This document shows positions 1 through 64,000 of a DNA stretch of 64,000 bases, piece after piece. How positions within the stretch are numbered: the stretch's first letter is position 1; every line of letters begins with the position of its first letter. The translations under genes and the position numbers were made by a program. This stretch comes from Prochlorococcus marinus bv. HNLC2. GTDB lineage: Bacteria; Cyanobacteriota; Cyanobacteriia; PCC-6307; Cyanobiaceae. Location of the stretch: contig GL947595.1 of assembly GCA_000218745.1 (NCBI GenBank), forward strand, positions 343,795-407,794, given 5' to 3'. The notes beneath the pieces are model-generated. The model did no database searches and was not told the DNA's origin. It was given only the letters and a program-made list of their open reading frames with translations.

Positions 1-155
1 ATACAGCTGAAGATATTACTTCTTAATATTTTATTTGAGCAATGAATTCCTTGCCTTTAAGCATCCCATCCTTTTCAATTGTTGATATTATATTCATGAA
101 TGGTTAAGTGAAGGTAAAGAAAAGTTTTTAAAAATATTTAATTAGAATATGTTTA

Positions 156-203
156 CTTTTCATAACTTTCATATACCTTTAACTCCTCTTAAAGTCTTTT
201 ACA
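156..203 (+). promoter_or_regulatory. Pho-box-like direct repeats upstream of pstC
   Basis: Four CTTT-type units recur every 10-11 bp: CTTTTCAT at 156, CTTTCATA at 166, CTTTAACT at 177 and CTTAAAGT at 188. They lie 40-85 bp before the pstC start. The 11-bp spacing and the unit CTTTCATA resemble PhoB/SphR boxes, which are 8-bp direct repeats on an 11-bp period. The position before phosphate uptake genes supports this reading. The AT-rich background makes chance matches easy, so the call is tentative. Confidence 0.45.
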
Positions 204-241
204 ACATTTAGTGGTAGATTTTTAGGGATATTATTTTTTTA

Positions 242-1189
242 ATGGAAGAGAAATTAACTCTTTTCAAGAATCGTAAAAGATTCGGTATTGAAAAAAATAT
301 AGATATTATCTTCAAAAATACTTCCCTAGTCTTGTCTAGTTTCGTAGCAATAATACTTTTAGGAATTATTTTAGTAGTCTTTTTTCAGTCATTTGAATCC
401 TTTTCAAGGTATGGCTTGAAGTTTTTAGTAACCTCTGAATGGAATCCAGTAAAAGATGAATACGGAGCTTTTACTGCAATATATGGGACTTTGGTAACCT
501 CATTTCTTTCTTTATTAATAACTATTCCTTTAGGAGTTGGAACTGCAATATTTATTACAGAAGACTTTGTGCCGAAAGTTGCTAGAGAAATAATAGGCTC
601 CTTTGTTGAATTACTAGCAGCTATTCCATCAGTTGTATTAGGCCTTTGGGCAATATTTGTTATGGAACCTTTTTTAAGAGCATTTTTTGTCTTTTTACAT
701 AATTTCTTTGGCTGGATACCTTTATTCAGTACGGAACCTACAGGTAGGAATTCCTTGTTAGCAATATTGATTTTAGTCGTAATGCTTTTACCTATAGTGA
801 CATCCATTGCAAGAGATTCACTTAATCAGGTTCCTAAAAAGCTTAGAAATGCAGCCTATGGAATTGGAGCAAGTAGATGGAAAACAATATTTTCAGTAAT
901 TTTGCCGGCAGCATTATCAGGAATTATGGCAGGTGTTTTATTGGCTTTAGGCAGGGCAATGGGAGAAACTATGGCTGTCACAATGATTATTGGTAACTCT
1001 AATGCATTTAGTTGGTCTCTATTATCCCCTGGATATACAATCTCCTCAATGCTTGCAAACCAGTTTGGTGAGGCTGATGGAAGTCAGGTTTCATCACTCT
1101 TTTATGCGGCTTTTGTACTGATGATCCTTTCTTTAGTAGTAAATATCTTTGCTCAATGGCTAGTTAAGAAATTTAGTCTCAAATATTAG
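242..1189 (+). CDS. pstC: Phosphate ABC transporter permease PstC
   Basis: This is one of two inner-membrane permease subunits of the high-affinity phosphate importer, which takes phosphate from the periplasmic protein PstS. The 315-residue product has an N-terminal membrane segment near residues 30-50 and several later hydrophobic helices. It carries the permease EAA-type loop around 'YGIGASRWKTIFSVILP' followed by 'GRAMGETMAV'. pstA and pstB follow with gaps of 6 and 0 bp, so the three are almost certainly one transcript. No pstS is in the window. Pho-box-like repeats precede the gene. Confidence 0.96.
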   Translation: MEEKLTLFKNRKRFGIEKNIDIIFKNTSLVLSSFVAIILLGIILVVFFQSFESFSRYGLKFLVTSEWNPVKDEYGAFTAIYGTLVTSFLSLLITIPLGVGTAIFITEDFVPKVAREIIGSFVELLAAIPSVVLGLWAIFVMEPFLRAFFVFLHNFFGWIPLFSTEPTGRNSLLAILILVVMLLPIVTSIARDSLNQVPKKLRNAAYGIGASRWKTIFSVILPAALSGIMAGVLLALGRAMGETMAVTMIIGNSNAFSWSLLSPGYTISSMLANQFGEADGSQVSSLFYAAFVLMILSLVVNIFAQWLVKKFSLKY

Positions 1190-1195
1190 ATAATT

Positions 1196-2089
1196 ATGAA
1201 TTCACTTTATTACCAGAAAAGATTATCAAGAAATATAGGAGATAAATTCTTTACTTCTTTATCAGTAATTTGTGCATTGATAGCAATACTACCTTTGATT
1301 TTTCTGGTGACTTATATTCTTATCAAAGGTGGATCTCAAATAACACCAGAACTATTTACTTTAGAACCAAATCCTCCTGGAGATGATTTAGATGCAGGAG
1401 GTATTAATCCTGCATTGATCGGGACATTAATAATTACTACCATTGCTTCAATTATTGCAATACCAGTAGGTGTTGGTGGTGGGATATATCTAGCGGAATA
1501 TTCTAAAGGTGGTGCTTTTTCAAGATTTATTAGATTTGGGGTAAATGTTTTAGCGGGAGTTCCCTCAATAATTGCCGGTGTATTTATTTATGCATTAATA
1601 GTTTCAACAAAGATCTTATTTGGAAGTATGTACAGCGGTTTGGCTGGAGGTATGGCTCTTTCAATATTGATGTTGCCTACTGTGATTAAGACGACTGATG
1701 AAGGTTTAAAGTTAGTACCAAATGAATTGAGATATGCTTCTCTTGGTGTAGGAGCAAGTATGTATACAACTATATTGAAAGTTACATTGCCCTCTGCCTT
1801 TAGATCTATTGCTACGGGTGTTGTGCTTGGAATTGCAAGAGCAGCAGGCGAAACAGCACCTTTGATCTTTACTGCTTTATTCTCTTACTACTACATAACA
1901 GGCTTTGGAGATTTGTTTTATGAGATGGGTTCTTTGGCTGTATTGATATATAACTTTGCTCTTGAACCATACGATGCACAGAATAAATTAGCCTGGGCAG
2001 CTTCCTTTATTCTTGTTTTATCGATACTATCAGTAAATATATTTTCAAGGATATTAGCCGCTTTTACTGAGAAAACCAAGAGAGTATAA
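1196..2089 (+). CDS. pstA: Phosphate ABC transporter permease PstA
   Basis: This is the second permease subunit of the phosphate importer and pairs with PstC. The 297-residue product has a hydrophobic segment at about residues 25-45, later membrane helices, and the EAA-type loop 'LGVGASMYTTILKVTLPSA' followed by 'GIARAAGETAPL', which is typical of PstA. It starts 6 bp after pstC and its TAA is directly followed by the ATG of pstB, so translation is probably coupled. Length is normal for the family. Confidence 0.96.
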   Translation: MNSLYYQKRLSRNIGDKFFTSLSVICALIAILPLIFLVTYILIKGGSQITPELFTLEPNPPGDDLDAGGINPALIGTLIITTIASIIAIPVGVGGGIYLAEYSKGGAFSRFIRFGVNVLAGVPSIIAGVFIYALIVSTKILFGSMYSGLAGGMALSILMLPTVIKTTDEGLKLVPNELRYASLGVGASMYTTILKVTLPSAFRSIATGVVLGIARAAGETAPLIFTALFSYYYITGFGDLFYEMGSLAVLIYNFALEPYDAQNKLAWAASFILVLSILSVNIFSRILAAFTEKTKRV

Positions 2090-2893
2090 ATGATTAAAAC
2101 TAATAAAAAAAAGAATAGTATTTTATCTCTTGAGAATGTCTCAATTAGCTATGGAACCTTTGAAGCGGTAAGAAATGTTTTTTGTAACTTTAAGAAAGGA
2201 AATATAACATCTCTTATTGGACCTTCTGGTTGTGGTAAATCAACAGTTCTTAGATCTTTAAATCGAATGAATGACCTAATTCCTAATTGTTCGCTGAAAG
2301 GGACTGTCCTTTTTGATGGAACTAATATTTACGATAAAAGAGTAGATCCAGTTGAGGTAAGAAGAAGAATTGGAATGGTTTTTCAACAACCTAATCCTTT
2401 TCCAAAATCTATCTACGAAAATATTGCATTCGGAGCAAGAATTAATGGATTCACTGGGGATATGGATGAACTAGTTGAAAGTTCACTAAAGAAAGCTGCT
2501 TTATGGGATGAGTGTAAGGATAAATTAAATGATAGTGGTTACTCTTTATCTGGTGGACAACAACAAAGATTATGTATTGCGAGAACCATTGCAATTGAGC
2601 CTGAAATAATACTCATGGATGAGCCATGTTCGGCATTAGATCCAATTTCTACTTTAAAAATTGAGGAGACAATGCACGAACTTAAGAAGAATTACACAAT
2701 TATAATAGTTACTCATAATATGCAACAGGCGTTAAGAGTAAGCGATATGACAGCATTTTTTAATGCAACCGAATATGAAGATGGAGATGGCGGAAAGGTT
2801 GGATATCTTGCAGAATTTAATTCGACCAACAAAATTTTTAATTCTCCAAAAGAAAAAACGACACAAGAATATATTTCAGGGAAATTTGGGTAA
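2090..2893 (+). CDS. pstB: Phosphate ABC transporter ATP-binding protein PstB
   Basis: This cytoplasmic ATPase powers phosphate import through PstCA. The 267-residue protein has Walker A 'GPSGCGKST' at residues 44-52, the PstB-typical '[14 protein letters not shown]', the ABC signature '[13 protein letters not shown]', and Walker B '[12 protein letters not shown]' followed by the switch histidine in '[10 protein letters not shown]'. Length and motif order match PstB closely. It is the last gene of the pst operon, and a gap of about 110 bp separates it from the next small ORF. Confidence 0.97.
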
Positions 2894-3006
2894 ATTTATG
2901 TAATAATTATTCCTAATAAATTAAGTAATAACTACATTCTTAAATATCAATTTTTCTTGCAAATGTTTCTATATTTGCTTAATTTATTAATAGCAAGTCT
3001 TTTTTA

Positions 3007-3132
3007 ATGGAGAAATCTAAACAAATAAAGTTTAATTTTTTCAAGTTTTTAAATACAGGAATAGTTGGTCCTTTAATTGGTTTTGGAATAATAACAAGTA
3101 CCATTCTCTTCTTCGCATTATTTTTGGCCTGA
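3007..3132 (+). CDS. Small hypothetical membrane protein (41 aa)
   Basis: An ATG-started frame of 41 residues has a basic N-terminus (MEKSKQIKF) followed by one long hydrophobic segment from about residue 17 to the end. This is the shape of a single-pass membrane mini-protein. The sequence matches no family I recognise. Small one-helix proteins are common in Prochlorococcus, but coding status rests only on the frame and hydrophobic pattern. Confidence 0.45.
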   Translation: MEKSKQIKFNFFKFLNTGIVGPLIGFGIITSTILFFALFLA

Positions 3133-3216
3133 AAATATATAATTAGTGTATAAATTGTACTATTTACTGGACATACAGTATAAATACCTATATAGTTATA
3201 AAAATTTCTAATAGCC

Positions 3217-3306
3217 TTGAAGAATTTTCCTTATCTTCCTTTTATTATTTTCGCAGGTGCACTAATAACAACAGCTACGGTTGGTTTGCCTATATTTATC
3301 TCATAG
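3217..3306 (+). CDS. Possible tiny membrane peptide (29 aa)
   Basis: A TTG-started frame encodes 29 residues that are almost wholly hydrophobic after 'MKNFPYLPF', ending in 'GLPIFIS'. TTG starts are frequent in this window, which makes the frame admissible. It is very short, no ribosome binding site is obvious, and I do not recognise it, so it may be chance. Confidence 0.25.
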   Translation: MKNFPYLPFIIFAGALITTATVGLPIFIS

Positions 3307-3469
3307 TATTTATTATTCTATACTTTTTAAAAGTATACAATGATCATTTTGATTTATTTTTTGTAAAAAATTTTATTTGACTTTTGAAAAATTAGAGTAA
3401 ATATACTAATGTACATCAATTAATTTTTGTTTTTTTATCATCCTTAAGCATTTTCACTAATTATCAAGT

Positions 3470-3622
3470 ATGAACAAAACACAGGAGCAGCTAGAAAAAC
3501 TTAGAGAAGTAGCCGAATCTTCATTAAATAAGACAGAAGAACTTCAAAAAGTTTTAGCTCAAATTGAAGCTTTAATGTCTAGAACTGAAAATCAGAAGGT
3601 GCAGGACAAATCTAAGGAGTAA
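3470..3622 (+). CDS. Small hypothetical coiled-coil protein (50 aa)
   Basis: The frame starts at ATG and encodes 50 highly charged residues (MNKTQEQLEKLREVAESS...) with heptad-like leucines, predicting one amphipathic helix or short coiled coil. There is no membrane segment and no cysteine. It stands alone between the pst operon and a convergent minus-strand gene. Function is unknown. Composition that looks like real protein in an AT-rich background supports coding. Confidence 0.55.
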   Translation: MNKTQEQLEKLREVAESSLNKTEELQKVLAQIEALMSRTENQKVQDKSKE

Positions 3623-3706
3623 TTTATATTGTTTATCCTTTGATTTTCGTATATTAAAATCGTAAGATTTAAATTTTATAAATTTGGAAAGTAACTTTTA
3701 CTGAAT

Positions 3707-4126
3707 TTAGACTTTTTTTAACCTACCTCCATAGCATCCTTGACCAATATTGAAAAAATCAGAGGATGCTTTAAGTAAATCTTTATCTTTTGATATTGAA
3801 TTAAGACTGTAAGCTAAACCAGAAAATAAAACTCTATTAACATTTTCTGATTTTATTTTATTTTGAAAAGCATGCCATAATTGATTATTTTTGAAAAGAA
3901 TAATCTCCCCTTCAGATTTATTATCATTTTTTATAAAACTCCACATCGCGGGTTGTTTTTCATTGGGTTTACTTGTGTGAAACGTTCCAATTACTGATTT
4001 ACCTTTCTTTAACTGACCTTCCAATGAATCAATTCTCCTTTTTGAGAGATTAATAATGATATTTTGATCTACCTCAGATATCAAGGTGCAGTCAATTGGA
4101 TATATTTCTACTATAAAAGGAATCAA
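3707..4126 (-). CDS. Hypothetical protein (139 aa)
   Basis: The frame opens with TTG (MIPFIVEIYPID). I do not recognise the family. The product is soluble, mixed alpha/beta in appearance, with no signal peptide or membrane segment, and ends in a glycine-rich 'GQGCYGGRLKKV'. The 5' flank is the odd part: two 9-bp DnaA-box-like sequences lie 26-46 bases before the start codon. Low similarity to known proteins leaves the role open. Confidence 0.6.
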   Translation of the reverse strand: MIPFIVEIYPIDCTLISEVDQNIIINLSKRRIDSLEGQLKKGKSVIGTFHTSKPNEKQPAMWSFIKNDNKSEGEIILFKNNQLWHAFQNKIKSENVNRVLFSGLAYSLNSISKDKDLLKASSDFFNIGQGCYGGRLKKV

Positions 4127-4151
4127 TTTATTAGAAGATTTAATTTGGTTT

Positions 4152-4172
4152 TGTGGAAAAAGTTGTGGAAAA
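4152..4172 (-). promoter_or_regulatory. Pair of DnaA-box-like repeats (TTTTCCACA x2)
   Basis: Read on the minus strand, TTTTCCACA occurs at 4172-4164 and again at 4160-4152, a direct repeat with a 12-bp period. TTTTCCACA is the form of the DnaA box known from cyanobacterial origins. The pair sits just before the start of the 139-aa hypothetical gene at 4126. No dnaA, dnaN or other origin marker is near, so a DnaA-controlled promoter or a titration site is more likely than an origin. Confidence 0.4.
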
Positions 4173-4282
4173 ATTCATAAAAAGTTGAAAACTTTTTTAG
4201 GACTCACTGACAGAAGCGGTATAAATACTTAAAATAAGATAAAAATCTATAAGATTTAAAAGATTTTTCAGAAATTATTTAG

Positions 4283-4589
4283 TTAAATTTTATTCTTAAT
4301 TATTTTATTAACTTCTTTTTTGCAGACATTTACATCAAAAGATTCCATTGTTGTAACTTGAAGCCCTGCCTGTGAAGTAATTTTTACAGTAGCGTTACAT
4401 TCGTCATGCTTTAAAGGCCATGTAACTTGGTTTTTCATTTCTTAAATTGTTTATTGGCTCAGATTCCTTACTGTATTTTTCCATAACTAAAGTTAGTGCT
4501 TCTATCTCAACGGAAAATGTCTCATTCGCCTGGGAATAAAATGGAAACAATAGAATTGTGGAAATTATTGTGTAAAAAAGTTTTTTCAT
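4283..4589 (-). pseudogene. Small secreted protein, reading frame broken by one base
   Basis: The first part (start 4589) encodes a signal peptide 'MKKLFYTIISTILLFPFYSQA' and about 35 mature residues, then runs out of frame and stops at 4404. A second frame, overlapping it and ending at 4283, encodes 'NQVTWPLKHDECNATVKI...' and ends 'CKKEVNKIIKNKI'. Removing one base from the T5 run at 4431-4435 joins them into a 101-residue secreted protein with two cysteines in the second half. I read it as one gene with a homopolymer indel, most likely a sequencing error. Function is unknown. Confidence 0.55.
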
Positions 4590-4789
4590 TTTAATTTATA
4601 TTGTTTATTTTTTTATAACGCATATTTAATGTTGAGAAAATAGGTAAATTTGTACCAGATTTTTAAAAATATTGTTCAATTCAATTTTCTCCTTTTAAAA
4701 TTATTAAACTTTTATAATTTAGTTAATTTATTTATCTTTTGAGGCTCCTAGTATAAAAATATATAGTTAATTATAATAATTATTGTTAA

Positions 4790-5446
4790 TTAAATTTCAA
4801 TCATATTTTTTTCAGAGATTATTCCCCATTTTTGAAATTCTCTTTTGCAAAAATGACCACCAGTTAAGTCCCCAAAAGCAGGTAAATAAAGAGTATTTGT
4901 ATATTTATCTAAAGCAAAACATCTTAATGATATCTTATCTTTGAAGTCTTTAAGAATGAATTTAGGATGGTAATGACCACATATATTTAAAATATTCTTT
5001 TGGTTAGAATTTAATGGTTCATGACTATAAATAAGATTTAAGGATCTCATGTTTTTTAAATAAATAATATTCTTTATTAAACATCCTCTATCATGATTTC
5101 CCTCAATAAAAATTATTTTATTTTTGTAATAGTTAGTAAGTTCTTCAATATTATTTTTTAAATTACTACTAAGGGCATATTTACTATGAAATAAATCTCC
5201 AAGAATTATTAATTTATTAGGTTTGAATTTATCTATTAATTTATAAATTCTATCAAAGTTAGATTTATCTCCTTCATTTGTGAGAGGTATTCCATTTTGC
5301 TGAAAATATTCTCCTTTTCCTAAATGAATATCACTTATTAAAAGTTCTTTTGTTTTATGAATAAAAAGAGATCTAGAGGGAAACATCTCCAATAGAGTAT
5401 CATCCCAAAAAAGTTTTATAGAGTTTTTAATCTCCCCTCTATTCAT
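4790..5446 (-). CDS. pdeM: Ligase-associated metallophosphoesterase (PdeM-like)
   Basis: This is a calcineurin-like phosphoesterase of the DNA-ligase-associated damage response set. The 218-residue protein shows the metal-binding series in order: 'LISDIHLGKGEY', 'ILGDLFHSK', 'FIEGNHDRG' and 'ICGHYHPKF'. It overlaps the upstream helicase gene by 8 bp and is the last gene of the minus-strand repair operon. Members of this family are predicted DNA or nucleotide phosphodiesterases. The exact substrate cannot be read from the sequence, and the gene symbol rests on context plus motifs. Confidence 0.85.
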   Translation of the reverse strand: MNRGEIKNSIKLFWDDTLLEMFPSRSLFIHKTKELLISDIHLGKGEYFQQNGIPLTNEGDKSNFDRIYKLIDKFKPNKLIILGDLFHSKYALSSNLKNNIEELTNYYKNKIIFIEGNHDRGCLIKNIIYLKNMRSLNLIYSHEPLNSNQKNILNICGHYHPKFILKDFKDKISLRCFALDKYTNTLYLPAFGDLTGGHFCKREFQKWGIISEKNMIEI

Positions 5447-7910
5447 AGGACTTTATTAATTTATTAACTCTTTCCTCTATTGATTCATTACTAAGTGTAT
5501 TCCTTAATCTTTCAACCAATAAAGGGAATGAAAATGGGGTTGGTTTTTCAATGGTATTAAATATTAATCTGCAATTTGAAATTCGTTTTAAGCATTCTTT
5601 TATTCTTAAGCTTTCTAAATCATCTCTATTAACTTCTTGGAATGCTTGTTTAATTAACAGATGATTACTTTCATATTTTGTAAAAACGTCAAATAGTAAA
5701 TTAGAACTAATTTGTAATTGATTTGGACTTTTTAAGTTTGATGGGCTGTGATTATTCACCAAACCACTTATTTGGGCAATTTTTTTAAATCTTTTTTTTG
5801 TAAGTTCAGAAAAGTTGATTGCACTTTGTAAGTCTTTTTCTAATTGATTAATGCTTAAAAGATCTTTTAAATGTTCTTCTATTTTAAAAAAGTCATAATT
5901 ATTAGATGTAGTTAGGCTAAATCCAAAATCATTTGAAGTAATACTAAAAGTATTTTTATTTACTTTAGTCAGTCTGTAAGCGAGCAAAAAAGCAATCCCT
6001 TCATTAACAAATTTGCCTTCAAGTGTAAAAACAAAAAGACTCTTGAAGTCTTTCCCTTCATAAAGCTCAACTAAAAGATCATTTTCTTTTGGAATATTAG
6101 AAAGCCTTCTTTGCAAATCTAAAAGAGGTTTTAAAGATGTTATCTCTGGATTAAGAAATTTACTTGATGATTCAGGGATATTGCAAATACTAATTTCTTT
6201 TCGTATGTTTCTACTTAAAAGATTTGAGATTGCTATTTGCCCCCCAATCCATGATGGAATAATTGAACTTTTTTTATTTGATCTTTTCACATAAAGTATC
6301 ATATCTTTGAGTTTTACATATTCAAGAATTCTCCCAGCGAAAAAAAAAGCATCTCCTGATTTTAATCTTGAAGCAAAATTTTCCTCTAGATTACCAATAG
6401 TTTTACCCTTTATAAATTTAACAATAATATATTTATCACTTGTAATTGTACCGATATTAAATTTATGAATTCTCATAATATTATTATTACTTACGAAATA
6501 TTTAAAACTATTATCTCCTTGATCCTTTTTTTGTATCTTTTTGTATTTTGGATAAGCCTTTAAACATTCTCCCCCATTCTCTAAAAAGTTTAAACACCAA
6601 TCCCATTCTTCATCCTTCATATTTCTAAAACTCCAGCAGTTTTTTATAGTTTCTTTTTCTACTTTTGGATCAAATCCCCAACCACATGCTAATGATATTA
6701 AATGTTGTAGAAGAACATCAAATGATAATTCTGGGAGATTTATTTCCTCAACAATATCTGTATAAATAATTCTTCTCATTGCACTTAGTTCTATTAATTC
6801 TAGTGAATTAGTTGGCATAAAAATAAGTTTAGATTTTCCTCCAGGTTTATGAGAACTTCTTCCTGCCCTTTGAATAAGTCTAGCTAAATTTTTAGGACTA
6901 CCTATTTGTACTATTTGCTCTACTGGTTGAAAATCTACTCCTAAATCAAGAGAGCTTGTGCAAATAACCCATTTTATATCCCCGTTTTTTACTCCTTCTT
7001 CTACATTTCTTCTATCTTCTTTATCCATTGAACTATGATGGATTGCAATCTTATTTCCCATTTCAGGATAGTAAAATTTTAAACATTGGAACCATTTCTC
7101 AGAGTGACTTCTAGTATTAGTAAAAAAAAGTGTGCTTTTATTTTTTTCTATTTCTTCTAAAAGATACTTATGACTTCTTAATCCTAAATGTCCGCTCCAA
7201 GGCAAAGTACCTATCTCTTTTGGGATAATACTTTTCAATTCGATGATTTTTTTTAATTCACTTTTTATTATTGTTGGATTTTTTCCTTTGACTCCAACAA
7301 TTACTCTACTTGCTTCGTAAATATTTCCAAGAGTAGCACTCATTGCCCAAATTTGAATATCTTTTTTTAGGGCTCTTATAGAACTTAAGGATAATTCACA
7401 TTGATTACCTCTTTTATTTCCCATTAATTCATGCCATTCATCAATAATGATCGAAAATAAATTATTAAATAACTTCTTTGAGTTTTTATTAGCTATAAGT
7501 AAGGCTAGGGTCTCAGGAGTTGTTATTAATATATTTGGTGGCTTAAGAATTTGTTTGTTTTTTTCATAAGGAGAAGTATCTCCGTTTCTTATCCCAATAG
7601 TTATCCTCTTATCAACAAATTTAGCTGCTTTGTTTAAGGATTTTTCTAAATCCCTACTAAGAGCTTTTAGTGGTGTTATTACTAAAATATTTATACCTTC
7701 AGGAATATCTTTTTCTTTTAATTTTAAAAGTGGCCCCATAAAAGCTGCATAAGTTTTGCCACAACCTGTTGGTAACTGTATTATTCCATTTTCACCTCTA
7801 AAGAATGAATCCCATGACTCAATCTGATGAGGTAATGGTTCCCATTTGTTTTTTTTAAAAAAATCATTTATTAGGTTGTAATATTTATTATTTAAATTTC
7901 TATTTATCAT
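5439..7910 (-). CDS. Ligase-associated Lhr-like DEXH helicase
   Basis: This 823-residue superfamily 2 helicase is of the Lhr type, predicted to unwind nucleic acid during repair. Walker A 'LPTGCGKT' is at residues 46-53, motif II is 'IIIDEWHELMG' (the Lhr-type DEWH box), motif III is 'SATLG', and motif VI is 'QRAGRSSHKPGG'. A long C-terminal Lhr-specific region follows. It overlaps the ligase gene by 4 bp (ATGA type) upstream and the phosphoesterase gene by 8 bp downstream, so the products are probably made together. Confidence 0.9.
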   Translation of the reverse strand: MINRNLNNKYYNLINDFFKKNKWEPLPHQIESWDSFFRGENGIIQLPTGCGKTYAAFMGPLLKLKEKDIPEGINILVITPLKALSRDLEKSLNKAAKFVDKRITIGIRNGDTSPYEKNKQILKPPNILITTPETLALLIANKNSKKLFNNLFSIIIDEWHELMGNKRGNQCELSLSSIRALKKDIQIWAMSATLGNIYEASRVIVGVKGKNPTIIKSELKKIIELKSIIPKEIGTLPWSGHLGLRSHKYLLEEIEKNKSTLFFTNTRSHSEKWFQCLKFYYPEMGNKIAIHHSSMDKEDRRNVEEGVKNGDIKWVICTSSLDLGVDFQPVEQIVQIGSPKNLARLIQRAGRSSHKPGGKSKLIFMPTNSLELIELSAMRRIIYTDIVEEINLPELSFDVLLQHLISLACGWGFDPKVEKETIKNCWSFRNMKDEEWDWCLNFLENGGECLKAYPKYKKIQKKDQGDNSFKYFVSNNNIMRIHKFNIGTITSDKYIIVKFIKGKTIGNLEENFASRLKSGDAFFFAGRILEYVKLKDMILYVKRSNKKSSIIPSWIGGQIAISNLLSRNIRKEISICNIPESSSKFLNPEITSLKPLLDLQRRLSNIPKENDLLVELYEGKDFKSLFVFTLEGKFVNEGIAFLLAYRLTKVNKNTFSITSNDFGFSLTTSNNYDFFKIEEHLKDLLSINQLEKDLQSAINFSELTKKRFKKIAQISGLVNNHSPSNLKSPNQLQISSNLLFDVFTKYESNHLLIKQAFQEVNRDDLESLRIKECLKRISNCRLIFNTIEKPTPFSFPLLVERLRNTLSNESIEERVNKLIKSYE

Positions 7911-9538
7911 TTTTTTTCCATCAATTTATAAGCATTTTCTATACTATCTGCATCATAAATTTTTTTATCTCTTCTCCATTTTGTTATCCTTGGAAATCTA
8001 ACTGCTATTCCTGATTTATGACGAGTTGAAAATTGAATATTTTCAAAAGAAATTTCGAATACTAAAAAGGGTTTTACAGATCGTACAGGTCCAAATTTTT
8101 CTATGGTATTTTTTCTAATCCACTTATCTAACTCTTTTATCTCCTCATTATTTAAGCCAGAATAAGCACTAGCAAATTTTGTCAGTTCTTTATCCTTCCA
8201 AAGAGCAAAACTATAATCTGTATATAAATCTGCTCTTTTACCACTTCCCGCTTTTGCATAAATTAGAACTGCATCCAGCTGCATTGGATCAACTTTATAT
8301 TTCCACCAATTACCTTTTTTTCTTCCAGGAAGATAACTCGAATTCTTATTTTTAATTACTAAACCTTCAGTATTGAAATTTCTTGAATCGTTTTTTTTAT
8401 TCTCTACATCATCCCAATTAAATACTTTAAGCAAATTCGTAAGTCTTAATTTATAAAAATATGGATCGGAAGTTTTATTTTTCCAAGTTAAATATAATTT
8501 TTCAAGTTTATCTCTTCTCTCAGAAAGTATATTTTTTCTTATGTCCTTTCCGTTTAGTTCAAGAAGATCATAAATAATAAATGAAATAGGCAGATCTTTT
8601 TGAATCTTATTTGAAGGAGACTTTCTTCGAAGTCTTTTCTGTAATAATCCAAATTCTCTAGGACAATCTTTAGTTGAGTCCCATATAAGGATCTCTCCAT
8701 CAATAACAAAATCCTCATTTATTAAAGATATTAGATTCACTAATTCTGGAAATGAATTATTTACTAATTCCTCTCCCCTAGTCCATATAGTTATATTTTT
8801 TGATCTTTTTATAATTTGGCCCCTAATTCCATCATACTTCCATTCAAATTGGTATTCATTTACGGATAAATTTTTTAATGGAATATCTAATGTATTTGCT
8901 AATTGAAATGGATATGGCTTATAACCGAGTTCTTTTTGATCTAATTCCCTGCTAACTATAAAATTATATGTTTTAGCAGAGGGAACAAATTCACCCATTA
9001 ATCTATGCTCGATTATAGATTCATCTATATTCGCTAATTTAGATAATGACTTTTTTACAATTCCTCTAGATACTCCGATCCTGAATGTTCCCGTCAATAT
9101 CTTATTAAAGACTAAAAGATCTTCCTTCGGAATCATCTCCCAATATTCTTTAATCTTTGCAATTTTTTCTTCTTCATTAATCTTTTGTAATCCTGGAAGT
9201 TTATTTTTAATTAAATCATCAAGAGAAATATCTTTTGACTTTTTTAATATTATTTTATTTGATAATAGTAATGATATTACTTCAGCTGAGTCTCCTACTT
9301 TTTGATAACAAGTATTAATAAGCCACATAGGTAGTTTGTATGATTTTGAATAATATTCTCTCAATAATTTTCCGCTTATAAATCTTTTATTACTTTTGCC
9401 AATTAGTAAAAAAATAGTCCAAGAATTATTTAAAGCACTATTTGATAAAAAATAATTTATTAATAAATCTATTTTCTTATTAATACTATTATTTGAATCT
9501 AAATCAATAAATAATTTTGAGAACTTATTTAGACTCAT
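7907..9538 (-). CDS. ATP-dependent DNA ligase (ligase-associated repair operon)
   Basis: This 543-residue ATP-dependent DNA ligase differs from the NAD-dependent LigA used for replication. An N-terminal DNA-binding domain (about residues 1-200) precedes the nucleotidyltransferase motif 'FEWKYDGIRG', with the adenylated lysine at K234. Later motifs include 'DGEILIWD', 'EGLVIKNKNS' and 'WWKYKVD', then an OB-fold tail. It overlaps its neighbours by 4 bp on both sides. The neighbours identify it as the ligase of the four-gene DNA damage response set rather than LigD-type end joining, since no Ku gene is present here. Confidence 0.93.
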   Translation of the reverse strand: MSLNKFSKLFIDLDSNNSINKKIDLLINYFLSNSALNNSWTIFLLIGKSNKRFISGKLLREYYSKSYKLPMWLINTCYQKVGDSAEVISLLLSNKIILKKSKDISLDDLIKNKLPGLQKINEEEKIAKIKEYWEMIPKEDLLVFNKILTGTFRIGVSRGIVKKSLSKLANIDESIIEHRLMGEFVPSAKTYNFIVSRELDQKELGYKPYPFQLANTLDIPLKNLSVNEYQFEWKYDGIRGQIIKRSKNITIWTRGEELVNNSFPELVNLISLINEDFVIDGEILIWDSTKDCPREFGLLQKRLRRKSPSNKIQKDLPISFIIYDLLELNGKDIRKNILSERRDKLEKLYLTWKNKTSDPYFYKLRLTNLLKVFNWDDVENKKNDSRNFNTEGLVIKNKNSSYLPGRKKGNWWKYKVDPMQLDAVLIYAKAGSGKRADLYTDYSFALWKDKELTKFASAYSGLNNEEIKELDKWIRKNTIEKFGPVRSVKPFLVFEISFENIQFSTRHKSGIAVRFPRITKWRRDKKIYDADSIENAYKLMEKK

Positions 9539-10524
9539 TGCTTTGTTTTAAAGGATTCAATCTCAATATTTTCTTCAATACTGAGATATTTTGCCAAACT
9601 TTCTCCATCTCCATGGTCTAGAAAAACTTTCTTTGCTTGAGAGTTCTTTATGGTTTTTATTAATCCATTCCAATCTGCATGATCTGAGATTGCAAACCCT
9701 TTATCGTATCCAGATCTATTTTTTAAGGCTCTAATCAACATCCAGCCACTAGCGAAGGCTGTTTGATAATCTCCAAATCTTTTAAGTAAGTTAAATTTAT
9801 TTTGTGATGGAGGCATCAATAATAAACTACCTTGATAATCTTTGGGTTTTATTCCAGGATTAATTTTTGCGAAATCTTCTAAATTTATACCTTGATCAAT
9901 ATAGATATCATTGATTTTTTTAATATTACTATGAACATAAATATTTTTTATATTTTTATTTTTTAATTCGTTTAATAATCTTTGTGCTTTTCCTAATGAA
10001 TAACAAAATAAGATTGAAGTCATATTTGGAGATTTATTTACCCATTCAACTATTTGATTTACAATCTTATTTGTTGAATCCCAATTAAATATTGGTAATG
10101 CAAATGTTGATTCACATATCAAAAAGTCAGTTTTTACTTCTTGATAATTTAGACATGTCTCATCTCTCTGCCTTTTAAAGTCTCCAGTAATAAGCCATTT
10201 TTCATTTCCTCCTTCTAATTTAATTTGAGATGAACCAAGAATATGGCCAGATGGATAAAATGAAATTTTTATTCCATTTATTTTAAAACTTTCATCATAT
10301 CCATATGATTTTACTTTTATTTTCTTACCTATTCTTTCTTTTAAAAGAACACTTGTTTCAGGAGAACAAATATATTCTTCGCAACCAAAACTAATATGAT
10401 CAAAATGAGCATGAGTAATTAATGCTCTTTTTACAGGTCTAGCAGGATCAATCCAAAAATCTCCATGACTACAAATAATCCCTCCATTTTCTTTTCTGAT
10501 TAAATTTTTGTTATGTTTTTCCAA
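9535..10524 (-). CDS. Ligase-associated MBL-fold DNA exonuclease
   Basis: This 329-residue metallo-beta-lactamase-fold nuclease is related to the Artemis/SNM1 and CPSF types. The metal-binding 'HAHFDH' is at residues 38-43, with later 'SGHILGSSQI', 'LITGDFKR' and the C-terminal 'AISDHADW'. Its 3' end overlaps the ligase start by 4 bp. In related bacteria this protein, the ligase, the helicase and the phosphoesterase always travel together, and it is predicted to trim DNA ends. It lies 32 bp downstream of the membrane-anchored hypothetical gene, which may head the operon. Confidence 0.9.
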   Translation of the reverse strand: MEKHNKNLIRKENGGIICSHGDFWIDPARPVKRALITHAHFDHISFGCEEYICSPETSVLLKERIGKKIKVKSYGYDESFKINGIKISFYPSGHILGSSQIKLEGGNEKWLITGDFKRQRDETCLNYQEVKTDFLICESTFALPIFNWDSTNKIVNQIVEWVNKSPNMTSILFCYSLGKAQRLLNELKNKNIKNIYVHSNIKKINDIYIDQGINLEDFAKINPGIKPKDYQGSLLLMPPSQNKFNLLKRFGDYQTAFASGWMLIRALKNRSGYDKGFAISDHADWNGLIKTIKNSQAKKVFLDHGDGESLAKYLSIEENIEIESFKTKQ

Positions 10525-10556
10525 AAATATTATTAGCTAAATTTTATTGAATTAAT

Positions 10557-10967
10557 TTATAAAGCCCAGGCCTGCTTAGTAAGAGATACAAGAGAAATTA
10601 ATATTAATAAATAAATTACAAAACTATTACTCCATTTTTGAAGGAATAAAGCAAAATTGAAATCTTTAAATTTATTTTCAATATCTTTTGAGGAACTCTC
10701 TTCTTTTATGATTTTAATATTATTTTCTTGTAAAGACTTTATTTCTTCAATCAATTTAATCTCGCAAATAGAGAGTTTTTCAATATTTTCTAATAAGTTT
10801 GAATTATTTTTTTCTACATAATTACTAACTAGTTCAATATTATTTCTATTTGATTTTATAAAATCATTTACAATTTTATCCGTGGGTTGTCCGCTTTTAA
10901 TCTTTTCGAGAATAATATCCCTTGACCAAGAATTATCAAGTTCAATTAATGCGTTTTTAATATTCAT
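10557..10967 (-). CDS. Hypothetical C-terminally membrane-anchored protein (136 aa)
   Basis: I do not recognise a family. The N-terminal 100 residues are charged and helical, rich in Lys, Glu and Asn. One hydrophobic segment near residues 115-130 ('FVIYLLILISLVSL') is followed by the short tail 'TKQAWAL', suggesting a tail-anchored protein facing the cytoplasm. It is 32 bp upstream of the MBL exonuclease gene on the same strand and may be the first gene of the repair operon. A 9-bp inverted repeat directly abuts its start codon. Confidence 0.6.
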   Translation of the reverse strand: MNIKNALIELDNSWSRDIILEKIKSGQPTDKIVNDFIKSNRNNIELVSNYVEKNNSNLLENIEKLSICEIKLIEEIKSLQENNIKIIKEESSSKDIENKFKDFNFALFLQKWSNSFVIYLLILISLVSLTKQAWAL

Positions 10968-10989
10968 GATTAAGTAGATTTACTTAATC
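10968..10989 (-). promoter_or_regulatory. Inverted repeat abutting a start codon (possible operator or hairpin)
   Basis: GATTAAGTA at 10968-10976 and TACTTAATC at 10981-10989 are perfect 9-base inverted copies with a 4-base spacer. The element ends exactly at the ATG (10967-10965) of the minus-strand 136-aa gene that heads the DNA repair cluster. It could be a repressor operator or an RNA hairpin limiting initiation. It does not match the usual cyanobacterial LexA form. Confidence 0.4.
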
Positions 10990-11089
10990 ATATCTATTTT
11001 TTACTTTTAATCGTGGTTATTATCTTTGATATATAAGATTTTTATTTTTAGTGCCTAACCAATTAATCTGTTTGGAAAATAAATATTTT

Positions 11090-11353
11090 CTAAATCTTCG
11101 ACTCTTTTTTCACTGAAGACTTTTTATTTTCTTTTTCAGATTTTTTATTTCCAATTTCTATAGTTTCAGTAGATGCATTTTTTCCTGAATTAAAATAATT
11201 AATAATTTTTTCTAATTCCTCACTATTAAGCCTTTTGGTTGATCCTTTTGCATTAATCCCTAAAGTTTTGCAAGCTAATATAATTTTATTAGTATCAAAG
11301 CCAAGCTCTTTTGAGATTTTATAAATGGGTTTGCTTGATTCCATTTCTGACAT
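11090..11353 (-). CDS. Small protein with a stand-alone IF-2 N-terminal-type domain
   Basis: The 87-residue product carries, from about residue 8 to 52, the pattern 'IYKISKELGFDTNKIILAC' plus 'LGINAKGSTKRLNSEE'. This resembles the small helical domain at the N-terminus of translation initiation factor IF-2. The rest is a Lys/Ser/Glu-rich tail. The GTPase and other IF-2 domains are absent, so it is not a truncated infB in any obvious sense. It may bind ribosome or RNA; that part is inference. Confidence 0.65.
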   Translation of the reverse strand: MSEMESSKPIYKISKELGFDTNKIILACKTLGINAKGSTKRLNSEELEKIINYFNSGKNASTETIEIGNKKSEKENKKSSVKKESKI

Positions 11354-11441
11354 ACAGTATTCTGATTATATATTTTATATTAACTTATCTCTATTTAAGT
11401 TGATATCTTTAGTTAGTAAAAGAAATAAATTAATATTCAGT

Positions 11442-12741
11442 TTACTCCAAATTTTTAAACTCTTTTCTCATTGTTGGGTTATTGTAGGTCAATTTCTTTA
11501 CAGTGAGATCTTGGGATTTTGTGTTGGCACGTTGCAGATGTTGTTCGGAAAGAAGTAGAGCTTCTTTTGTCTTTTCTAACTGTTTAATTGTTTTATCTAT
11601 TCCTGAGATTGCTTCTTTAAATCTATCTGATGCAAGTCTTACATTATTACCAACAGCATTTTTAAATTGGCTTAAAGTATTTTCAAAATTTGTGATATCA
11701 ACTTTTTTTGCTTTTTCTATTTCAAGTTCTTTTTTATATTTTAATGATTTTAATGAAGCATTTCTTAAAAGAGAAATTATTGGGATAAAAAATTGAGGTC
11801 TAATTACATACATTTTAGGATAACGGTGTGATACATCAACTATTCCAGAATTGTAAAGATCACTATCTTGTTCAAGAAGTGATACTAATACAGCATATTC
11901 ACAGGATTTTTCATTCCTATCTTTATCTAACTCTTTAAAAAAGTCTTCATTTCTTCTTTTATTAGATGTTGTAGAATTCTCATTTTTCATTTCAAACATT
12001 ATTGAAATTATTTCTATATTTTCATTATCAAATTCTCTGAATATATAATCTCCCTTACTGCCAGTTGAAATATCATTATCTTTCTCAAATATTGAGGTTT
12101 GAAAACCAGTTGAACGAAGCTTATTAAATTCATTCTCGCAATGTTTTTCTAAAGTTTCTCCTTGCATTTTTGTGCTCAACTTCAAATGCATATCTCTAAG
12201 ATCTGATATCTTTAAATCTCTTTCTTTAATTATTTCTAGATATCGGTTTTCTATTACTTTTTCATTATTGAATTTTTCTTGTTTAATTTTTTCAATAGAT
12301 AGTTTAAGTTCTGTTTTTTCCTTTTCAATATGATTTATTGCATTAATGATTTCTTTCTCTCTTAATAATTTTTCTAACTTTGCTTGGTTACTTAAATCAC
12401 TATTAAGTTTATCTATTTCATTATTAAGAGATTTAATTTTATGCTCATTTGAAAGCTTAAATTCGTTTATTGCAATTATTTTATCTTTATCAGCAGAATC
12501 TAATTTTGACTCAAGATCTATAATTTTTTTTTCCATATCTTTTTTTTCAATAACCATTTTTAATTGCATTTGCTTTTTAGCTAATTCTATTTCCTTTGAT
12601 TTTTCTTCTTCTACAAATTTAATTCTTTCATTAACTTGATTTGAAAACTCTTCATTTTTAATCTGCGAAAGTATTTCATCAAAACTACTGGGATCTATCT
12701 TAAATGTTTTTCCACAAGAAGGACATCTTTATATCTTTCAT
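11442..12741 (-). pseudogene. DUF2130 family protein, frameshifted near its start
   Basis: The main frame (12569 to 11442, or read back to about 12725) encodes a long coiled coil rich in Lys/Glu followed by a globular DUF2130 domain, which is thought to have a nuclease-like fold; 'GDYIFREF' and 'MFEMKNE' fall in it. Just before it, in the same frame, 'CPSCGKTFKIDP' is the usual N-terminal zinc-ribbon of the family, but a stop precedes it. An ATG at 12741 in another frame (MKDI) joins if one base is removed from the run at 12728-12730, giving about 432 residues. Otherwise the protein starts inside, without the ribbon. Confidence 0.7.
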
Positions 12742-12876
12742 ATATTTGTTTTAGTAAATAGTGAATAAGGTTTATAAATATTCTTAATTTAATTATCTAT
12801 TAAAAATAATGCTATATATTAAAAGAATTTGAAATCTAAAAACATTAGTAAAATTAACAGAATATAGGATTTTCAT

Positions 12877-13317
12877 TTAAATAAGGCCAGATTTCTTTAA
12901 TAGATTTATTTTATTTGCAAGTTCAATATCAGAGGATGATATATTTTGTCCCGGTTTTTTATTTTGAGGTAAGGTATAGCCGCTATCATCTACAAACTCA
13001 TCTTCGGCTAGATCAATATCATCATTTTGTTTAATGTTATTTGAATAATTCTGGTTATTAATATTATTCAAGTCTACCTTATTTCCAAATCCAAAATTTT
13101 CAATCCCACGAGCATCTAGAGCTTCTTCAACAAGTATTCCAACAACTTTAGATCTACTTATGGACTCTGCTTGAGAAATCTTATCTATTATTTCTAATAC
13201 TCGTTTTCTAGGGAGATAGCCTATCCTTTTTACGTTAATTTCCATAGAATTTCTTACTATTGTCATTATTGTAACATTTCTGTCAAATTTTTCTATACTC
13301 GTAAAAATGTTTTTCAA
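12877..13317 (-). CDS. Hypothetical protein with ribbon-helix-helix-like region (146 aa)
   Basis: Residues about 26-75 read as a strand ('EINVKRIGYLP'), a helix ('RKRVLEIIDKISQAE'), then 'SISRSKVVGILVEEAL'. This is the layout of a ribbon-helix-helix DNA-binding domain. An acidic, Asn-rich linker and a short helical tail follow. Start choice is uncertain: internal ATG codons at 13266 and 13245 would begin closer to the domain. If real, it is a small transcriptional regulator. Family assignment is by eye only. Confidence 0.6.
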   Translation of the reverse strand: MKNIFTSIEKFDRNVTIMTIVRNSMEINVKRIGYLPRKRVLEIIDKISQAESISRSKVVGILVEEALDARGIENFGFGNKVDLNNINNQNYSNNIKQNDDIDLAEDEFVDDSGYTLPQNKKPGQNISSSDIELANKINLLKKSGLI

Positions 13318-13384
13318 TATTATTAATGTTTTATCTGCAACGTTTATTTTGTTCTAAATTAGAAAATGGAATTTAAACTTAAAA

Positions 13385-13585
13385 ATGATAGATAAACTTT
13401 ATAATAATGCTGATAGTTTTTCTATGGCTTTTGATGAAGAATGGGAAAAAATTAAATGTAAAGATAAAAGTAAAAAAATCAAAAAAGTTATTGAGTTATT
13501 GAGTGAGCATCCTTTTGTAATAAGCAATCCTGAAATGGCAGAAAAGATTGCTAATTTTAGAATTAATTTATTAGGAAAATTTTAA
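13385..13585 (+). CDS. Hypothetical protein (66 aa)
   Basis: The ATG-started frame encodes a charged, mostly helical protein (MIDKLYNNADSFSMAFDEEW...) with no membrane segment. It includes 'HPFVISNPEMAEKI'. It is divergently placed from the ribbon-helix-helix-like gene, with 67 bp between starts, so they could share a control region. I do not recognise a family. Confidence 0.55.
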   Translation: MIDKLYNNADSFSMAFDEEWEKIKCKDKSKKIKKVIELLSEHPFVISNPEMAEKIANFRINLLGKF

Positions 13586-13839
13586 TGAATTATCTTTTAA
13601 CATAGTAAGTAGGAATGGTGCTTTAGCTGAATATTTATTTAGAAATATTCTTTCTGATAAGGAGACAGGCTGTTGCATATTGATCTTATTTATAATTAGT
13701 ATTAACTTCTGTTTAGTTGATGATGTGAAGTATTTCATAGAATATACTAACTAATGATAATTTAATGAATTTCATTATGAAGTCAATAAAATAAATATTT
13801 AAAATAAAACTTTAATAATAAATTTATATTTATATTGAA

Positions 13840-14010
13840 TTAGGGAGAATTAAAAAAACCTTTACTGGCTAGAAATATTATTATTCCTATAATTGGGCCA
13901 AGACCAAAAACTGTTAGCACGATTTTTGCAGTGGTCTTATTTTGTTCTACGTTTTTATTATTTATTTTCTTGATAGAATTTTTTTTACTTTTTTTTGATT
14001 TTTTTTTCAT
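13840..14010 (-). CDS. Small basic membrane protein (56 aa)
   Basis: An ATG-started frame encodes a very basic N-terminus (MKKKSKKSKKNSIKK) followed by one hydrophobic helix around residues 30-48 ('IVLTVFGLGPIIGIIIFLA'). The shape suggests a single-pass membrane mini-protein with a cytoplasmic positive tail. Several such proteins are known in Prochlorococcus without assigned function. Confidence 0.55.
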   Translation of the reverse strand: MKKKSKKSKKNSIKKINNKNVEQNKTTAKIVLTVFGLGPIIGIIIFLASKGFFNSP

Positions 14011-14133
14011 ATTTTTTAAAAATTAATCTTTTATAGTTACTTTTTTATTTTCAATGGCTAATTGAAAAATATAAAGTATTTTTGGAAAACAGGTATTTTT
14101 ATATTGTATAATGAAAAGTGATGTTTATATGAT

Positions 14134-14340
14134 ATGAGTTCGACAAAAAGAGAGGAAGTTAGTTCTCACCTAAGATATATTCGGTTAGAACTTCGAGATA
14201 TGCATCACATGTTATTGAAAGAAGGTCTTTTACCAGATCCAGGGGAGGCAAGAGAAGTGCACGCTCAGTTGGATGCTTTACACCAGCTTTTATCAGAAAA
14301 GAATAAGAAGAAAGTAAAAAGTCAATTTGATAATTTTTAA
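14134..14340 (+). CDS. Small helical hypothetical protein (68 aa)
   Basis: The product is soluble, charged and helical. Its core 'HLRYIRLELRDMHHMLL' then 'LLPDPGEAREVHAQLDAL' aligns by eye with the 58-aa product encoded at 17000-17176 ('HLKDLRSELKKMH', 'LILPEPDDVKTLMSKMD'), so the two look like paralogues. No catalytic motif is visible. Function is unknown; a helical-hairpin adaptor or oligomerising protein is possible. Confidence 0.65.
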   Translation: MSSTKREEVSSHLRYIRLELRDMHHMLLKEGLLPDPGEAREVHAQLDALHQLLSEKNKKKVKSQFDNF

Positions 14341-14353
14341 ATTCTTTAGGTAA

Positions 14354-14548
14354 TTAAATAAAGTTTGTTGTGGATTCAATTTTTCTTCTCTTGTCATGCA
14401 TGTTTTCTAATGTTTTATAAATATCCTTTAATTGTAACTGAAGATTTTCTGTTGAACTTATATCACTAAGAGAATCCATTGCAGATAATAGGCTTTCTTT
14501 TGCATCTATTAAAAGCCTGCATTCTTTACTTCCAGCCTCATAAGACAT
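14354..14548 (-). CDS. Small hypothetical protein (64 aa)
   Basis: A charged helical protein (MSYEAGSKECRLLIDAKESL...) without membrane segment or signal peptide. It is convergent with the 68-aa gene, with 13 bp between stops. It is not clearly related to that gene. I do not recognise a family. Confidence 0.5.
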   Translation of the reverse strand: MSYEAGSKECRLLIDAKESLLSAMDSLSDISSTENLQLQLKDIYKTLENMHDKRRKIESTTNFI

Positions 14549-14770
14549 AATTTTTTTTTTTTTAATAATATAAATATAGTAGGTATTTATCCGTATTGGT
14601 TGTTACTTTTGAGTAATACTTAGTTAATAATGATATAAGTTTGATAAACATTACGGAATTATAAATAATAGTTTAGTTATTTAAGAATTATTTGATAAGC
14701 TCCAGTATTTATTAATAACAATTTGCTCATACAAAAAAATATTTATTAAAAATATATACTTATAAATTAT

Positions 14771-16276
14771 TTATATTTCCAAGTTTAATTCAAATTGATG
14801 TAAATCTTTTTGATCTTTTTTCCGCTTTTTCGATTTTATCCTTTTTCTTAAATTTGATTTTCTAGAACCATGCTTTTTATATACATTCTTTGAAATATCC
14901 CAATATCCTTCTATTTGAGTAATTTTATATAGTCTTTTCCTTGCAGATCTTGAAGTTTCTTTAATATCAACTATTGGATTATTATAATTTATTTTGTTTA
15001 AATTTTTATATTCTTCGTAATTAACAATCAACCAAGGTTCATGAATAAAGTGATTAGGTATATTTTTTAATTCTGGTAACCATTCTCTAATAAATTCTCC
15101 TTCAGGGTCATGGTCTTTCCCTTGTTTAACAGGATTATAAATTCTATTTGTATTTATTGATGTAGTCCCAGATTGCATTTGACATTGACACCAATGAATA
15201 CCTGGTTCATAATCCACAAACTTTTTAGCCAATATTTCTCCAGATTCTTGCCAAGGGATCCATAAGTTATAACTCGCAAAGGACATTAACATTGCTCTCA
15301 TCCTAAAATTTAACCATCCATTATGGTTAAGCGACCTCATGCAAGCATCTAGAAAAGGATAACCTGTATTACCTTCACTCCATAGTTTAAGAAACCTATC
15401 ATTTTTTTTCCTTAAATTATTAAAGAATGAATGAAATTCTTTAAATTCTAATTCAGGTTCACTTTCAAGTTTTTGAATAAAATGACAATGCCAAGCAAGT
15501 CTGCTTTTGAACATTTTGCTATTTATATCATTTTTAAAATTTGCCTTTTTATAAATTTCTCTTATTGAGAGGCAACCCCAAGTTATGTAAGGTGAAAGTC
15601 TAGAACAATTATCCTTAGATTTATCTGGATTAGATATGTTTTTCCTATAAAGGTAAATATCTTTTCTTAAGAAAATTTCAAGCCTCAATAAACCCTCTTT
15701 TCTCCCACCTTTTAATCTCCCTAAACATTTATCTTCCTTAAATTTAAAAAAATCATCATTAGGAATATTTCCTAATCTGAAATTAACAGGATTTAATTTT
15801 AGTTTAATTTGTGGTATCTTTTTTTCTAAATGTTTTTTCCAATTATTCGCCCAATAATCTCTATTTGTTTTTCCTCTAAAAACAGCAAATTGTAAATATT
15901 CTTTCCAAGGAATATTGTGTTTTATTGCCCAATTTCTTATTTTCTGATCTCTTTTATAAGTGTAATAATCTCCTGTTTCTTGATGACTATAGATACCCAT
16001 AATTTTAAAGGATTTACTAATCTCTTCAAATGTTTCTATTACATCTCCTGTTCTGATAACTAATTGCTGCCCCAATGTTTTTAAATCTTGATTTAAATCA
16101 ATTAATGATTCCTTACAAAATTGCCATTGTCGATCAGAATATGAATTTTGTGACCAAAGATCATTTTCAATAATGTAAATCGGTAATAATTTAAAATTTT
16201 TTGAAGCTTCAAACAAAGCTTCATTATCCTGAATACGCAGATCTTTTTTAAACCATAAAATATTTACTTTTTCCAA
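14771..16276 (-). CDS. Photolyase/cryptochrome family flavoprotein
   Basis: The 501-residue protein has the N-terminal photolyase alpha/beta domain ('NILWFKKDLRIQDNEAL') and a C-terminal FAD-binding helical domain with 'TGYPFLDACMRSL', 'GWLNFRMRAML', 'DYEPGIHWCQCQMQSG' and 'NRIYNPVKQGKDHDPEGEF'. Such proteins repair UV photoproducts or sense blue light. By eye, positions of the class I catalytic Asn (the HNR element) and of the WQW element near FAD are replaced, here F and CQC. It therefore belongs to a divergent clade and its repair activity is not certain. A basic tail rich in Lys and Arg ends the protein. Confidence 0.85.
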   Translation of the reverse strand: MEKVNILWFKKDLRIQDNEALFEASKNFKLLPIYIIENDLWSQNSYSDRQWQFCKESLIDLNQDLKTLGQQLVIRTGDVIETFEEISKSFKIMGIYSHQETGDYYTYKRDQKIRNWAIKHNIPWKEYLQFAVFRGKTNRDYWANNWKKHLEKKIPQIKLKLNPVNFRLGNIPNDDFFKFKEDKCLGRLKGGRKEGLLRLEIFLRKDIYLYRKNISNPDKSKDNCSRLSPYITWGCLSIREIYKKANFKNDINSKMFKSRLAWHCHFIQKLESEPELEFKEFHSFFNNLRKKNDRFLKLWSEGNTGYPFLDACMRSLNHNGWLNFRMRAMLMSFASYNLWIPWQESGEILAKKFVDYEPGIHWCQCQMQSGTTSINTNRIYNPVKQGKDHDPEGEFIREWLPELKNIPNHFIHEPWLIVNYEEYKNLNKINYNNPIVDIKETSRSARKRLYKITQIEGYWDISKNVYKKHGSRKSNLRKRIKSKKRKKDQKDLHQFELNLEI

Positions 16277-16322
16277 CTTTATTTTTTATTTATTTAATAA
16301 TAAAGCTCAAAAAAATAAAACG

Positions 16323-16409
16323 TTATTTAGAAGTTACTTTATATAGAAAAACTAGACTAACAATAAAGAAAATTATTAGTGTTAATGTTAGTGGGGAGAA
16401 ATTTAACAT
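16323..16409 (-). CDS. Possible tiny membrane peptide (28 aa)
   Basis: An ATG frame preceded by an AAGAAAGG-like ribosome binding site encodes 28 residues. Almost all are one hydrophobic helix ('LTLTLIIFFIVSLVFLYKV'). The look is that of a single-helix photosystem or cytochrome accessory subunit, but I match it to none of the known ones. Confidence 0.35.
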   Translation of the reverse strand: MLNFSPLTLTLIIFFIVSLVFLYKVTSK

Positions 16410-16472
16410 TTAAAACCTTTCTTATTAGACATGATCAATTGTCTTTATGGTATAAAACATTTTGATTTAATC

Positions 16473-16607
16473 TCAATTACTTTTTCTCAAAAAATAAATA
16501 AAATCTTCAACTTCTTTTTTGGATACTAATTTATTTCCTTCTTGATATTTATTGATTTTATTATGAATTTTTGAAATCAAATTATTAAATGTTATTAAAT
16601 AAGTCAT
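16473..16607 (-). CDS. Small hypothetical protein (44 aa)
   Basis: An ATG frame of 44 residues starts 3 bases after the stop of the upstream lipoprotein-like gene on the same strand. It encodes a basic helical peptide ending 'KKEVEDFIYFLRKSN'. The tight spacing suggests a two-gene transcript. No family is recognised. Confidence 0.4.
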   Translation of the reverse strand: MTYLITFNNLISKIHNKINKYQEGNKLVSKKEVEDFIYFLRKSN

Positions 16608-16609
16608 TT

Positions 16610-16951
16610 TTAATACTTTTCTAGTAGATAAAAAACCTCAACTCCAATTTTATCAGGTTTTGTAATTTTACATCCTTTATCAAGATTCATATCACATTTA
16701 TTATTTGCAGGAACTGATTTCCATGAACATATCTTCTCTTCCGAATATTTATTTTTTACTACCCAACCTTCACTTATGAATTTATCTATAGAACCTTTTC
16801 CACAAGAAATTGAAATTTCTAATTTTTTATTTATTTTATTTGAATTTGATTTTATATTATTTTCTTTATTTGGTTTTGTTTGAATTAAGTAATCTTTTAC
16901 ACTACAAGATGTTAATAGCAATGTTATGAATATAAGTCTGAAATATTTCAT
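16610..16951 (-). CDS. Putative lipoprotein (113 aa)
   Basis: The N-terminus 'MKYFRLIFITLLLTSCSVKD' is a lipoprotein signal peptide with the lipobox LTSC (Cys16). An Asn/Lys-rich linker follows, then a small domain with four cysteines (in 'ISCGKG', 'KICSWK', 'NKCDMN' and 'KGCKIT') that could form disulfides outside the cytoplasm. Function is unknown. A 44-aa gene follows closely. Confidence 0.6.
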   Translation of the reverse strand: MKYFRLIFITLLLTSCSVKDYLIQTKPNKENNIKSNSNKINKKLEISISCGKGSIDKFISEGWVVKNKYSEEKICSWKSVPANNKCDMNLDKGCKITKPDKIGVEVFYLLEKY

Positions 16952-16999
16952 TTGTTTTGATTAGGTCGTTGAAATAAGTAATTTAATAGTCATTTTTCA

Positions 17000-17176
17000 T
17001 TATTTTGATTCTATGACCTTAAGTAATATATCCATTTTGGACATTAGTGTTTTGACATCATCTGGTTCTGGAAGGATTAATTCCTCTGTGACAGCTAAGT
17101 GCATTTTTTTTAATTCAGATCTAAGATCTTTTAAATGCATTTTTACATCATCTTTTTTTTGAGCCGAATCAGACAT
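17000..17176 (-). CDS. Small helical hypothetical protein (58 aa), paralogue of the 14134 gene
   Basis: The ATG-started frame encodes a charged helical protein with 'HLKDLRSELKKMHLAV', then 'LILPEPDDVKTLMSKMDILL'. It shares the order helix, 'HL..LR.EL..MH', a 'LP.P' turn and a second helix with the 68-aa product at 14134-14340. The repeat of this layout in two genes supports both being real. Function is unknown. Confidence 0.6.
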   Translation of the reverse strand: MSDSAQKKDDVKMHLKDLRSELKKMHLAVTEELILPEPDDVKTLMSKMDILLKVIESK

Positions 17177-17251
17177 GAAATCTAATAAAAGTAATGATTT
17201 ACTTTGATTTTTTATAATATACTACAAAATATTTTATATTATAAGTAAATA

Positions 17252-17683
17252 TTATTTACTTTCAAAGTTATCAATTTCTTTTCCTCCATTACAAAAATTC
17301 ACAGCAATCATATTTATAGTTGCGATATCGTATTTATTTGATTTTAACTTATTTAGGATGTAAGCTTTTGCTTTACTTTGACATTTTAATTTAGTAGTAG
17401 AATATTTTATTACAGGTTGAAAATATCCAACCGTTAACAAAAATACAAATATTGAAAATAAGAACTTTTTTTCGTTTTTAAATAACTCATTGGTTTTCTT
17501 TTTTGTTCTTAATAAATAAATCAGCCATTTGTCTGGTAATCCAATCTGAACAAATAAAAATTCAACCCACCAAGGAAGTTTTTTATCATTAATTTGAACC
17601 GAGTTAGAGGGATTTCTCTTCTTTCTTTGCTCAAAAGTAGATTTTTTTATCTCCTGTTCATTAATAGAATTTTTTTTCTCCAT
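17252..17683 (-). CDS. Hypothetical membrane protein (143 aa)
   Basis: A basic, hydrophilic N-terminus is followed by 'LPWWVEFLFVQIGLPDKWLIYLL', possibly membrane-associated, then a clear membrane helix near residues 75-95 ('FLFSIFVFLLTVGYF'). The C-terminal domain has two cysteines. This looks like a bitopic membrane protein. I do not recognise the family. Confidence 0.6.
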   Translation of the reverse strand: MEKKNSINEQEIKKSTFEQRKKRNPSNSVQINDKKLPWWVEFLFVQIGLPDKWLIYLLRTKKKTNELFKNEKKFLFSIFVFLLTVGYFQPVIKYSTTKLKCQSKAKAYILNKLKSNKYDIATINMIAVNFCNGGKEIDNFESK

Positions 17684-17808
17684 GTGGTCATTTGACTTAT
17701 ATGAATATAATAGTTTTATTTTGATTTGAAAACTATATATTTGTTTTTAAATTTTAATTTGATTAATCGAAAAAGTTTATTATTGTTTAATAAGTATATT
17801 TTTACCTA

Positions 17809-18078
17809 ATGGCAAAGAAAAGGAGAAAATTAGATAAAAACTTTGAAAAAATTATTTATTCTTCAAAAAAAAAGATCGAATTAATTTTGGCTAAGATTTA
17901 TGACATTACTGATGATGATATACAGAAAGAATATATGTCAGCTTTTCAAGAAGTTGTTAATCTTTTCGATTTGCTTAAAAATGATTATGAGCTCGTAGGT
18001 TTTCATGAGGATTCTGAAGCATTAAATAAAAACTTTAAGGATGCTATTTCTAAATTTGAAGCTGAATATGAAATATAA
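17809..18078 (+). CDS. Hypothetical protein (89 aa)
   Basis: A charged, largely helical soluble protein with a basic start (MAKKRRKLDKNFEK) and an acidic second half ('LLKNDYELVGFHEDSEAL'). It is convergent with the 64-aa secreted gene, 3 bp between stops. No family is recognised. Confidence 0.55.
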   Translation: MAKKRRKLDKNFEKIIYSSKKKIELILAKIYDITDDDIQKEYMSAFQEVVNLFDLLKNDYELVGFHEDSEALNKNFKDAISKFEAEYEI

Positions 18079-18081
18079 AAG

Positions 18082-18276
18082 TTACTTTTTATAGGGAATC
18101 ACTGGAATTTCTATTGGATTTCCTTTTTCTAACTTATATCTATTTATTTTTAATCTTTTTACACATAAAATTTTATTAACCTCTTTTTGACAAATTTTAT
18201 ATATTTCATTATTTGTTATTGAAAAAGCATTAAGGCCATAAAACAAAAAAGTAAGATAAGTAAAGATTATTTTCAT
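18082..18276 (-). CDS. Small secreted hypothetical protein (64 aa)
   Basis: The N-terminal 'MKIIFTYLTFLFYGLNAFS' reads as a signal peptide, and the mature part has two cysteines ('YKICQKEV', 'ILCVKRL') and a basic C-terminus. It lies 15 bp downstream of the DUF2103 gene on the same strand. A small periplasmic or exported protein of unknown role. Confidence 0.5.
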   Translation of the reverse strand: MKIIFTYLTFLFYGLNAFSITNNEIYKICQKEVNKILCVKRLKINRYKLEKGNPIEIPVIPYKK

Positions 18277-18291
18277 GGATTTACTCTTCCA

Positions 18292-18567
18292 TTATTTACA
18301 GTATGTACTTATAAGACACTCTAAGTCTTTTTTACTGATTTCAGTAGATATAAAAACTTCTTGAGCAGTTTGGCCTTTCCTTGCAATAGCTTTGTATCCA
18401 CTAATTGTACTTACTGATATCCTTATGGTTAAGTTAGTTGCTCTACCTCTAACTTTAGAAATAGAAGCAGGCGTTACAGTTTTGATATTTTCATTAGATG
18501 CTAATTTCTTTAAAACTGGAATTAGACCTTCAATGTAAGTACTATGTGTGATTACAATTCTTCCCAA
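18292..18567 (-). CDS. DUF2103 family protein
   Basis: The 91-residue product begins 'GRIVITHSTYIEGLIPVLKKLA' and continues 'TVTPASISKVRGRATNLTIRISV', then 'GYKAIARKGQTAQEVFIST'. This is the conserved pattern I know from the DUF2103 family, described as predicted metal-binding. It is common in cyanobacteria and lies next to petN here, transcribed divergently from it. Biochemical role is unknown. Confidence 0.75.
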   Translation of the reverse strand: MGRIVITHSTYIEGLIPVLKKLASNENIKTVTPASISKVRGRATNLTIRISVSTISGYKAIARKGQTAQEVFISTEISKKDLECLISTYCK

Positions 18568-18714
18568 TATAAAAATCCATTTTAATTATTCTAAAAGAAA
18601 TACTTGAAAATCACGTAATTCTTAGAAACTTATTCTTTTGATAATTTCATTAAATTAAAAATAATTATTTGTTATTCAACTTTTGTTATATTTAAATTAT
18701 TAAATCAATTAAAA

Positions 18715-18816
18715 ATGATCTTTCAAATTGGTTGGGCAGCATTAGCCGCCATATTTACTTTCTCAATAGCAATGGTGGTTTGGGGTAGAAATGGCGATGG
18801 ATCTATTGATATTTAA
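18715..18816 (+). CDS. petN: Cytochrome b6-f complex subunit PetN
   Basis: This 33-residue protein ([20 protein letters not shown]...) is the one-helix subunit VIII of the thylakoid cytochrome b6-f complex, which passes electrons from plastoquinol to plastocyanin. The pattern '[20 protein letters not shown]' is the PetN signature. It is a little longer at the C-terminus than the usual 29 residues. The gene is too short for routine length cut-offs. The start is the ATG at 18715. Confidence 0.9.
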
Positions 18817-18822
18817 AATATT

Positions 18823-18957
18823 TTGGGTCCTTTAGATTTTCAGGAGTTTGATAAGTTCCTTATTATAGGTTCATTCATTTTGCTTGTTCTTATAACCATA
18901 GCGGTTGCTTATATCTCTTTTATATCTTGGAAGGATAAAAGAAGAGTAGAAAAATAA
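18823..18957 (+). CDS. Small single-helix membrane protein next to petN (44 aa)
   Basis: A TTG-started frame 6 bp after petN encodes 'MGPLDFQEFDKF', one hydrophobic helix ('LIIGSFILLVLITIAVAYI') and a basic tail ('SWKDKRRVEK'). The tight spacing suggests co-transcription with petN, which hints at a role near thylakoid complexes. That is inference; I know no family name. Confidence 0.5.
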   Translation: MGPLDFQEFDKFLIIGSFILLVLITIAVAYISFISWKDKRRVEK

Positions 18958-18961
18958 TTAT

Positions 18962-19579
18962 TTATTTTTCTATCTTTTTTCTTTTCTCTCTTTCTGAGAG
19001 TATTGTTTCTCTAAGCAATTCCTTTGCTTGTTCAAATTTTTTAAGGTTGCTTATATATATACTTATATCCTTTTCAACTTTTGTTAAAGGTAGATTTAAT
19101 TCATTTGCAAGTTTAGTTAATACTTCTAACTTTGAAATATCTGCCTCCTCTTTGAAGTCATTAGCTAGCGTAATAATTTTGTAAATTCCTAATATCAATA
19201 TTCTAGAATAGTAGACTTTTTCTGAACTTTCTTGAATGATTTTGTTAGAAATTTCCTCAAGATTTTTATTATTATGAGATTTAATTGTTGCTTCAGAAAT
19301 TTTTAATATTTCGTCAGGACTAAAGTTTGTAGAATTACATAAAGCATTAAAAAGTTTTTCCAAATGATCTTTTGGCTCGTATCCATTTGTCAGTTCTTTA
19401 AATGTTTCCGAAAGACCAACGCAAAAATATGAGTCTTGAATAAATTCGCTTTGATGATTTAAAAGGTTAAGCTCCACCAGCATTTCATCTACAATTCTTT
19501 TATACAAGTTAGGAATAACAAATGGGAATTGCTCATGAAATAATGCTTTGCTATCAGAGACTGTCAATTTTTCTTTCAA
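18962..19579 (-). CDS. thf1: Photosystem II biogenesis protein Thf1/Psb29
   Basis: Thf1/Psb29 supports photosystem II assembly and repair and works with the FtsH protease that degrades damaged D1. The conserved start of the family, 'TVSDSKALFHEQFPFVIPNLYKRIVDEMLVELNLL', is here followed by a helical domain and a charged C-terminal coiled coil ending 'SEREKRKKIEK'. The frame extends to a TTG at 19624, but the family begins near 'KLTVSDSK', so I choose the internal TTG at 19579 (about 205 residues). clpP lies divergently just upstream and ftsH follows it. Confidence 0.85.
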   Translation of the reverse strand: MKEKLTVSDSKALFHEQFPFVIPNLYKRIVDEMLVELNLLNHQSEFIQDSYFCVGLSETFKELTNGYEPKDHLEKLFNALCNSTNFSPDEILKISEATIKSHNNKNLEEISNKIIQESSEKVYYSRILILGIYKIITLANDFKEEADISKLEVLTKLANELNLPLTKVEKDISIYISNLKKFEQAKELLRETILSEREKRKKIEK

Positions 19580-19659
19580 TTTTTTATATGTAAACCTTAA
19601 TAACCTTAGCGTAAGTTGACTCAATATCGTTAAGATCTAATAAACTAATAAATATTATT

Positions 19660-20250
19660 ATGATCCCTTTAGTTCTTGAAGAGTCTGGTGGTACCGAAAG
19701 GGTATTTGATATTTACTCTAGATTGCTTAGAGAAAGGATAATTTTCCTTGGAGAGCCGGTAACTAGTGATACAGCTAATAGGATAGTTGCTCAACTCCTT
19801 TTTTTAGAGGCAGAAGATCCTGAAAAAGATATATATATGTATATAAATTCTCCAGGGGGCTCAGTATATGATGGACTTGGCATTTTTGATACAATGCAAC
19901 ATGTCAAACCTGATATTAATACTGTATGTGTAGGTCTAGCAGCTAGCATGGGCGCTTTTTTATTGGCAGCTGGAACCAAAGGTAAGAGAAGCAGTCTAAG
20001 GCACTCTAGAATTATGATTCATCAGCCTTTAGGGGGAGCAAGAGGGCAAGCCAGTGATATCAGAATTCAAGCTGATGAAATTTTGTTTTTAAAAGAGAGA
20101 TTAAATGTCGAGTTGTCAGAAAGAACTGGTCAAGATTTAGATAAAGTTAAAGAAGATACAGATAGAGATTTTTATATGTCTCCTTCTGAAGCCGTTGATT
20201 ATGGATTAATAGATTTAGTTTTAAATAAAAAACCTGTTCCAGGTAGTTAA
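19660..20250 (+). CDS. clpP: ATP-dependent Clp protease proteolytic subunit ClpP
   Basis: This serine protease subunit forms the tetradecameric barrel fed by ClpX or ClpC. The 196-residue protein has the catalytic serine in 'GLAASMGAF' (S96), the histidine in 'RIMIHQP' (H121) and the aspartate in the 'DTDRDF' region near residue 170. Cyanobacteria carry several clpP genes, and which paralogue this is cannot be settled here. Its stop codon directly abuts that of the convergent ftsH. The 5' region is only 35 bp from the longest thf1 frame, so promoters overlap. Confidence 0.96.
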
Positions 20251-22164
20251 TTAATTAAGTAACTGTGGAGTCCTGTTTTTTTCTGGAATAGTAGTAAATT
20301 CTGCAAGGATTTTAAGAAATTCTTCAGCATCTAATGTTTCTTTTTCTATAAGAATCTCAACTAATTTATCCATTGCTTCCCTGTTGTTATCAAGAATTTT
20401 ATAAGTTTCTTTATAACAATCTTTTACCATAACTCTAATACTTTCATCAATCTGCTTTGAAATTGAATCAGATACTTCACTTCTAGTCATAAGATCTCTT
20501 CCAACAAAAACTTCTTGATTTCCACCTTCTAAAGCGATAGGTCCTAAATTACTCATCCCAAATCTAGTAACCATTTGTCTTGCCATAGATGCTATTTGCT
20601 GAAAATCACCACCTGCACCTGTAGTTATTTCACCTTTACCAAAAACAACATCTTCAGCGGCTCTTCCTCCAAGAGCACCCATTATGCGAGCTTTTAATTG
20701 TGCTTTACTTATTAATGTTTGTTCATCATCTGGTGTAAACCAAGTAAGTCCCTTAGCTTGTCCTCTTGGTATAACAGTAACCTTTTGTACTGGGTCATGT
20801 GCTTTTACAAGTGAACCAATTATTGCATGACCTATTTCATGGTAAGCGATTAATCTTTTGCTTCTTCCATCAGTGAGTGGAGATCCTTCCATGCCGGCAA
20901 CTATTCTATCTACAGAATCGTCAATCTCTAAAATACTTATAGAATTTTTTCTCCTTCTAGCAGTTAAAATTGCAGCTTCATTAAGCAAATTAGCTAAATC
21001 TGCACCAGTAAAACCTGGTGTTCTTCTCGCAATACTTTCTAAGGTTAGATTTTCATCTAATTTTTTATTTCTAGAATGAACCTGAAGAATTGAAAGTCTT
21101 CCTTTAATATCTGGAGCGTCTACTGTAACTTGCCTATCAAATCTACCAGGTCTCATCAGAGCTGAATCTAATACATCTGGTCTATTTGTTGCTGCAATAA
21201 TAATAATTCCACTATTACCCTCAAATCCGTCCATTTCAGTAAGGAGTTGATTTAAGGTCTGTTCCCTTTCATCATTACCACCCCCTATACCTGCTCCTCT
21301 TTGACGTCCTACAGCATCAATCTCATCAATAAATATTAAACATGGACTATTTTCTTTTGCCCTCTTAAATAAGTCTCTAACTCTACTTGCACCAACTCCA
21401 ACAAACATTTCAACAAATTCAGAACCTGATAGAGAGAAGAATGGAACACCAGCTTCTCCAGCTATTGCTTTTGCTAATAAAGTCTTACCAGTTCCTGGTG
21501 GTCCAACTAATAGAACACCTTTAGGGATTTTAGCTCCTACAGAAGTAAACTTTTCAGGCTTTTTTAAAAATGTGACAACTTCTTCTAAATCTTCTTTTGC
21601 TTCATTTACACCTGCAACATCATCGAATACAACACCTGTATTAGCTTCCATTGCAAATCTTGCTTTTGTTTTCCCAAACTGCATAGCTTGTCCAGGGCCT
21701 CCTGGCATTCCATTGGATCTTCTAGCAAGCAAAATAAGTCCGCCAATTAGTAGCACTGGAAATATTAAATTACCTGCGATTCCTAATGCTGGAGGGGTTG
21801 TTTTAACAGGATGAACATCAAAACTTATCCCTTCATTCTTTAAATTGTTAATTAATTCAGGTGTTAGGCCAGGAAGATCAACTCTAAGTCTTTGTACTTT
21901 ATTATCAAGATCGGAATCAACTGTTTCAACAACAGCATTTCTCCCTCCGTCATAAATATCAACTGAAGTAACTCTACCCGCTTCGATATAGTCTAGAAAT
22001 CTTCCATAACTCATTCGTGCAACTGCTGCATTTTTAGGAGCTATTGTGGTTCCGTTTGATTTGAGAGAATCTACATCATTATTTGATAATAGCTGCCATG
22101 ATAATCCTACAACGATAGCTATCGGTAAAAGCCACAATATAATAGTTTTAAATTTTTGATTCAT
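20251..22164 (-). CDS. ftsH: ATP-dependent zinc metalloprotease FtsH
   Basis: This thylakoid or plasma membrane AAA+ metalloprotease degrades damaged membrane proteins, including photosystem II D1. It has an N-terminal membrane helix ('[16 protein letters not shown]'), a periplasmic/lumenal domain, a second helix, the AAA domain with Walker A 'GPPGTGKT' and Walker B '[10 protein letters not shown]', the SRH element 'RPGRFDRQ', and the zinc-binding 'HEIGH'. The reading frame extends upstream to a TTG, but the ATG at 22164 (MNQKF) is the natural start. The length is about 637 residues, normal for FtsH. Confidence 0.97.
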
Positions 22165-22317
22165 TAATAACAACAGGTCATTAAATCTAATTCTAGAATG
22201 TGTTAGTTAATTTCGTTGAAAATTTTTAATCTTAACAAAAAGTTTTATGCAAAAATATTATTATAACCTCATACTTATTTCTCGAAATAGTTTAGTTGTC
22301 TTACCTCATAAATTAAT

Positions 22318-22533
22318 ATGAATTTCCAAATCAATCAAAAAGTAAAGTTAATTGTACCTTTGCCTTACTTAAAAACATCTGACAACATGCCTATGCTTAG
22401 GCCTCCAGATCTTGTAGCAATTGATGAAATTGGTCAAATTTCATCTATAAAATCTCCTAATTCTGTTGAAGTTAAGTTTAGAAGAGGATCATTTTTAATA
22501 GATGTTGACAAATTGGAATTAGTAGAAGATTAG
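22318..22533 (+). CDS. sipA: SipA-like regulator (DUF3148, NAD(P)H dehydrogenase assembly family)
   Basis: The 71-residue protein has 'VKLIVPLPYLKTSDNMPMLRPPDLV' and 'VKFRRGSFLIDVDKLE', the core of the DUF3148 family. In other cyanobacteria the family member SipA binds the histidine kinase NblS/Hik33 and related proteins are tied to NDH-1 assembly. This member is the standard length. Its 3' end overlaps the convergent M16 peptidase gene by 4 bp. Partner and role in this organism are inferred. Confidence 0.8.
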   Translation: MNFQINQKVKLIVPLPYLKTSDNMPMLRPPDLVAIDEIGQISSIKSPNSVEVKFRRGSFLIDVDKLELVED

Positions 22534-23747
22534 AATCTATCTTGCCAAATCTTTTTTATTTGATTACAGTAACTTTCTTTTCCGCTTATACTTAATGAAG
22601 GATTTAGAAGGTACTTTTTAGCAGTCTCTAATATTTCCTTTGAATCAATTTTAGAAATTTTTTCAATAAATTTTTCATCTAGTTTTGGATCCATATTTAA
22701 TCCAAGTAGTTGAACCTTTCTGTTAATAATCTCTTCTGTAGTTTGGGAAGATAATGAAATTGCAGCTTTAAACTTGATTTTTGCTAAATCGAGTTCATCT
22801 TTTGATAAAAGCCTACTTGTAATCTGATCCCATAAGTTCAATAGATGATTAAAAGTATCTAAACAATTATTAGTCGATGAAGATAAATAAATCAAAAAAG
22901 GCGCTGAAGTTTTTCTTAATGGATTAAAAACCCCAGCATCATAAGTTAACCCATTTCTTTCTCTAAAAATTCTAAAAAGTTTTGAGCTCATCCCATAGGC
23001 CAAATAAGATTCTAATATTTTTAGGTTTACAAAATCATTGTGTTTAGATGAGCATGTTTTGTTACCAATTAAAAAGATAACTTGGTTTGTATTTTGATAA
23101 TGTACTTTACATTTTTTCTTATAAAAATTACTACTATTTTTTTCATAAATTAAATTCTTATAAACTGATCGATTAGAAATTATTGAATCAATATTTTGCA
23201 TATTTTCATAGTAGAAATTTGATAAAAGTACTTTTTTTCTTTTCTTAAAGTTATTATATTCATCTAAAATATCTTCATAATTTATATTATTAATATTATT
23301 TATATAACCATTTGTATCGTATGCGTAAGGATGGTTTTTATAAACTAATTTTTTCCAATTTTCAAATGCTTTACTAAAGGGATTTTCTATTGATTTCTTA
23401 ATATAATTACTAGTATTTAGCTTGCATATTTTAAATTGATCTTTAGATAAAATTGGTTTCTCTATAATAGACTTTAAAATTGGATAAACGTCTTTAAAGT
23501 ATAAATTTATGGATTTTATATTAATTAATATTCCATCTTCAAAGGTTTCACAATTTAAATCTGCTCCATATGAATCAATATAATCTGATAATTTGAAATT
23601 ATCATAACCTTCGCAACCCCTAATAATTAATGAACTTAAAATTTGATTAATCCCCTTTTTATCCTTACTGTCTTTATTACTTCCCCCTGAAACCCATATA
23701 CTTGCAACTTTTATATTACTTTTATAATCTAAATAATAAAAATTCAT
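22530..23747 (-). CDS. M16 family peptidase-like protein, inactive subunit type
   Basis: This 405-residue M16-fold protein lacks the zinc-binding HxxEH motif; the equivalent region reads 'INQILSSLIIRGCEG'. It keeps the C-terminal half features around 'RERNGLTYDAGVFNP', which in M16B pairs supply the Arg/Tyr substrate contacts. It lies 2 bp downstream of the active-type M16 gene, so the two probably form a heterodimeric processing peptidase. Substrate is unknown. Confidence 0.82.
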   Translation of the reverse strand: MNFYYLDYKSNIKVASIWVSGGSNKDSKDKKGINQILSSLIIRGCEGYDNFKLSDYIDSYGADLNCETFEDGILINIKSINLYFKDVYPILKSIIEKPILSKDQFKICKLNTSNYIKKSIENPFSKAFENWKKLVYKNHPYAYDTNGYINNINNINYEDILDEYNNFKKRKKVLLSNFYYENMQNIDSIISNRSVYKNLIYEKNSSNFYKKKCKVHYQNTNQVIFLIGNKTCSSKHNDFVNLKILESYLAYGMSSKLFRIFRERNGLTYDAGVFNPLRKTSAPFLIYLSSSTNNCLDTFNHLLNLWDQITSRLLSKDELDLAKIKFKAAISLSSQTTEEIINRKVQLLGLNMDPKLDEKFIEKISKIDSKEILETAKKYLLNPSLSISGKESYCNQIKKIWQDRF

Positions 23748-23749
23748 AA

Positions 23750-24991
23750 TTAAATCTTTTCAATAATCAAAGTAAAGTTTTCATCTGACAAGTAATTAAA
23801 AATTTTTTTAAAATTTTCTATATTACTCCAATATTCCATATTTTTTTTATATTCTAATTGAGGGTTTTTCCTATCCCATAAAAGATTATTTCCAAAAAAT
23901 TGAGTTAGCTGAGATGGTGTTTCTAAATTAAATATATAATTACTATTTATAATTCTTGATGCTCTTTTAAGTTCTTCTCTAGAAATATCTCTTTCTATAA
24001 ACAATTTATTCATTGTCTTTTCTAAAATTTTTTCTATTACTAATAAATTTTCTTTTTTAAAAGATATTTCGATAATAAATAGACTGCCAAACTCACCTGA
24101 ATGTACATCAGCATAAACAGACTCTACAAGGTTATTATCCTCCTTAAGAGGTCTTATTAATTTTCCATTATGTCCATCGCATAAAATAGAAGCAAGCATC
24201 TCAAAAGCTAATATGAATTTTTGATCTTTGTTTGAGGGTATCTGCCAAGCAGTAAATATTCTAGAAAATTCAATTTCTTTAAACTTAATTATTTTCTTGC
24301 CATTTTTAATCAAAGATTTATGTTTAGGAATCTTATTTGTACAATTTTTATGTTTTGAATAAGGCAGTTCAAAATTGTCAAATATTTCTATTGCGTTTGT
24401 AGGTAAGTTCCCTGCAAATGCAAAACAGATATTTTTCAAAATATATTGGTTAGTATGAAATTTTATTAGATCATTAATTGATAGAGATTTTACTATCTCT
24501 TTTTCTCCAAGAATAGTTTTACTATAAAAATGATCTATCCAAACTTCTTTTAAAAACAAACCAAAAAGTATTTCATCTGGCTGGTCTAAAGATTGCATTA
24601 TTTCTTCAATAACTACAGATTTTTCTTTAATAAATTCTTTATTATTTAGATATGGATTTAAGACTAAATTTGTTAATAAATAAAGGGACTCTTTGAAATT
24701 AGCTGATGGTGTGAGAACGTAGTAATGTGAATCATCATAACCAGTAGAAGCATTACTGTTCCCACCAAGAGACTCTATTCTTTTATCGAACTCTCCAGGT
24801 AATGATTTTCTACACCCTTTAAAAATCATATGCTCTAAGAAGTGAGCTGTTCCTCCTTTATCTTTTTCTTCAAATGAAATACCCCCTTTACACCAAATAT
24901 CTATTGAAATTAATGATGAATTTTTCTTATTAACAAAAACACTATCTGTTTTACTTGGATGTTTCCAATATTTGATTCCTTCAATATCCAT
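23750..24991 (-). CDS. M16 family zinc peptidase (active subunit type)
   Basis: The 413-residue protein carries the inverted zinc motif HxxEH as 'HFLEH' at residues 50-54, with a downstream glutamate in 'SVVIEEIMQSLDQ' as the third ligand. The two-domain M16B fold is complete in length. It lies immediately upstream of the motif-less partner, giving a catalytic plus non-catalytic pair like PqqL/PqqE-type or mitochondrial processing peptidase arrangements. It is divergent from pcyA, with about 37 bp between starts. Confidence 0.9.
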   Translation of the reverse strand: MDIEGIKYWKHPSKTDSVFVNKKNSSLISIDIWCKGGISFEEKDKGGTAHFLEHMIFKGCRKSLPGEFDKRIESLGGNSNASTGYDDSHYYVLTPSANFKESLYLLTNLVLNPYLNNKEFIKEKSVVIEEIMQSLDQPDEILFGLFLKEVWIDHFYSKTILGEKEIVKSLSINDLIKFHTNQYILKNICFAFAGNLPTNAIEIFDNFELPYSKHKNCTNKIPKHKSLIKNGKKIIKFKEIEFSRIFTAWQIPSNKDQKFILAFEMLASILCDGHNGKLIRPLKEDNNLVESVYADVHSGEFGSLFIIEISFKKENLLVIEKILEKTMNKLFIERDISREELKRASRIINSNYIFNLETPSQLTQFFGNNLLWDRKNPQLEYKKNMEYWSNIENFKKIFNYLSDENFTLIIEKI

Positions 24992-25028
24992 TTAGAAAAA
25001 TTTTTCCTACAATTAAATTACTTTAACT

Positions 25029-25757
25029 TTGTCTTTGGCTGATTCTTTAAATAAAACAAAATTAATTGATCCATTTATCTTATCTTTATTGAGGAATATT
25101 GGTGAGAAGAGATCATTATTAAATAATCTTGAATCCATAAATATTAACTCAGACTTCTTAAATATTGTAAGTGATAATAAACAATGCGAATTTTACATAG
25201 AGAATCAATTTCATAAAGCAAAAGGTTTTAGAAAATTACATGTCGAAATAGCAGAATTTTCTAATAGTTTAAAAATTCTTCACGTTGTTTTTTTTCCTGA
25301 CCCCAATTTTAATATTCCAATTTTTGGTTTGGATCTTGTAAAAGTTAATGAACTCATAACAGCTGCAATAGTTGATTTGTCTCCAGTTTCAAACTCAATT
25401 AATTATGAATTAGAATCTCAACTAATAGATGCAAACAAAGATAATTTTGGAATTAAGAGAAAAATTCCAGAATGGGGAGCAATTTTTTCTGAACATGTTT
25501 TCTTTGCATCTTTAAAAAATAAAGAAGATCAAAATTATTTTTATAAATTAGTAGATGAATATATAAAAATTTTAGTAAACTATTCAAAAAACATACTTCC
25601 TGATGAAGAACCACAAAATATTCAGGAACGTATTTACTATCAAAAACAATATTGTATTCAACAGATGAAAAATGAAAAAACAAGTATGGTTTTACTAAAG
25701 TATTTTGATAAAAAATGGGTCGATAGATACATCAAGGAAATATTATTTGATTTTTAA
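25029..25757 (+). CDS. pcyA: Phycocyanobilin:ferredoxin oxidoreductase PcyA
   Basis: PcyA reduces biliverdin IX alpha to phycocyanobilin using ferredoxin. The 242-residue protein has the catalytic residues in the expected settings: His85 in 'LHVVFFPDP' and Asp102 in 'IFGLDLV', plus 'AAIVDLSP' and '[12 protein letters not shown]'. Start is TTG at 25029 (MSLADSL). Prochlorococcus lacks full phycobilisomes, so the pigment probably serves a photoreceptor or residual phycoerythrin; this is known of the genus in general and not shown here. Its stop overlaps the ATG of the next gene by one base. Confidence 0.93.
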
Positions 25758-26674
25758 TGCATGTAATGAAGTTTCCAAAGTTTTTTTTATTATCTTTAAT
25801 CCTTTCACCATTTTTATTCATAAATTTTTCTTGTTCTAATGAGAAAAAGTTTAGAGAGTATGAGAATTTAAATTTAGAACAGGATATTATTCCATCCTTA
25901 AAAGGTGTAGCTGCACTAGGACAACTTTCCCCAGCTGGTGAGGTAAGAAAATTAGCTTCCCCCGTAAGTCAATTTGGTACTTTTCCAAGAGTTATTGAAT
26001 TGTTTGTTAAAGAAGGTGATTATGTAGAAAAAAATACTGTTTTGGCAACCTTCGAGAATAGAGAAAAATTAAAATCTGAACTTCAAAAAAAAGAATATCT
26101 TTTAGAAACTAATGATCTTGAAATCTCTTTAAAAGAAGATCAACTCAAAAGATTTAAATTAGCTTTTGATAAAAATGCATACTCAGAAATTCAGTTTTCT
26201 CAGAGAAAAGATGAACTTTTAAAACTTAAAAAACAAAAGATTATTAATTTGGCTGATAGAAAAGCTATTCTAATCGATCTTTCTAATTCACAACTTCGTA
26301 GTCCAATTAACGGTTATATCTTATCTATCAATACAAGGGTAGGAGAAAGATCAAATTCAGAAGGGGTGTTGGATATTGGAGCAAGTCAAAATATGGAAGC
26401 TACTATTGAAGTCTATGAGTCAGATATTGATAGGGTATTTCTTAATCAAAGTGTTGAATTAACAAGTGAAAATGGTGGATTTGAGGATAAGCTTTTTGGA
26501 TTTGTAGTAAGAATTAATCCCAGGGTTAAACAAAGAAAAGTTTTATCTACTGATCCAACCGGTGATGCTGACGCAAGAGTTATTGAAGTTTTAGTAAAAT
26601 TAAATAAGGAATCTATTGAAAAAGTAAAGTCGTTCGCTGGAATGAAGGTAATCGCGAGATTTATTCCTAAATGA
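25757..26674 (+). CDS. devB: DevB-type ABC exporter membrane-fusion protein
   Basis: This 305-residue HlyD-family periplasmic adaptor bridges an ABC exporter to the outer envelope. It begins with a hydrophobic segment ending 'FLFINFSCSNEK', which could be a lipoprotein cleavage site, then a lipoyl-like part ('GTFPRVIELFVKEGDYVEK'), a coiled-coil hairpin and 'LRSPINGYILSI'. devC and devA follow. In heterocystous relatives DevBCA exports glycolipids; the substrate here is unknown. Translational overlaps link it to pcyA upstream and devC downstream. Confidence 0.88.
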   Translation: MHVMKFPKFFLLSLILSPFLFINFSCSNEKKFREYENLNLEQDIIPSLKGVAALGQLSPAGEVRKLASPVSQFGTFPRVIELFVKEGDYVEKNTVLATFENREKLKSELQKKEYLLETNDLEISLKEDQLKRFKLAFDKNAYSEIQFSQRKDELLKLKKQKIINLADRKAILIDLSNSQLRSPINGYILSINTRVGERSNSEGVLDIGASQNMEATIEVYESDIDRVFLNQSVELTSENGGFEDKLFGFVVRINPRVKQRKVLSTDPTGDADARVIEVLVKLNKESIEKVKSFAGMKVIARFIPK

Positions 26675-27837
26675 ATTTTATTAAATTCAGGAAAATACCA
26701 TTAGCTTGGTTGTTGTTAAGTCGTCAACCCTTAAGATTACTTGTTGCAATTGCAGGTATAAGTTTTGCTGGCATTTTAATGTTTATGCAGTTAGGTTTTC
26801 GTGATGGTTTGTTTGATGCAAGCGTTACTGTACATAGATTGCTAGATGCGGATTTAGTTCTAATAAGTCCTAGATCAAAAAGTTCTATAAGTATGAGTGG
26901 CTTTCCTAAAAGAAGATTAATACAAGCTTTAGCCCAAAAAGAAGTATTATCAGTCGCACCTGTAAATTTAAATTATCTTCTTTGGAGGAATCCTGAGAAT
27001 TTAAAAACTAGATCAATACTTGCTTTGGGGTTTAATCCTGAGGATTCACTTTTAATTGATGAGAAATTTAAAGCTAAAGCGGAATCCTTGAAAAATCCTG
27101 GACGAGTATTATTTGACACACTATCAAGACCTGAATTTGGTCCTATAGAAGAATGGTATAATAATGGAAGAAGTGTTGAAACAGAAGTTGCTGGTAAAAG
27201 AGTAAAAGTTGAGGGATTGGTAGAGTTAGGCCCATCATTTGGAGCAGATGGAAACTTAATTACAAGTAGAGAGACATTTCTTAGGCTATTATCAGGCAAT
27301 CCTAAAGGTAGTATAGAAATTGGACTAATAAAGCTTTCTGCTGAATCTGATCACCAATTTATTAAAAATATTCTTAATAAATCACTTCCTAATGATGTGA
27401 GAGTACTAACCAAGAGGGAATTTATTGATTTTGAAAAAAATTATTGGAGAGATAGTACTGCAATTGGTTTTATCTTTAGTCTTGGGGCTTTGATGGGTTT
27501 TGTTGTTGGATGTGTTGTTGTATATCAAATATTATATAGCGACGTAAGTGATCATCTTCCTGAATATGCAACCTTGATGGCCATGGGGTATAGATTAAAG
27601 TCACTGTTATTTGTTGTTGCTAGAGAGGGATTTTTACTCGCTTTATTTGGTTACATACCAGCTTATTTATCTGGTCAGATTTTATATGCAGTAATAAGAG
27701 ACTCAACTAAATTACCTATTTCAATGGATTCAAGTAAAGCTGTCCTTATTTTTGTACTTATTTTAATTATGTGTATGGGTTCTGCTGCAATAGCTATGCG
27801 AAAATTAGTTGATGCTGATCCTGCAGAAATATTTTAA
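26671..27837 (+). CDS. devC: DevC-type ABC transporter permease
   Basis: This 388-residue MacB/FtsX-like permease has an N-terminal membrane helix ('LLVAIAGISFAGILMFMQL'), a large extracytoplasmic domain, and three C-terminal helices ('FVVGCVVVYQILYSDV', 'GFLLALFGYIPAYL' and 'AVLIFVLILIMCMGS'). It overlaps the 3' end of the adaptor gene by 4 bp and precedes the ATPase gene by 8 bp. The order adaptor-permease-ATPase is the DevBCA arrangement. Confidence 0.88.
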   Translation: MNFIKFRKIPLAWLLLSRQPLRLLVAIAGISFAGILMFMQLGFRDGLFDASVTVHRLLDADLVLISPRSKSSISMSGFPKRRLIQALAQKEVLSVAPVNLNYLLWRNPENLKTRSILALGFNPEDSLLIDEKFKAKAESLKNPGRVLFDTLSRPEFGPIEEWYNNGRSVETEVAGKRVKVEGLVELGPSFGADGNLITSRETFLRLLSGNPKGSIEIGLIKLSAESDHQFIKNILNKSLPNDVRVLTKREFIDFEKNYWRDSTAIGFIFSLGALMGFVVGCVVVYQILYSDVSDHLPEYATLMAMGYRLKSLLFVVAREGFLLALFGYIPAYLSGQILYAVIRDSTKLPISMDSSKAVLIFVLILIMCMGSAAIAMRKLVDADPAEIF

Positions 27838-27845
27838 TAATTGAT

Positions 27846-28577
27846 ATGGTTTTGGATAAAACAACACTTAAAAGTCTATCAATAAGAGACACAGTTTTAA
27901 TTAATAACTTAAGTCACTCTTATGGTTTAGGAGAGAATAGAAAAAAAGTTCTTGATGGAATTAATATGAATATTAAAAAAAGTGAGGTTGTTTTATTAAA
28001 GGGACCTTCGGGTTGTGGTAAGACTACTCTTTTGACATTAATAGGTGCACTAAGAACTTGCCAGAATGGAAGTCTTAATGTGTTGAGTGAAGAGCTAAAT
28101 GGTGCTTCAAGAAAAGTTAGGCAAAAGCTTAGAAGAAATATAGGTATGATATTTCAAGGCCATAATTTACTTAGATGTTTAACTGCTGAACAAAATGTTC
28201 AAATGGGAGCAGATCTAATAAGAGGACTTACTTATTTACAAAGAAGAGAAATTGCCAGAAGATGGTTATCTGAAGTGGGACTTGAGGAACATCATAGAAA
28301 ATTACCAAGCGATCTTTCTGGAGGACAAAAACAGAGAGTTGCAATAGCAAGGGCTTTGTCTGCGAATCCTAAATTACTTTTAGCTGATGAACCTACATCA
28401 GCTCTTGATAGCGTTACTGGTAGAGAAATTGTTGCTTTGTTAAGAAGGTTAGCAAAGGATCAAAATTGCTCAGTTCTTATGGTTACCCATGACCCTAGAA
28501 TTTCAGATATGGCAGATAGGATTTTAAATATGGAGGATGGAAAGATTTTTAGCACCCATGGTGAGTTAAAATATTAA
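27846..28577 (+). CDS. devA: DevA-type ABC transporter ATP-binding protein
   Basis: The 243-residue ATPase of the exporter has Walker A 'GPSGCGKTTLL', Q-loop 'GMIFQGHNLL', signature 'LSGGQKQRVAIAR', Walker B 'LLLADEPTSALD' and switch 'MVTHDPR'. It belongs to the LolD/MacB-like ABC group, consistent with its DevC-type permease partner. It is the third gene of the devBCA operon. A 49-aa basic protein gene lies 14 bp downstream on the same strand. Confidence 0.92.
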   Translation: MVLDKTTLKSLSIRDTVLINNLSHSYGLGENRKKVLDGINMNIKKSEVVLLKGPSGCGKTTLLTLIGALRTCQNGSLNVLSEELNGASRKVRQKLRRNIGMIFQGHNLLRCLTAEQNVQMGADLIRGLTYLQRREIARRWLSEVGLEEHHRKLPSDLSGGQKQRVAIARALSANPKLLLADEPTSALDSVTGREIVALLRRLAKDQNCSVLMVTHDPRISDMADRILNMEDGKIFSTHGELKY

Positions 28578-28591
28578 AAATAAAAAATTTT

Positions 28592-28741
28592 ATGGCCAAG
28601 AGAAGAAATTTAAAAAAAGAGAAGCAAGAACGAAATCGTGCATATGCAAGAAAGTTCAAGAAAAGAAAATTACGTGGAGAAGTTAGATCAGAGGGGATTA
28701 ACGTTACAGGAACTATTAATAATGGTGGTGCTGCAGATTAA
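28592..28741 (+). CDS. Small basic hypothetical protein (49 aa)
   Basis: The ATG-started frame encodes a strongly basic N-terminal half (MAKRRNLKKEKQERNRAYARKF...) and a neutral tail ending 'INNGGAAD'. The look is that of an RNA- or ribosome-binding peptide, though the start of this protein does not match any ribosomal protein I know. It could be the last gene of the devBCA transcript. Confidence 0.55.
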   Translation: MAKRRNLKKEKQERNRAYARKFKKRKLRGEVRSEGINVTGTINNGGAAD

Positions 28742-28786
28742 TAATTTAGATTGCACTTAATTTTAGGTAATCTATTCCCAATCATT

Positions 28787-29704
28787 ATGAATGTAAGCAT
28801 TGTTATTCCTACCTATAACAGGAAACCTATTCTAATAAAATGTTTGCATGCTTTAGAAAATCAAAAACTTAATAAACTTATTGATTCTTATGAAATTATA
28901 GTTGTAGATGATGGATCTACAGATGGTACGACTGAATGGATAAAAGAAAACCAAAGAAATCTACCTCATGTTGTTTTATATGAGCAAGAACATGGTGGGC
29001 CAGCTCTTGGTAGAAATCTTGGTGTATTAAAATCAACAGGTGATGTTATTATTTTTATAGATAGTGATCTTGTTGTAGTTAATAATTTTATAATTCATCA
29101 TGTTAATAAACTTAATAAATACTGGATTAAAAAAAATAAAAAATGTTTTACTTACGGATCTGTAATAAACACATCTAATTTTCAAAATCCTTTATCAGAG
29201 GATAGCAAGATAACTGATATTTCATTCGCTTATTTTGCAACTGGAAATGTAGCTATTTCTAAGGAACTACTCTTGGATGTAGGCTTGTTTGATACTTCAT
29301 TTAGTCTATATGGATGGGAGGATTTAGAACTTGGTGAAAGATTAAAAAAAATTGGTGTAAAACTAATAAAGTGTCCTGATGCTAAAGGCTTTCACTGGCA
29401 TCCAGCTTTTAATTGTGATCAGATACCACTATTACTGAATAAAGAGATTGAGAGGGCAAAAATGGCCTTAATCTTTTATCAAAAACATAAAAATTTAAGA
29501 GTAAGGTTTATAATTCAATTTACGATTTTCCATAAATTATTATGGAATGTTTTATGTTTAGGTGGATTAATCAATACTAATTTAATATTTCCTTTATTAA
29601 AATTCTTAGTTAAATCAGGTAAAAGTGGAATAGCAATGGAAATTTTAAAATTGCCTCTAAATTATGTTTATGTTAGTGAACTTTATAAATTAAGTAGGAA
29701 ATAA
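28787..29704 (+). CDS. Family 2 glycosyltransferase
   Basis: The 305-residue GT-A enzyme has 'VSIVIPTYNRKPIL' at the start, 'IIVVDDGSTDGT', the metal-binding region 'IFIDSDLVVV', and a catalytic-region 'YGWEDLELGERL'. Two hydrophobic stretches near the C-terminus suggest membrane association. The reading frame extends 12 codons upstream, but the ATG at 28787 begins at the conserved first strand. Sugar donor and acceptor are unknown; cell-surface polysaccharide synthesis is likely. Confidence 0.88.
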   Translation: MNVSIVIPTYNRKPILIKCLHALENQKLNKLIDSYEIIVVDDGSTDGTTEWIKENQRNLPHVVLYEQEHGGPALGRNLGVLKSTGDVIIFIDSDLVVVNNFIIHHVNKLNKYWIKKNKKCFTYGSVINTSNFQNPLSEDSKITDISFAYFATGNVAISKELLLDVGLFDTSFSLYGWEDLELGERLKKIGVKLIKCPDAKGFHWHPAFNCDQIPLLLNKEIERAKMALIFYQKHKNLRVRFIIQFTIFHKLLWNVLCLGGLINTNLIFPLLKFLVKSGKSGIAMEILKLPLNYVYVSELYKLSRK

Positions 29705-29758
29705 CTTTTTCGTTATGAATCTCAATTTGCTATTATAGTTAAGTAAATTTAAACCACA

Positions 29759-29822
29759 CATCTGACAGTTTCGGGTGATTCAATAATAGAATTTCCCGTC
29801 AGATGGAGGCTAACCCGAAACT
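29759..29822 (+). promoter_or_regulatory. rpsB 5' leader with interleaved inverted repeats (possible pseudoknot)
   Basis: CATCTGAC (29759-29766) is inverted at 29798-29805 as GTCAGATG, and AGTTTCGGG (29767-29775) is inverted at 29814-29822 as CCCGAAACT. The order a-b-a'-b' is that of an H-type pseudoknot. GGAGG (29805-29809) lies between a' and b', 21 bases before the rpsB ATG, farther than a usual spacer. An alternative hairpin pairs GGG 29773-29775 with CCC 29795-29797. This suits a translational autoregulation site for S2. Confidence 0.7.
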
Positions 29823-29830
29823 TTTTAAAT

Positions 29831-30535
29831 ATGGCTGTTGTTACTCTTTCCGAAATGATGGAAGCTGGTGCTCATTTTGGGCATCAAACTAGACGTTGGA
29901 ATCCGAAGATGTCTAAATATATATATTGTGCAAGAAATGGTGTTCATATTATAGATCTTGTTAAAACTGCAGTTTGTATGAATGATGCCTACAAATGGGC
30001 TAGATCCGCAGCTAAGAGTGGCAAAAGATTTTTGTTTGTAGGAACTAAAAAACAAGCATCTGACGTAGTTGCTCAAGAGGCATCAAGATGTGGTGCAGCT
30101 TATGTCAATCAAAGATGGTTAGGAGGAATGTTAACCAATTGGACTACTATGAAAGCAAGAATTGAAAGATTAAAAGATTTAGAGAGGATGGAATCTAGTG
30201 GTGCTATAGCAATGCGTCCCAAAAAAGAAGCAGCTGTACTGAGAAGAGAATTAGAGAGATTGCAGAAATATCTTGGTGGACTCAAAAATATGAGAAGGTT
30301 ACCTGATGTAGTTGTTTTGGTTGATCAGCGCAGAGAGACAAATGCTGTGCTTGAAGCACGTAAACTTGATATCTCTCTAGTATCAATGCTTGATACAAAT
30401 TGTGATCCTGATTTATGTGAAGTTCCCATTCCTTGTAATGATGATGCAGTTAGGTCTGTTCAGCTTGTATTAGGTAGGCTTGCTGATGCAATTAATGAAG
30501 GAAGAAAAGGTTCTAATGATCAAAGAAAAAATTAG
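29831..30535 (+). CDS. rpsB: 30S ribosomal protein S2
   Basis: The 234-residue S2 protein has the typical start '[22 protein letters not shown]' and '[12 protein letters not shown]', '[12 protein letters not shown]' and '[11 protein letters not shown]'. It is followed by tsf, the standard bacterial pair. The ATG sits 9 bases after the last base of a structured leader. It is probably autoregulated through that leader. Length is normal and no anomalies were seen. Confidence 0.98.
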
Positions 30536-30594
30536 TCAATTTTAATTTACCCTTATATAAAACTTTTTAATACAAATTTCATTCAATTAAAAAC

Positions 30595-31251
30595 ATGTCA
30601 AACATTACAGCAAAATTAGTTAAAGAGCTCCGCGATAAGACAGGAGCTGGAATGATGGACTGCAAAAAAGCATTAAATGAAACAGATGGAGATGTTGAAA
30701 AAGCTATTGAATGGCTTCGAAAGAAAGGGATTGCAAGTGCTGAAAAGAAATCAGGTAGAGTTGCCGCAGAAGGTTCTATTGGTAGCTATATCCACACAGG
30801 ATCAAGAGTTGGAGTTCTTCTTGAATTAAATTGTGAGACTGATTTTGTTGCTAGAGGAGAAATTTTTCAATCTCTTTTAAAGGATGTTGCTATGCAAATA
30901 GCAGCATGTCCTAATGTTGAATATGTTTCAATTGATGAGATACCTAATGAAGTCGTAAAAAAAGAAAAACAGATTGAAATGGGTAGAGATGATTTAGCTG
31001 GTAAACCTGATCAAATCAAAGAAAAAATTGTAGAGGGGAGAATATCAAAAAGATTAAATGAATTAGTCTTATTAGAACAACCTTATATAAAGGATAGCTC
31101 ATTGTCTGTAGAGCAATTAGTTAAAGAAACAGCTGGTAAGATTGGAGAAAATATTAGAATTAGGAGGTTTACAAGATATACCTTGGGAGAAGGTATTGAA
31201 GTTGAGACTGTAGGTTTTGCAGAAGAAGTCGCATCAATAAAATCAAATTAA
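30595..31251 (+). CDS. tsf: Translation elongation factor Ts
   Basis: EF-Ts recharges EF-Tu with GTP. The 218-residue product has the UBA-like N-terminus '[16 protein letters not shown]', the family signature '[10 protein letters not shown]' and the core ending '[15 protein letters not shown]'. It is 59 bp downstream of rpsB. A 358-aa gene of unknown role begins 5 bp after its stop on the same strand. Confidence 0.98.
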
Positions 31252-31255
31252 AATA

Positions 31256-32332
31256 TTGGATAATTATTTATTTAAAAAATATCAAGAAAAAGCTGATAAC
31301 CAACTTCTACTGATAGAAGATCGAAAATTAAAAATAAGAAAAGATATTTATATGATGTATTTCTTATATTTAAATCGTATTAGGTCAGAATTTTTTAACT
31401 ATATTAGAAAAGCTATTAGTTCTATAGAGGAATCTAAAACTGCAATTAACTTAAGTAAAAAAGAAATGCAATCAATAATAGCAAATGATATTAATCCTTT
31501 GATAAATGAGAGGATGCCCTTTATAACAATAGAACAATTGACCTTAACAAAATACTCCTTTCAAAATAAGTCATTAAAAGTTGATCATTTCCCTGAGAAA
31601 GATCTTGATCTAGATGTCAAATCTTTTTACAAAAAAGATAATAAGACTTATTCATTAAATATTTCTTCTGAATGTAAATACTATAGTTTTTCAGAAGAAT
31701 ATGAATTGAATTCATCAATTAATTTAGATAATTTTAATTTTGAATATCAAAATCTAATTGATTACGGTAATATCATTGATAAGCAAACTTGTGATTCCGT
31801 AAATAATGAGAAAATAATAAATGGAGCATTAAGGGATTTCGATATATTAAAAAATGATCAAGAAAATTATAAAAATATGCAAATTTTTGATGAAATCTCA
31901 AATCTTTTAAATTGGTCTGAGTGGCTAGATTTTTCCTTGTCTTGTCAATTAAAGAAAATAACTTATCAAATTAATAATATTCTATTTTTAAAAAAGATTA
32001 TTAAGAAAAAAATTAGTAGTGAATTTCTTGACTATATTTCGGATAATAATTTTTTAATTGCAAATCCATTTCCATTTGTTAATTTATTTGATTTAAATAA
32101 TAAGGAATGTATTAATTTTGATAATTTTGATAAAAATGCAGATTATTCAAAAATTTATTTCTTAAATTTAAATATTACAGAAATTGAATTTTTTGATATA
32201 AATTTAAATATTATTAGGAATAAGATAACTGATTTAAAATATCAAATGCATTTATTAATCAAGAAAGAAAAATATTGGAATAATAAAAAGTTATATGCTA
32301 AAAGGAATAAATCCATTATAAATAAAATATAA
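31256..32332 (+). CDS. Hypothetical protein between tsf and recG (358 aa)
   Basis: A TTG-started frame of 358 residues begins 5 bp after tsf and ends 17 bp before recG. The protein is rich in Lys, Asn, Ile and Asp, with helices such as 'SIEESKTAINLSKKEMQSI' and a C-terminal 'DLKYQMHLLIKKEKYW'. There is no signal peptide, membrane segment or known motif. I do not recognise the family. It may be specific to marine picocyanobacteria, and its place in the tsf-recG operon is the only context. Confidence 0.7.
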   Translation: MDNYLFKKYQEKADNQLLLIEDRKLKIRKDIYMMYFLYLNRIRSEFFNYIRKAISSIEESKTAINLSKKEMQSIIANDINPLINERMPFITIEQLTLTKYSFQNKSLKVDHFPEKDLDLDVKSFYKKDNKTYSLNISSECKYYSFSEEYELNSSINLDNFNFEYQNLIDYGNIIDKQTCDSVNNEKIINGALRDFDILKNDQENYKNMQIFDEISNLLNWSEWLDFSLSCQLKKITYQINNILFLKKIIKKKISSEFLDYISDNNFLIANPFPFVNLFDLNNKECINFDNFDKNADYSKIYFLNLNITEIEFFDINLNIIRNKITDLKYQMHLLIKKEKYWNNKKLYAKRNKSIINKI

Positions 32333-32348
32333 ATTTCTCTATAGATAA

Positions 32349-34781
32349 TTGAAGCTAAAGGATACTGAAATTGAGAAAATAAAAAATTGGATACGAACTC
32401 TTCAGAAATCTTTAACTTTAGAAACTGAAGCTGAATTTATTAATATTTTAGGAAAAGAAAAATACTTCAATGATTTTTTATACGATTCCTTAAAAACTTT
32501 ATCGAATTTTAAGTTGTCTGAAGAGTATATACATCATCTTAAAAAGTTTTCTCTAAACTACCAAGAATATAATCAATTAGACTTACATCAAAGAAAAAGA
32601 GTAGTAATAGATACTCGAAAGATACTTTTTAAATTAAGCAAAAATTTAGAATCTCCACAACCAAATAAGACTTTATCAAATAAGTTAATGTCTGTTAATT
32701 CAGATATAGAGATCATTAATGGGGTAGGAAAGGTAATAAAGGATAATTTAAATCAATTAGGATTATTTAATATAAATGATTTATTAAAATATTTTCCTAG
32801 AACTTATTTAGATTATACAAATAAAGAAAAAATAATAAATTTGCGCCCTGATAATATATATACATGTAGTGCCTATATTAAAAAATTCTATATTTATAAA
32901 AGTAAAAAAAATAATAATCTTTCTATAATGAATATTATTGTTTTTGATGAAACATCATCAATTAAAATTACAAAATTTTTTTTAGGCCGAAGATTTCGAT
33001 CATATAGTTTTTTCTCAATTCAAAAAGAAAAATTTAAACCTGGATTAAAAGTTGCAATATCTGGAAAAGTTAAATCTTCAGAGTATGGTAGAGCATTTGT
33101 AGACCCTCAAATAGAAATTTTGAATGATAATAATTCTATAAATTTTTCTGGAAAAATTCTTCCTATATACTCTTTGTCTGAATCTATTTCGAATTTTACT
33201 TTTATAAAAACTCTTAAAAAAGTATTGCCTTTTGTAAGTGATTATCAAGATTTTTTGACGAAGAATCAACTTGAGAAATTATCTTTATTTTCCTTGAGTG
33301 AAGCTTTAAAAAATATTCACTTTCCAAGCTCTCAGTTAAGTCTTATAGAATCAAAGAAAAGATTATTATTTGATGAATTATTGCTTTTACAAATAAAATT
33401 TTTATTAAAGAAAAATAAAAGAAATAAATTATTAGTAAGTAATGATTTTTATTTAAAAAGAACTTTACTTGATAAGTATTTAAATAGTCTTCCATTTAAG
33501 CTAACAAAATCTCAAAATAATGTTTTAGAAGAAATAAAAATAGATCTTTCAGGACAAAATCCTATGTCTCGATTACTCCAAGGAGATGTAGGTAGCGGCA
33601 AAACCATAATCGCAATAGCTTCTCTTTTGTATATTGTTGAAAGAGGAAACCAAGGAGCCTTTATGGTTCCTACTGAAGTATTAGCAGAACAACATTATCA
33701 AAATTTATTAAATAATTTAAACTCTATGTTTGTAAATGTGGAGTTACTTACTGGTAATACTTCTCAAAAAAAAAGAAAAGAAATTTTTAGAAATTTAGCA
33801 AATGGTCAAATTAATATACTTGTTGGAACGCATGCATTATTTGAAGAAAAAGTGATTTTTAATTCTCTTGGTATTGTGATTATTGATGAACAACATAGAT
33901 TTGGAGTAAGTCAAAGAAATCGTTTATTAAAAAAAGGTGAAAATGCTCATTTATTATCAATGACAGCCACTCCAATACCAAGAACACTTGCTCTTTCTAT
34001 CTATGGAGATTTAGATGTTAGCCAAATTACTGAATTGCCACCAGGCCGTAAGCCAGTCAAGACTAATATTGTAAGCGAAAAAAAACTTAAAGACTTATAC
34101 GTAAAAGTTGAAAGTGAAATAATAAAAGGCAAACAGGTTTATGTTGTTTTGCCCTTAATAGAAGAATCAGAAAAGTTAAATTTAAATTCAGCTAATAAAG
34201 TTTTCGAATACCTTTCTAAAGAGGTTTTTCAAAAATATAATATTGGTCTTTTGCATGGGAAACTTAATTCATCTGAAAAAAATCAAATTATAGAATTATT
34301 TCTTAAAAATAAAATTAATATATTGGTTTCAACTACTGTAATTGAGGTGGGTATCGATGTACCTAATGCCTCAATAATGATTATTTATAATTCAGAGAGA
34401 TTTGGATTGTCTCAGCTCCATCAATTAAGGGGTAGAGTTGGCCGTGATTCCTATGAATCACATTGTTATTTAGTAACGAATGAGAATAATATTACAACTA
34501 ATAAAAGACTAGAAGTTCTTAAAAAGTCAAACGATGGATTTTTGATAGCAGAAAAGGATTTAGAATTACGTGGTCCTGGCCAAATATTAGGTTACAAACA
34601 ATCTGGACTGCCTGATTTTGTTCTTGATAATTTGCCAAATAATAAAATTCTTATTGATAAAGCAAGGGAAGAGGCTATAAATATTCTTAAAGAGGATCCT
34701 AATTTAGATAAAAATATTATTATAAAAAAGGCTCTTAACGATAATTTAAATAATAAATATACACATGATTTCTTAAATTAA
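32349..34781 (+). CDS. recG: ATP-dependent DNA helicase RecG
   Basis: RecG remodels stalled forks and Holliday junctions. The 810-residue protein has an N-terminal wedge/OB domain with 'GVGKVIKDNLNQLGLFNINDLL', Walker A 'LLQGDVGSGKTIIA', motif II 'IIDEQHRFGVSQR', 'SMTATPIPRTLAL', 'VIEVGIDVPNAS' and 'LHQLRGRVGR'. Start is TTG at 32349. The family length is usually about 690-840 residues. The strong AT bias gives many Asn and Lys residues but all helicase motifs are intact. Confidence 0.96.
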   Translation: MKLKDTEIEKIKNWIRTLQKSLTLETEAEFINILGKEKYFNDFLYDSLKTLSNFKLSEEYIHHLKKFSLNYQEYNQLDLHQRKRVVIDTRKILFKLSKNLESPQPNKTLSNKLMSVNSDIEIINGVGKVIKDNLNQLGLFNINDLLKYFPRTYLDYTNKEKIINLRPDNIYTCSAYIKKFYIYKSKKNNNLSIMNIIVFDETSSIKITKFFLGRRFRSYSFFSIQKEKFKPGLKVAISGKVKSSEYGRAFVDPQIEILNDNNSINFSGKILPIYSLSESISNFTFIKTLKKVLPFVSDYQDFLTKNQLEKLSLFSLSEALKNIHFPSSQLSLIESKKRLLFDELLLLQIKFLLKKNKRNKLLVSNDFYLKRTLLDKYLNSLPFKLTKSQNNVLEEIKIDLSGQNPMSRLLQGDVGSGKTIIAIASLLYIVERGNQGAFMVPTEVLAEQHYQNLLNNLNSMFVNVELLTGNTSQKKRKEIFRNLANGQINILVGTHALFEEKVIFNSLGIVIIDEQHRFGVSQRNRLLKKGENAHLLSMTATPIPRTLALSIYGDLDVSQITELPPGRKPVKTNIVSEKKLKDLYVKVESEIIKGKQVYVVLPLIEESEKLNLNSANKVFEYLSKEVFQKYNIGLLHGKLNSSEKNQIIELFLKNKINILVSTTVIEVGIDVPNASIMIIYNSERFGLSQLHQLRGRVGRDSYESHCYLVTNENNITTNKRLEVLKKSNDGFLIAEKDLELRGPGQILGYKQSGLPDFVLDNLPNNKILIDKAREEAINILKEDPNLDKNIIIKKALNDNLNNKYTHDFLN

Positions 34782-34851
34782 TAGTATAATTAAATTCTTG
34801 ATGTTTTTTATTTTTGTGCAAATATAAAATTATCTCAGATAATTTTTAATT

Positions 34852-35538
34852 TTGAAACCTTGGAATCAAATCCCAATTATTGATAATACGGAGCCATTAA
34901 TATCTATTGAAAAATACTTCAAATTTATTGATCCTCATCCTTATTATAAATTAGGCGCCCCATATAAGAATAAAAGTAAAATTTGGAGTCTCAGAAAGGG
35001 TGTGGTTGATAAATTAATGAATGCTAATAAATTACTTAAAATTATCAATAAGAATTACTCGCTCATTATCTATGATGCATGGAGACCTATTGAGGTGCAG
35101 TCTTTTATGTTTAATAGAGCTTTAGAAACTGAGCTTAATCGTAAAGGTTTAAGCATTTCAAAAGATAAAATTAATAATCATCCTGAGGTCTTAAAAAAGG
35201 TAGAAAGATTTTGGGCCTATCCTGATTTAAATAAAAAATATCCTCCTCCACATTCAACAGGCGCAGCAATAGATTTAACGATAATTGACGGTTCAGGAGA
35301 TTTGATTGATATGGGTTGCGAAATAGATAATTTGGATGGCAAGTCTGTGCCTGATTTTTACAAAAATAGTTCTTCAAAAGATGGAATGCTTTGGAATATT
35401 AGGCGGAATTTACTTAAGAATGTTATGTGTTATTCTGGGTTTTCCCAGCATCCAAATGAATGGTGGCATTTTAGTTATGGTGATCAATTATGGGCATGGC
35501 AAAATGATTTTAAAAAAGCAATTTACGGCAGAATTTAA
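34852..35538 (+). CDS. ddpX: D-alanyl-D-alanine dipeptidase (VanX/DdpX family)
   Basis: This zinc dipeptidase cleaves D-Ala-D-Ala. The 228-residue protein has the zinc motif SxHxxGxAxD as 'HSTGAAIDLT' and the catalytic Glu and His in 'EWWHFSYG', with 'IYDAWRPIEVQ' upstream. Start is TTG. There is no signal peptide, so it acts in the cytoplasm. A role in peptidoglycan dipeptide recycling is inferred; there is no vancomycin-resistance context. It is convergent with sir, 7 bp between ends. Confidence 0.9.
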   Translation: MKPWNQIPIIDNTEPLISIEKYFKFIDPHPYYKLGAPYKNKSKIWSLRKGVVDKLMNANKLLKIINKNYSLIIYDAWRPIEVQSFMFNRALETELNRKGLSISKDKINNHPEVLKKVERFWAYPDLNKKYPPPHSTGAAIDLTIIDGSGDLIDMGCEIDNLDGKSVPDFYKNSSSKDGMLWNIRRNLLKNVMCYSGFSQHPNEWWHFSYGDQLWAWQNDFKKAIYGRI

Positions 35539-35545
35539 TTAAAGA

Positions 35546-37327
35546 TTAATTTGTTAGGAGATCTAAAATAAATGAATCATCATTCTTATTGATGAAATCT
35601 CCAAAGTCTTCTACTGAGGATGTCTTTTTCCACTCAAGTAGTAAGGGCTTTAATGTTTTTTCTAAATCATCGAGCGCCATTCTTTGTAAGTATGGTTTTG
35701 CTAATCTTTGTAGATTTTTGCTCCCTCCTAACCAGACTTGATACTTATTTAGTCCACTACCTACTAGTGCTAGTTCTGCCATGTATGGTCTTGAACATCC
35801 ATTTGGGCAGCCAGTAATCCTAAATAATAATGTTTTATCTATTTCGCACTCTTTAAGTAGATCATCTATTCTCTGAAGTATATCTGGTAATATTCTTTCA
35901 GCTTCAGTCATTGCTAATCCGCATAGTGGAAGTGCTGGGCAAGCTAAAGCATGTCTTTGAATATCATTGATGTCTTCGAGATTTCCATAACCAATCTTTT
36001 TTAAAATATCTTTTACTTTATTTTTATGTTTGTTATGAATATTACATAGTAAAAAATCTTGATTTGGTGTAAGCCTTAAATCTAAATCAAATTCTTCAAC
36101 TAGCTTTCTAATGAATGATTTTTTTTCACCAGCGAGTCTTCCTGAAAGAAGTGGCAAGCCAACAAACCAATGATCTTCATTTTGCTTTTGCCAGCCTAAG
36201 TAGTCTATTAATTTATTTTCAGGTTCCTCTCTGACTGGTTTAATTTCTTTTTTAAAGTATTTTTCGGTTAATATCTCTTTAAACCAAGATATACCTTTAT
36301 CGTGGAGAAGATATTTCATTCTTGCATTTTTTCTAGATTTTCTGTCTCCATAATCTCTTTGGACAGCAACAATACTTTGAACTAATTCAAAAATATCTTT
36401 TTCTTCTACATAACCAAGAGGATCTGCGATCCTTGCAAAAGTTTCTTCATTATTATGAGTTCTCCCCATTCCTCCACCAATATAAAAATTACATCCTTCT
36501 AAAAGACCATCATTATTTGTAAACGCGACAAGTCCTATATCATTTGTAAGCAAGTCTACAGAATTATCTCCTGGAACTGTTACTGCACATTTAAATTTTC
36601 TTGGCAGATAAGTTGATCCATATAACGGTTCATTCTTTATTCCGCTATAAACATTTTTATTAAATTGTAATTTTCTATTAGCTTCTATTTCTTTATCAGG
36701 TTTAATTCTATAAGCCAAGTCACCATCTGCCCAAAGTTCTAGAAATGTTCCTTGAGCAGCAACAGGAGTTAAAAGATCTGCAACTTTAATTGCTAAATCC
36801 CTTGCAATTTTATATTCAGAGGTTTCAAAAGGGGCAGCTGGCGCCATCACATTTCTGTTGATATCTCCACAAGCGGCTAATGTTGAACCCATGGAATTGA
36901 CTATAGTTTTGATTACTGTTTTTAAGTTATCTTTTCTGATTCCATGCATTTGAAAGGCTTGCCTTGTTGTTATCCTCAATGTTCCATTTCCAAGGTTATT
37001 AGATAAATCGTCTAAGCATAAGTATAATTTTCCTGGAATTTCACCCCCGGGGCTCCTAAGCCTGAGCATCATTTGCCAATCTTTAATCCCTGGCTTTCTA
37101 TTCTCTCGATCATCCTGCTGGTAACTTCCATGGAACTTTAGAAGTTGCACTGCATCATTAGTGAAGTGATCACTATCATTCTTTAATTCACTTGCTAGTG
37201 GTTCTTTTAAGAATTGACTACCTTTTTTGAATTCTTCAAATTTTGACACTTCTAACCCATTAGCCAAGCAAACAGTTGGCTTTTTATCCTCTTTTTTCTT
37301 CTTTTTGACTTTTTCGACCTTAATCAC
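35546..37327 (-). CDS. sir: Ferredoxin-dependent sulfite reductase
   Basis: This enzyme reduces sulfite to sulfide for cysteine synthesis, using ferredoxin. The 593-residue protein shows the duplicated nitrite/sulfite reductase fold. The paired cysteine motifs for the coupled [4Fe-4S]-siroheme centre are 'CPALPLCGLAM' and 'GCPNGCSRP'. The N-terminal half has 'TRQAFQMHGI', and 'GGMGRTHNNEETFARIADPLG' is a family signature. Length fits the ferredoxin type and not the NADPH CysI type. It is divergent from glyS, 91 bp apart. Confidence 0.95.
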   Translation of the reverse strand: MIKVEKVKKKKKEDKKPTVCLANGLEVSKFEEFKKGSQFLKEPLASELKNDSDHFTNDAVQLLKFHGSYQQDDRENRKPGIKDWQMMLRLRSPGGEIPGKLYLCLDDLSNNLGNGTLRITTRQAFQMHGIRKDNLKTVIKTIVNSMGSTLAACGDINRNVMAPAAPFETSEYKIARDLAIKVADLLTPVAAQGTFLELWADGDLAYRIKPDKEIEANRKLQFNKNVYSGIKNEPLYGSTYLPRKFKCAVTVPGDNSVDLLTNDIGLVAFTNNDGLLEGCNFYIGGGMGRTHNNEETFARIADPLGYVEEKDIFELVQSIVAVQRDYGDRKSRKNARMKYLLHDKGISWFKEILTEKYFKKEIKPVREEPENKLIDYLGWQKQNEDHWFVGLPLLSGRLAGEKKSFIRKLVEEFDLDLRLTPNQDFLLCNIHNKHKNKVKDILKKIGYGNLEDINDIQRHALACPALPLCGLAMTEAERILPDILQRIDDLLKECEIDKTLLFRITGCPNGCSRPYMAELALVGSGLNKYQVWLGGSKNLQRLAKPYLQRMALDDLEKTLKPLLLEWKKTSSVEDFGDFINKNDDSFILDLLTN

Positions 37328-37418
37328 TAAATGACTAAATAGTATCTCTTTTTATACATTAGCTAAAAGCTTATTTAACTGGTAGTAAATTATAGTTGTA
37401 ATAGTTAAATTTTTATTT

Positions 37419-39581
37419 TTGTCTACATATTTACTTGAAATTGGAACGGAGGAGTTGCCAGCAAAATTTGCTGAAACTATTGTAAATCAATTTAAATCTT
37501 TAATTGAATTCGATTTAAATAAAAATTTCATAAAGTATGAAAAAGTTTTTTGTTCTACAACACCAAGAAGAATAGTCCTTATGATTTTTGGCATTATTGA
37601 TAAAGGTGAAGATAAAATTGAATTTAGGAAAGGACCAAAAGCGGAAAGTGCTTTCAATAATGGATCCCCTACTAATGCTGCAAAGGGTTTTGCTAAAAGT
37701 TTAAATATAGGCATTGAAGATCTACAAATAAAAAATACTGATAAAGGTGATTTTGTCTTTGGAGAAAAAATTGAAAAAGGCCAGTTAGCAAAGGACTTAT
37801 TATCAATTATTGTTCCAAAAGTTTTAAAGTCATTGCAAGGTCAAAGATTTATGAAATGGGGGTTTGGAAATTTTAAATTTTCAAGACCTATTAGATGGAT
37901 AGTTTCTCTTTATAATTCTGATTTACTTGATTTCTCTCTAAAAGATATAGATAATGACCTTGAAATTGGAAATATATCAAGAGGTCATAGATTATTTAAA
38001 AATAAAATATCAATTATTCATCCAGATAGTTATATAAGTCTTTTAGAGGATTCAGGAGTAATAGTCAAAAGAGATGTTAGAAAAGAATTTATATTAAATC
38101 AGATCAAAAATACTAGCAATAAATTAGCTCTTTACCCAGATTTGCCAGATCCATTAATAAATGAACTTACCGATCTTGTTGAATTCCCAAATCTAATTTT
38201 AGGTGAATTTGATAAAAGTTTTTTAAGTTTACCAGCTGAGGTTCTTTGTACAGTAATGAAGAGTCATCAAAGATATATTCCACTTTTTAAGGTGAATGAA
38301 AATATTAATAAATTACAATTGAGTTCCGAAAACATACTAAGTACAAAATTCTTATGTGTTTCAAATGGTTTGTCTGCGGCAAGTGCTTTAATTCAAAGAG
38401 GAAATGAAAATGTTCTTAGAGCAAGATTTGCTGATGCAAAATTCTTTATAGCTTCGGATAAAAAATTTTCTTGTGAGGAAAGAAATTTAAAAATAAAAAA
38501 TATTTCATTTATGAAAGGGTTAGGAAGTCTCTCTGATAGGGTTAATCGAATTGAATTTATTTCAGAACAAATTTTTAATCAAATAAAAGATAACGATATA
38601 AATCTTCCAGAAATTTTACAGGCAGCAAGATTATCAAAACATGATTTATGTTCTGAAATAGTTTATGAATTTCCTGAATTACAAGGGGTGATGGGAGGTA
38701 AGTATTTAAAGAATGAGGGATATAGTGAAAATATATCTTTAGCGGTTTCTGAGCATTATTTGCCAAGATTTAATAAAGATGACTTACCTTCAACAAAATA
38801 CGGATCTATTACATCTATCTCAGATAAATTTGAGACAATTATTAGTCTCTTTATTTCTGGGAAAAGGCCAAGTGGATCATCAGATCCTTATGCTTTAAGA
38901 AGAAATTTAAATGGGATTATTCAAATTGCATGGAATTTTAACTTTGATATAAAATTTGATGTCTTAGTATCAGAGTCTCTAGACTTTTGGAAGGAAAACA
39001 TTAATGAAACAAGCTTTAATTATGAAGATGTTTCTAATGAAATTTTAGAGTTTATTAAGCAAAGAGTTTTAAGTTATTTAGAAGAAATATCTATTAAAAA
39101 AGATATTATTAATTCAATTTATAATTCAAAACTTATACAAAAATCAAAACTATTAGAAATTTATGATTTAAAAAATAGAATTAGTACTATTAATAATATT
39201 AAATCTAATGAAAATCACATTTCAATAATAAACATAATATCTAGATATAGTAAATTAGCTGGCAAGGGAAATTTAGATACTAATATTTATTTTTCAGAAA
39301 ATATAATTAAGCCTAATCTCTTTGAAAAAATTTCTGAAAATGAGGTTCTAAATCTTATAAAAAAAATTGAAATATTAATTTCAAAAAGTAATTGGAAATA
39401 TAATGAATTAATAGATTTATTTGTCAATCATCTGGATATATTAAATGATCTTTTTGATATTAATAAAGGAGTAATGATTATGTCTGAAGATTTAAGTATT
39501 AGAGAAAATCGCTTAAATCTTATTAGTTTAATTAGAAATTATTCATTACTATTATGTGATTTCACACTTTTGAATTCTTAA
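37419..39581 (+). CDS. glyS: Glycyl-tRNA synthetase beta subunit
   Basis: This is the beta chain of the bacterial alpha2beta2 glycyl-tRNA synthetase. The 720-residue product starts 'MSTYLLEIGTEELPAKF' (TTG start), with 'RPIRWIVSLY', 'MKSHQRYIPLF', 'LSKHDLCSEIVYEFPELQGVMG', and 'SGSSDPYALRRN' of the HD-like region. The alpha subunit glyQ is not in the window. Its 3' end overlaps that of convergent chlP by 20 bp. Confidence 0.96.
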   Translation: MSTYLLEIGTEELPAKFAETIVNQFKSLIEFDLNKNFIKYEKVFCSTTPRRIVLMIFGIIDKGEDKIEFRKGPKAESAFNNGSPTNAAKGFAKSLNIGIEDLQIKNTDKGDFVFGEKIEKGQLAKDLLSIIVPKVLKSLQGQRFMKWGFGNFKFSRPIRWIVSLYNSDLLDFSLKDIDNDLEIGNISRGHRLFKNKISIIHPDSYISLLEDSGVIVKRDVRKEFILNQIKNTSNKLALYPDLPDPLINELTDLVEFPNLILGEFDKSFLSLPAEVLCTVMKSHQRYIPLFKVNENINKLQLSSENILSTKFLCVSNGLSAASALIQRGNENVLRARFADAKFFIASDKKFSCEERNLKIKNISFMKGLGSLSDRVNRIEFISEQIFNQIKDNDINLPEILQAARLSKHDLCSEIVYEFPELQGVMGGKYLKNEGYSENISLAVSEHYLPRFNKDDLPSTKYGSITSISDKFETIISLFISGKRPSGSSDPYALRRNLNGIIQIAWNFNFDIKFDVLVSESLDFWKENINETSFNYEDVSNEILEFIKQRVLSYLEEISIKKDIINSIYNSKLIQKSKLLEIYDLKNRISTINNIKSNENHISIINIISRYSKLAGKGNLDTNIYFSENIIKPNLFEKISENEVLNLIKKIEILISKSNWKYNELIDLFVNHLDILNDLFDINKGVMIMSEDLSIRENRLNLISLIRNYSLLLCDFTLLNS

Positions 39582-40902
39582 CTTTTATTCCACCTTTGAT
39601 AGCAAAATTATTTAACATTTTTTCTACTTCTTTCTCATCTCTAACAGCACTCTTGACTGGTTTGTATTTTAATGGAGCTAAAGCTTTACCCCTTAATATT
39701 GAACCAAGAGTAAGAAAAGTTATTTTTAATTGTTGTAGTGGCTTCATTGCAACAACCTTTTTATATAAATAACTATCAAAAGTTAGCCTTTGAACATCCA
39801 TATCATCGCACATTTCAACGAATGCTTCTCTAGCAGAGTCATTACGATAAAAGATGTTTTGTAAAATTTCTAAAACTTTATATGTCGTACCATATTTTTT
39901 ATCCCATTTCTTTAAATAATTTTTCAAGTCACTCTCAGATGGAATCAATTCTCCATTTTTAGATGCTGAAACAATTTCTTCAGCGCACATTCTCCCACTT
40001 TTAGCAGCAAAGTAAATTCCTTCCCCTGAACTTTTCGTGACATAGCCTGCAGCATCTCCAACTAATGCCATTCTTCCCACTACTCTTCTTGGTCTGGGAT
40101 GTTCTGGGATTGGATGTGCCTCAACTTTTATAACTTCACCATTTACAAGTCTTTTTTTTGCTCTATTTCTCACTCCTTCTTGAAGGCTTTTTATTAAAGA
40201 TTGATTTTTTTGCATAGTACCTGTCCCTACAGCGACATGATCGTATTTAGGAAATACCCAGCCATAAAAGTCTGGAGATACATCTTTACCTACATACATT
40301 TCTGCTAGGTCCTCGTAGTAGCTCATTTCCTCTTTTGGTAACTTTATCCTTTCTTGAAAAGCAACAGCTACATTATAGTCTCCAGCATCCATAGCTTTTG
40401 CTACTCTGCTATTAGCTCCATCTGCACCAACAATAAGATCAACGGTGAGCTCTTTTATTTCAGCTTTAGAATCGTTATCTGTAAAATCTGAATAGGTAAT
40501 TTTATATGGGCCTAAATTATTTTTACCTGTATCAATAGTTGTTACTAGACCATTTACAAGTGTAGCTCCTAAATCTGCAGCTCTATTCCTCATAAATGCA
40601 TCCATAACTTCTCTTCTACACATACCTATATACTCATTATCACTTTTGCCATAAACATTATCTAAACTTATATCGACTTCTCTATTGGAAGGAGAGATCA
40701 TTCTCATATTTCTCACTTTCCTGTCGATAATAGATTCTGGTAGATCAAATTCTGAAACCATACATAAAGGAATAGCACCTCCACATGGCTTTGCATTATC
40801 TAATTTTCTTTCAAAAAGCCAAGTTTTAATTCCAGCTTTAGCAAGTGTTTCAGCAGTACATGAACCACTTGGACCACCACCAATAACAGCAACTCTTAAC
40901 AT
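39562..40902 (-). CDS. chlP: Geranylgeranyl reductase ChlP
   Basis: ChlP reduces geranylgeranyl groups to phytyl for chlorophyll (and tocopherol) synthesis. The 446-residue flavoprotein begins with the dinucleotide motif 'VAVIGGGPSGSC', then 'FERKLDNAKPCGGAIP', 'VGADGANSRVAKAMD' and 'ALVGDAAGYVTKSSGEGIYFA'. The frame runs two codons further upstream to TTG, but the ATG at 40902 (MLRVAV) fits the family. It is convergent with glyS and overlaps it by 20 bp. Confidence 0.95.
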   Translation of the reverse strand: MLRVAVIGGGPSGSCTAETLAKAGIKTWLFERKLDNAKPCGGAIPLCMVSEFDLPESIIDRKVRNMRMISPSNREVDISLDNVYGKSDNEYIGMCRREVMDAFMRNRAADLGATLVNGLVTTIDTGKNNLGPYKITYSDFTDNDSKAEIKELTVDLIVGADGANSRVAKAMDAGDYNVAVAFQERIKLPKEEMSYYEDLAEMYVGKDVSPDFYGWVFPKYDHVAVGTGTMQKNQSLIKSLQEGVRNRAKKRLVNGEVIKVEAHPIPEHPRPRRVVGRMALVGDAAGYVTKSSGEGIYFAAKSGRMCAEEIVSASKNGELIPSESDLKNYLKKWDKKYGTTYKVLEILQNIFYRNDSAREAFVEMCDDMDVQRLTFDSYLYKKVVAMKPLQQLKITFLTLGSILRGKALAPLKYKPVKSAVRDEKEVEKMLNNFAIKGGIKVKNSKV

Positions 40903-41006
40903 AAACAAATTAATTCCCTATTAAAACTACAACGATTTTGCATAGAAAAGTGCTTTTTTTTAAAAAATAGATAATATCGAAACATGAATTTTTAGATTTT
41001 TTAAGT

Positions 41007-41723
41007 TTGTCTGACAATATGGAACCAATTAATATTGAAAATATTAAAGTTGCAGAAAGAAAATACCTTGAGAATAAAAAATATAGAATTTTAAAAATAC
41101 TGATATCGACGACCACAATATTAGGTTTTATCCTATTAATGTTCTTCTTACGAAAAAGTAATTTTAACTCCTATCAAAATGGTTTAATTGGCGATATAAA
41201 AATTAAAGATGACAAAATCTTAGGCCATTTCCCCTATCGCGAAACCTCATTTGAAAATCTTGTTGAAATAACTCCAGATATCTTAGTCCATAAAAAAATG
41301 TATAAATCACTTTTGAAAATGAGAGATGATGCAAAAAAAGAAGGCGTTTATCTTGTCTTCTTAAGTGGATTTAGGTCAATCGAGTTGCAAAAAGAAATCT
41401 TTTACTCTCTAAAGTCGATCAGAAGTCAAGTAGCTATGGAAAGAGCAAGAGTATCTGCTCCTCCAGGATATTCTGAACACAGTACCGGTTTTGCTATTGA
41501 TATTGGGGACGCACTTAATAGAGAAACTGACTTCGAGGTTGAATTTGAAACTACAAGCGCATATAAGTGGTTAGAAAGGAATGCTGCAAAGTATCATTTT
41601 AAATTATCTTTTGACAGAAAACAAAATTCTGTAGATTATGAACCCTGGCATTGGAGATATGAGGGAAATATTGAGGCTTTAAAAATTTTTGAAGCCTCCA
41701 ATAGAGAGAAATTAAAATATTAG
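41007..41723 (+). CDS. VanY-type D-alanyl-D-alanine carboxypeptidase
   Basis: This 238-residue protein has one N-terminal membrane helix (about residues 35-55, 'ILISTTTILGFILLMFF') and a periplasmic VanY domain: 'LVFLSGFRSIELQKEIF', zinc motif 'YSEHSTGFAIDIGD', and 'EPWHWRYE'. It trims D-Ala from peptidoglycan precursors or stems. Start could be the TTG at 41007 or the ATG at 41019. It is the second peptidase of the D-Ala-D-Ala type in this region, 6 kb from the VanX-like one. Confidence 0.87.
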   Translation: MSDNMEPINIENIKVAERKYLENKKYRILKILISTTTILGFILLMFFLRKSNFNSYQNGLIGDIKIKDDKILGHFPYRETSFENLVEITPDILVHKKMYKSLLKMRDDAKKEGVYLVFLSGFRSIELQKEIFYSLKSIRSQVAMERARVSAPPGYSEHSTGFAIDIGDALNRETDFEVEFETTSAYKWLERNAAKYHFKLSFDRKQNSVDYEPWHWRYEGNIEALKIFEASNREKLKY

Positions 41724-41845
41724 AAAATTATTGTAAATTATAAATTTTTAATATTTTATGATCTTTTATTTTTCAATAACTTTCATAAGCTGCGTTTTTT
41801 ACGTTAACCTTATAGGTGGTTAAAGAGATAATAAATTTCTTAAAT

Positions 41846-43648
41846 ATGGAATCTACTTTAAAAGATATTAGAAATGTTGCAATAATTGCACATGTAGATC
41901 ACGGCAAAACAACTTTAGTGGATGCTATGTTGTCACAATCTGGAGTATTCAGGGATAACGAGGTTGTGCCAACCTGTGTCATGGATTCTAATGATTTAGA
42001 GAGGGAGAGGGGTATTACAATCTTATCGAAGAACACTTCAGTTACTTATAAGAGTACAAGGATTAATATCATAGATACTCCAGGGCACGCAGATTTTGGT
42101 GGAGAGGTTGAGAGAGTCTTAGGAATGGTTGATGGATGCTTATTAATTGTAGATGCAAATGAAGGGCCCATGCCTCAAACTAGATTCGTCTTAAAAAAGG
42201 CTTTAGAAAAAGGACTTCGTCCAATAGTTTTTGTCAATAAAATAGATAGACCACGAGTCATTCCTGAGATTGCAGTAGATAAAGTCCTTGATCTTTTTTT
42301 AGAACTTGGAGCTGATGATGACCAATGTGATTTTCCTTACTTATTTGGTAGTGGCTTAAGTGGTTTTGCAAAGGATGATATGGATTCTAAAAGTGATAAT
42401 ATGATGCCTTTATTCGAATCAATTTTGAGACATGTTCCCCCTCCTGTAGGAGATAATAATAAGCCTTTGCAACTGCAAATTACTACATTAGATTATTCTG
42501 ATTTCTTAGGGAGAATTGTTATTGGTAAGTTGCATAATGGAAGAATTAAAGCTGGTCAACAGGCAAATTTAATTAAGGAGGACGGCAAAACCATAAAGGG
42601 TAAGATTAGTAAATTACTCGGATTTGAGGGATTGCAAAGGATTGAAATCAATGAGGCAAATGCCGGAGATATTGTTGCATTATCTGGTTTTGATGATGTC
42701 AATATAGGAGAAACAATAGCTTGTCCTGAAGAACCTTTACCTTTGCCGCTTATTAAAGTTGATGAGCCAACTTTACAAATGACTTTTATTGTCAATGATT
42801 CTCCTTTTGCTGGTAAAGAAGGAAAATTTGTAACGAGCAGACAACTTAAAAATAGACTTGAAAGAGAGCTACTTACTAATGTTGCATTGCGTTGTGAAGA
42901 GACAGATTCCCCAGACAGATTTGCTGTCTCAGGAAGAGGTGAACTTCATCTTGGAATACTTATAGAAACAATGAGGAGAGAGGGTTTTGAATTTCAAATT
43001 TCACAGCCTCAAGTTATATTTAGAGAAATTGATGGTAAGGAATGTGAACCGATAGAAGCACTTGTATTGGATGTGCCAGAAGCCTCAGTAGGAGCATGTA
43101 TTGAGAAATTAGGATCTAGAAAAGCTGAAATGCAAAATATGCAAAGTAGTGCAGATGGTAGAACTCAATTAGAATTTTTAGTTCCTGCAAGAGGTTTAAT
43201 AGGATTTAGAGGGGAATTTGTTAGATTAACAAGAGGAGAAGGTATTATGAGTCATTCGTTTTATGAGTATAGACCTAAGATGGGTGATTTTGAAACAAGA
43301 AGGAATGGAGTTTTGATTGCTTTTGAAGAGGGTGTCGCTACATTTTACGCTTTGAAAAATGCAGAGGATAGAGGTTCTTATTTTATTAAACCTGGAGTGA
43401 AGGTTTATAAAGGTATGATCATTGGGGAGCATAATAGACCGCAGGATTTAGAAATTAATATTTGTAAGACAAAGCAACTCACTAATATGAGATCTGCTGG
43501 TGCTGAAGAGTTAGATACTTTACAATCACCAGTTGAAATTACTTTAGAGAGAGCTTTAGAATATATTGGACCTGATGAAATGTTAGAAGTGACCCCAGAA
43601 TCTATAAGATTAAGAAAGTTAAGTAAGAGAAGGCAAGCAAAAAAATAA
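41846..43648 (+). CDS. typA: Ribosome-associated GTPase TypA/BipA
   Basis: This translational GTPase binds ribosomes and aids assembly and stress responses. The protein has the P-loop 'AHVDHGKTT' at residues 15-23, switch region '[11 protein letters not shown]', '[14 protein letters not shown]', 'NKIDRP' and a C-terminal domain with '[16 protein letters not shown]'. The frame extends upstream to a GTG at 41816, but the ATG at 41846 ([10 protein letters not shown]) matches the family. Length is 600 residues. Confidence 0.96.
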
Positions 43649-43654
43649 TAAAAC

Positions 43655-44041
43655 ATGGATGATCTCCTTACATCAAAAAATTTTACAGATTCATTAGATG
43701 CTGCTTTGGATTTATTCAATAATAAAAAATGGTACGAAGCCCATGACGCTTTTGAGGAAATATGGAATGGTCTTTACGGAGATGAAAGGCAAATTATTCA
43801 AGGCATTTTGCAGGTTTCTGTATCTCAATTTCACTTAAGTAAAGGAAATTTAAATGGTGCTATGATTTTACTTGGTGAGGGTTTAGGAAGAATTAAAAGT
43901 AGAGTTTCTGTAGATTTAGGACTTGATCTTTTTTCTTTTTGTAAGTCTTTAGAAGTATTATTAGAAAAATTACATTCAAAAGTCCCTCTAAGCAATGATG
44001 ATGTGCCCCTCTTGAAAAAGAATAATGAAATTAGAAGTTAG
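43655..44041 (+). CDS. DUF309 domain protein (128 aa)
   Basis: The product has the DUF309 core 'ALDLFNNKKWYEAHDAFEEIW' and 'RQIIQGILQVSVSQFHLSKGN'. This is an all-helical small domain of unknown function that is widespread in cyanobacteria. The gene starts 6 bp after typA and overlaps lptB by 17 bp, so the three form one transcript. Confidence 0.83.
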   Translation: MDDLLTSKNFTDSLDAALDLFNNKKWYEAHDAFEEIWNGLYGDERQIIQGILQVSVSQFHLSKGNLNGAMILLGEGLGRIKSRVSVDLGLDLFSFCKSLEVLLEKLHSKVPLSNDDVPLLKKNNEIRS

Positions 44042-44753
44042 AAATGTTTCTTTGAAAATCAATGGAAAGATAATTGTTGAAAATGTGTCTCTTTCCATTA
44101 TGCCTGGAGAAATTGTTGGTCTTTTAGGTCCAAATGGAGCTGGAAAAACATCTACCTTTAATCTCGTAGTTGGTAATTTAAAACCAAATAAAGGAGATAT
44201 CTTAATTAATAATAAATCAATTTCAAATCTGTCTCTACCAATGCGCTCAGAATTGGGTTTAGGTTATTTACCTCAGGAACCAAGTATTTTTAGAGATTTG
44301 ACAGTTAGAGATAATATAAATCTTGCTTTACAAAATTCAAAATTAAGTAAATCTATTATTCGGACTAGAAGAGAAAACATTATAAATGAATTTAATCTTA
44401 ATAAATTTGTTGATAATTATGGATACCAGCTTTCAGGGGGGGAGAGAAGAAGGTGTGAAATTGCGAGAGCTTTATCTGTAGGTAGAAATGGACCAAAATA
44501 TTTACTTCTAGATGAACCCTTTTCAGGAATTGATCCTTTAGCAGTAAATGATCTTAAAAGCCTTATTATTAATTTAAGTAATAATGGTGTGGGAATATTA
44601 ATAACCGATCATAATGTTAGGGAAACGTTATCGATAACAAAAAAATCTTATGTTTTAACTGAAGGGAAGTTATTAGCTTATGGCTTGTCGAGCGAACTTG
44701 CCAAAAATAAAAATGTGAAAAAGTTTTATTTAGGAGACAATTTTAGTCTCTAA
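44025..44753 (+). CDS. lptB: LptB-type lipopolysaccharide export ATPase
   Basis: This cytoplasmic ATPase of the LptBFGC machine drives lipopolysaccharide transport to the outer membrane. The 242-residue protein has Walker A 'GPNGAGKTSTF', Q-loop 'YLPQEPSIFRDLTV', signature 'LSGGERRRCEIARAL', Walker B 'YLLLDEPFSGIDP' and switch 'ITDHNVRETL', all typical of LptB. It overlaps the 3' end of the DUF309 gene. Confidence 0.93.
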   Translation: MKLEVRNVSLKINGKIIVENVSLSIMPGEIVGLLGPNGAGKTSTFNLVVGNLKPNKGDILINNKSISNLSLPMRSELGLGYLPQEPSIFRDLTVRDNINLALQNSKLSKSIIRTRRENIINEFNLNKFVDNYGYQLSGGERRRCEIARALSVGRNGPKYLLLDEPFSGIDPLAVNDLKSLIINLSNNGVGILITDHNVRETLSITKKSYVLTEGKLLAYGLSSELAKNKNVKKFYLGDNFSL

Positions 44754-44869
44754 AAAATACCTACTTTAATACTTTTAATTAAACTTAATTTTTATAAAGA
44801 TTTTCTCCTTTTTTCAAAATCTAATTTATTTTTAAGCTATAAATTCTAAATTTTATTAGTAAATAGATT

Positions 44870-45796
44870 GTGTTTCAAGATGTTTATCAAAATTTATTAC
44901 TTGACCCAGTTACTTCACTAGGAATTTTAGCTTTTTATGTTTTGTTGATTTCTTTTCCACTAGCATTAATATCTTTATTTAATAAATCATTATCTTGGCT
45001 AGTTAGTTCAACAACAATTTTGGTTAATATTTTATTGGCTTTGCAGTTGGTTTGTAGGTGGATTATTTCCTCACATTTTCCTATAAGTAATCTTTTTGAA
45101 TCGCTTTGTTTCTTATCTTGGGGGTTAACTTTAGTTCAATTGCTTTTACAAAAGGAATATCAAACTTCAGTAATACCCTGTATTGGAATTCCGGCTTCAT
45201 TACTTACGCTTGGATTTGCTTGCTTTGTTTTACCTGATAATTTAAGAATAGCTTCCAATCTTGTCCCGGCATTAAGATCAAGTTGGTTGGTAATGCATGT
45301 AAGTGTTGTAATGCTTAGTTATTCTGCACTTATTTTTGGATCTTTACTTTCAACATCTGTTTTAATTGTCGATAATAAAAAACCACTGCAAATTAGAAGC
45401 AGCTCAATTGGAATCGGCGGATATAAAAATTTTAATTTAACTAATTTTAATCAATTTCCGCATGAAACTGATTTTTCTCCTTCCGAAAAGCTTGACACAC
45501 TTAGTTATCGGTCAATCCTAATCGGATTCTTCTTGTTGACTTTAGGACTTATTACAGGAGCAATCTGGGCAAATGAAGCTTGGGGAACATGGTGGAGTTG
45601 GGATCCTAAAGAAACTTGGGCCTTTATTTCTTGGATATTTTATGCTTGTTACTTACATATGAGAATAAGTAAAGGTTGGCAAGGCAGGAAACCTGCAATA
45701 TTGGCTACAACAGGTTTTTTTATAGTCTTAATTTGTTACTTAGGAGTAAATTATTTAGGTGTAGGATTGCATAGTTATGGTTGGTTTTTGGGATAG
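44870..45796 (+). CDS. ccsA: Cytochrome c biogenesis protein CcsA
   Basis: CcsA, with Ccs1/CcsB, delivers and attaches heme to c-type cytochromes on the lumenal side of thylakoids. The 308-residue protein has many membrane helices and the heme-handling WWD motif 'WGTWWSWDPKETWAF' near the C-terminus. Start is a GTG at 44870. It is 116 bp after lptB and convergent with rpe, 6 bp between stops. Confidence 0.93.
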   Translation: MFQDVYQNLLLDPVTSLGILAFYVLLISFPLALISLFNKSLSWLVSSTTILVNILLALQLVCRWIISSHFPISNLFESLCFLSWGLTLVQLLLQKEYQTSVIPCIGIPASLLTLGFACFVLPDNLRIASNLVPALRSSWLVMHVSVVMLSYSALIFGSLLSTSVLIVDNKKPLQIRSSSIGIGGYKNFNLTNFNQFPHETDFSPSEKLDTLSYRSILIGFFLLTLGLITGAIWANEAWGTWWSWDPKETWAFISWIFYACYLHMRISKGWQGRKPAILATTGFFIVLICYLGVNYLGVGLHSYGWFLG

Positions 45797-45802
45797 CAGT
45801 TT

Positions 45803-46561
45803 TTAATTAGGTTCAGGTAAAACATCACCATTTTGAGCATTTTTTGCGACTTCTCTTAATTCATCGCAACCCTCTTTAAGTGTTGGGTATGCGAACATTC
45901 CACTTCCAGCAATAAAGCAGTTTGCGCCAGCTGCAGCACACTGTGAAATTGTCCAATTCGCTTTAATTCCTCCGTCGACCTCAATATCTACATTAAGGTT
46001 ATTGTTGATAACAAATTCCCTTATCTTTCTGATTTTATTTAACATGGTAGGAATATATGCTTGTCCTCCAAACCCAGGATTTACTGTCATAACTAATACA
46101 TGATCAACCATATCCATTACGTCTTTAACCATCTCGAAGGGAGTATGGGGGTTTAAAGCTACTGAGGGAGATCCTCCTAGATCTCTAATCCTTCCCAAAA
46201 CTCTATGTAAATGTACATTGGCCTCGACATGAGCGATTACTACACCAGGTTCACCATTAGAACCTACAGATGCTTTAACATAGGAATCAAGCATTGTTTC
46301 ACAGTTATATTGACTGACCATTAATTGTGTCTCAAATGGGACATTACAATATTTTCTGCAAGCAGATATCATTTCGGGACCAAATGTGAGATTTGGTACG
46401 AAATTACCATCCATAACATCAAACTGAATTCTATCGACCCCAGCATCCTCTAGATTTTTTACACATGCTCCCATATTGGCCCAGTCTGCTGGCAAAACTG
46501 AAGGAATTATTTGAACAGGACGGATTACACCATTCGGGTTAGTTAGGTTTTTTTCGGTCAT
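45803..46561 (-). CDS. rpe: Ribulose-phosphate 3-epimerase
   Basis: Rpe interconverts ribulose 5-phosphate and xylulose 5-phosphate in the Calvin cycle and oxidative pentose phosphate pathway. The 252-residue TIM-barrel protein has 'IIPSVLPADWANMG', 'IQFDVMDGNFVPNLTFGP', 'HVEANVHLHRVL', 'MTVNPGFGGQAYIP' and 'IEVDGGI', all hallmarks. Length is slightly above bacterial average because of a short N-terminal extension. It opens a carbon-metabolism stretch. Confidence 0.97.
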   Translation of the reverse strand: MTEKNLTNPNGVIRPVQIIPSVLPADWANMGACVKNLEDAGVDRIQFDVMDGNFVPNLTFGPEMISACRKYCNVPFETQLMVSQYNCETMLDSYVKASVGSNGEPGVVIAHVEANVHLHRVLGRIRDLGGSPSVALNPHTPFEMVKDVMDMVDHVLVMTVNPGFGGQAYIPTMLNKIRKIREFVINNNLNVDIEVDGGIKANWTISQCAAAGANCFIAGSGMFAYPTLKEGCDELREVAKNAQNGDVLPEPN

Positions 46562-46750
46562 TTATTTTTAAAAATATTTAATAAAGATACTATAAATAGG
46601 CTCTAATTCCTAATTTACTTACTTGGCCTGATAAAGTAATCACTGCAAAGAGTTAAAAAAATCTTATTCCAAGGAATACTTCTTATCAAAATGCTAGTTT
46701 TGTGAGACTATATTTTTAACCTTTTAAAAATTTTTTTTTATTTTTTAATT

Positions 46751-47752
46751 GTGGATCAAACTTTAATTCAAGAAATTCTCGAAGTTGTCGAGCAAGCAGC
46801 CATTGCTTCAGCAAAACTTACTGGACTTGGTAAAAAAGATGAAGCAGACGCAGCTGCTGTAGAAGCAATGAGATTGCGGATGGGGAAAATTGATATGAAA
46901 GGTAAAATTGTTATTGGTGAGGGGGAAAGAGATGAGGCTCCCATGCTTTACATTGGTGAAGAGGTTGGCAGTGGTAATGGCCCAGGGGTAGATTTTGCTG
47001 TTGATCCCTGCGAAGGTACAAATTTATGCGCAAATAATCAAAGAGGCTCAATGGCTGTGCTAGCGGCCTCTGATAGTGGAGGCTTATTTAATGCTCCTGA
47101 TTTTTATATGAATAAATTAGCAGCTCCCCCTGCAGCTAAAGGTAAGGTTGATATAAGAAATACAGCTACTGAAAATTTAAAAATCCTTAGTGATTGTTTG
47201 AATTTATCAATAAATGAATTGACTGTTGTTGTTATGGATAGAACAAGACATGTTGAATTAATTAAAGAAATAAGAGACTGTGGCGCGAAAGTTCAACCCA
47301 TTTCAGATGGTGATGTTCAGGCCGCAATTGCATGTGGTTTCGCTGGAACAGGAACCCATTGCTTAATGGGAATAGGTGCTGCTCCTGAGGGTGTTATCTC
47401 AGCAGCAGCAATGAGAGCCTTAGGTGGACATTTTCAAGGACAACTTGTTTATGACCCAGCCATAGCTAAAACTACAGAGTGGGCTGACTATACCAAAGAG
47501 GGTAATATAGCTAGATTAAACGAGATGGGAATTACAGATATAGATAAGATTTATGAAGCGAATGAATTAGCATCTGGTGAAAATGTTGTTTTTGCAGGAA
47601 GTGGTATCACAGATGGGCTATTATTTAATGGAGTCCAATTTGAGAGGGATTGTATTAGAACAAGTAGCTTGGTAATTAGTACACTAGATAGTACCGCTCG
47701 TTTCACAAATACAATACATATAAAAAATGGTGCTAAAAGCATTTCTCTCTAA
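46751..47752 (+). CDS. glpX: Class II fructose-1,6-/sedoheptulose-1,7-bisphosphatase
   Basis: This GlpX-type phosphatase serves both fructose and sedoheptulose bisphosphate in cyanobacteria, so it is a key Calvin cycle enzyme. The 333-residue protein has '[18 protein letters not shown]', '[15 protein letters not shown]', '[19 protein letters not shown]' and '[12 protein letters not shown]'. Start is GTG at 46751 with a 190-bp upstream gap. hemA begins 28 bp after its stop and on the same strand. Confidence 0.96.
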
Positions 47753-47780
47753 AGTTCTTATTTCTTATTTAGATTATTTT

Positions 47781-49082
47781 ATGCATATTGTTGTCGTCGG
47801 ACTAAGTCATCACACGGCACCGGTCGAAGTGCGAGAGCAGTTAAGTATTCCTGAGTCATCGATTCAGGAATGTTTAACTATGCTTAAGAATTCATCTGAA
47901 ATTCTTGAAGTATCTATTTTAAGTACTTGTAATAGGCTAGAAATCTATTCATTAGTAAAAGATATAGATATAGGTTTATCCTCAATAAAAGTCTTCATGT
48001 CTCAATATTCAAATGTTAATCAAATCGATTTAGAACCTCATTTATTTGATTTTAGGCAAGAAGAAGCAGTCTTACATTTAATGAAAGTATCAGCTGGTTT
48101 GGATAGTCTTGTCTTGGGAGAAGGACAGATTTTGTCTCAAGTAAAGAAAATGATGAGATTAGGGCAGGATTATCAATCTACTGGACCAATTTTAAATAGA
48201 TTATTAACTCAATCAATAAGTGCTGGAAAGAAAGTAAGATCAGAGACAAACTTAGGAACAGGAGCTGTGTCTATTAGTTCTGCTGCTGTTGAATTAGCTC
48301 AATTAAAACTAGGTCAATCACAAGGAATTGATAATCTAGTAAGTCTTCAATCAGAGAGTGTTATTGTTGTTGGTGCTGGGAAGATGAGTAGACTTTTGAT
48401 TACTCATCTACAAGCCAAAGGTTGCAAAGAGCTAGTATTATTAAATAGAAATATTGAAAGAGCTAAAAATCTTGCTAAAGATTTTCCAAATATAAAAATA
48501 ATTTCCAAAGGATTAAATGCTCTCGATGAAAATATCGAAAGTGCTTCATTAGTTTTCACAAGTACAGCCTCTGATAAACCCTTTATTGACTTCAAAAGAA
48601 TTGATGCTTTAGAAATAAAATCATCTATTAGACTAATAGACATAGGTGTGCCTAGGAATATTTCAAACGATGTTAAAGATCACGAGTTAATAGAGTCATA
48701 TGATGTTGATGATTTGCAAGAAGTTGTTTCAAGAAATCAGGAATTTAGAAAAAAAATTGCTCAAGAGGCAGAAGAACTCATAAAAGATGAAAAAGGTTTA
48801 TTCTTGGAATGGTGGGCTAGTTTAGAAGCTGTTCCAACGATAAATAAATTAAGGTCAGATTTAGAACTTATCAGAAAAGAAGAATTACAAAAAGCTTTAA
48901 GCCGAATGGGACCAGATTTCTCAGCTAGGGAAAGAAAAGTTGTTGAGGCATTAACAAAAGGGATCATAAATAAAATTCTTCATACTCCTGTTACAAAATT
49001 AAGAAGTCCACAATCTCGTCAAGAAAGACAAGCTTCCTTAAAAATTGTTGAAAAATTATTCTCTCTAGAGGAAGAAGATTAA
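47781..49082 (+). CDS. hemA: Glutamyl-tRNA reductase HemA
   Basis: HemA reduces glutamyl-tRNA to glutamate-1-semialdehyde, the first committed step of tetrapyrrole synthesis. Starting at the ATG at 47781 (MHIVVVGLSHHTAPVEVR), the nucleophile is C50 in 'LSTCNRLEIY'. It also has 'GLDSLVLGEGQILSQVK', the NADPH site 'VIVVGAGKMSRLL' and a C-terminal dimerisation region. The frame extends 18 codons upstream into glpX, but the family begins at the internal ATG. Confidence 0.96.
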   Translation: MHIVVVGLSHHTAPVEVREQLSIPESSIQECLTMLKNSSEILEVSILSTCNRLEIYSLVKDIDIGLSSIKVFMSQYSNVNQIDLEPHLFDFRQEEAVLHLMKVSAGLDSLVLGEGQILSQVKKMMRLGQDYQSTGPILNRLLTQSISAGKKVRSETNLGTGAVSISSAAVELAQLKLGQSQGIDNLVSLQSESVIVVGAGKMSRLLITHLQAKGCKELVLLNRNIERAKNLAKDFPNIKIISKGLNALDENIESASLVFTSTASDKPFIDFKRIDALEIKSSIRLIDIGVPRNISNDVKDHELIESYDVDDLQEVVSRNQEFRKKIAQEAEELIKDEKGLFLEWWASLEAVPTINKLRSDLELIRKEELQKALSRMGPDFSARERKVVEALTKGIINKILHTPVTKLRSPQSRQERQASLKIVEKLFSLEEED

Positions 49083-49211
49083 TAATATTTGAAATTTATT
49101 CTTAAGAAATTTGCATAAATAATTTCAATACCTTTATAAAGTGGCCATTTTAATTATTAAATAAGCACTTTATCAAGTAGTTTTAATCTTGTATATACCT
49201 TCTTTAGGTGA

Positions 49212-50507
49212 ATGAAGCGCGTTCTAGCAATTATCCTCGGAGGAGGAAAAGGTTCAAGACTCTATCCTTTAACAAAAATGAGAGCAAAACCTGCCGTCCC
49301 ATTAGCGGGTAAATATAGACTAATCGACATACCTATTAGTAATTGCATTAATTCTGGCATTAACAAAATGTACGTATTAACGCAGTTTAATAGTGCTTCT
49401 CTTAATAGACATATTGGTAGAACTTATAATTTAAGCGCTCCTTTTGGACAAGGTTTTGTAGAAGTCTTGGCAGCACAACAAACGCCTGAAAGTCCAAAGT
49501 GGTTTGAAGGTACTGCTGATGCTGTTAGGAAATATCAATGGTTATTTCAAGAATGGGATGTAGACGAGTATCTAATTCTATCTGGTGATCAACTTTATAG
49601 GATGGACTATAGTTTATTTGTTGATTATCACAGATCAAATGGCGCTGACTTAACAGTTGCAGCACTTCCTGTAGATGAATCTCAGGCTGAAGGTTTTGGT
49701 CTTATGAGAACTGATGAGTTAGGAAATATTAAGGAATTTTGCGAAAAGCCTAGTGGAGATAAGCTCAAAGCTATGGCTGTTGATACATCGAAATTTGGTC
49801 TTTCTCCTGAATCAGCAAAACAACGGCCCTATTTAGCCTCAATGGGTATTTATGTATTTAGCAGAGATACATTATTTGATCTACTTAATAAGTTTCCTAG
49901 TTATACAGATTTTGGTAAGGATATAATTCCTGAATCTCTTAAAAGAAATGATGTTCTAAAGAGTTATGTCTTTGATGATTATTGGGAGGATATTGGGACA
50001 ATAGGTGCCTTTTTTGAATCAAACTTGGCATTAACAAAACAACCTAAGCCCCCATTTAGTTTTTATGATGAAAAATTTCCAATTTATACAAGACCAAGAT
50101 ATCTTCCACCTTCAAAGTTAGTTGATGCTCAAATAACAGATTCTATTGTTTGTGAAGGTACAATTTTAAAGTCATGTAGTATTTTGCATTGCGTTTTAGG
50201 AGTAAGAAGTCGTATTGAGAGCGATGCTGTACTTGAAGATACTCTGGTTATGGGAGCTGATTTCTTTGAATCACCAGAAGAGAGAATTGAATTAAGGAAG
50301 GGAGGTGGAATCCCACTTGGAGTTGGCGAAGGCTCAACAGTTAAGAGGGCAATATTAGATAAAAATACTCGAATAGGTAATAATGTCGTAATTGTAAATA
50401 AAGACAGGATTGAGGAGGCTGATAGACCAGATGAAGGTTTTTATATCAGAAATGGAATTGTTGTTGTAGTTAAAAATGCCACTATTACTGATGGAACAAT
50501 AATTTAA
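49212..50507 (+). CDS. glgC: Glucose-1-phosphate adenylyltransferase (ADP-glucose pyrophosphorylase)
   Basis: GlgC makes ADP-glucose for glycogen synthesis. The 431-residue protein has the nucleotidyltransferase start '[25 protein letters not shown]', '[12 protein letters not shown]', '[16 protein letters not shown]', and a beta-helix C-terminal domain with '[10 protein letters not shown]'. Length is normal for cyanobacterial GlgC. It is followed by gnd in the same direction with a gap of about 96 bp. Confidence 0.97.
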
Positions 50508-50603
50508 TATTTTTTTCGATCATTTATTGCTGACATAAGTACTATTTTTTGAGCAATTTTCTGTAGTTGAAGTAAAAATATATTTATTGAGTTTTTTATT
50601 TTT

Positions 50604-52018
50604 ATGTCCAAGGCACATTTTGGTTTAATCGGTCTTGGTGTTATGGGAGAGAATTTAGTCCTTAATGCAGAAAGAAATGGTTTTTCAAGTGTTGTTTATA
50701 ACAGAACTTTTTCTAAAACAGAAGACTTTTTAAAGGGTAGAGGTCTTGGAAAGAATATTGAGGGAGCTAAAACCATACAAGAATTTGTTGACAAATTGGA
50801 GAGACCTAGAAGAATTCTTATGATGGTGAAAGCTGGTTCTGCTACAGATGCTGTAATTGATAATATCTCCGAATACCTAGAAGAAGGGGATTTATTAATA
50901 GATGGAGGTAACTCTCAGTTTCAGGATACAGAAAGAAGAGTTAGACAGCTTGAGAGCAAAAGTTTTGGATATATTGGCATGGGTGTTTCTGGAGGCGCTA
51001 AAGGAGCGCTAGAAGGACCAAGTATGATGCCTGGGGGTACAAAGTCTTCTTATGATGCCATAGAAAGTTTACTTACAAAAATGGCAGCAAAAGTTGATGA
51101 TGGTCCTTGTGTTTCATATGTGGACCAGGTGGCTCAGGTCATTTTGTTAAAACGGTACACAATGGGATTGAATATGGTATCGAACAAATTCTTGCTGAAG
51201 CTTATGATTTGATGAAAAGAATTTCTAAACTAAGTTCTAATGAAATGTCAAAAGTTTTTGCTCAATGGAATGAAACTGAGGAGTTATCATCATATTTGGT
51301 CGAAATAACAGAAATTTGCCTTAAAACAAAAGATGATTTGACAGGAGATTATGTAGTAGAAAAAATATTGGACAAGGCTGGACAAAAAGGTACAGGTTTA
51401 TGGACTGTAATAAGTGCACTAGAGCTTGGAGTTCCTGTTCCCACTATATATGCTTCTCTTAATGCGAGAGTAATGAGCTCATTAAAAGAACAACGTAAGG
51501 AAGTAGAAGAATTATTACCTTTTGAAGTTGATTGTGAATTTGATTTTGGTAATATCTCTAATTCAATGAAACCATTATTTGATGCAGTAGTTCTCTCAAC
51601 AATTGCAAGTTATGCCCAAGGAATGGATATTCTAAAAGAGGCTTCAACTACGTATAATTACGATCTCAATATGCCCTCCATAGCTCAAATATGGAAAGGT
51701 GGCTGCATCATAAGGTCAAAGCTTTTAAAAAGGATTCAAGATGCTTATCAAAAAGATCCAAATTTAAAAAATCTTATATTTGATAGTTGGTTTAATAATC
51801 AAATTTCTAATAAGTTAAATAATCTATCTTATGTTGTATCTGCGGCAAGTAAGGCTTCAATACCAGTACCTTGTCTATCAAGTACGCTCGATTATTTGAA
51901 TAGTTATAGAACTCACAGGTTACCTCAAAACTTAGTGCAAGCAATGAGAGATTGCTTTGGATCACATACTTATGAAAGGATTGATAGAGAGGGAAGTTTT
52001 CATACTGAATGGCTTTGA
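50604..52018 (+). pseudogene. gnd: 6-phosphogluconate dehydrogenase, single-base frameshift
   Basis: Gnd oxidises 6-phosphogluconate to ribulose 5-phosphate in the oxidative pentose phosphate pathway. The N-terminal frame has 'FGLIGLGVMGENLVLN', 'DGGNSQF' and 'MGVSGGAKGALEGPSMMPGG'. It then goes out of frame after 'GPCVSYV' at about 51122. The +1 frame continues 'GPGGSGHFVKTVHNGIEYG', and the protein ends at 52018. Adding one G to the GG at 51122-51123 restores a normal 471-residue enzyme. It is a core gene, so I read the shift as a consensus error; in the cell it is probably intact. Confidence 0.9.
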
Positions 52019-52743
52019 TGATAGAAAAAATAATTGATAATTATCACTTAATTATTTTCAAAGATAAAAGTGAACTTTCTATAAAAGTTGCTGACTATAT
52101 TTCTGAGAGAATAAAAATAATATTGAATGCTAAAGATAGATTTCAATTGTGTTTGTGTGGTGGTTCGACACCAAAAAATGTCTATGATTTTCTCTCTGAG
52201 AAAGAATTAAATTGGGAAAAGGTTGATGTCTTTTTGGGAGATGAAAGGTGTGTTAATCCAACTTCTGATGAAAGTAATACATTGATGATAAATAATTCAT
52301 TATTAAATAATTTTGGTTCAAAAGCAGATTTCTATAATATTTTTAGTGATAAAAAAATCAACGAAGATATTTCAAAACAATTGCTCTTAGAGGAGTTAAA
52401 GAAAAGATGTGAGGGTAATCCACCAATTTTTGATTTTACTCTACTTGGACTTGGAAATGATGGACACACTGCTTCACTATTCCCTAATAAAAATAATAAT
52501 ACGGATGAATTTGTTATTACTAGCTTTGGTAATGGTCTTAAACGTATATCCTTTACTCCAAAAGTTTTATCTGCCTCAAGAAAAATTGCTTTTGTAGTGA
52601 GTGGTGCATCTAAAAAAATTGCGCTTAAAAGATTATTCAGTAATTCAGAATCATCAGATAGAACACCAGCAAAATTAATTAAATCAAAATCCAAAATACT
52701 TGTATTTTCAGATTTAGAGGCATCAAAAGATTTAGATTTATAG
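52018..52743 (+). CDS. pgl: 6-phosphogluconolactonase
   Basis: Pgl hydrolyses 6-phosphogluconolactone, the step before Gnd. The product has 'LCLCGGSTPKNVYDFL', 'VFLGDERCVNPTSDESN' and 'LLGLGNDGHTASLFP', which are the phosphate-binding and catalytic motifs of the family. The ATG at 52018 overlaps the gnd stop (ATGA type); a start at 52009 in the same frame is also possible. The overlap implies co-translation with gnd. Confidence 0.94.
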   Translation: MIEKIIDNYHLIIFKDKSELSIKVADYISERIKIILNAKDRFQLCLCGGSTPKNVYDFLSEKELNWEKVDVFLGDERCVNPTSDESNTLMINNSLLNNFGSKADFYNIFSDKKINEDISKQLLLEELKKRCEGNPPIFDFTLLGLGNDGHTASLFPNKNNNTDEFVITSFGNGLKRISFTPKVLSASRKIAFVVSGASKKIALKRLFSNSESSDRTPAKLIKSKSKILVFSDLEASKDLDL

Positions 52744-52772
52744 TTAGTATCTATTCATTAATTAATTTATAA

Positions 52773-53321
52773 ATGTCAAATAAAAAGGTACTCTTTCAGA
52801 AAAATGATTTTGAAGGCTGGAATTCTTTAAACGATACTATTATGGGTGGTTCCAGCGTAGCTACTTGTGAAATTACTAATGCGGGATTAATTTTTAAAGG
52901 TAATATTATCGAGAAAGGTGGGGGATTTGTAAGTTGTAGATCCTCAAAATTTCAACCTTCTTTAAATATTTCAGAATATAAAAGCTTTGAATTAAAAATT
53001 GATGGCCAAGGAAGAACTTTTAAATTTGCAGTTGCATGTCAAGATGAAGTTTTTGGCCTAACTGAATTTATCCCTGGTGGTTTGCGATGGATAAAATCTT
53101 TTCCTACTAAAAAATTTGGGACTACTATCGTTAGTATTCCTTTTAAAGAGTTAAGACCCTCAATAAGAGCAAATAAAGTCAATTTACCATTTAAATTCAA
53201 ATCCCAGAAAATTAAAAGACTTCAACTTTTACACTCAAAGTTTGGAGATGAAGGAGGGTTAAATGATAAATTTATACCGGGTCAAATAAAAGTATTAATT
53301 AAGTCTATAAGTGTTTTTTGA
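52773..53321 (+). CDS. CIA30 family protein
   Basis: The 182-residue product matches the CIA30 domain ('WNSLNDTIMGGSSVATCEI', 'GGGFVSCRSSKF', 'FKELRPSIRANKVNLPF'), a galactose-binding-like beta fold known from complex I assembly factors and cyanobacterial homologues of unknown role. There is no signal peptide. It follows pgl by 29 bp and overlaps the next gene by 11 bp. Confidence 0.82.
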   Translation: MSNKKVLFQKNDFEGWNSLNDTIMGGSSVATCEITNAGLIFKGNIIEKGGGFVSCRSSKFQPSLNISEYKSFELKIDGQGRTFKFAVACQDEVFGLTEFIPGGLRWIKSFPTKKFGTTIVSIPFKELRPSIRANKVNLPFKFKSQKIKRLQLLHSKFGDEGGLNDKFIPGQIKVLIKSISVF

Positions 53322-53717
53322 AGATCAAAAAGAAAAATTTGAGGCTATTATTGCTAAGTCAGCAGATCTCACAAATAGACCTTTCTTCATTCTGTAGTAA
53401 ACATAAAGGGCGAATACGATTTTTATGATCCTAATCTTGATTTGACAGTACATATATTATGCAGGGATGTAGATGGCAAAAGACTAGATCTATATGATCT
53501 TGAGTTAGAACTATTTAGGTCAAATAAAGATTTAGTTTTAGTAATTTCAAAATTAAACTTTCCTGAAGAGCCTATACTTTGGAGCGGAGTTAAATCTTTA
53601 TGGATGAATAGTAATAATGGAAAAAAATGTAATCCACCAAATTACAGTTCTAAATTAGAAAATCTTGCGAATAGAATTAGAACCTATATAGAAGAAAGCG
53701 GAGTCTATATCTCCTGA
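53311..53717 (+). pseudogene. Hypothetical protein (about 135 aa), single-base frameshift
   Basis: A GTG-started frame (MFFEDQKEKFEAIIAK...) overlaps the CIA30 gene end and runs to a stop at 53395. A second frame begins at 'FLHSVVNIKGEYDFYDPNLDL' and runs to 53717. Adding one base to the T3 run at 53382-53384 joins them as 'NRPFLHSV'. This gives about 135 residues of a soluble protein I do not recognise. Its 3' end overlaps convergent ilvD by 13 bp. A homopolymer error is the likely cause. Confidence 0.6.
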
Positions 53718-55384
53718 TCAGTTACAGCACCTAGGCTGGAGGTACTAACAATTCGTGAGTATTTAGCTAAAACGCCCTTTTTATACTTAGGCATAGGTTT
53801 TACCCAATTCTTTCTTCTTTTTTCAAGTTCATCATTGCTTAATGAAACTTCAATTATTTGATTTAGAGCATCAACTGTTATTTGATCACCTTCCTTAATT
53901 AAAGCTATATTCCCTCCGACTGCAGCTTCAGGTGCTATATGTCCTACAACTAAACCATAAGTACCACCGCTAAATCTTCCATCAGTTATTAAGGCAACTT
54001 TTTCTCCTAAGCCTTGACCTACTATCGCGGATGTAGGTGCAAGCATCTCTCTCATTCCAGGACCGCCAACAGGGCCTTCATTTCTTATTACGACAACATC
54101 ACCAGCTTTAATTTCATTGTTAAGTATGGATTGAAGACAAGATTCCTCACTCTCAAAGATTCTTGCTGGACCGGTTAAAACTGGATTTTTTACACCACTA
54201 ATTTTTGCGACACTTCCTTCAAGGGCCAAATTCCCTTTAAGTATGGCTAAATGTCCTTTTTTATAAAGAGGATTGTTTATTTTTCTAATAACATTCTGGC
54301 CTGATGGAGGTTCATCAGGGACATCCTTTAAAGACTCTGATAATGTTTTCCCTTCAATATTTTTACAGTCTCCATGTAATAGGCCGGCATTTAAAAGGAT
54401 TTTCATGACTTGAGGAATTCCTCCAGCATTATGCAAATCTACTGTTACATATTTTCCGCTAGGTTTAAGATCGCAAATAACAGGAACCCTTTGTCTTATT
54501 ATTTCGAAATCATCAATATTTAATTCAACCCCTGCTGTTCTTGAAATTGCTAATAAATGAAGAACAGCATTGGTTGAACCTCCTACAGCCATAATAACTG
54601 ATATCGCATTTTCAAATGACTTTCTTGTCATTAAATCTAGTGGTCTAATATCTTTTTTAATGGCCTCGACTAACACTCTTGCACTTTTTTCTGAACTAAG
54701 TTCTTTCTCATAATCTTCTGCAGCCATGGTTGAACTATGTGGAAGACTCAATCCCAGAACTTCGATAACAGCAGACATGGTATTAGCTGTAAACATTCCA
54801 CCGCAACTACCCGCTCCTGGAATGCAATTTTTTTCAACCTTATTAAGTCTCTCTTCGCTGATTTTTCCTGATGTCAATTGACCTACTGCCTCAAAAGCAC
54901 TTACAACTGTTAGGTCTTCCCCATCAAGTTTCCCTGGTTTTATAGTTCCTCCATATATAAATATTGATGGTATGTTCATCCTCGCTATCGCCAACATTGC
55001 TCCAGGCATATTTTTATCACACCCTCCAATAGCGCAGACAGCATCCATACTTTGAGCATTACAGGCAGTCTCAATAGAATCTGCAATTACCTCTCTGGAA
55101 ACTAAGGAGTATTTCATACCTTGGGTCCCCATTGATATTCCATCACTAACAGTTATTGTTCCAAACATTTGAGGCATAGCTCCAGATGACCTTATTGCTT
55201 CTTCTGCTTTTTTAGATAATTTATTTAACCCCATGTTGCAGGGGGTTATAGTGCTGAAACCATTAGCTACTCCAATTATTGGTTTTGAAAAATCTCCGTC
55301 TTTAAATCCAACGGCTCTTAGCATAGATCTATTAGGAGATCTTTGAACACCTTGAGTTATTGCAGATGATCTTAGTTTTGACAT
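53705..55384 (-). CDS. ilvD: Dihydroxy-acid dehydratase
   Basis: IlvD makes the 2-keto acids for valine and isoleucine. The 559-residue Fe-S enzyme has the cluster cysteines in 'TPCNMGLNK', '[12 protein letters not shown]' and '[12 protein letters not shown]', and the C-terminal '[20 protein letters not shown]'. Length is normal. It is convergent with the hypothetical gene ahead of it, overlapping by 13 bp. Confidence 0.97.
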
Positions 55385-55403
55385 TATTATTTGAGAATCT
55401 ATA

Positions 55404-55709
55404 TTAATCTTGACCTAGCTCCTCTAACTGTCTTCGAACATCTGCTATGGCCGTATTCAACTGTTCTACTTTTTGCTCTAGTTTTTCGCCCTTCACTTCT
55501 TTTAAATTTTCGTTTGTATCTATTGCTTCAGATCCATCTTGAATCCTTGATGAATACATCATTGCTCTTTGTTTCTTAGTCTCCTTTCTTTTATCAGCCT
55601 CTGAAATCAAATACCAAGCAAGACCTGCTGCTCCAATAAATGCACCACTTATTAATGATAAAAGATTATTAGAGGATGAATCTCTGTATTCAGTCATTAA
55701 GTTATTCAT
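55404..55709 (-). CDS. Membrane-anchored coiled-coil hypothetical protein (101 aa)
   Basis: A single membrane helix near residues 15-35 ('[19 protein letters not shown]') is followed by a basic stretch and a C-terminal helix with a heptad pattern ('[23 protein letters not shown]'). The shape is a membrane-anchored coiled coil. No family is recognised. It is 19 bp upstream of ilvD on the same strand and downstream of the upp-like gene. Confidence 0.6.
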
Positions 55710-55723
55710 TATATATTTATATA

Positions 55724-56341
55724 TTAGTTCTTTTCTTGAAACATAGTACTTAAACGGGAAATGGGATTCCCGATCCCTGGATCTAAAACATTGTAGGTAT
55801 CACTCTCTTTATCGATGCAAGATGTGTAAATAATTTGTTCTGGAAATATTTTACCAATTTCATTTAAACCTTCATTACTACAAATACATGAAATGATCAA
55901 TATCCTATTTGATTTTATACCGTTTGAACTTAATGTTTTAAGTAAGTCTAATGTTGAACTATTCTTAGTTATTTGATCTCTATAAAGAATAATGCCCTCA
56001 TTAGCTGAGATGTTATCTGGTATTGTCCCTAGCGAAAGTGTTCCATTTGGAATTACCTCTTTTGATCCAAACCAAAGTGTTAATCCCTCAGGTATTTCGG
56101 CTATTATTCTCACTGGATAATTATTATCAATATAGACGCCCTCTGTCTTACCTGTTCTTGTAACTATTAATTCTTTTTTGTAAGGTAGCCAATCTCTTAA
56201 GGCCTCATAAGTTAGCCATTTACCAATTTGTTCATAACTAGTTGAATATAAAATATTAGGTGTATCAGGATCTCTAAGTATGGATAACCAATGTTTTATT
56301 AATGGATGAGTTGGAACAATTACCTTTAGTGACATTGACAT
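55724..56341 (-). CDS. upp: Uracil phosphoribosyltransferase-like protein
   Basis: Residues 1-130 follow the Upp layout ('HPLIKHWLSILRDPDTP', then 'KEVIPNGTLSLGTIPD'), and the C-terminal 'YNVLDPGIGNPISRLSTM' recalls the family's PGLGDAGDR end. The central PRPP-binding loop is weak compared with true Upp, and it is replaced by 'ILIISCICSNEGLNEIG'. It is related to the family but may lack uracil salvage activity. It is divergent from the pentapeptide gene, about 58 bp apart. Confidence 0.65.
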   Translation of the reverse strand: MSMSLKVIVPTHPLIKHWLSILRDPDTPNILYSTSYEQIGKWLTYEALRDWLPYKKELIVTRTGKTEGVYIDNNYPVRIIAEIPEGLTLWFGSKEVIPNGTLSLGTIPDNISANEGIILYRDQITKNSSTLDLLKTLSSNGIKSNRILIISCICSNEGLNEIGKIFPEQIIYTSCIDKESDTYNVLDPGIGNPISRLSTMFQEKN

Positions 56342-56399
56342 ATATTTTCCTATAAAATAAAAATACTAATTCACTTAGACTCTAAACTACATTTCTCTG

Positions 56400-56912
56400 A
56401 TGATTAAAACAATCCGTTTTTCTTTAATAAAAAACATAATAATTTCTATGTTGGCTTTTGGGATATTGTTCTCTAATTTTGTAAATAGCGCTTGGGCCAA
56501 AAGGCCTCCTGAAATTAGAAACCAGCAGGATTTAGATCTTAAGCAAGATATGCATGGTCAAGATCTAAGTGGTAATGAATTTGTAAAATTTGATTTACAC
56601 GGTTTTAATTTTAGTGATAGTAATCTTCAGGGAGCTGTTTTTAACAACAGTAAATTAAATAATGCTTCCCTCAGTGGTGCTGATTTAACTGATGCTCTTG
56701 CTTATGCAACTGATTTTACAGATGCAGATTTGACAGATGTAAATTTTACCAATGCATTACTTATGGAAAGTAATTTTGATGGAGCAAAAATAGATGGTGC
56801 AGATTTTACAGATGCCGTTTTAAGTAGAATTCAACAAAAAGACTTATGTAAGAAAGCTAATGGTGTTAATTCAAGTACTGGTGAAAGTACTGAATATAGT
56901 CTGGGCTGCTAG
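56400..56912 (+). CDS. Secreted pentapeptide-repeat protein
   Basis: A signal peptide (MIKTIRFSLIKN... ending 'NSAWA') precedes a mature protein of about 130 residues that is largely pentapeptide repeats of the A(D/N)LXX type, such as 'SGADLTDALAYATDFTDADLTDVNF'. Such proteins form a right-handed quadrilateral beta helix and cyanobacteria export several to the periplasm or lumen. The target is unknown. Two cysteines lie near the C-terminus. Confidence 0.85.
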   Translation: MIKTIRFSLIKNIIISMLAFGILFSNFVNSAWAKRPPEIRNQQDLDLKQDMHGQDLSGNEFVKFDLHGFNFSDSNLQGAVFNNSKLNNASLSGADLTDALAYATDFTDADLTDVNFTNALLMESNFDGAKIDGADFTDAVLSRIQQKDLCKKANGVNSSTGESTEYSLGC

Positions 56913-56917
56913 TATTT

Positions 56918-57973
56918 GTGAAAAAAAGATTACCTGTAATAGTTGTATCTGGATTTTTGGGTTCAGGGAAGACAACTTTTATTAGATATTTATTGAAAAA
57001 AAGTAAAAAAAAATTTGGACTGATTATAAATGAATTTGGTGATATTGGAATTGATGGCTCATTATTAAAGAACTGTGATCAATGTAATGAAGTTGATTTC
57101 GAGTCAGTAATTGAACTTAATAATGGATGTTTATGTTGTACCGTTCAAGATGATTTCATACCTGCTATTAATACTTTATTAAAATCATATTCTGAGATTG
57201 ATGCAATTTTAATAGAGACGAGCGGTTTAGCTCTCCCAATACCTTTATTAAAGGCTTTAAATTGGCCTGAAATAAGAACTTCTATATATTTAAAGCAAGT
57301 TATTGGAGTAGTAAATGGTGAATCGATGATCAATAATTTACCAATTAATGATTTAAATGAAATAGATCATCAATATGAAGATACTAAAATTATTGAGCAT
57401 AAGTCTTCTATTAATGAACTATTTAAGCAGCAATTAGAAGTTTCAGATTTAGTCATTATTTCTAGGTCTGACATACTTAGTGATAGTGAATTTGAATCTG
57501 TTAAAGAGAAATTAATACATAAAATTAAACCTGAAATCCCAATAATTCGTTCCTTGAATGGATCAATTGAATTGGGTTTTGTTTTTGATTCAGAAATTAA
57601 AACAAATTATGAGAATTATTTATCTGATGAACATGAGCACAATCATCCTGAATTATTTTCATCAACTATCAAATTAAATAATTATTTTTTAGAAAAGAAA
57701 GAATTTGAGTTTGTAATAAAAGAAATTTTGCAAAGTTTAAATATTCTCAGAATAAAAGGAAGGATTTGGATTCCAAATAAATTATTGCCTTTGCAGGTTC
57801 AAATAGTTGGAAAGAAAATTAATACCTGGTTTGAAGATGTTGATGAGGATTGTTGGAGGCCTTCAAACAATGCTGGCATTGAATTAATAATGATTGGTTC
57901 GGAAAAAAAATCATTTTTTACATTAGAAAGAAAAATTAAAGAGAAATTTAAGATTGTTAGTAATCCAAAATAG
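56918..57973 (+). CDS. CobW-family metal-chaperone GTPase
   Basis: The 351-residue G3E GTPase has the P-loop 'VSGFLGSGKTTFIRYLL', a conserved 'NNGCLCCTV' metal-binding motif, 'LIETSGLALPIP' and 'LVIISRSDIL', then a C-terminal CobW domain with 'IKGRIWIPNKL'. Members deliver zinc or other metals. It is 6 bp downstream of the pentapeptide gene. Which metal it serves cannot be read; a histidine-rich stretch 'DEHEHNHPEL' near residue 235 could bind zinc. Confidence 0.85.
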   Translation: MKKRLPVIVVSGFLGSGKTTFIRYLLKKSKKKFGLIINEFGDIGIDGSLLKNCDQCNEVDFESVIELNNGCLCCTVQDDFIPAINTLLKSYSEIDAILIETSGLALPIPLLKALNWPEIRTSIYLKQVIGVVNGESMINNLPINDLNEIDHQYEDTKIIEHKSSINELFKQQLEVSDLVIISRSDILSDSEFESVKEKLIHKIKPEIPIIRSLNGSIELGFVFDSEIKTNYENYLSDEHEHNHPELFSSTIKLNNYFLEKKEFEFVIKEILQSLNILRIKGRIWIPNKLLPLQVQIVGKKINTWFEDVDEDCWRPSNNAGIELIMIGSEKKSFFTLERKIKEKFKIVSNPK

Positions 57974-58025
57974 AGTTTTTGATTTTATAGTATGCAATTG
58001 AAAAATATAATATTTTATATAGTTA

Positions 58026-58193
58026 ATGAAAAATCAAGAACTTTCCTTATCTACTGAAAAATATACTGATTTAGATCTTAATAAGAACAGGAACATATGC
58101 GTAAAGTGTGGTGGAAGTGGAAATTTAAAAACTCCTGAAAATTCAAGGAGAACATGTCTTTCATGTTTTGGAAGGGGATTTATGTCTTCATAA
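58026..58193 (+). CDS. Small DnaJ-type zinc-finger protein (55 aa)
   Basis: An ATG frame encodes 55 residues with two CxxC pairs in the form 'CVKCGGSGNL' and 'CLSCFGRGFM'. This matches the CxxCxGxG pattern of the DnaJ cysteine-rich region. There is no J domain. Stand-alone fingers of this type act in redox or assembly roles in plastids and cyanobacteria; the role here is unknown. Confidence 0.6.
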   Translation: MKNQELSLSTEKYTDLDLNKNRNICVKCGGSGNLKTPENSRRTCLSCFGRGFMSS

Positions 58194-58291
58194 TTAAATT
58201 AATATATTCATTTATATGAATATATTTTTCTTCAAATTAATGCTATTTAGCTTAATTTGAATTAATGTTCAGTTAGAAATATTTTTAAATC

Positions 58292-58546
58292 TTGAGCCAA
58301 TTTCTTGTAAAAGTTTTTATTCGCCTAAGACCCTCAGTTCTAGACCCTGCAGGAGAAGCTATAAAATCTGCTGCTAACAAACTAGGAGTTGATGGTATAA
58401 ATTCACTAAGAATAGGAAAGTTAATAGAAACTGAATTAGAGGCTAGTCATGAAAATGAGGTGAAAGAAAAGATAGAATTGCTTTGCGACAGATTATTTGC
58501 AAATAATGTTATTGAGGATTATGAATATCAATTTGAGAAGAAATAA
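58292..58546 (+). CDS. purS: Phosphoribosylformylglycinamidine synthase subunit PurS
   Basis: PurS is the small bridging subunit that with PurL and PurQ forms FGAM synthase in purine synthesis. The 84-residue protein (TTG start) has 'VKVFIRLRPSVLDPAGEAI' and 'VDGINSLRIGKLIE', the family pattern. It is directly followed by purQ with no gap. purL is not in the window. Confidence 0.93.
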   Translation: MSQFLVKVFIRLRPSVLDPAGEAIKSAANKLGVDGINSLRIGKLIETELEASHENEVKEKIELLCDRLFANNVIEDYEYQFEKK

Positions 58547-59206
58547 ATGACATCATATACAGTTGGAATTGTTGTTTTTCCTGGATCTAATTGTGATAGG
58601 GATGTATCCTGGGCGCTTGAAGGATGCCTTGATATTAAAACAAAATTTATTTGGCATGAATCTTCCGATTTATCAGGAATAGATTCTGTAGTTTTACCTG
58701 GTGGTTTTAGTTATGGCGATTATCTTCGTTGTGGCGCAGTAGCACGTTTCTCCTCATTGATTAATGCTCTTCATGATTTTGTTCGAACAGGAAGGAAAGT
58801 AATTGGAATTTGTAATGGATTTCAAATTCTTACAGAGGCAGGTTTTTTACCTGGAGCATTAACTAATAATAAAAATTTAAACTTTATTTGTAAAGATGTG
58901 GAATTAAAAGTTCACTCGCAAAAAGGAGGTTGGTTTAAATCTTTTATTGATAAAAATATTACTCTCCCAATAGCTCATGGGGAAGGCAGATATTATTGTG
59001 ACGATTACACTTATAAAGAATTACTAGATAATGACTTAATAGCTTTAAAGTACATTGATAATCCAAATGGCTCTACTCATGAAATTGCTGGCATATTAAA
59101 TAAAGAGGGCAATGTTTTAGGATTAATGCCACATCCTGAGAGAGCTTGCGATAAAAATATTGGTGGTATTGATGGAGAATATATTTTAAAAAATCTTATA
59201 AAATAA
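58547..59206 (+). CDS. purQ: Phosphoribosylformylglycinamidine synthase subunit PurQ
   Basis: PurQ is the glutaminase subunit that supplies ammonia to PurL. The 219-residue class I amidotransferase has the nucleophile C89 in '[11 protein letters not shown]', '[17 protein letters not shown]', and the catalytic His and Glu in 'LMPHPERA'. It abuts purS. A strong terminator hairpin follows within 30 bp. Confidence 0.97.
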
Positions 59207-59211
59207 TAAAA

Positions 59212-59236
59212 AAAATCGCCTTATTAAGGCGATTTT
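59212..59236. terminator. Bidirectional rho-independent terminator between purQ and fda
   Basis: AAAATCGCCTT at 59212-59222 and AAGGCGATTTT at 59226-59236 are perfect 11-base inverted copies with a 3-base loop (ATT). With A- and T-runs on the two sides, it can end transcription from purQ (plus) and fda (minus). This is the clearest terminator in the window. Confidence 0.85.
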
Positions 59237-59258
59237 AGAAAACGATCTAGTTTAAAAT

Positions 59259-60326
59259 TTAGTATTTATAACCAGCTACAAATAGTTGTTCATCAGAAGA
59301 AGGTTGAGATCCTGGAACATATGCTCCCTTTGAAGCTTCTGAATTAGCCTGAGCCCTTGCAATTAAGGCTTTCTGACCAGCCTCTAGATCACTACCTTTC
59401 CAAGCTTTTAAGCATGAATGCTGTAGGGCTCTACCGTAAGAGAATGAAACGTTCCACATAGCCTTTCTATAAAGATTATTCATATTATTCAGATAAACTG
59501 AAGCAGCTTCCTCGCTCAAGCCTCCTGATAAAAAGACAATTCCTGGTACAGATGCTGGAACACATCTTTCCATCGTTCTGATAGTCATTTCGGCAACCTT
59601 TTGAGGATCAGCTTTATCTGAGCAATCTGCACCGTTTACTGTCATTGATGGCTTTAAAAGTGTTCCTTCTAGTAAAACACCATTAGTTTGACATGCTTTG
59701 TAAACTGTTTTAATTACTTCTTCTTGGACTTCAGCTGTTTTTTCAATAGTGTGATCACCATCCATTAAAATTTCTGGTTCAATAATAGGAACTAACCCTG
59801 CTTCTTGAACAGATCTAGCATATCTTGCTAATCCCCAAGCATTCTCTTGTATAGATAAATTTGAAGGACATCCATCAGAAGTTATCTGTAAAACAGCTCT
59901 CCACTTGGCAAATCGTGCGCCTTGTTCGTAATATTTTGCTGCTCTTTCTACTAATCCATCGAGACCTGAACAAAATGTCTCTACATCTTTTCCACCAGGT
60001 AGAGGATTTAATCCCTTATCAACTTTAATTCCTGGAATTATACCTAGGTCATTTAATTTTTTAACCATTGGTTCGCCATCTGGATGATTTTGAAACAATG
60101 TCTCTTCAAATAGAATTGCACCACTAATGTATTTACCTAAATCTTTTGTTGTAAAAAGCATTCCTCTGTATGCTTTTCTATTTTCTTCAGTATTTTCAAC
60201 TCCAATACCAGCTAATCTTTTACCAACTGTTTTTGTAGATTCATCTACAGCAAGAATACCTTTACCTTTGGAGGCAAGTAACTGTGCATTTTCTTTAAGT
60301 TCTTTTGCGTAATAATTTAGAGCCAT
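59259..60326 (-). CDS. fda: Class I fructose-bisphosphate aldolase
   Basis: This Schiff-base aldolase joins or splits fructose 1,6-bisphosphate in the Calvin cycle and glycolysis. The 355-residue protein starts 'KGILAVDESTKTVGKRL' and has 'VLLEGTLLKPSMTVNG', whose lysine forms the Schiff base, and 'VFLSGGLSEEAASVYLN'. Its length matches class I enzymes of animal/plant type. It is convergent with purQ across the terminator. Confidence 0.96.
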   Translation of the reverse strand: MALNYYAKELKENAQLLASKGKGILAVDESTKTVGKRLAGIGVENTEENRKAYRGMLFTTKDLGKYISGAILFEETLFQNHPDGEPMVKKLNDLGIIPGIKVDKGLNPLPGGKDVETFCSGLDGLVERAAKYYEQGARFAKWRAVLQITSDGCPSNLSIQENAWGLARYARSVQEAGLVPIIEPEILMDGDHTIEKTAEVQEEVIKTVYKACQTNGVLLEGTLLKPSMTVNGADCSDKADPQKVAEMTIRTMERCVPASVPGIVFLSGGLSEEAASVYLNNMNNLYRKAMWNVSFSYGRALQHSCLKAWKGSDLEAGQKALIARAQANSEASKGAYVPGSQPSSDEQLFVAGYKY

Positions 60327-60415
60327 ACGATAAGTAAAACGAATGCGTTGATTTTTTCAGAATATGGTAAATTATAAAAATAAATATGTTACTTAGTCAA
60401 GTAAAAAATATTACA

Positions 60416-61506
60416 TTATATATTTTTAGTAAGTAATTTCTGACACCATTCCTGAAATTGATGATTCTTTTGCCGCTTCGCATACTCTTTGACTATCAGT
60501 CCCTCACTTAATCCTGGGATAATAGGTTTTTTATCAAGAATACTATTTGCCCACCAATCATGAATTCTTTTTACGGGAGCAATTCGGCCATCTGTCCATG
60601 TCCTATTAAATAAAAATTCATTATTAGGATTAATATTAGAAACTTTATCAAGTTCATCTATATAAGTTAAATTAAATCCATGAACATAATCTTTCTGATT
60701 TTCACTCCAAGGAATAAGGTCCCTTTGCTCCCATAAATTTCTAGGCAAAAACCTCTCCCATTTTTTGATATTGAAGACAAGGACACTTGGCATGGAATTA
60801 TTTCTTCTGGATGATTAGATAATTTTAAATTTGCTATACATATATCTTCACTAGTTACTTTCATCATCTGATTAGCTAGAGGCCTTTCATTTATTGATGT
60901 ATAAGTTTTAGCATCGACTTCAGTTGTCCTGCCAAAAAACCAATGCAATATATCAAAAGCATGAGTACCTAAAGCTCCAATAACTCCTCCACCTTTTTCA
61001 GATAAGGAATACCAATTCCATCCTCTATTTGGGTCAGATCTACTACTCATCAACCAATCGAGTTTTATGAAATAGATTTTTCCTAATTTATTATTATCTA
61101 ATAATTTTTTTGTTTGCATAAAAAGAGGTACTGCTCTGTATTCAAAATCAACACAAACCCTAAGGTTCCTACTAATAGCTATTCTTTGAAGATGTTGAAT
61201 CTCATCACTTGTTAGTGCGACAGGCTTTTCCAAAAGTATATTTTTATCATGCTCTAAAGCTTCTTTTGCTAATTTAAACCTTACATGCGGGGGAGTTGCA
61301 ATAATTACCCCTTCAATATCACTAGTTACTATAGAATTCCAATCGCCATAACATTTAACACCGGTATTTTTTTCAATCTGGTCAATTTTATTTTTATCGT
61401 GATGATATAAAAATTTCAAGTCAAAATGATCAGACTCTTTTATCGCTGGAATATGAACTTTTTCTCCAAAACCTAAACCTGCGATAGCAATTTTTAGTTT
61501 ACTCAT
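60416..61506 (-). pseudogene. Gfo/Idh/MocA family oxidoreductase, single-base frameshift
   Basis: The N-terminal part (ATG at 61506) has the Rossmann start 'KIAIAGLGFGEKVHIPAI', the motif 'LLEKPVALT' and the C-terminal domain 'GVIGALGTHAFDILHWFFG'. At 60705-60708 the frame is lost after 'GTLFLG'. The other frame continues 'SENQKDYVHGFNLTYIDEL' to 60416. Adding one A on the minus strand restores 363 residues, the family length. Substrate is unknown. A consensus error is likely. The ATG choice drops the upstream GTG-extended start at 61518. Confidence 0.75.
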
Positions 61507-61900
61507 TAAACAGCTCACTCTCCTCGCATGATTTATTAATAACTATATCTATCAATTCATCATTATTAGAGCTTGTCCATTTTGCATTTAGGTTTGGTAT
61601 TCCATTAATTGAGGTATCTTTGAATTTTTTAGTTTCACAATTTATTCTCATAACATAAAGAAGTTTTTTACCTTTGGTTTCTGGTTCCTTTGGTGCCTCA
61701 AAAAATCTTGTTAATACGCTAATTTCATTATTAGGATATTCTCTTATACTTCCTTTATCAATCCATTGCTCTCCATCATTATTCTTTTTTAAAAGCAGCC
61801 AATCAACATCTTTGGCGGCATATGAACCAAATGAAAAAGGAAGTAGAATTAATAAAAATGAAAGTAAGTAAAATACTAAAGAATAAAATAATTTTCTCAT
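61499..61900 (-). CDS. Secreted hypothetical protein (133 aa)
   Basis: The N-terminus is a signal peptide ('FYSLVFYLLSFLLILLPFSFGSYA'). The mature part begins 'KDVDWLLLKKNNDGEQWIDKG' and has two cysteines in the second half ('MRINCETKKF', 'VINKSCEE'), probably disulfide bonded. I recall similar surface-exposed domains in cyanobacteria but cannot name the family. It overlaps the start of the oxidoreductase gene by 8 bp on the same strand. Confidence 0.65.
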   Translation of the reverse strand: MRKLFYSLVFYLLSFLLILLPFSFGSYAAKDVDWLLLKKNNDGEQWIDKGSIREYPNNEISVLTRFFEAPKEPETKGKKLLYVMRINCETKKFKDTSINGIPNLNAKWTSSNNDELIDIVINKSCEESELFNE

Positions 61901-61904
61901 GGAT

Positions 61905-62783
61905 CTAACTTTGTATATGTTGTTCAGTTACCCCATGAATTTTTAAAATTTTAGTTAAGGTATTTTTTAATTCTTTTCTGTTGATAATTACATCAACAAA
62001 ACCATGTTCAAGTAGATATTCTGCAGTTTGAAAATTATCAGGTAATTTTTCTCTTAAGGTTTGTTCTATTACGCGCCGTCCTGCAAAGCCAATTAATGCT
62101 TTTGGTTCGGCTAATATTAGATCACCCAACATTGCAAAACTGGCAGTTACACCTCCTGTCGTTGGATGGGTTAATAATGGCATATAAAGTAAGTTTTTTT
62201 CCCTGTGTTTTTTTAAAGCTCCAGATATTTTAGCCATTTGCATAAGGCTTAACATTCCTTCTTGCATTCTTGCTCCACCAGAAGCGCATACAATTAATAA
62301 TGGATATTCTTCTTTTGTAGCTCGCTCAATAATTCTTGTTATTTTCTCTCCTACTACAGAACCCATGGATCCTCCCATAAATCTAAAATCCATTACTGCT
62401 AGGGCTAATGGTAGTGAATTGATGGTACATAATCCAGTAATAACTCCATCTTTTAGACCAGTACCAGCTTGACTTTCTCTGATTCGATCAGAATATGATC
62501 TTCTATCCTTAAATCCAAGTGGATCTGTTGGACTTAAAGAGGCATCTAATTCTTTAAAAGTACCTTCATCTGAGATTATCTTTATCCTTTCCTCGCTATT
62601 AATCCTATTATGGTGATTACAGTTGCTACAGACATTTTGATTAGATATTAAATCTTTTCGATAAACAACCTGTGAACATTCTGAACACTTTACCCACAAA
62701 CCATCGCTTTCATCAGTTTCTTGAGAAACTTTTCCAACGAATTGATCTTTACGTCTAGCGGCAAACCAATCAAATAGAGACAC
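61905..62783 (-). CDS. accD: Acetyl-CoA carboxylase carboxyltransferase beta subunit
   Basis: AccD, with AccA, transfers the carboxyl group to acetyl-CoA, starting fatty acid synthesis. The 292-residue protein has the four-cysteine zinc ribbon 'CSECSQVVY' and '[11 protein letters not shown]' near residues 33-58, and the CoA-binding '[20 protein letters not shown]' and '[16 protein letters not shown]'. Length is normal. It lies near prk, as in other picocyanobacteria. Confidence 0.96.
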
Positions 62784-62872
62784 TTTAATATATGTTTTCT
62801 TAATTAAAGGCTAAAGATGGTCCTTTAATCAAGATTTTTTAAGACTTAATCAACTTTTATTACTTTTTAAAG

Positions 62873-63772
62873 TTAAGACGCTTTTTTTTCTTCAATCATT
62901 CTATGAATAATTGGTGTCAAGATTAATTCCATAGCAAATCCCATTTTTCCACCATTCACGACAATACTTGTTGGGCTTGACATAAAAGAATCATTTATCA
63001 TCCCAAGAAGATATTGAAAGTCAATACCCCATTTTTCTCTTGCTCCTTTCCTAAAATGGATTATTACAAAACTTTCGTCAGGTGTTGGTATATTTCTGCA
63101 AATAAATGGGTTAGAAGTATCTATTGTTGGTATCCTTTGGAAATTTATGTCTGTTTTACTAAATTGAGGACAAATATGATTAATATAATCAGGCATTCTT
63201 CTTAGGATTGTATCAACAATTGTTTCTGCAGAATAACCTCTCTCTGCATTATCTCGATGAATTTTTTGAATCCATTCTAAATTTGTTATTGGTACAACTC
63301 CGACTAAGAGATCAGCATAAGATGCGACATCATAACCTTCTCCTACAACTCCTCCATGTAGACCTTCGTAAAAGAGAACATCAGTCCCATTAGGAATGTC
63401 TTCCCATGGTGTAAATTGGCCAGGTTCCAAGTCAGTTCCAAGTCTTGAATTATGTTCTTGAGCTTCCTCAGTACTGTGAAGATAGTACCTTTTTTTTCCA
63501 CCGCCTGTTTCTCCATAGACTTTGAAAAGTTCTTCAAGTTTATCGAATAGGTTGGCTTCTGGACCAAAATGCGAAAAGTTTTCTCCTTTAGCAAGGGCAT
63601 CTGCCATCGCTTTTTTCATAGGCAATCTTTCGAATCTGTGATAACTATCTCCTTCGACAACGGCAGGAACGATATCTTCTCTTGCAAAAATATGCTCAAA
63701 TGCTCTTTTGACTGTACTGGTACCAGCACCTGATGATCCTGTTACAGCTACTACTGGATGACTTTTAGACAT
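62873..63772 (-). CDS. prk: Phosphoribulokinase
   Basis: Prk makes ribulose 1,5-bisphosphate for Rubisco. The 299-residue protein has the P-loop 'VTGSSGAGTSTVKRAF', 'VEGDSYHRFERLPMKK' and 'EGLHGG'. It is the shorter bacterial/picocyanobacterial form rather than the plant-like form. The upstream DNA shows a possible promoter, TTGACC at 63804-63809 and TTGTAT at 63780-63785, both on the minus strand; this would give nearly leaderless mRNA. Confidence in the promoter is low. Confidence 0.95.
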   Translation of the reverse strand: MSKSHPVVAVTGSSGAGTSTVKRAFEHIFAREDIVPAVVEGDSYHRFERLPMKKAMADALAKGENFSHFGPEANLFDKLEELFKVYGETGGGKKRYYLHSTEEAQEHNSRLGTDLEPGQFTPWEDIPNGTDVLFYEGLHGGVVGEGYDVASYADLLVGVVPITNLEWIQKIHRDNAERGYSAETIVDTILRRMPDYINHICPQFSKTDINFQRIPTIDTSNPFICRNIPTPDESFVIIHFRKGAREKWGIDFQYLLGMINDSFMSSPTSIVVNGGKMGFAMELILTPIIHRMIEEKKAS

Positions 63773-63861
63773 TTTTAAAATACAACATATAACGATTGTG
63801 ACAGGTCAACCGCTTATTTTTAAAATTTATTTAAAAATTTTTTTATTTATTACTTTTTTAA

Positions 63862-64000
63862 TCATATTTCTTGAATTATTTTTTCCCCCATTTCAGTACA
63901 GCTTAAAATTTGGGCATCCTTATCTATTAAATCACTAGTTCTAAATCCTTTTGAAAGGACATTGTCAATAGCTAATTCAATATTATCTGCAGCATTTGGC
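63862..64000 (-). CDS. leuB: 3-isopropylmalate dehydrogenase, 3' end only
   Basis: The last 45 or so codons of a minus-strand gene run off the right edge. They read 'NIELAIDNVLSKGFRTSDL' and 'LSCTEMGEKIIQEI', which is the C-terminal end of LeuB, the NAD-dependent dehydrogenase of leucine synthesis. Stop is at 63862-63864. The order prk-leuB agrees with other Prochlorococcus. The rest of the gene lies outside the window. Confidence 0.85.
   Translation of the reverse strand, partial: PNAADNIELAIDNVLSKGFRTSDLIDKDAQILSCTEMGEKIIQEI

Follow-up and report, generated by a model that had tools for sequence, protein, structure and literature searches.

A Prochlorococcus member of the rpsB motif family of S2 leaders with a long predicted pseudoknot and a candidate rival pairing

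The 'rpsB motif' of Meyer et al. 2009 (BMC Genomics 10:268, PMC2704228) carries a pseudoknot and is reported from Proteobacteria, Firmicutes and Cyanobacteria. According to that paper's section on the motif, it is located upstream of rpsB and consists of a long P1 stem, a P3 hairpin and a P2 stem that is absent or very short in Cyanobacteria. The pseudoknot joins a strand of the junction to an extension 3' of P1, and has five base pairs in most groups. Prochlorococcus is named once in the main text of the paper, where it serves as background and not as a carrier of the rpsB motif.

Two further descriptions concern the same genomic position. A 2009 prediction of noncoding RNAs in model cyanobacteria (PMC2662882) includes a 'rps2 leader' (cluster 394, 'possible rps2 5'UTR') with two sequences, both from cyanobacteria other than ours. 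This too is a structurally conserved element upstream of a cyanobacterial S2 gene and is termed a ribosomal leader, but the parts of the paper that describe it mention no pseudoknot, and it can be likened to our element by description only. For Escherichia coli, the relevant part of a 2024 review states that S2 represses translation of rpsB-tsf with the help of S1, by a mechanism called unclear, and that, according to reports, the operator does not include the ribosome binding site. A term search of the main text of a 2020 survey of ribosomal leaders gave no mention of uS2 or of cyanobacteria. Among the titles listed in a literature search none concerned a picocyanobacterial S2 leader, which is not proof that none is in print.

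The element described here is located immediately 5' of rpsB in the window, which is the whole stretch of 64,000 nucleotides of Prochlorococcus DNA that was analysed (Table 1). The arms of its P1 stem (helix a) and of its predicted pseudoknot helix (PK, helix b) are interleaved in the order a-b-a'-b', and both helices pair perfectly. The original prediction, made from the letters of the DNA, had this order and the 8 bp of the first helix right; the second helix has 10 bp and not the 9 it gave. A GGAGG sequence lies between the last two arms at the predicted distance from the ATG, and it shares its first G with the end of the P1 3' arm. The GGG and CCC triplets proposed to form a second fold are likewise where they had been placed, but they extend P3, inside helix a, rather than the first hairpin itself. 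There is no P2 stem in this element because only 0-1 nt separate P1 from PK, which leaves no room for it. Among the best 80 of 582 S2 loci, the nearest protein is 100% identical and comes from an uncultured Prochlorococcus. The gene for elongation factor Ts, tsf, follows rpsB and is presumably on the same transcript. Between tsf and an ORF for a recG-like helicase there is an ORF of 358 aa with a TTG start (31256-32332) that, on reading, has no evident family.

Table 1. Positions in the window of the leader's parts, its predicted promoter and the neighbouring genes
Feature	Position	Strand	Remarks
Glycosyltransferase-like ORF, upstream neighbour	28751-29704	+	named by reading the translation
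Extended -10 promoter element, TGCTATTAT	29728-29736	+	predicted transcription start ~29742-29744
Conserved CACA, foot of P1	29757-29760	+	almost unchanged across alignments A1-A4; shared with the E. coli leader
P1 5' arm (a), CATCTGAC	29759-29766	+	both-side changes at 8/8 pairs in 78 leaders, 99.0% of cells paired
PK 5' arm (b), AGTTTCGGGT	29767-29776	+	partner 29813-29822, 10 bp
P3 hairpin	29777-29793	+	GATTC 29777-29781 / GAATT 29789-29793
CCC	29795-29797	+	potential partner of GGG 29773-29775 in the nested fold, which is incompatible with the pseudoknot
P1 3' arm (a'), GTCAGATG	29798-29805	+	8 bp with the 5' arm; P1 pairing and covariation
GGAGG between P1 and the PK 3' arm	29805-29809	+	21 nt to ATG 29831
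PK 3' arm (b'), ACCCGAAACT	29813-29822	+	8 nt from its end to the ATG
rpsB, ribosomal protein S2	29831-30535	+	ORF; 94-100% identical to S2 of the best 80 of 582 loci
tsf, elongation factor Ts	30595-31251	+	ORF; named from translation and gene order

There are 190 rpsB upstream regions in the comparison set: 80 named loci, the window and 109 loci from genomes of the same phylum, the last made up of 29 loci and 80 regions from two retrievals. The named loci are the best 80 of 582 and are therefore biased towards close relatives, and named and phylum loci may overlap. By group, 137 regions belong to the family of the window (here called picocyanobacteria), and 53, which are among the matches listed for the class, belong to the same class (here called others). 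One region (L050) begins inside the leader at a contig end and was dropped, which leaves 136 picocyanobacterial and 53 other leaders. These 189 all have the same architecture of P1, pseudoknot arms and linker, as the original prediction of an rpsB leader with pseudoknot arms would have it. They represent 84 distinct sets of helix arms; the rows share descent and carry no weights. The conserved CACA was one of the anchors of the leader parse, so its presence in the parsed leaders is partly by construction; two leaders (L088 and L176) were parsed with anchors set by hand. A MAFFT alignment of 150 of the 163 distinct leaders was not used for counting, as it placed the PK arms of the two groups one base out of register; it omitted 13 further Prochlorococcus-type leaders, and leaders with long loops (10) and duplicates (15) had been removed earlier.

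We derived a covariance model, R1, from 48 of the 53 other leaders, giving it no structure besides P1 and P3 and no picocyanobacterial sequence; the five leaders left out have P3 loops of more than 58 nt. In a search of 79 sources there were 78 matches, the one miss being L140 with its loop of 144 nt. For the window element the score is 50.9 bits (E=2.5e-12); R1 also matches the rpsB leader of E. coli K-12 (L203:102-178), at 22.4 bits (E=7e-4), E-values here being rough. The E. coli leader has CACA, GGAGGC and AACCC in common with the cyanobacterial leaders. The best match of the window in Rfam is the family of that same leader, t44 (RF00127; E. coli tff/T44), at 27.8 bits (E=3.2e-4). The alignment covers 29737-29815 and brings CACACA, part of P1 and GGAGGCUAAC into register, but the t44 model carries a long extra helix that is absent from the window element. 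An Rfam search had been among the checks proposed for this locus; it bears out a relation to t44, but the score falls short of that family's gathering cut-off of 44 bits, and no Rfam family reaches its gathering score in the window.

In position, in its covarying P1, in a P3 that occurs without P2, in its pseudoknot arms and in its homology to the E. coli leader, the window element agrees with the rpsB motif. For the predicted pseudoknot this agreement takes the form of complementary, conserved arms. The element is thus a member of this known family of S2 leaders, related to t44, and the class to which it belongs was already known. The suggestion that it might be a picocyanobacterial version of its own gives way to the motif reported in PMC2704228, whose stated carriers already include Cyanobacteria.

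R1 was also searched more widely. In 373 genomes of the phylum there are matches in 153, under strict filters that lose known leaders such as those of G139 and G175. The non-photosynthetic members of the phylum have four weak matches under these filters (E 0.017-0.061). Six genomes have two or three matches each (G019, for example at G019:C66:196575-196649, and G095, G097, G187, G237 and G253); these may be weak second copies, or chance hits, away from rpsB. The t44 model, searched under strict filters over 194 genomes of the phylum, gave matches at E<=10 in six and reached its cut-off in none, the genome of the window not being among them. A scan of viral contigs for S2 gave one locus, with a protein identical to that of E. 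coli.

Covariation supports the formation of P1 and P3. In the alignment fitted with R1 (A4; 78 leaders), which leans towards P1 and P3 since it was fitted to them, both sides change at every pair of P1 (Table 1) and at 5/5 pairs of P3, where 92.1% of cells are paired. The observed values for both stems are reached by none of 500 shuffles, and slid registers fall far below them. When 48 other cyanobacteria are aligned by plain MAFFT, with no fitting to structure, both-side changes are found at 7/8 pairs of P1, 2/5 of P3 and 0/7 of PK. The pairing of P1 also exceeds all 500 shuffles in the anchor-based set, in both groups and hence in the picocyanobacteria alone. One of the eight P1 pairs is broken in 13/136 picocyanobacterial and 6/53 other leaders. 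Paired changes in P1 can be seen even among closely related Prochlorococcus-type loci (L036, L042, L053, L075 and L088).

The record of PK is different in kind, so that the covariation for which the original prediction proposed to test both helices is found for helix a and is absent, within Cyanobacteria, for helix b. In the R1-fitted alignment 99.1% of PK cells are paired, but none of the 7 pairs counted changes on both sides: three change on one side only, two never vary and two depart only through unpaired cells. Against shuffled partners, the pairing over 9 pairs is reached by 500/500 shuffles in picocyanobacteria and 58/500 in the others, because the arms hardly vary. The few changes in the arms mostly preserve G-U pairs. 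The sole cross-phylum change is in the fifth PK pair of E. coli, where G-C would replace C-G (GGGGT/ACCCC); this is a reading of one sequence, in which GGGGT is present twice and whose PK 5' arm appears as a gap in A4, outside the counts. Judged from these alignments, PK is conserved but not covarying within Cyanobacteria.

Upstream of the element there is a conserved candidate promoter. The sequence TGNTANNNT is found 8-55 nt upstream of CACA in 134/134 picocyanobacterial and 53/53 other leaders, a scan of 187 that took 134 of the 136 picocyanobacterial leaders and left out L088 and L140. A control stretch 80-127 nt upstream has it in 1/134 and 2/53. In a second control stretch, 140-187 nt upstream, it is found in 61/134 and 1/53, and this stretch lies inside the upstream ORF in the window.

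The GGAGG is present in 184/189 leaders at 19-32 nt from the ATG, and we read it as part of the element and not as the ribosome binding site, since it appears too far from the ATG for a Shine-Dalgarno sequence and since E. coli, with its GGAGG 33 nt from the ATG, keeps a separate AGAGG closer to the start. A Shine-Dalgarno-like motif between the pseudoknot core and the ATG occurs in 0/136 picocyanobacterial leaders and in 52/53 others. The idea that this lack is an adaptation specific to the leader was rejected, as the ORFs of the window are no richer in the motif than background: among those of at least 120 aa it precedes 3/54, compared with 8.2% of background positions, a comparison that involves small numbers and takes the first ATG as the start.

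The picocyanobacterial leaders form a variant that, judged from their alignment, differs from the rest in the length of the pseudoknot and in a rival pairing. With G-U pairs counted, PK has 9 bp in 130/136 picocyanobacterial leaders and 10 bp in the other 6, whereas the 53 others have 6 bp (5 leaders), 7 bp (20), 8 bp (22), 9 bp (5) or 10 bp (1); most groups in PMC2704228 have the five pairs given above. In 128/136 picocyanobacterial leaders a CCC lies within the 5 nt that precede the P1 3' arm, compared with 4/53 others. The nested GGG/CCC pairing that it permits is absent from that paper's section on the rpsB motif. Among 56 loci labelled by genus, a PK of 9 bp is present in 14/14 genera and CCC in 12. 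The exceptions are genus g5, which has ACC, and genus g12, which has CTT, and ACC also occurs in 4/9 loci of g4. Outside genus g1 the block reads TCCCT, with conservation of 0.98 for both Ts and 0.83-1.00 for the Cs, and the bases further out fall to 0.32-0.68.

The two pairings of GGG are mutually exclusive, and a second fold through GGG/CCC is possible, as had been proposed, with energies and the conservation of CCC in its favour. Covariation is uninformative on this nested fold because GGG is invariant. Across nested ensembles, the mean probability of GGG being captured on the P3 side is 0.99 in picocyanobacteria (above 0.5 in 136/136) and 0.54 in the others (26/53). Shuffling the loops of 50 leaders per group, four times each, gives means of 0.77 (172/200) and 0.70 (156/200), respectively. 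About 6.7 kcal/mol are needed to free the GGG strand in picocyanobacteria, compared with 4.0 in the others, and the PK helix is worth about -17.1 compared with -14.1 kcal/mol. The net before any pseudoknot penalty is thus -10.5 in picocyanobacteria, -10.1 in the others and -11.2 kcal/mol in the window. Usual pseudoknot penalties are about 7-10 kcal/mol. Once such a penalty is applied, the calculated nested and pseudoknot folds would be near balance.

We consider it likely that the window element is an S2 autoregulatory leader of the rpsB motif class on the Prochlorococcus rpsB-tsf transcript, with a two-way use of GGG and a blocking fold held by S2. Transcription would start at about 29743 from the conserved extended -10 promoter, and the leader RNA would form P1 capped by P3, with two alternative uses for the GGG strand beside P1. 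One is the nested fold, where GGG would pair with the CCC by P3 and the stretch before the AUG would stay single-stranded and thus accessible to the 30S subunit. The other is the pseudoknot, where the GGG strand would instead pair with ACCCGAAACU, which ends 8 nt before the AUG and within the footprint of the ribosome, and initiation would be blocked. Perhaps free S2 that has not been taken into new 30S subunits binds the core formed by P1, GGAGG and the pseudoknot, and holds the blocking fold. This would lower the production of S2 and, through the shared transcript, of EF-Ts. Blocking by nearness to the AUG may not be the mechanism, since the E. coli ribosome binding site is reported outside the operator in the review cited above.

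Another possibility, which carries real weight although we lean against it, is that the pseudoknot is always formed and there is no switching. S2, with S1, would then hold or trap the initiating 30S subunit on the pseudoknot, and CCC would be kept for another reason such as a contact with protein. The length of PK and its near invariance in picocyanobacteria speak for such a fixed structure. The nested rival is weak outside picocyanobacteria, where capture of GGG is less probable than in shuffled loops, which suggests that the element in its ancestral form does not need it. Outside g1 the Ts that flank CCC are as strict as the Cs, which suggests that the block may serve a role other than pairing with GGG, and even in picocyanobacteria GGG finds a partner in most shuffled loops. 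Yet every picocyanobacterial nested ensemble captures GGG, at a mean well above that of the shuffled loops, and the advantage of the pseudoknot before its penalty is only about 10 kcal/mol, near the usual penalty values.

The two-way use of GGG can be extended to a history for the whole group, which we offer as a speculation that is rather unlikely to hold in full. A marine picocyanobacterial ancestor may have turned an ancient S2 leader into a balanced two-state switch. The fixing of CCC beside P1 would have allowed GGG to complete a nested hairpin and so to expose the start. In competition with that hairpin, PK would have grown from some 7 bp to 9 bp or more, and it would end about 7-15 nt before an AUG that has no Shine-Dalgarno sequence. 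Folding set by S2 would then decide whether the ribosome lands. This two-state reading is weakened by the 172/200 shuffled loops that also capture GGG and by the conservation of the bases that flank CCC.

It is much less probable that the leader gives rise to a stable small RNA, whether as an additional or as its main role; the corresponding E. coli region was originally annotated in this way. The R1 match in E. coli K-12 overlaps the ncRNA feature tff, 'putative small RNA T44', which covers the homologous stretch, and Rfam types t44 as 'Gene; sRNA'. Against this, the only R1 match at E<=0.1 in the organism's own genome (one contig of 1,484,494 bases) is at the rpsB leader (E=2.0e-11), and the structure reaches to within 8 nt of the AUG. 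All compared leaders were chosen upstream of rpsB, so their location is no evidence against a small RNA.

The bare inverted repeats are only mildly unusual in AT-rich DNA. At least one interleaved pair of 8 and 9 bp is present in 33/100 dinucleotide shuffles of the 64-kb window, although in 0/100 is such a pair as rich in G+C as that of the leader (9 G+C positions). By a cruder count, there are 6 interleaved 8-mers in the window and on average 3.1 in each of 40 shuffles. Perfect inverted repeats also interleave at a second place in the window (1291-1351, 9+8 bp); this pair is lower in G+C and fits the rate of chance in the shuffles. As a nested fold, 29743-29880 has no unusual stability (z -0.76): 45/200 shuffles fold as well or better. 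The leader is judged to be a real, well-conserved RNA because of conservation and covariation across the aligned leaders, not because of the repeats by themselves. That the repeats are nothing but a site in DNA for a protein, or chance, we take as refuted despite the frequency of such pairs in shuffled windows, given that the both-side changes in P1 and P3 and the homology to the E. coli leader in sequence and structure fit an RNA.

The finding would place an S2 feedback leader in a streamlined and abundant free-living cyanobacterium, and the element is found in all 14 genera of the family that were sampled. The natural variants in P1, in the length of PK and in the rival CCC could be used to ask how S2 recognises its own message. 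If the two-state reading is true, these organisms would have a means of controlling the start site of translation that does without a Shine-Dalgarno sequence.
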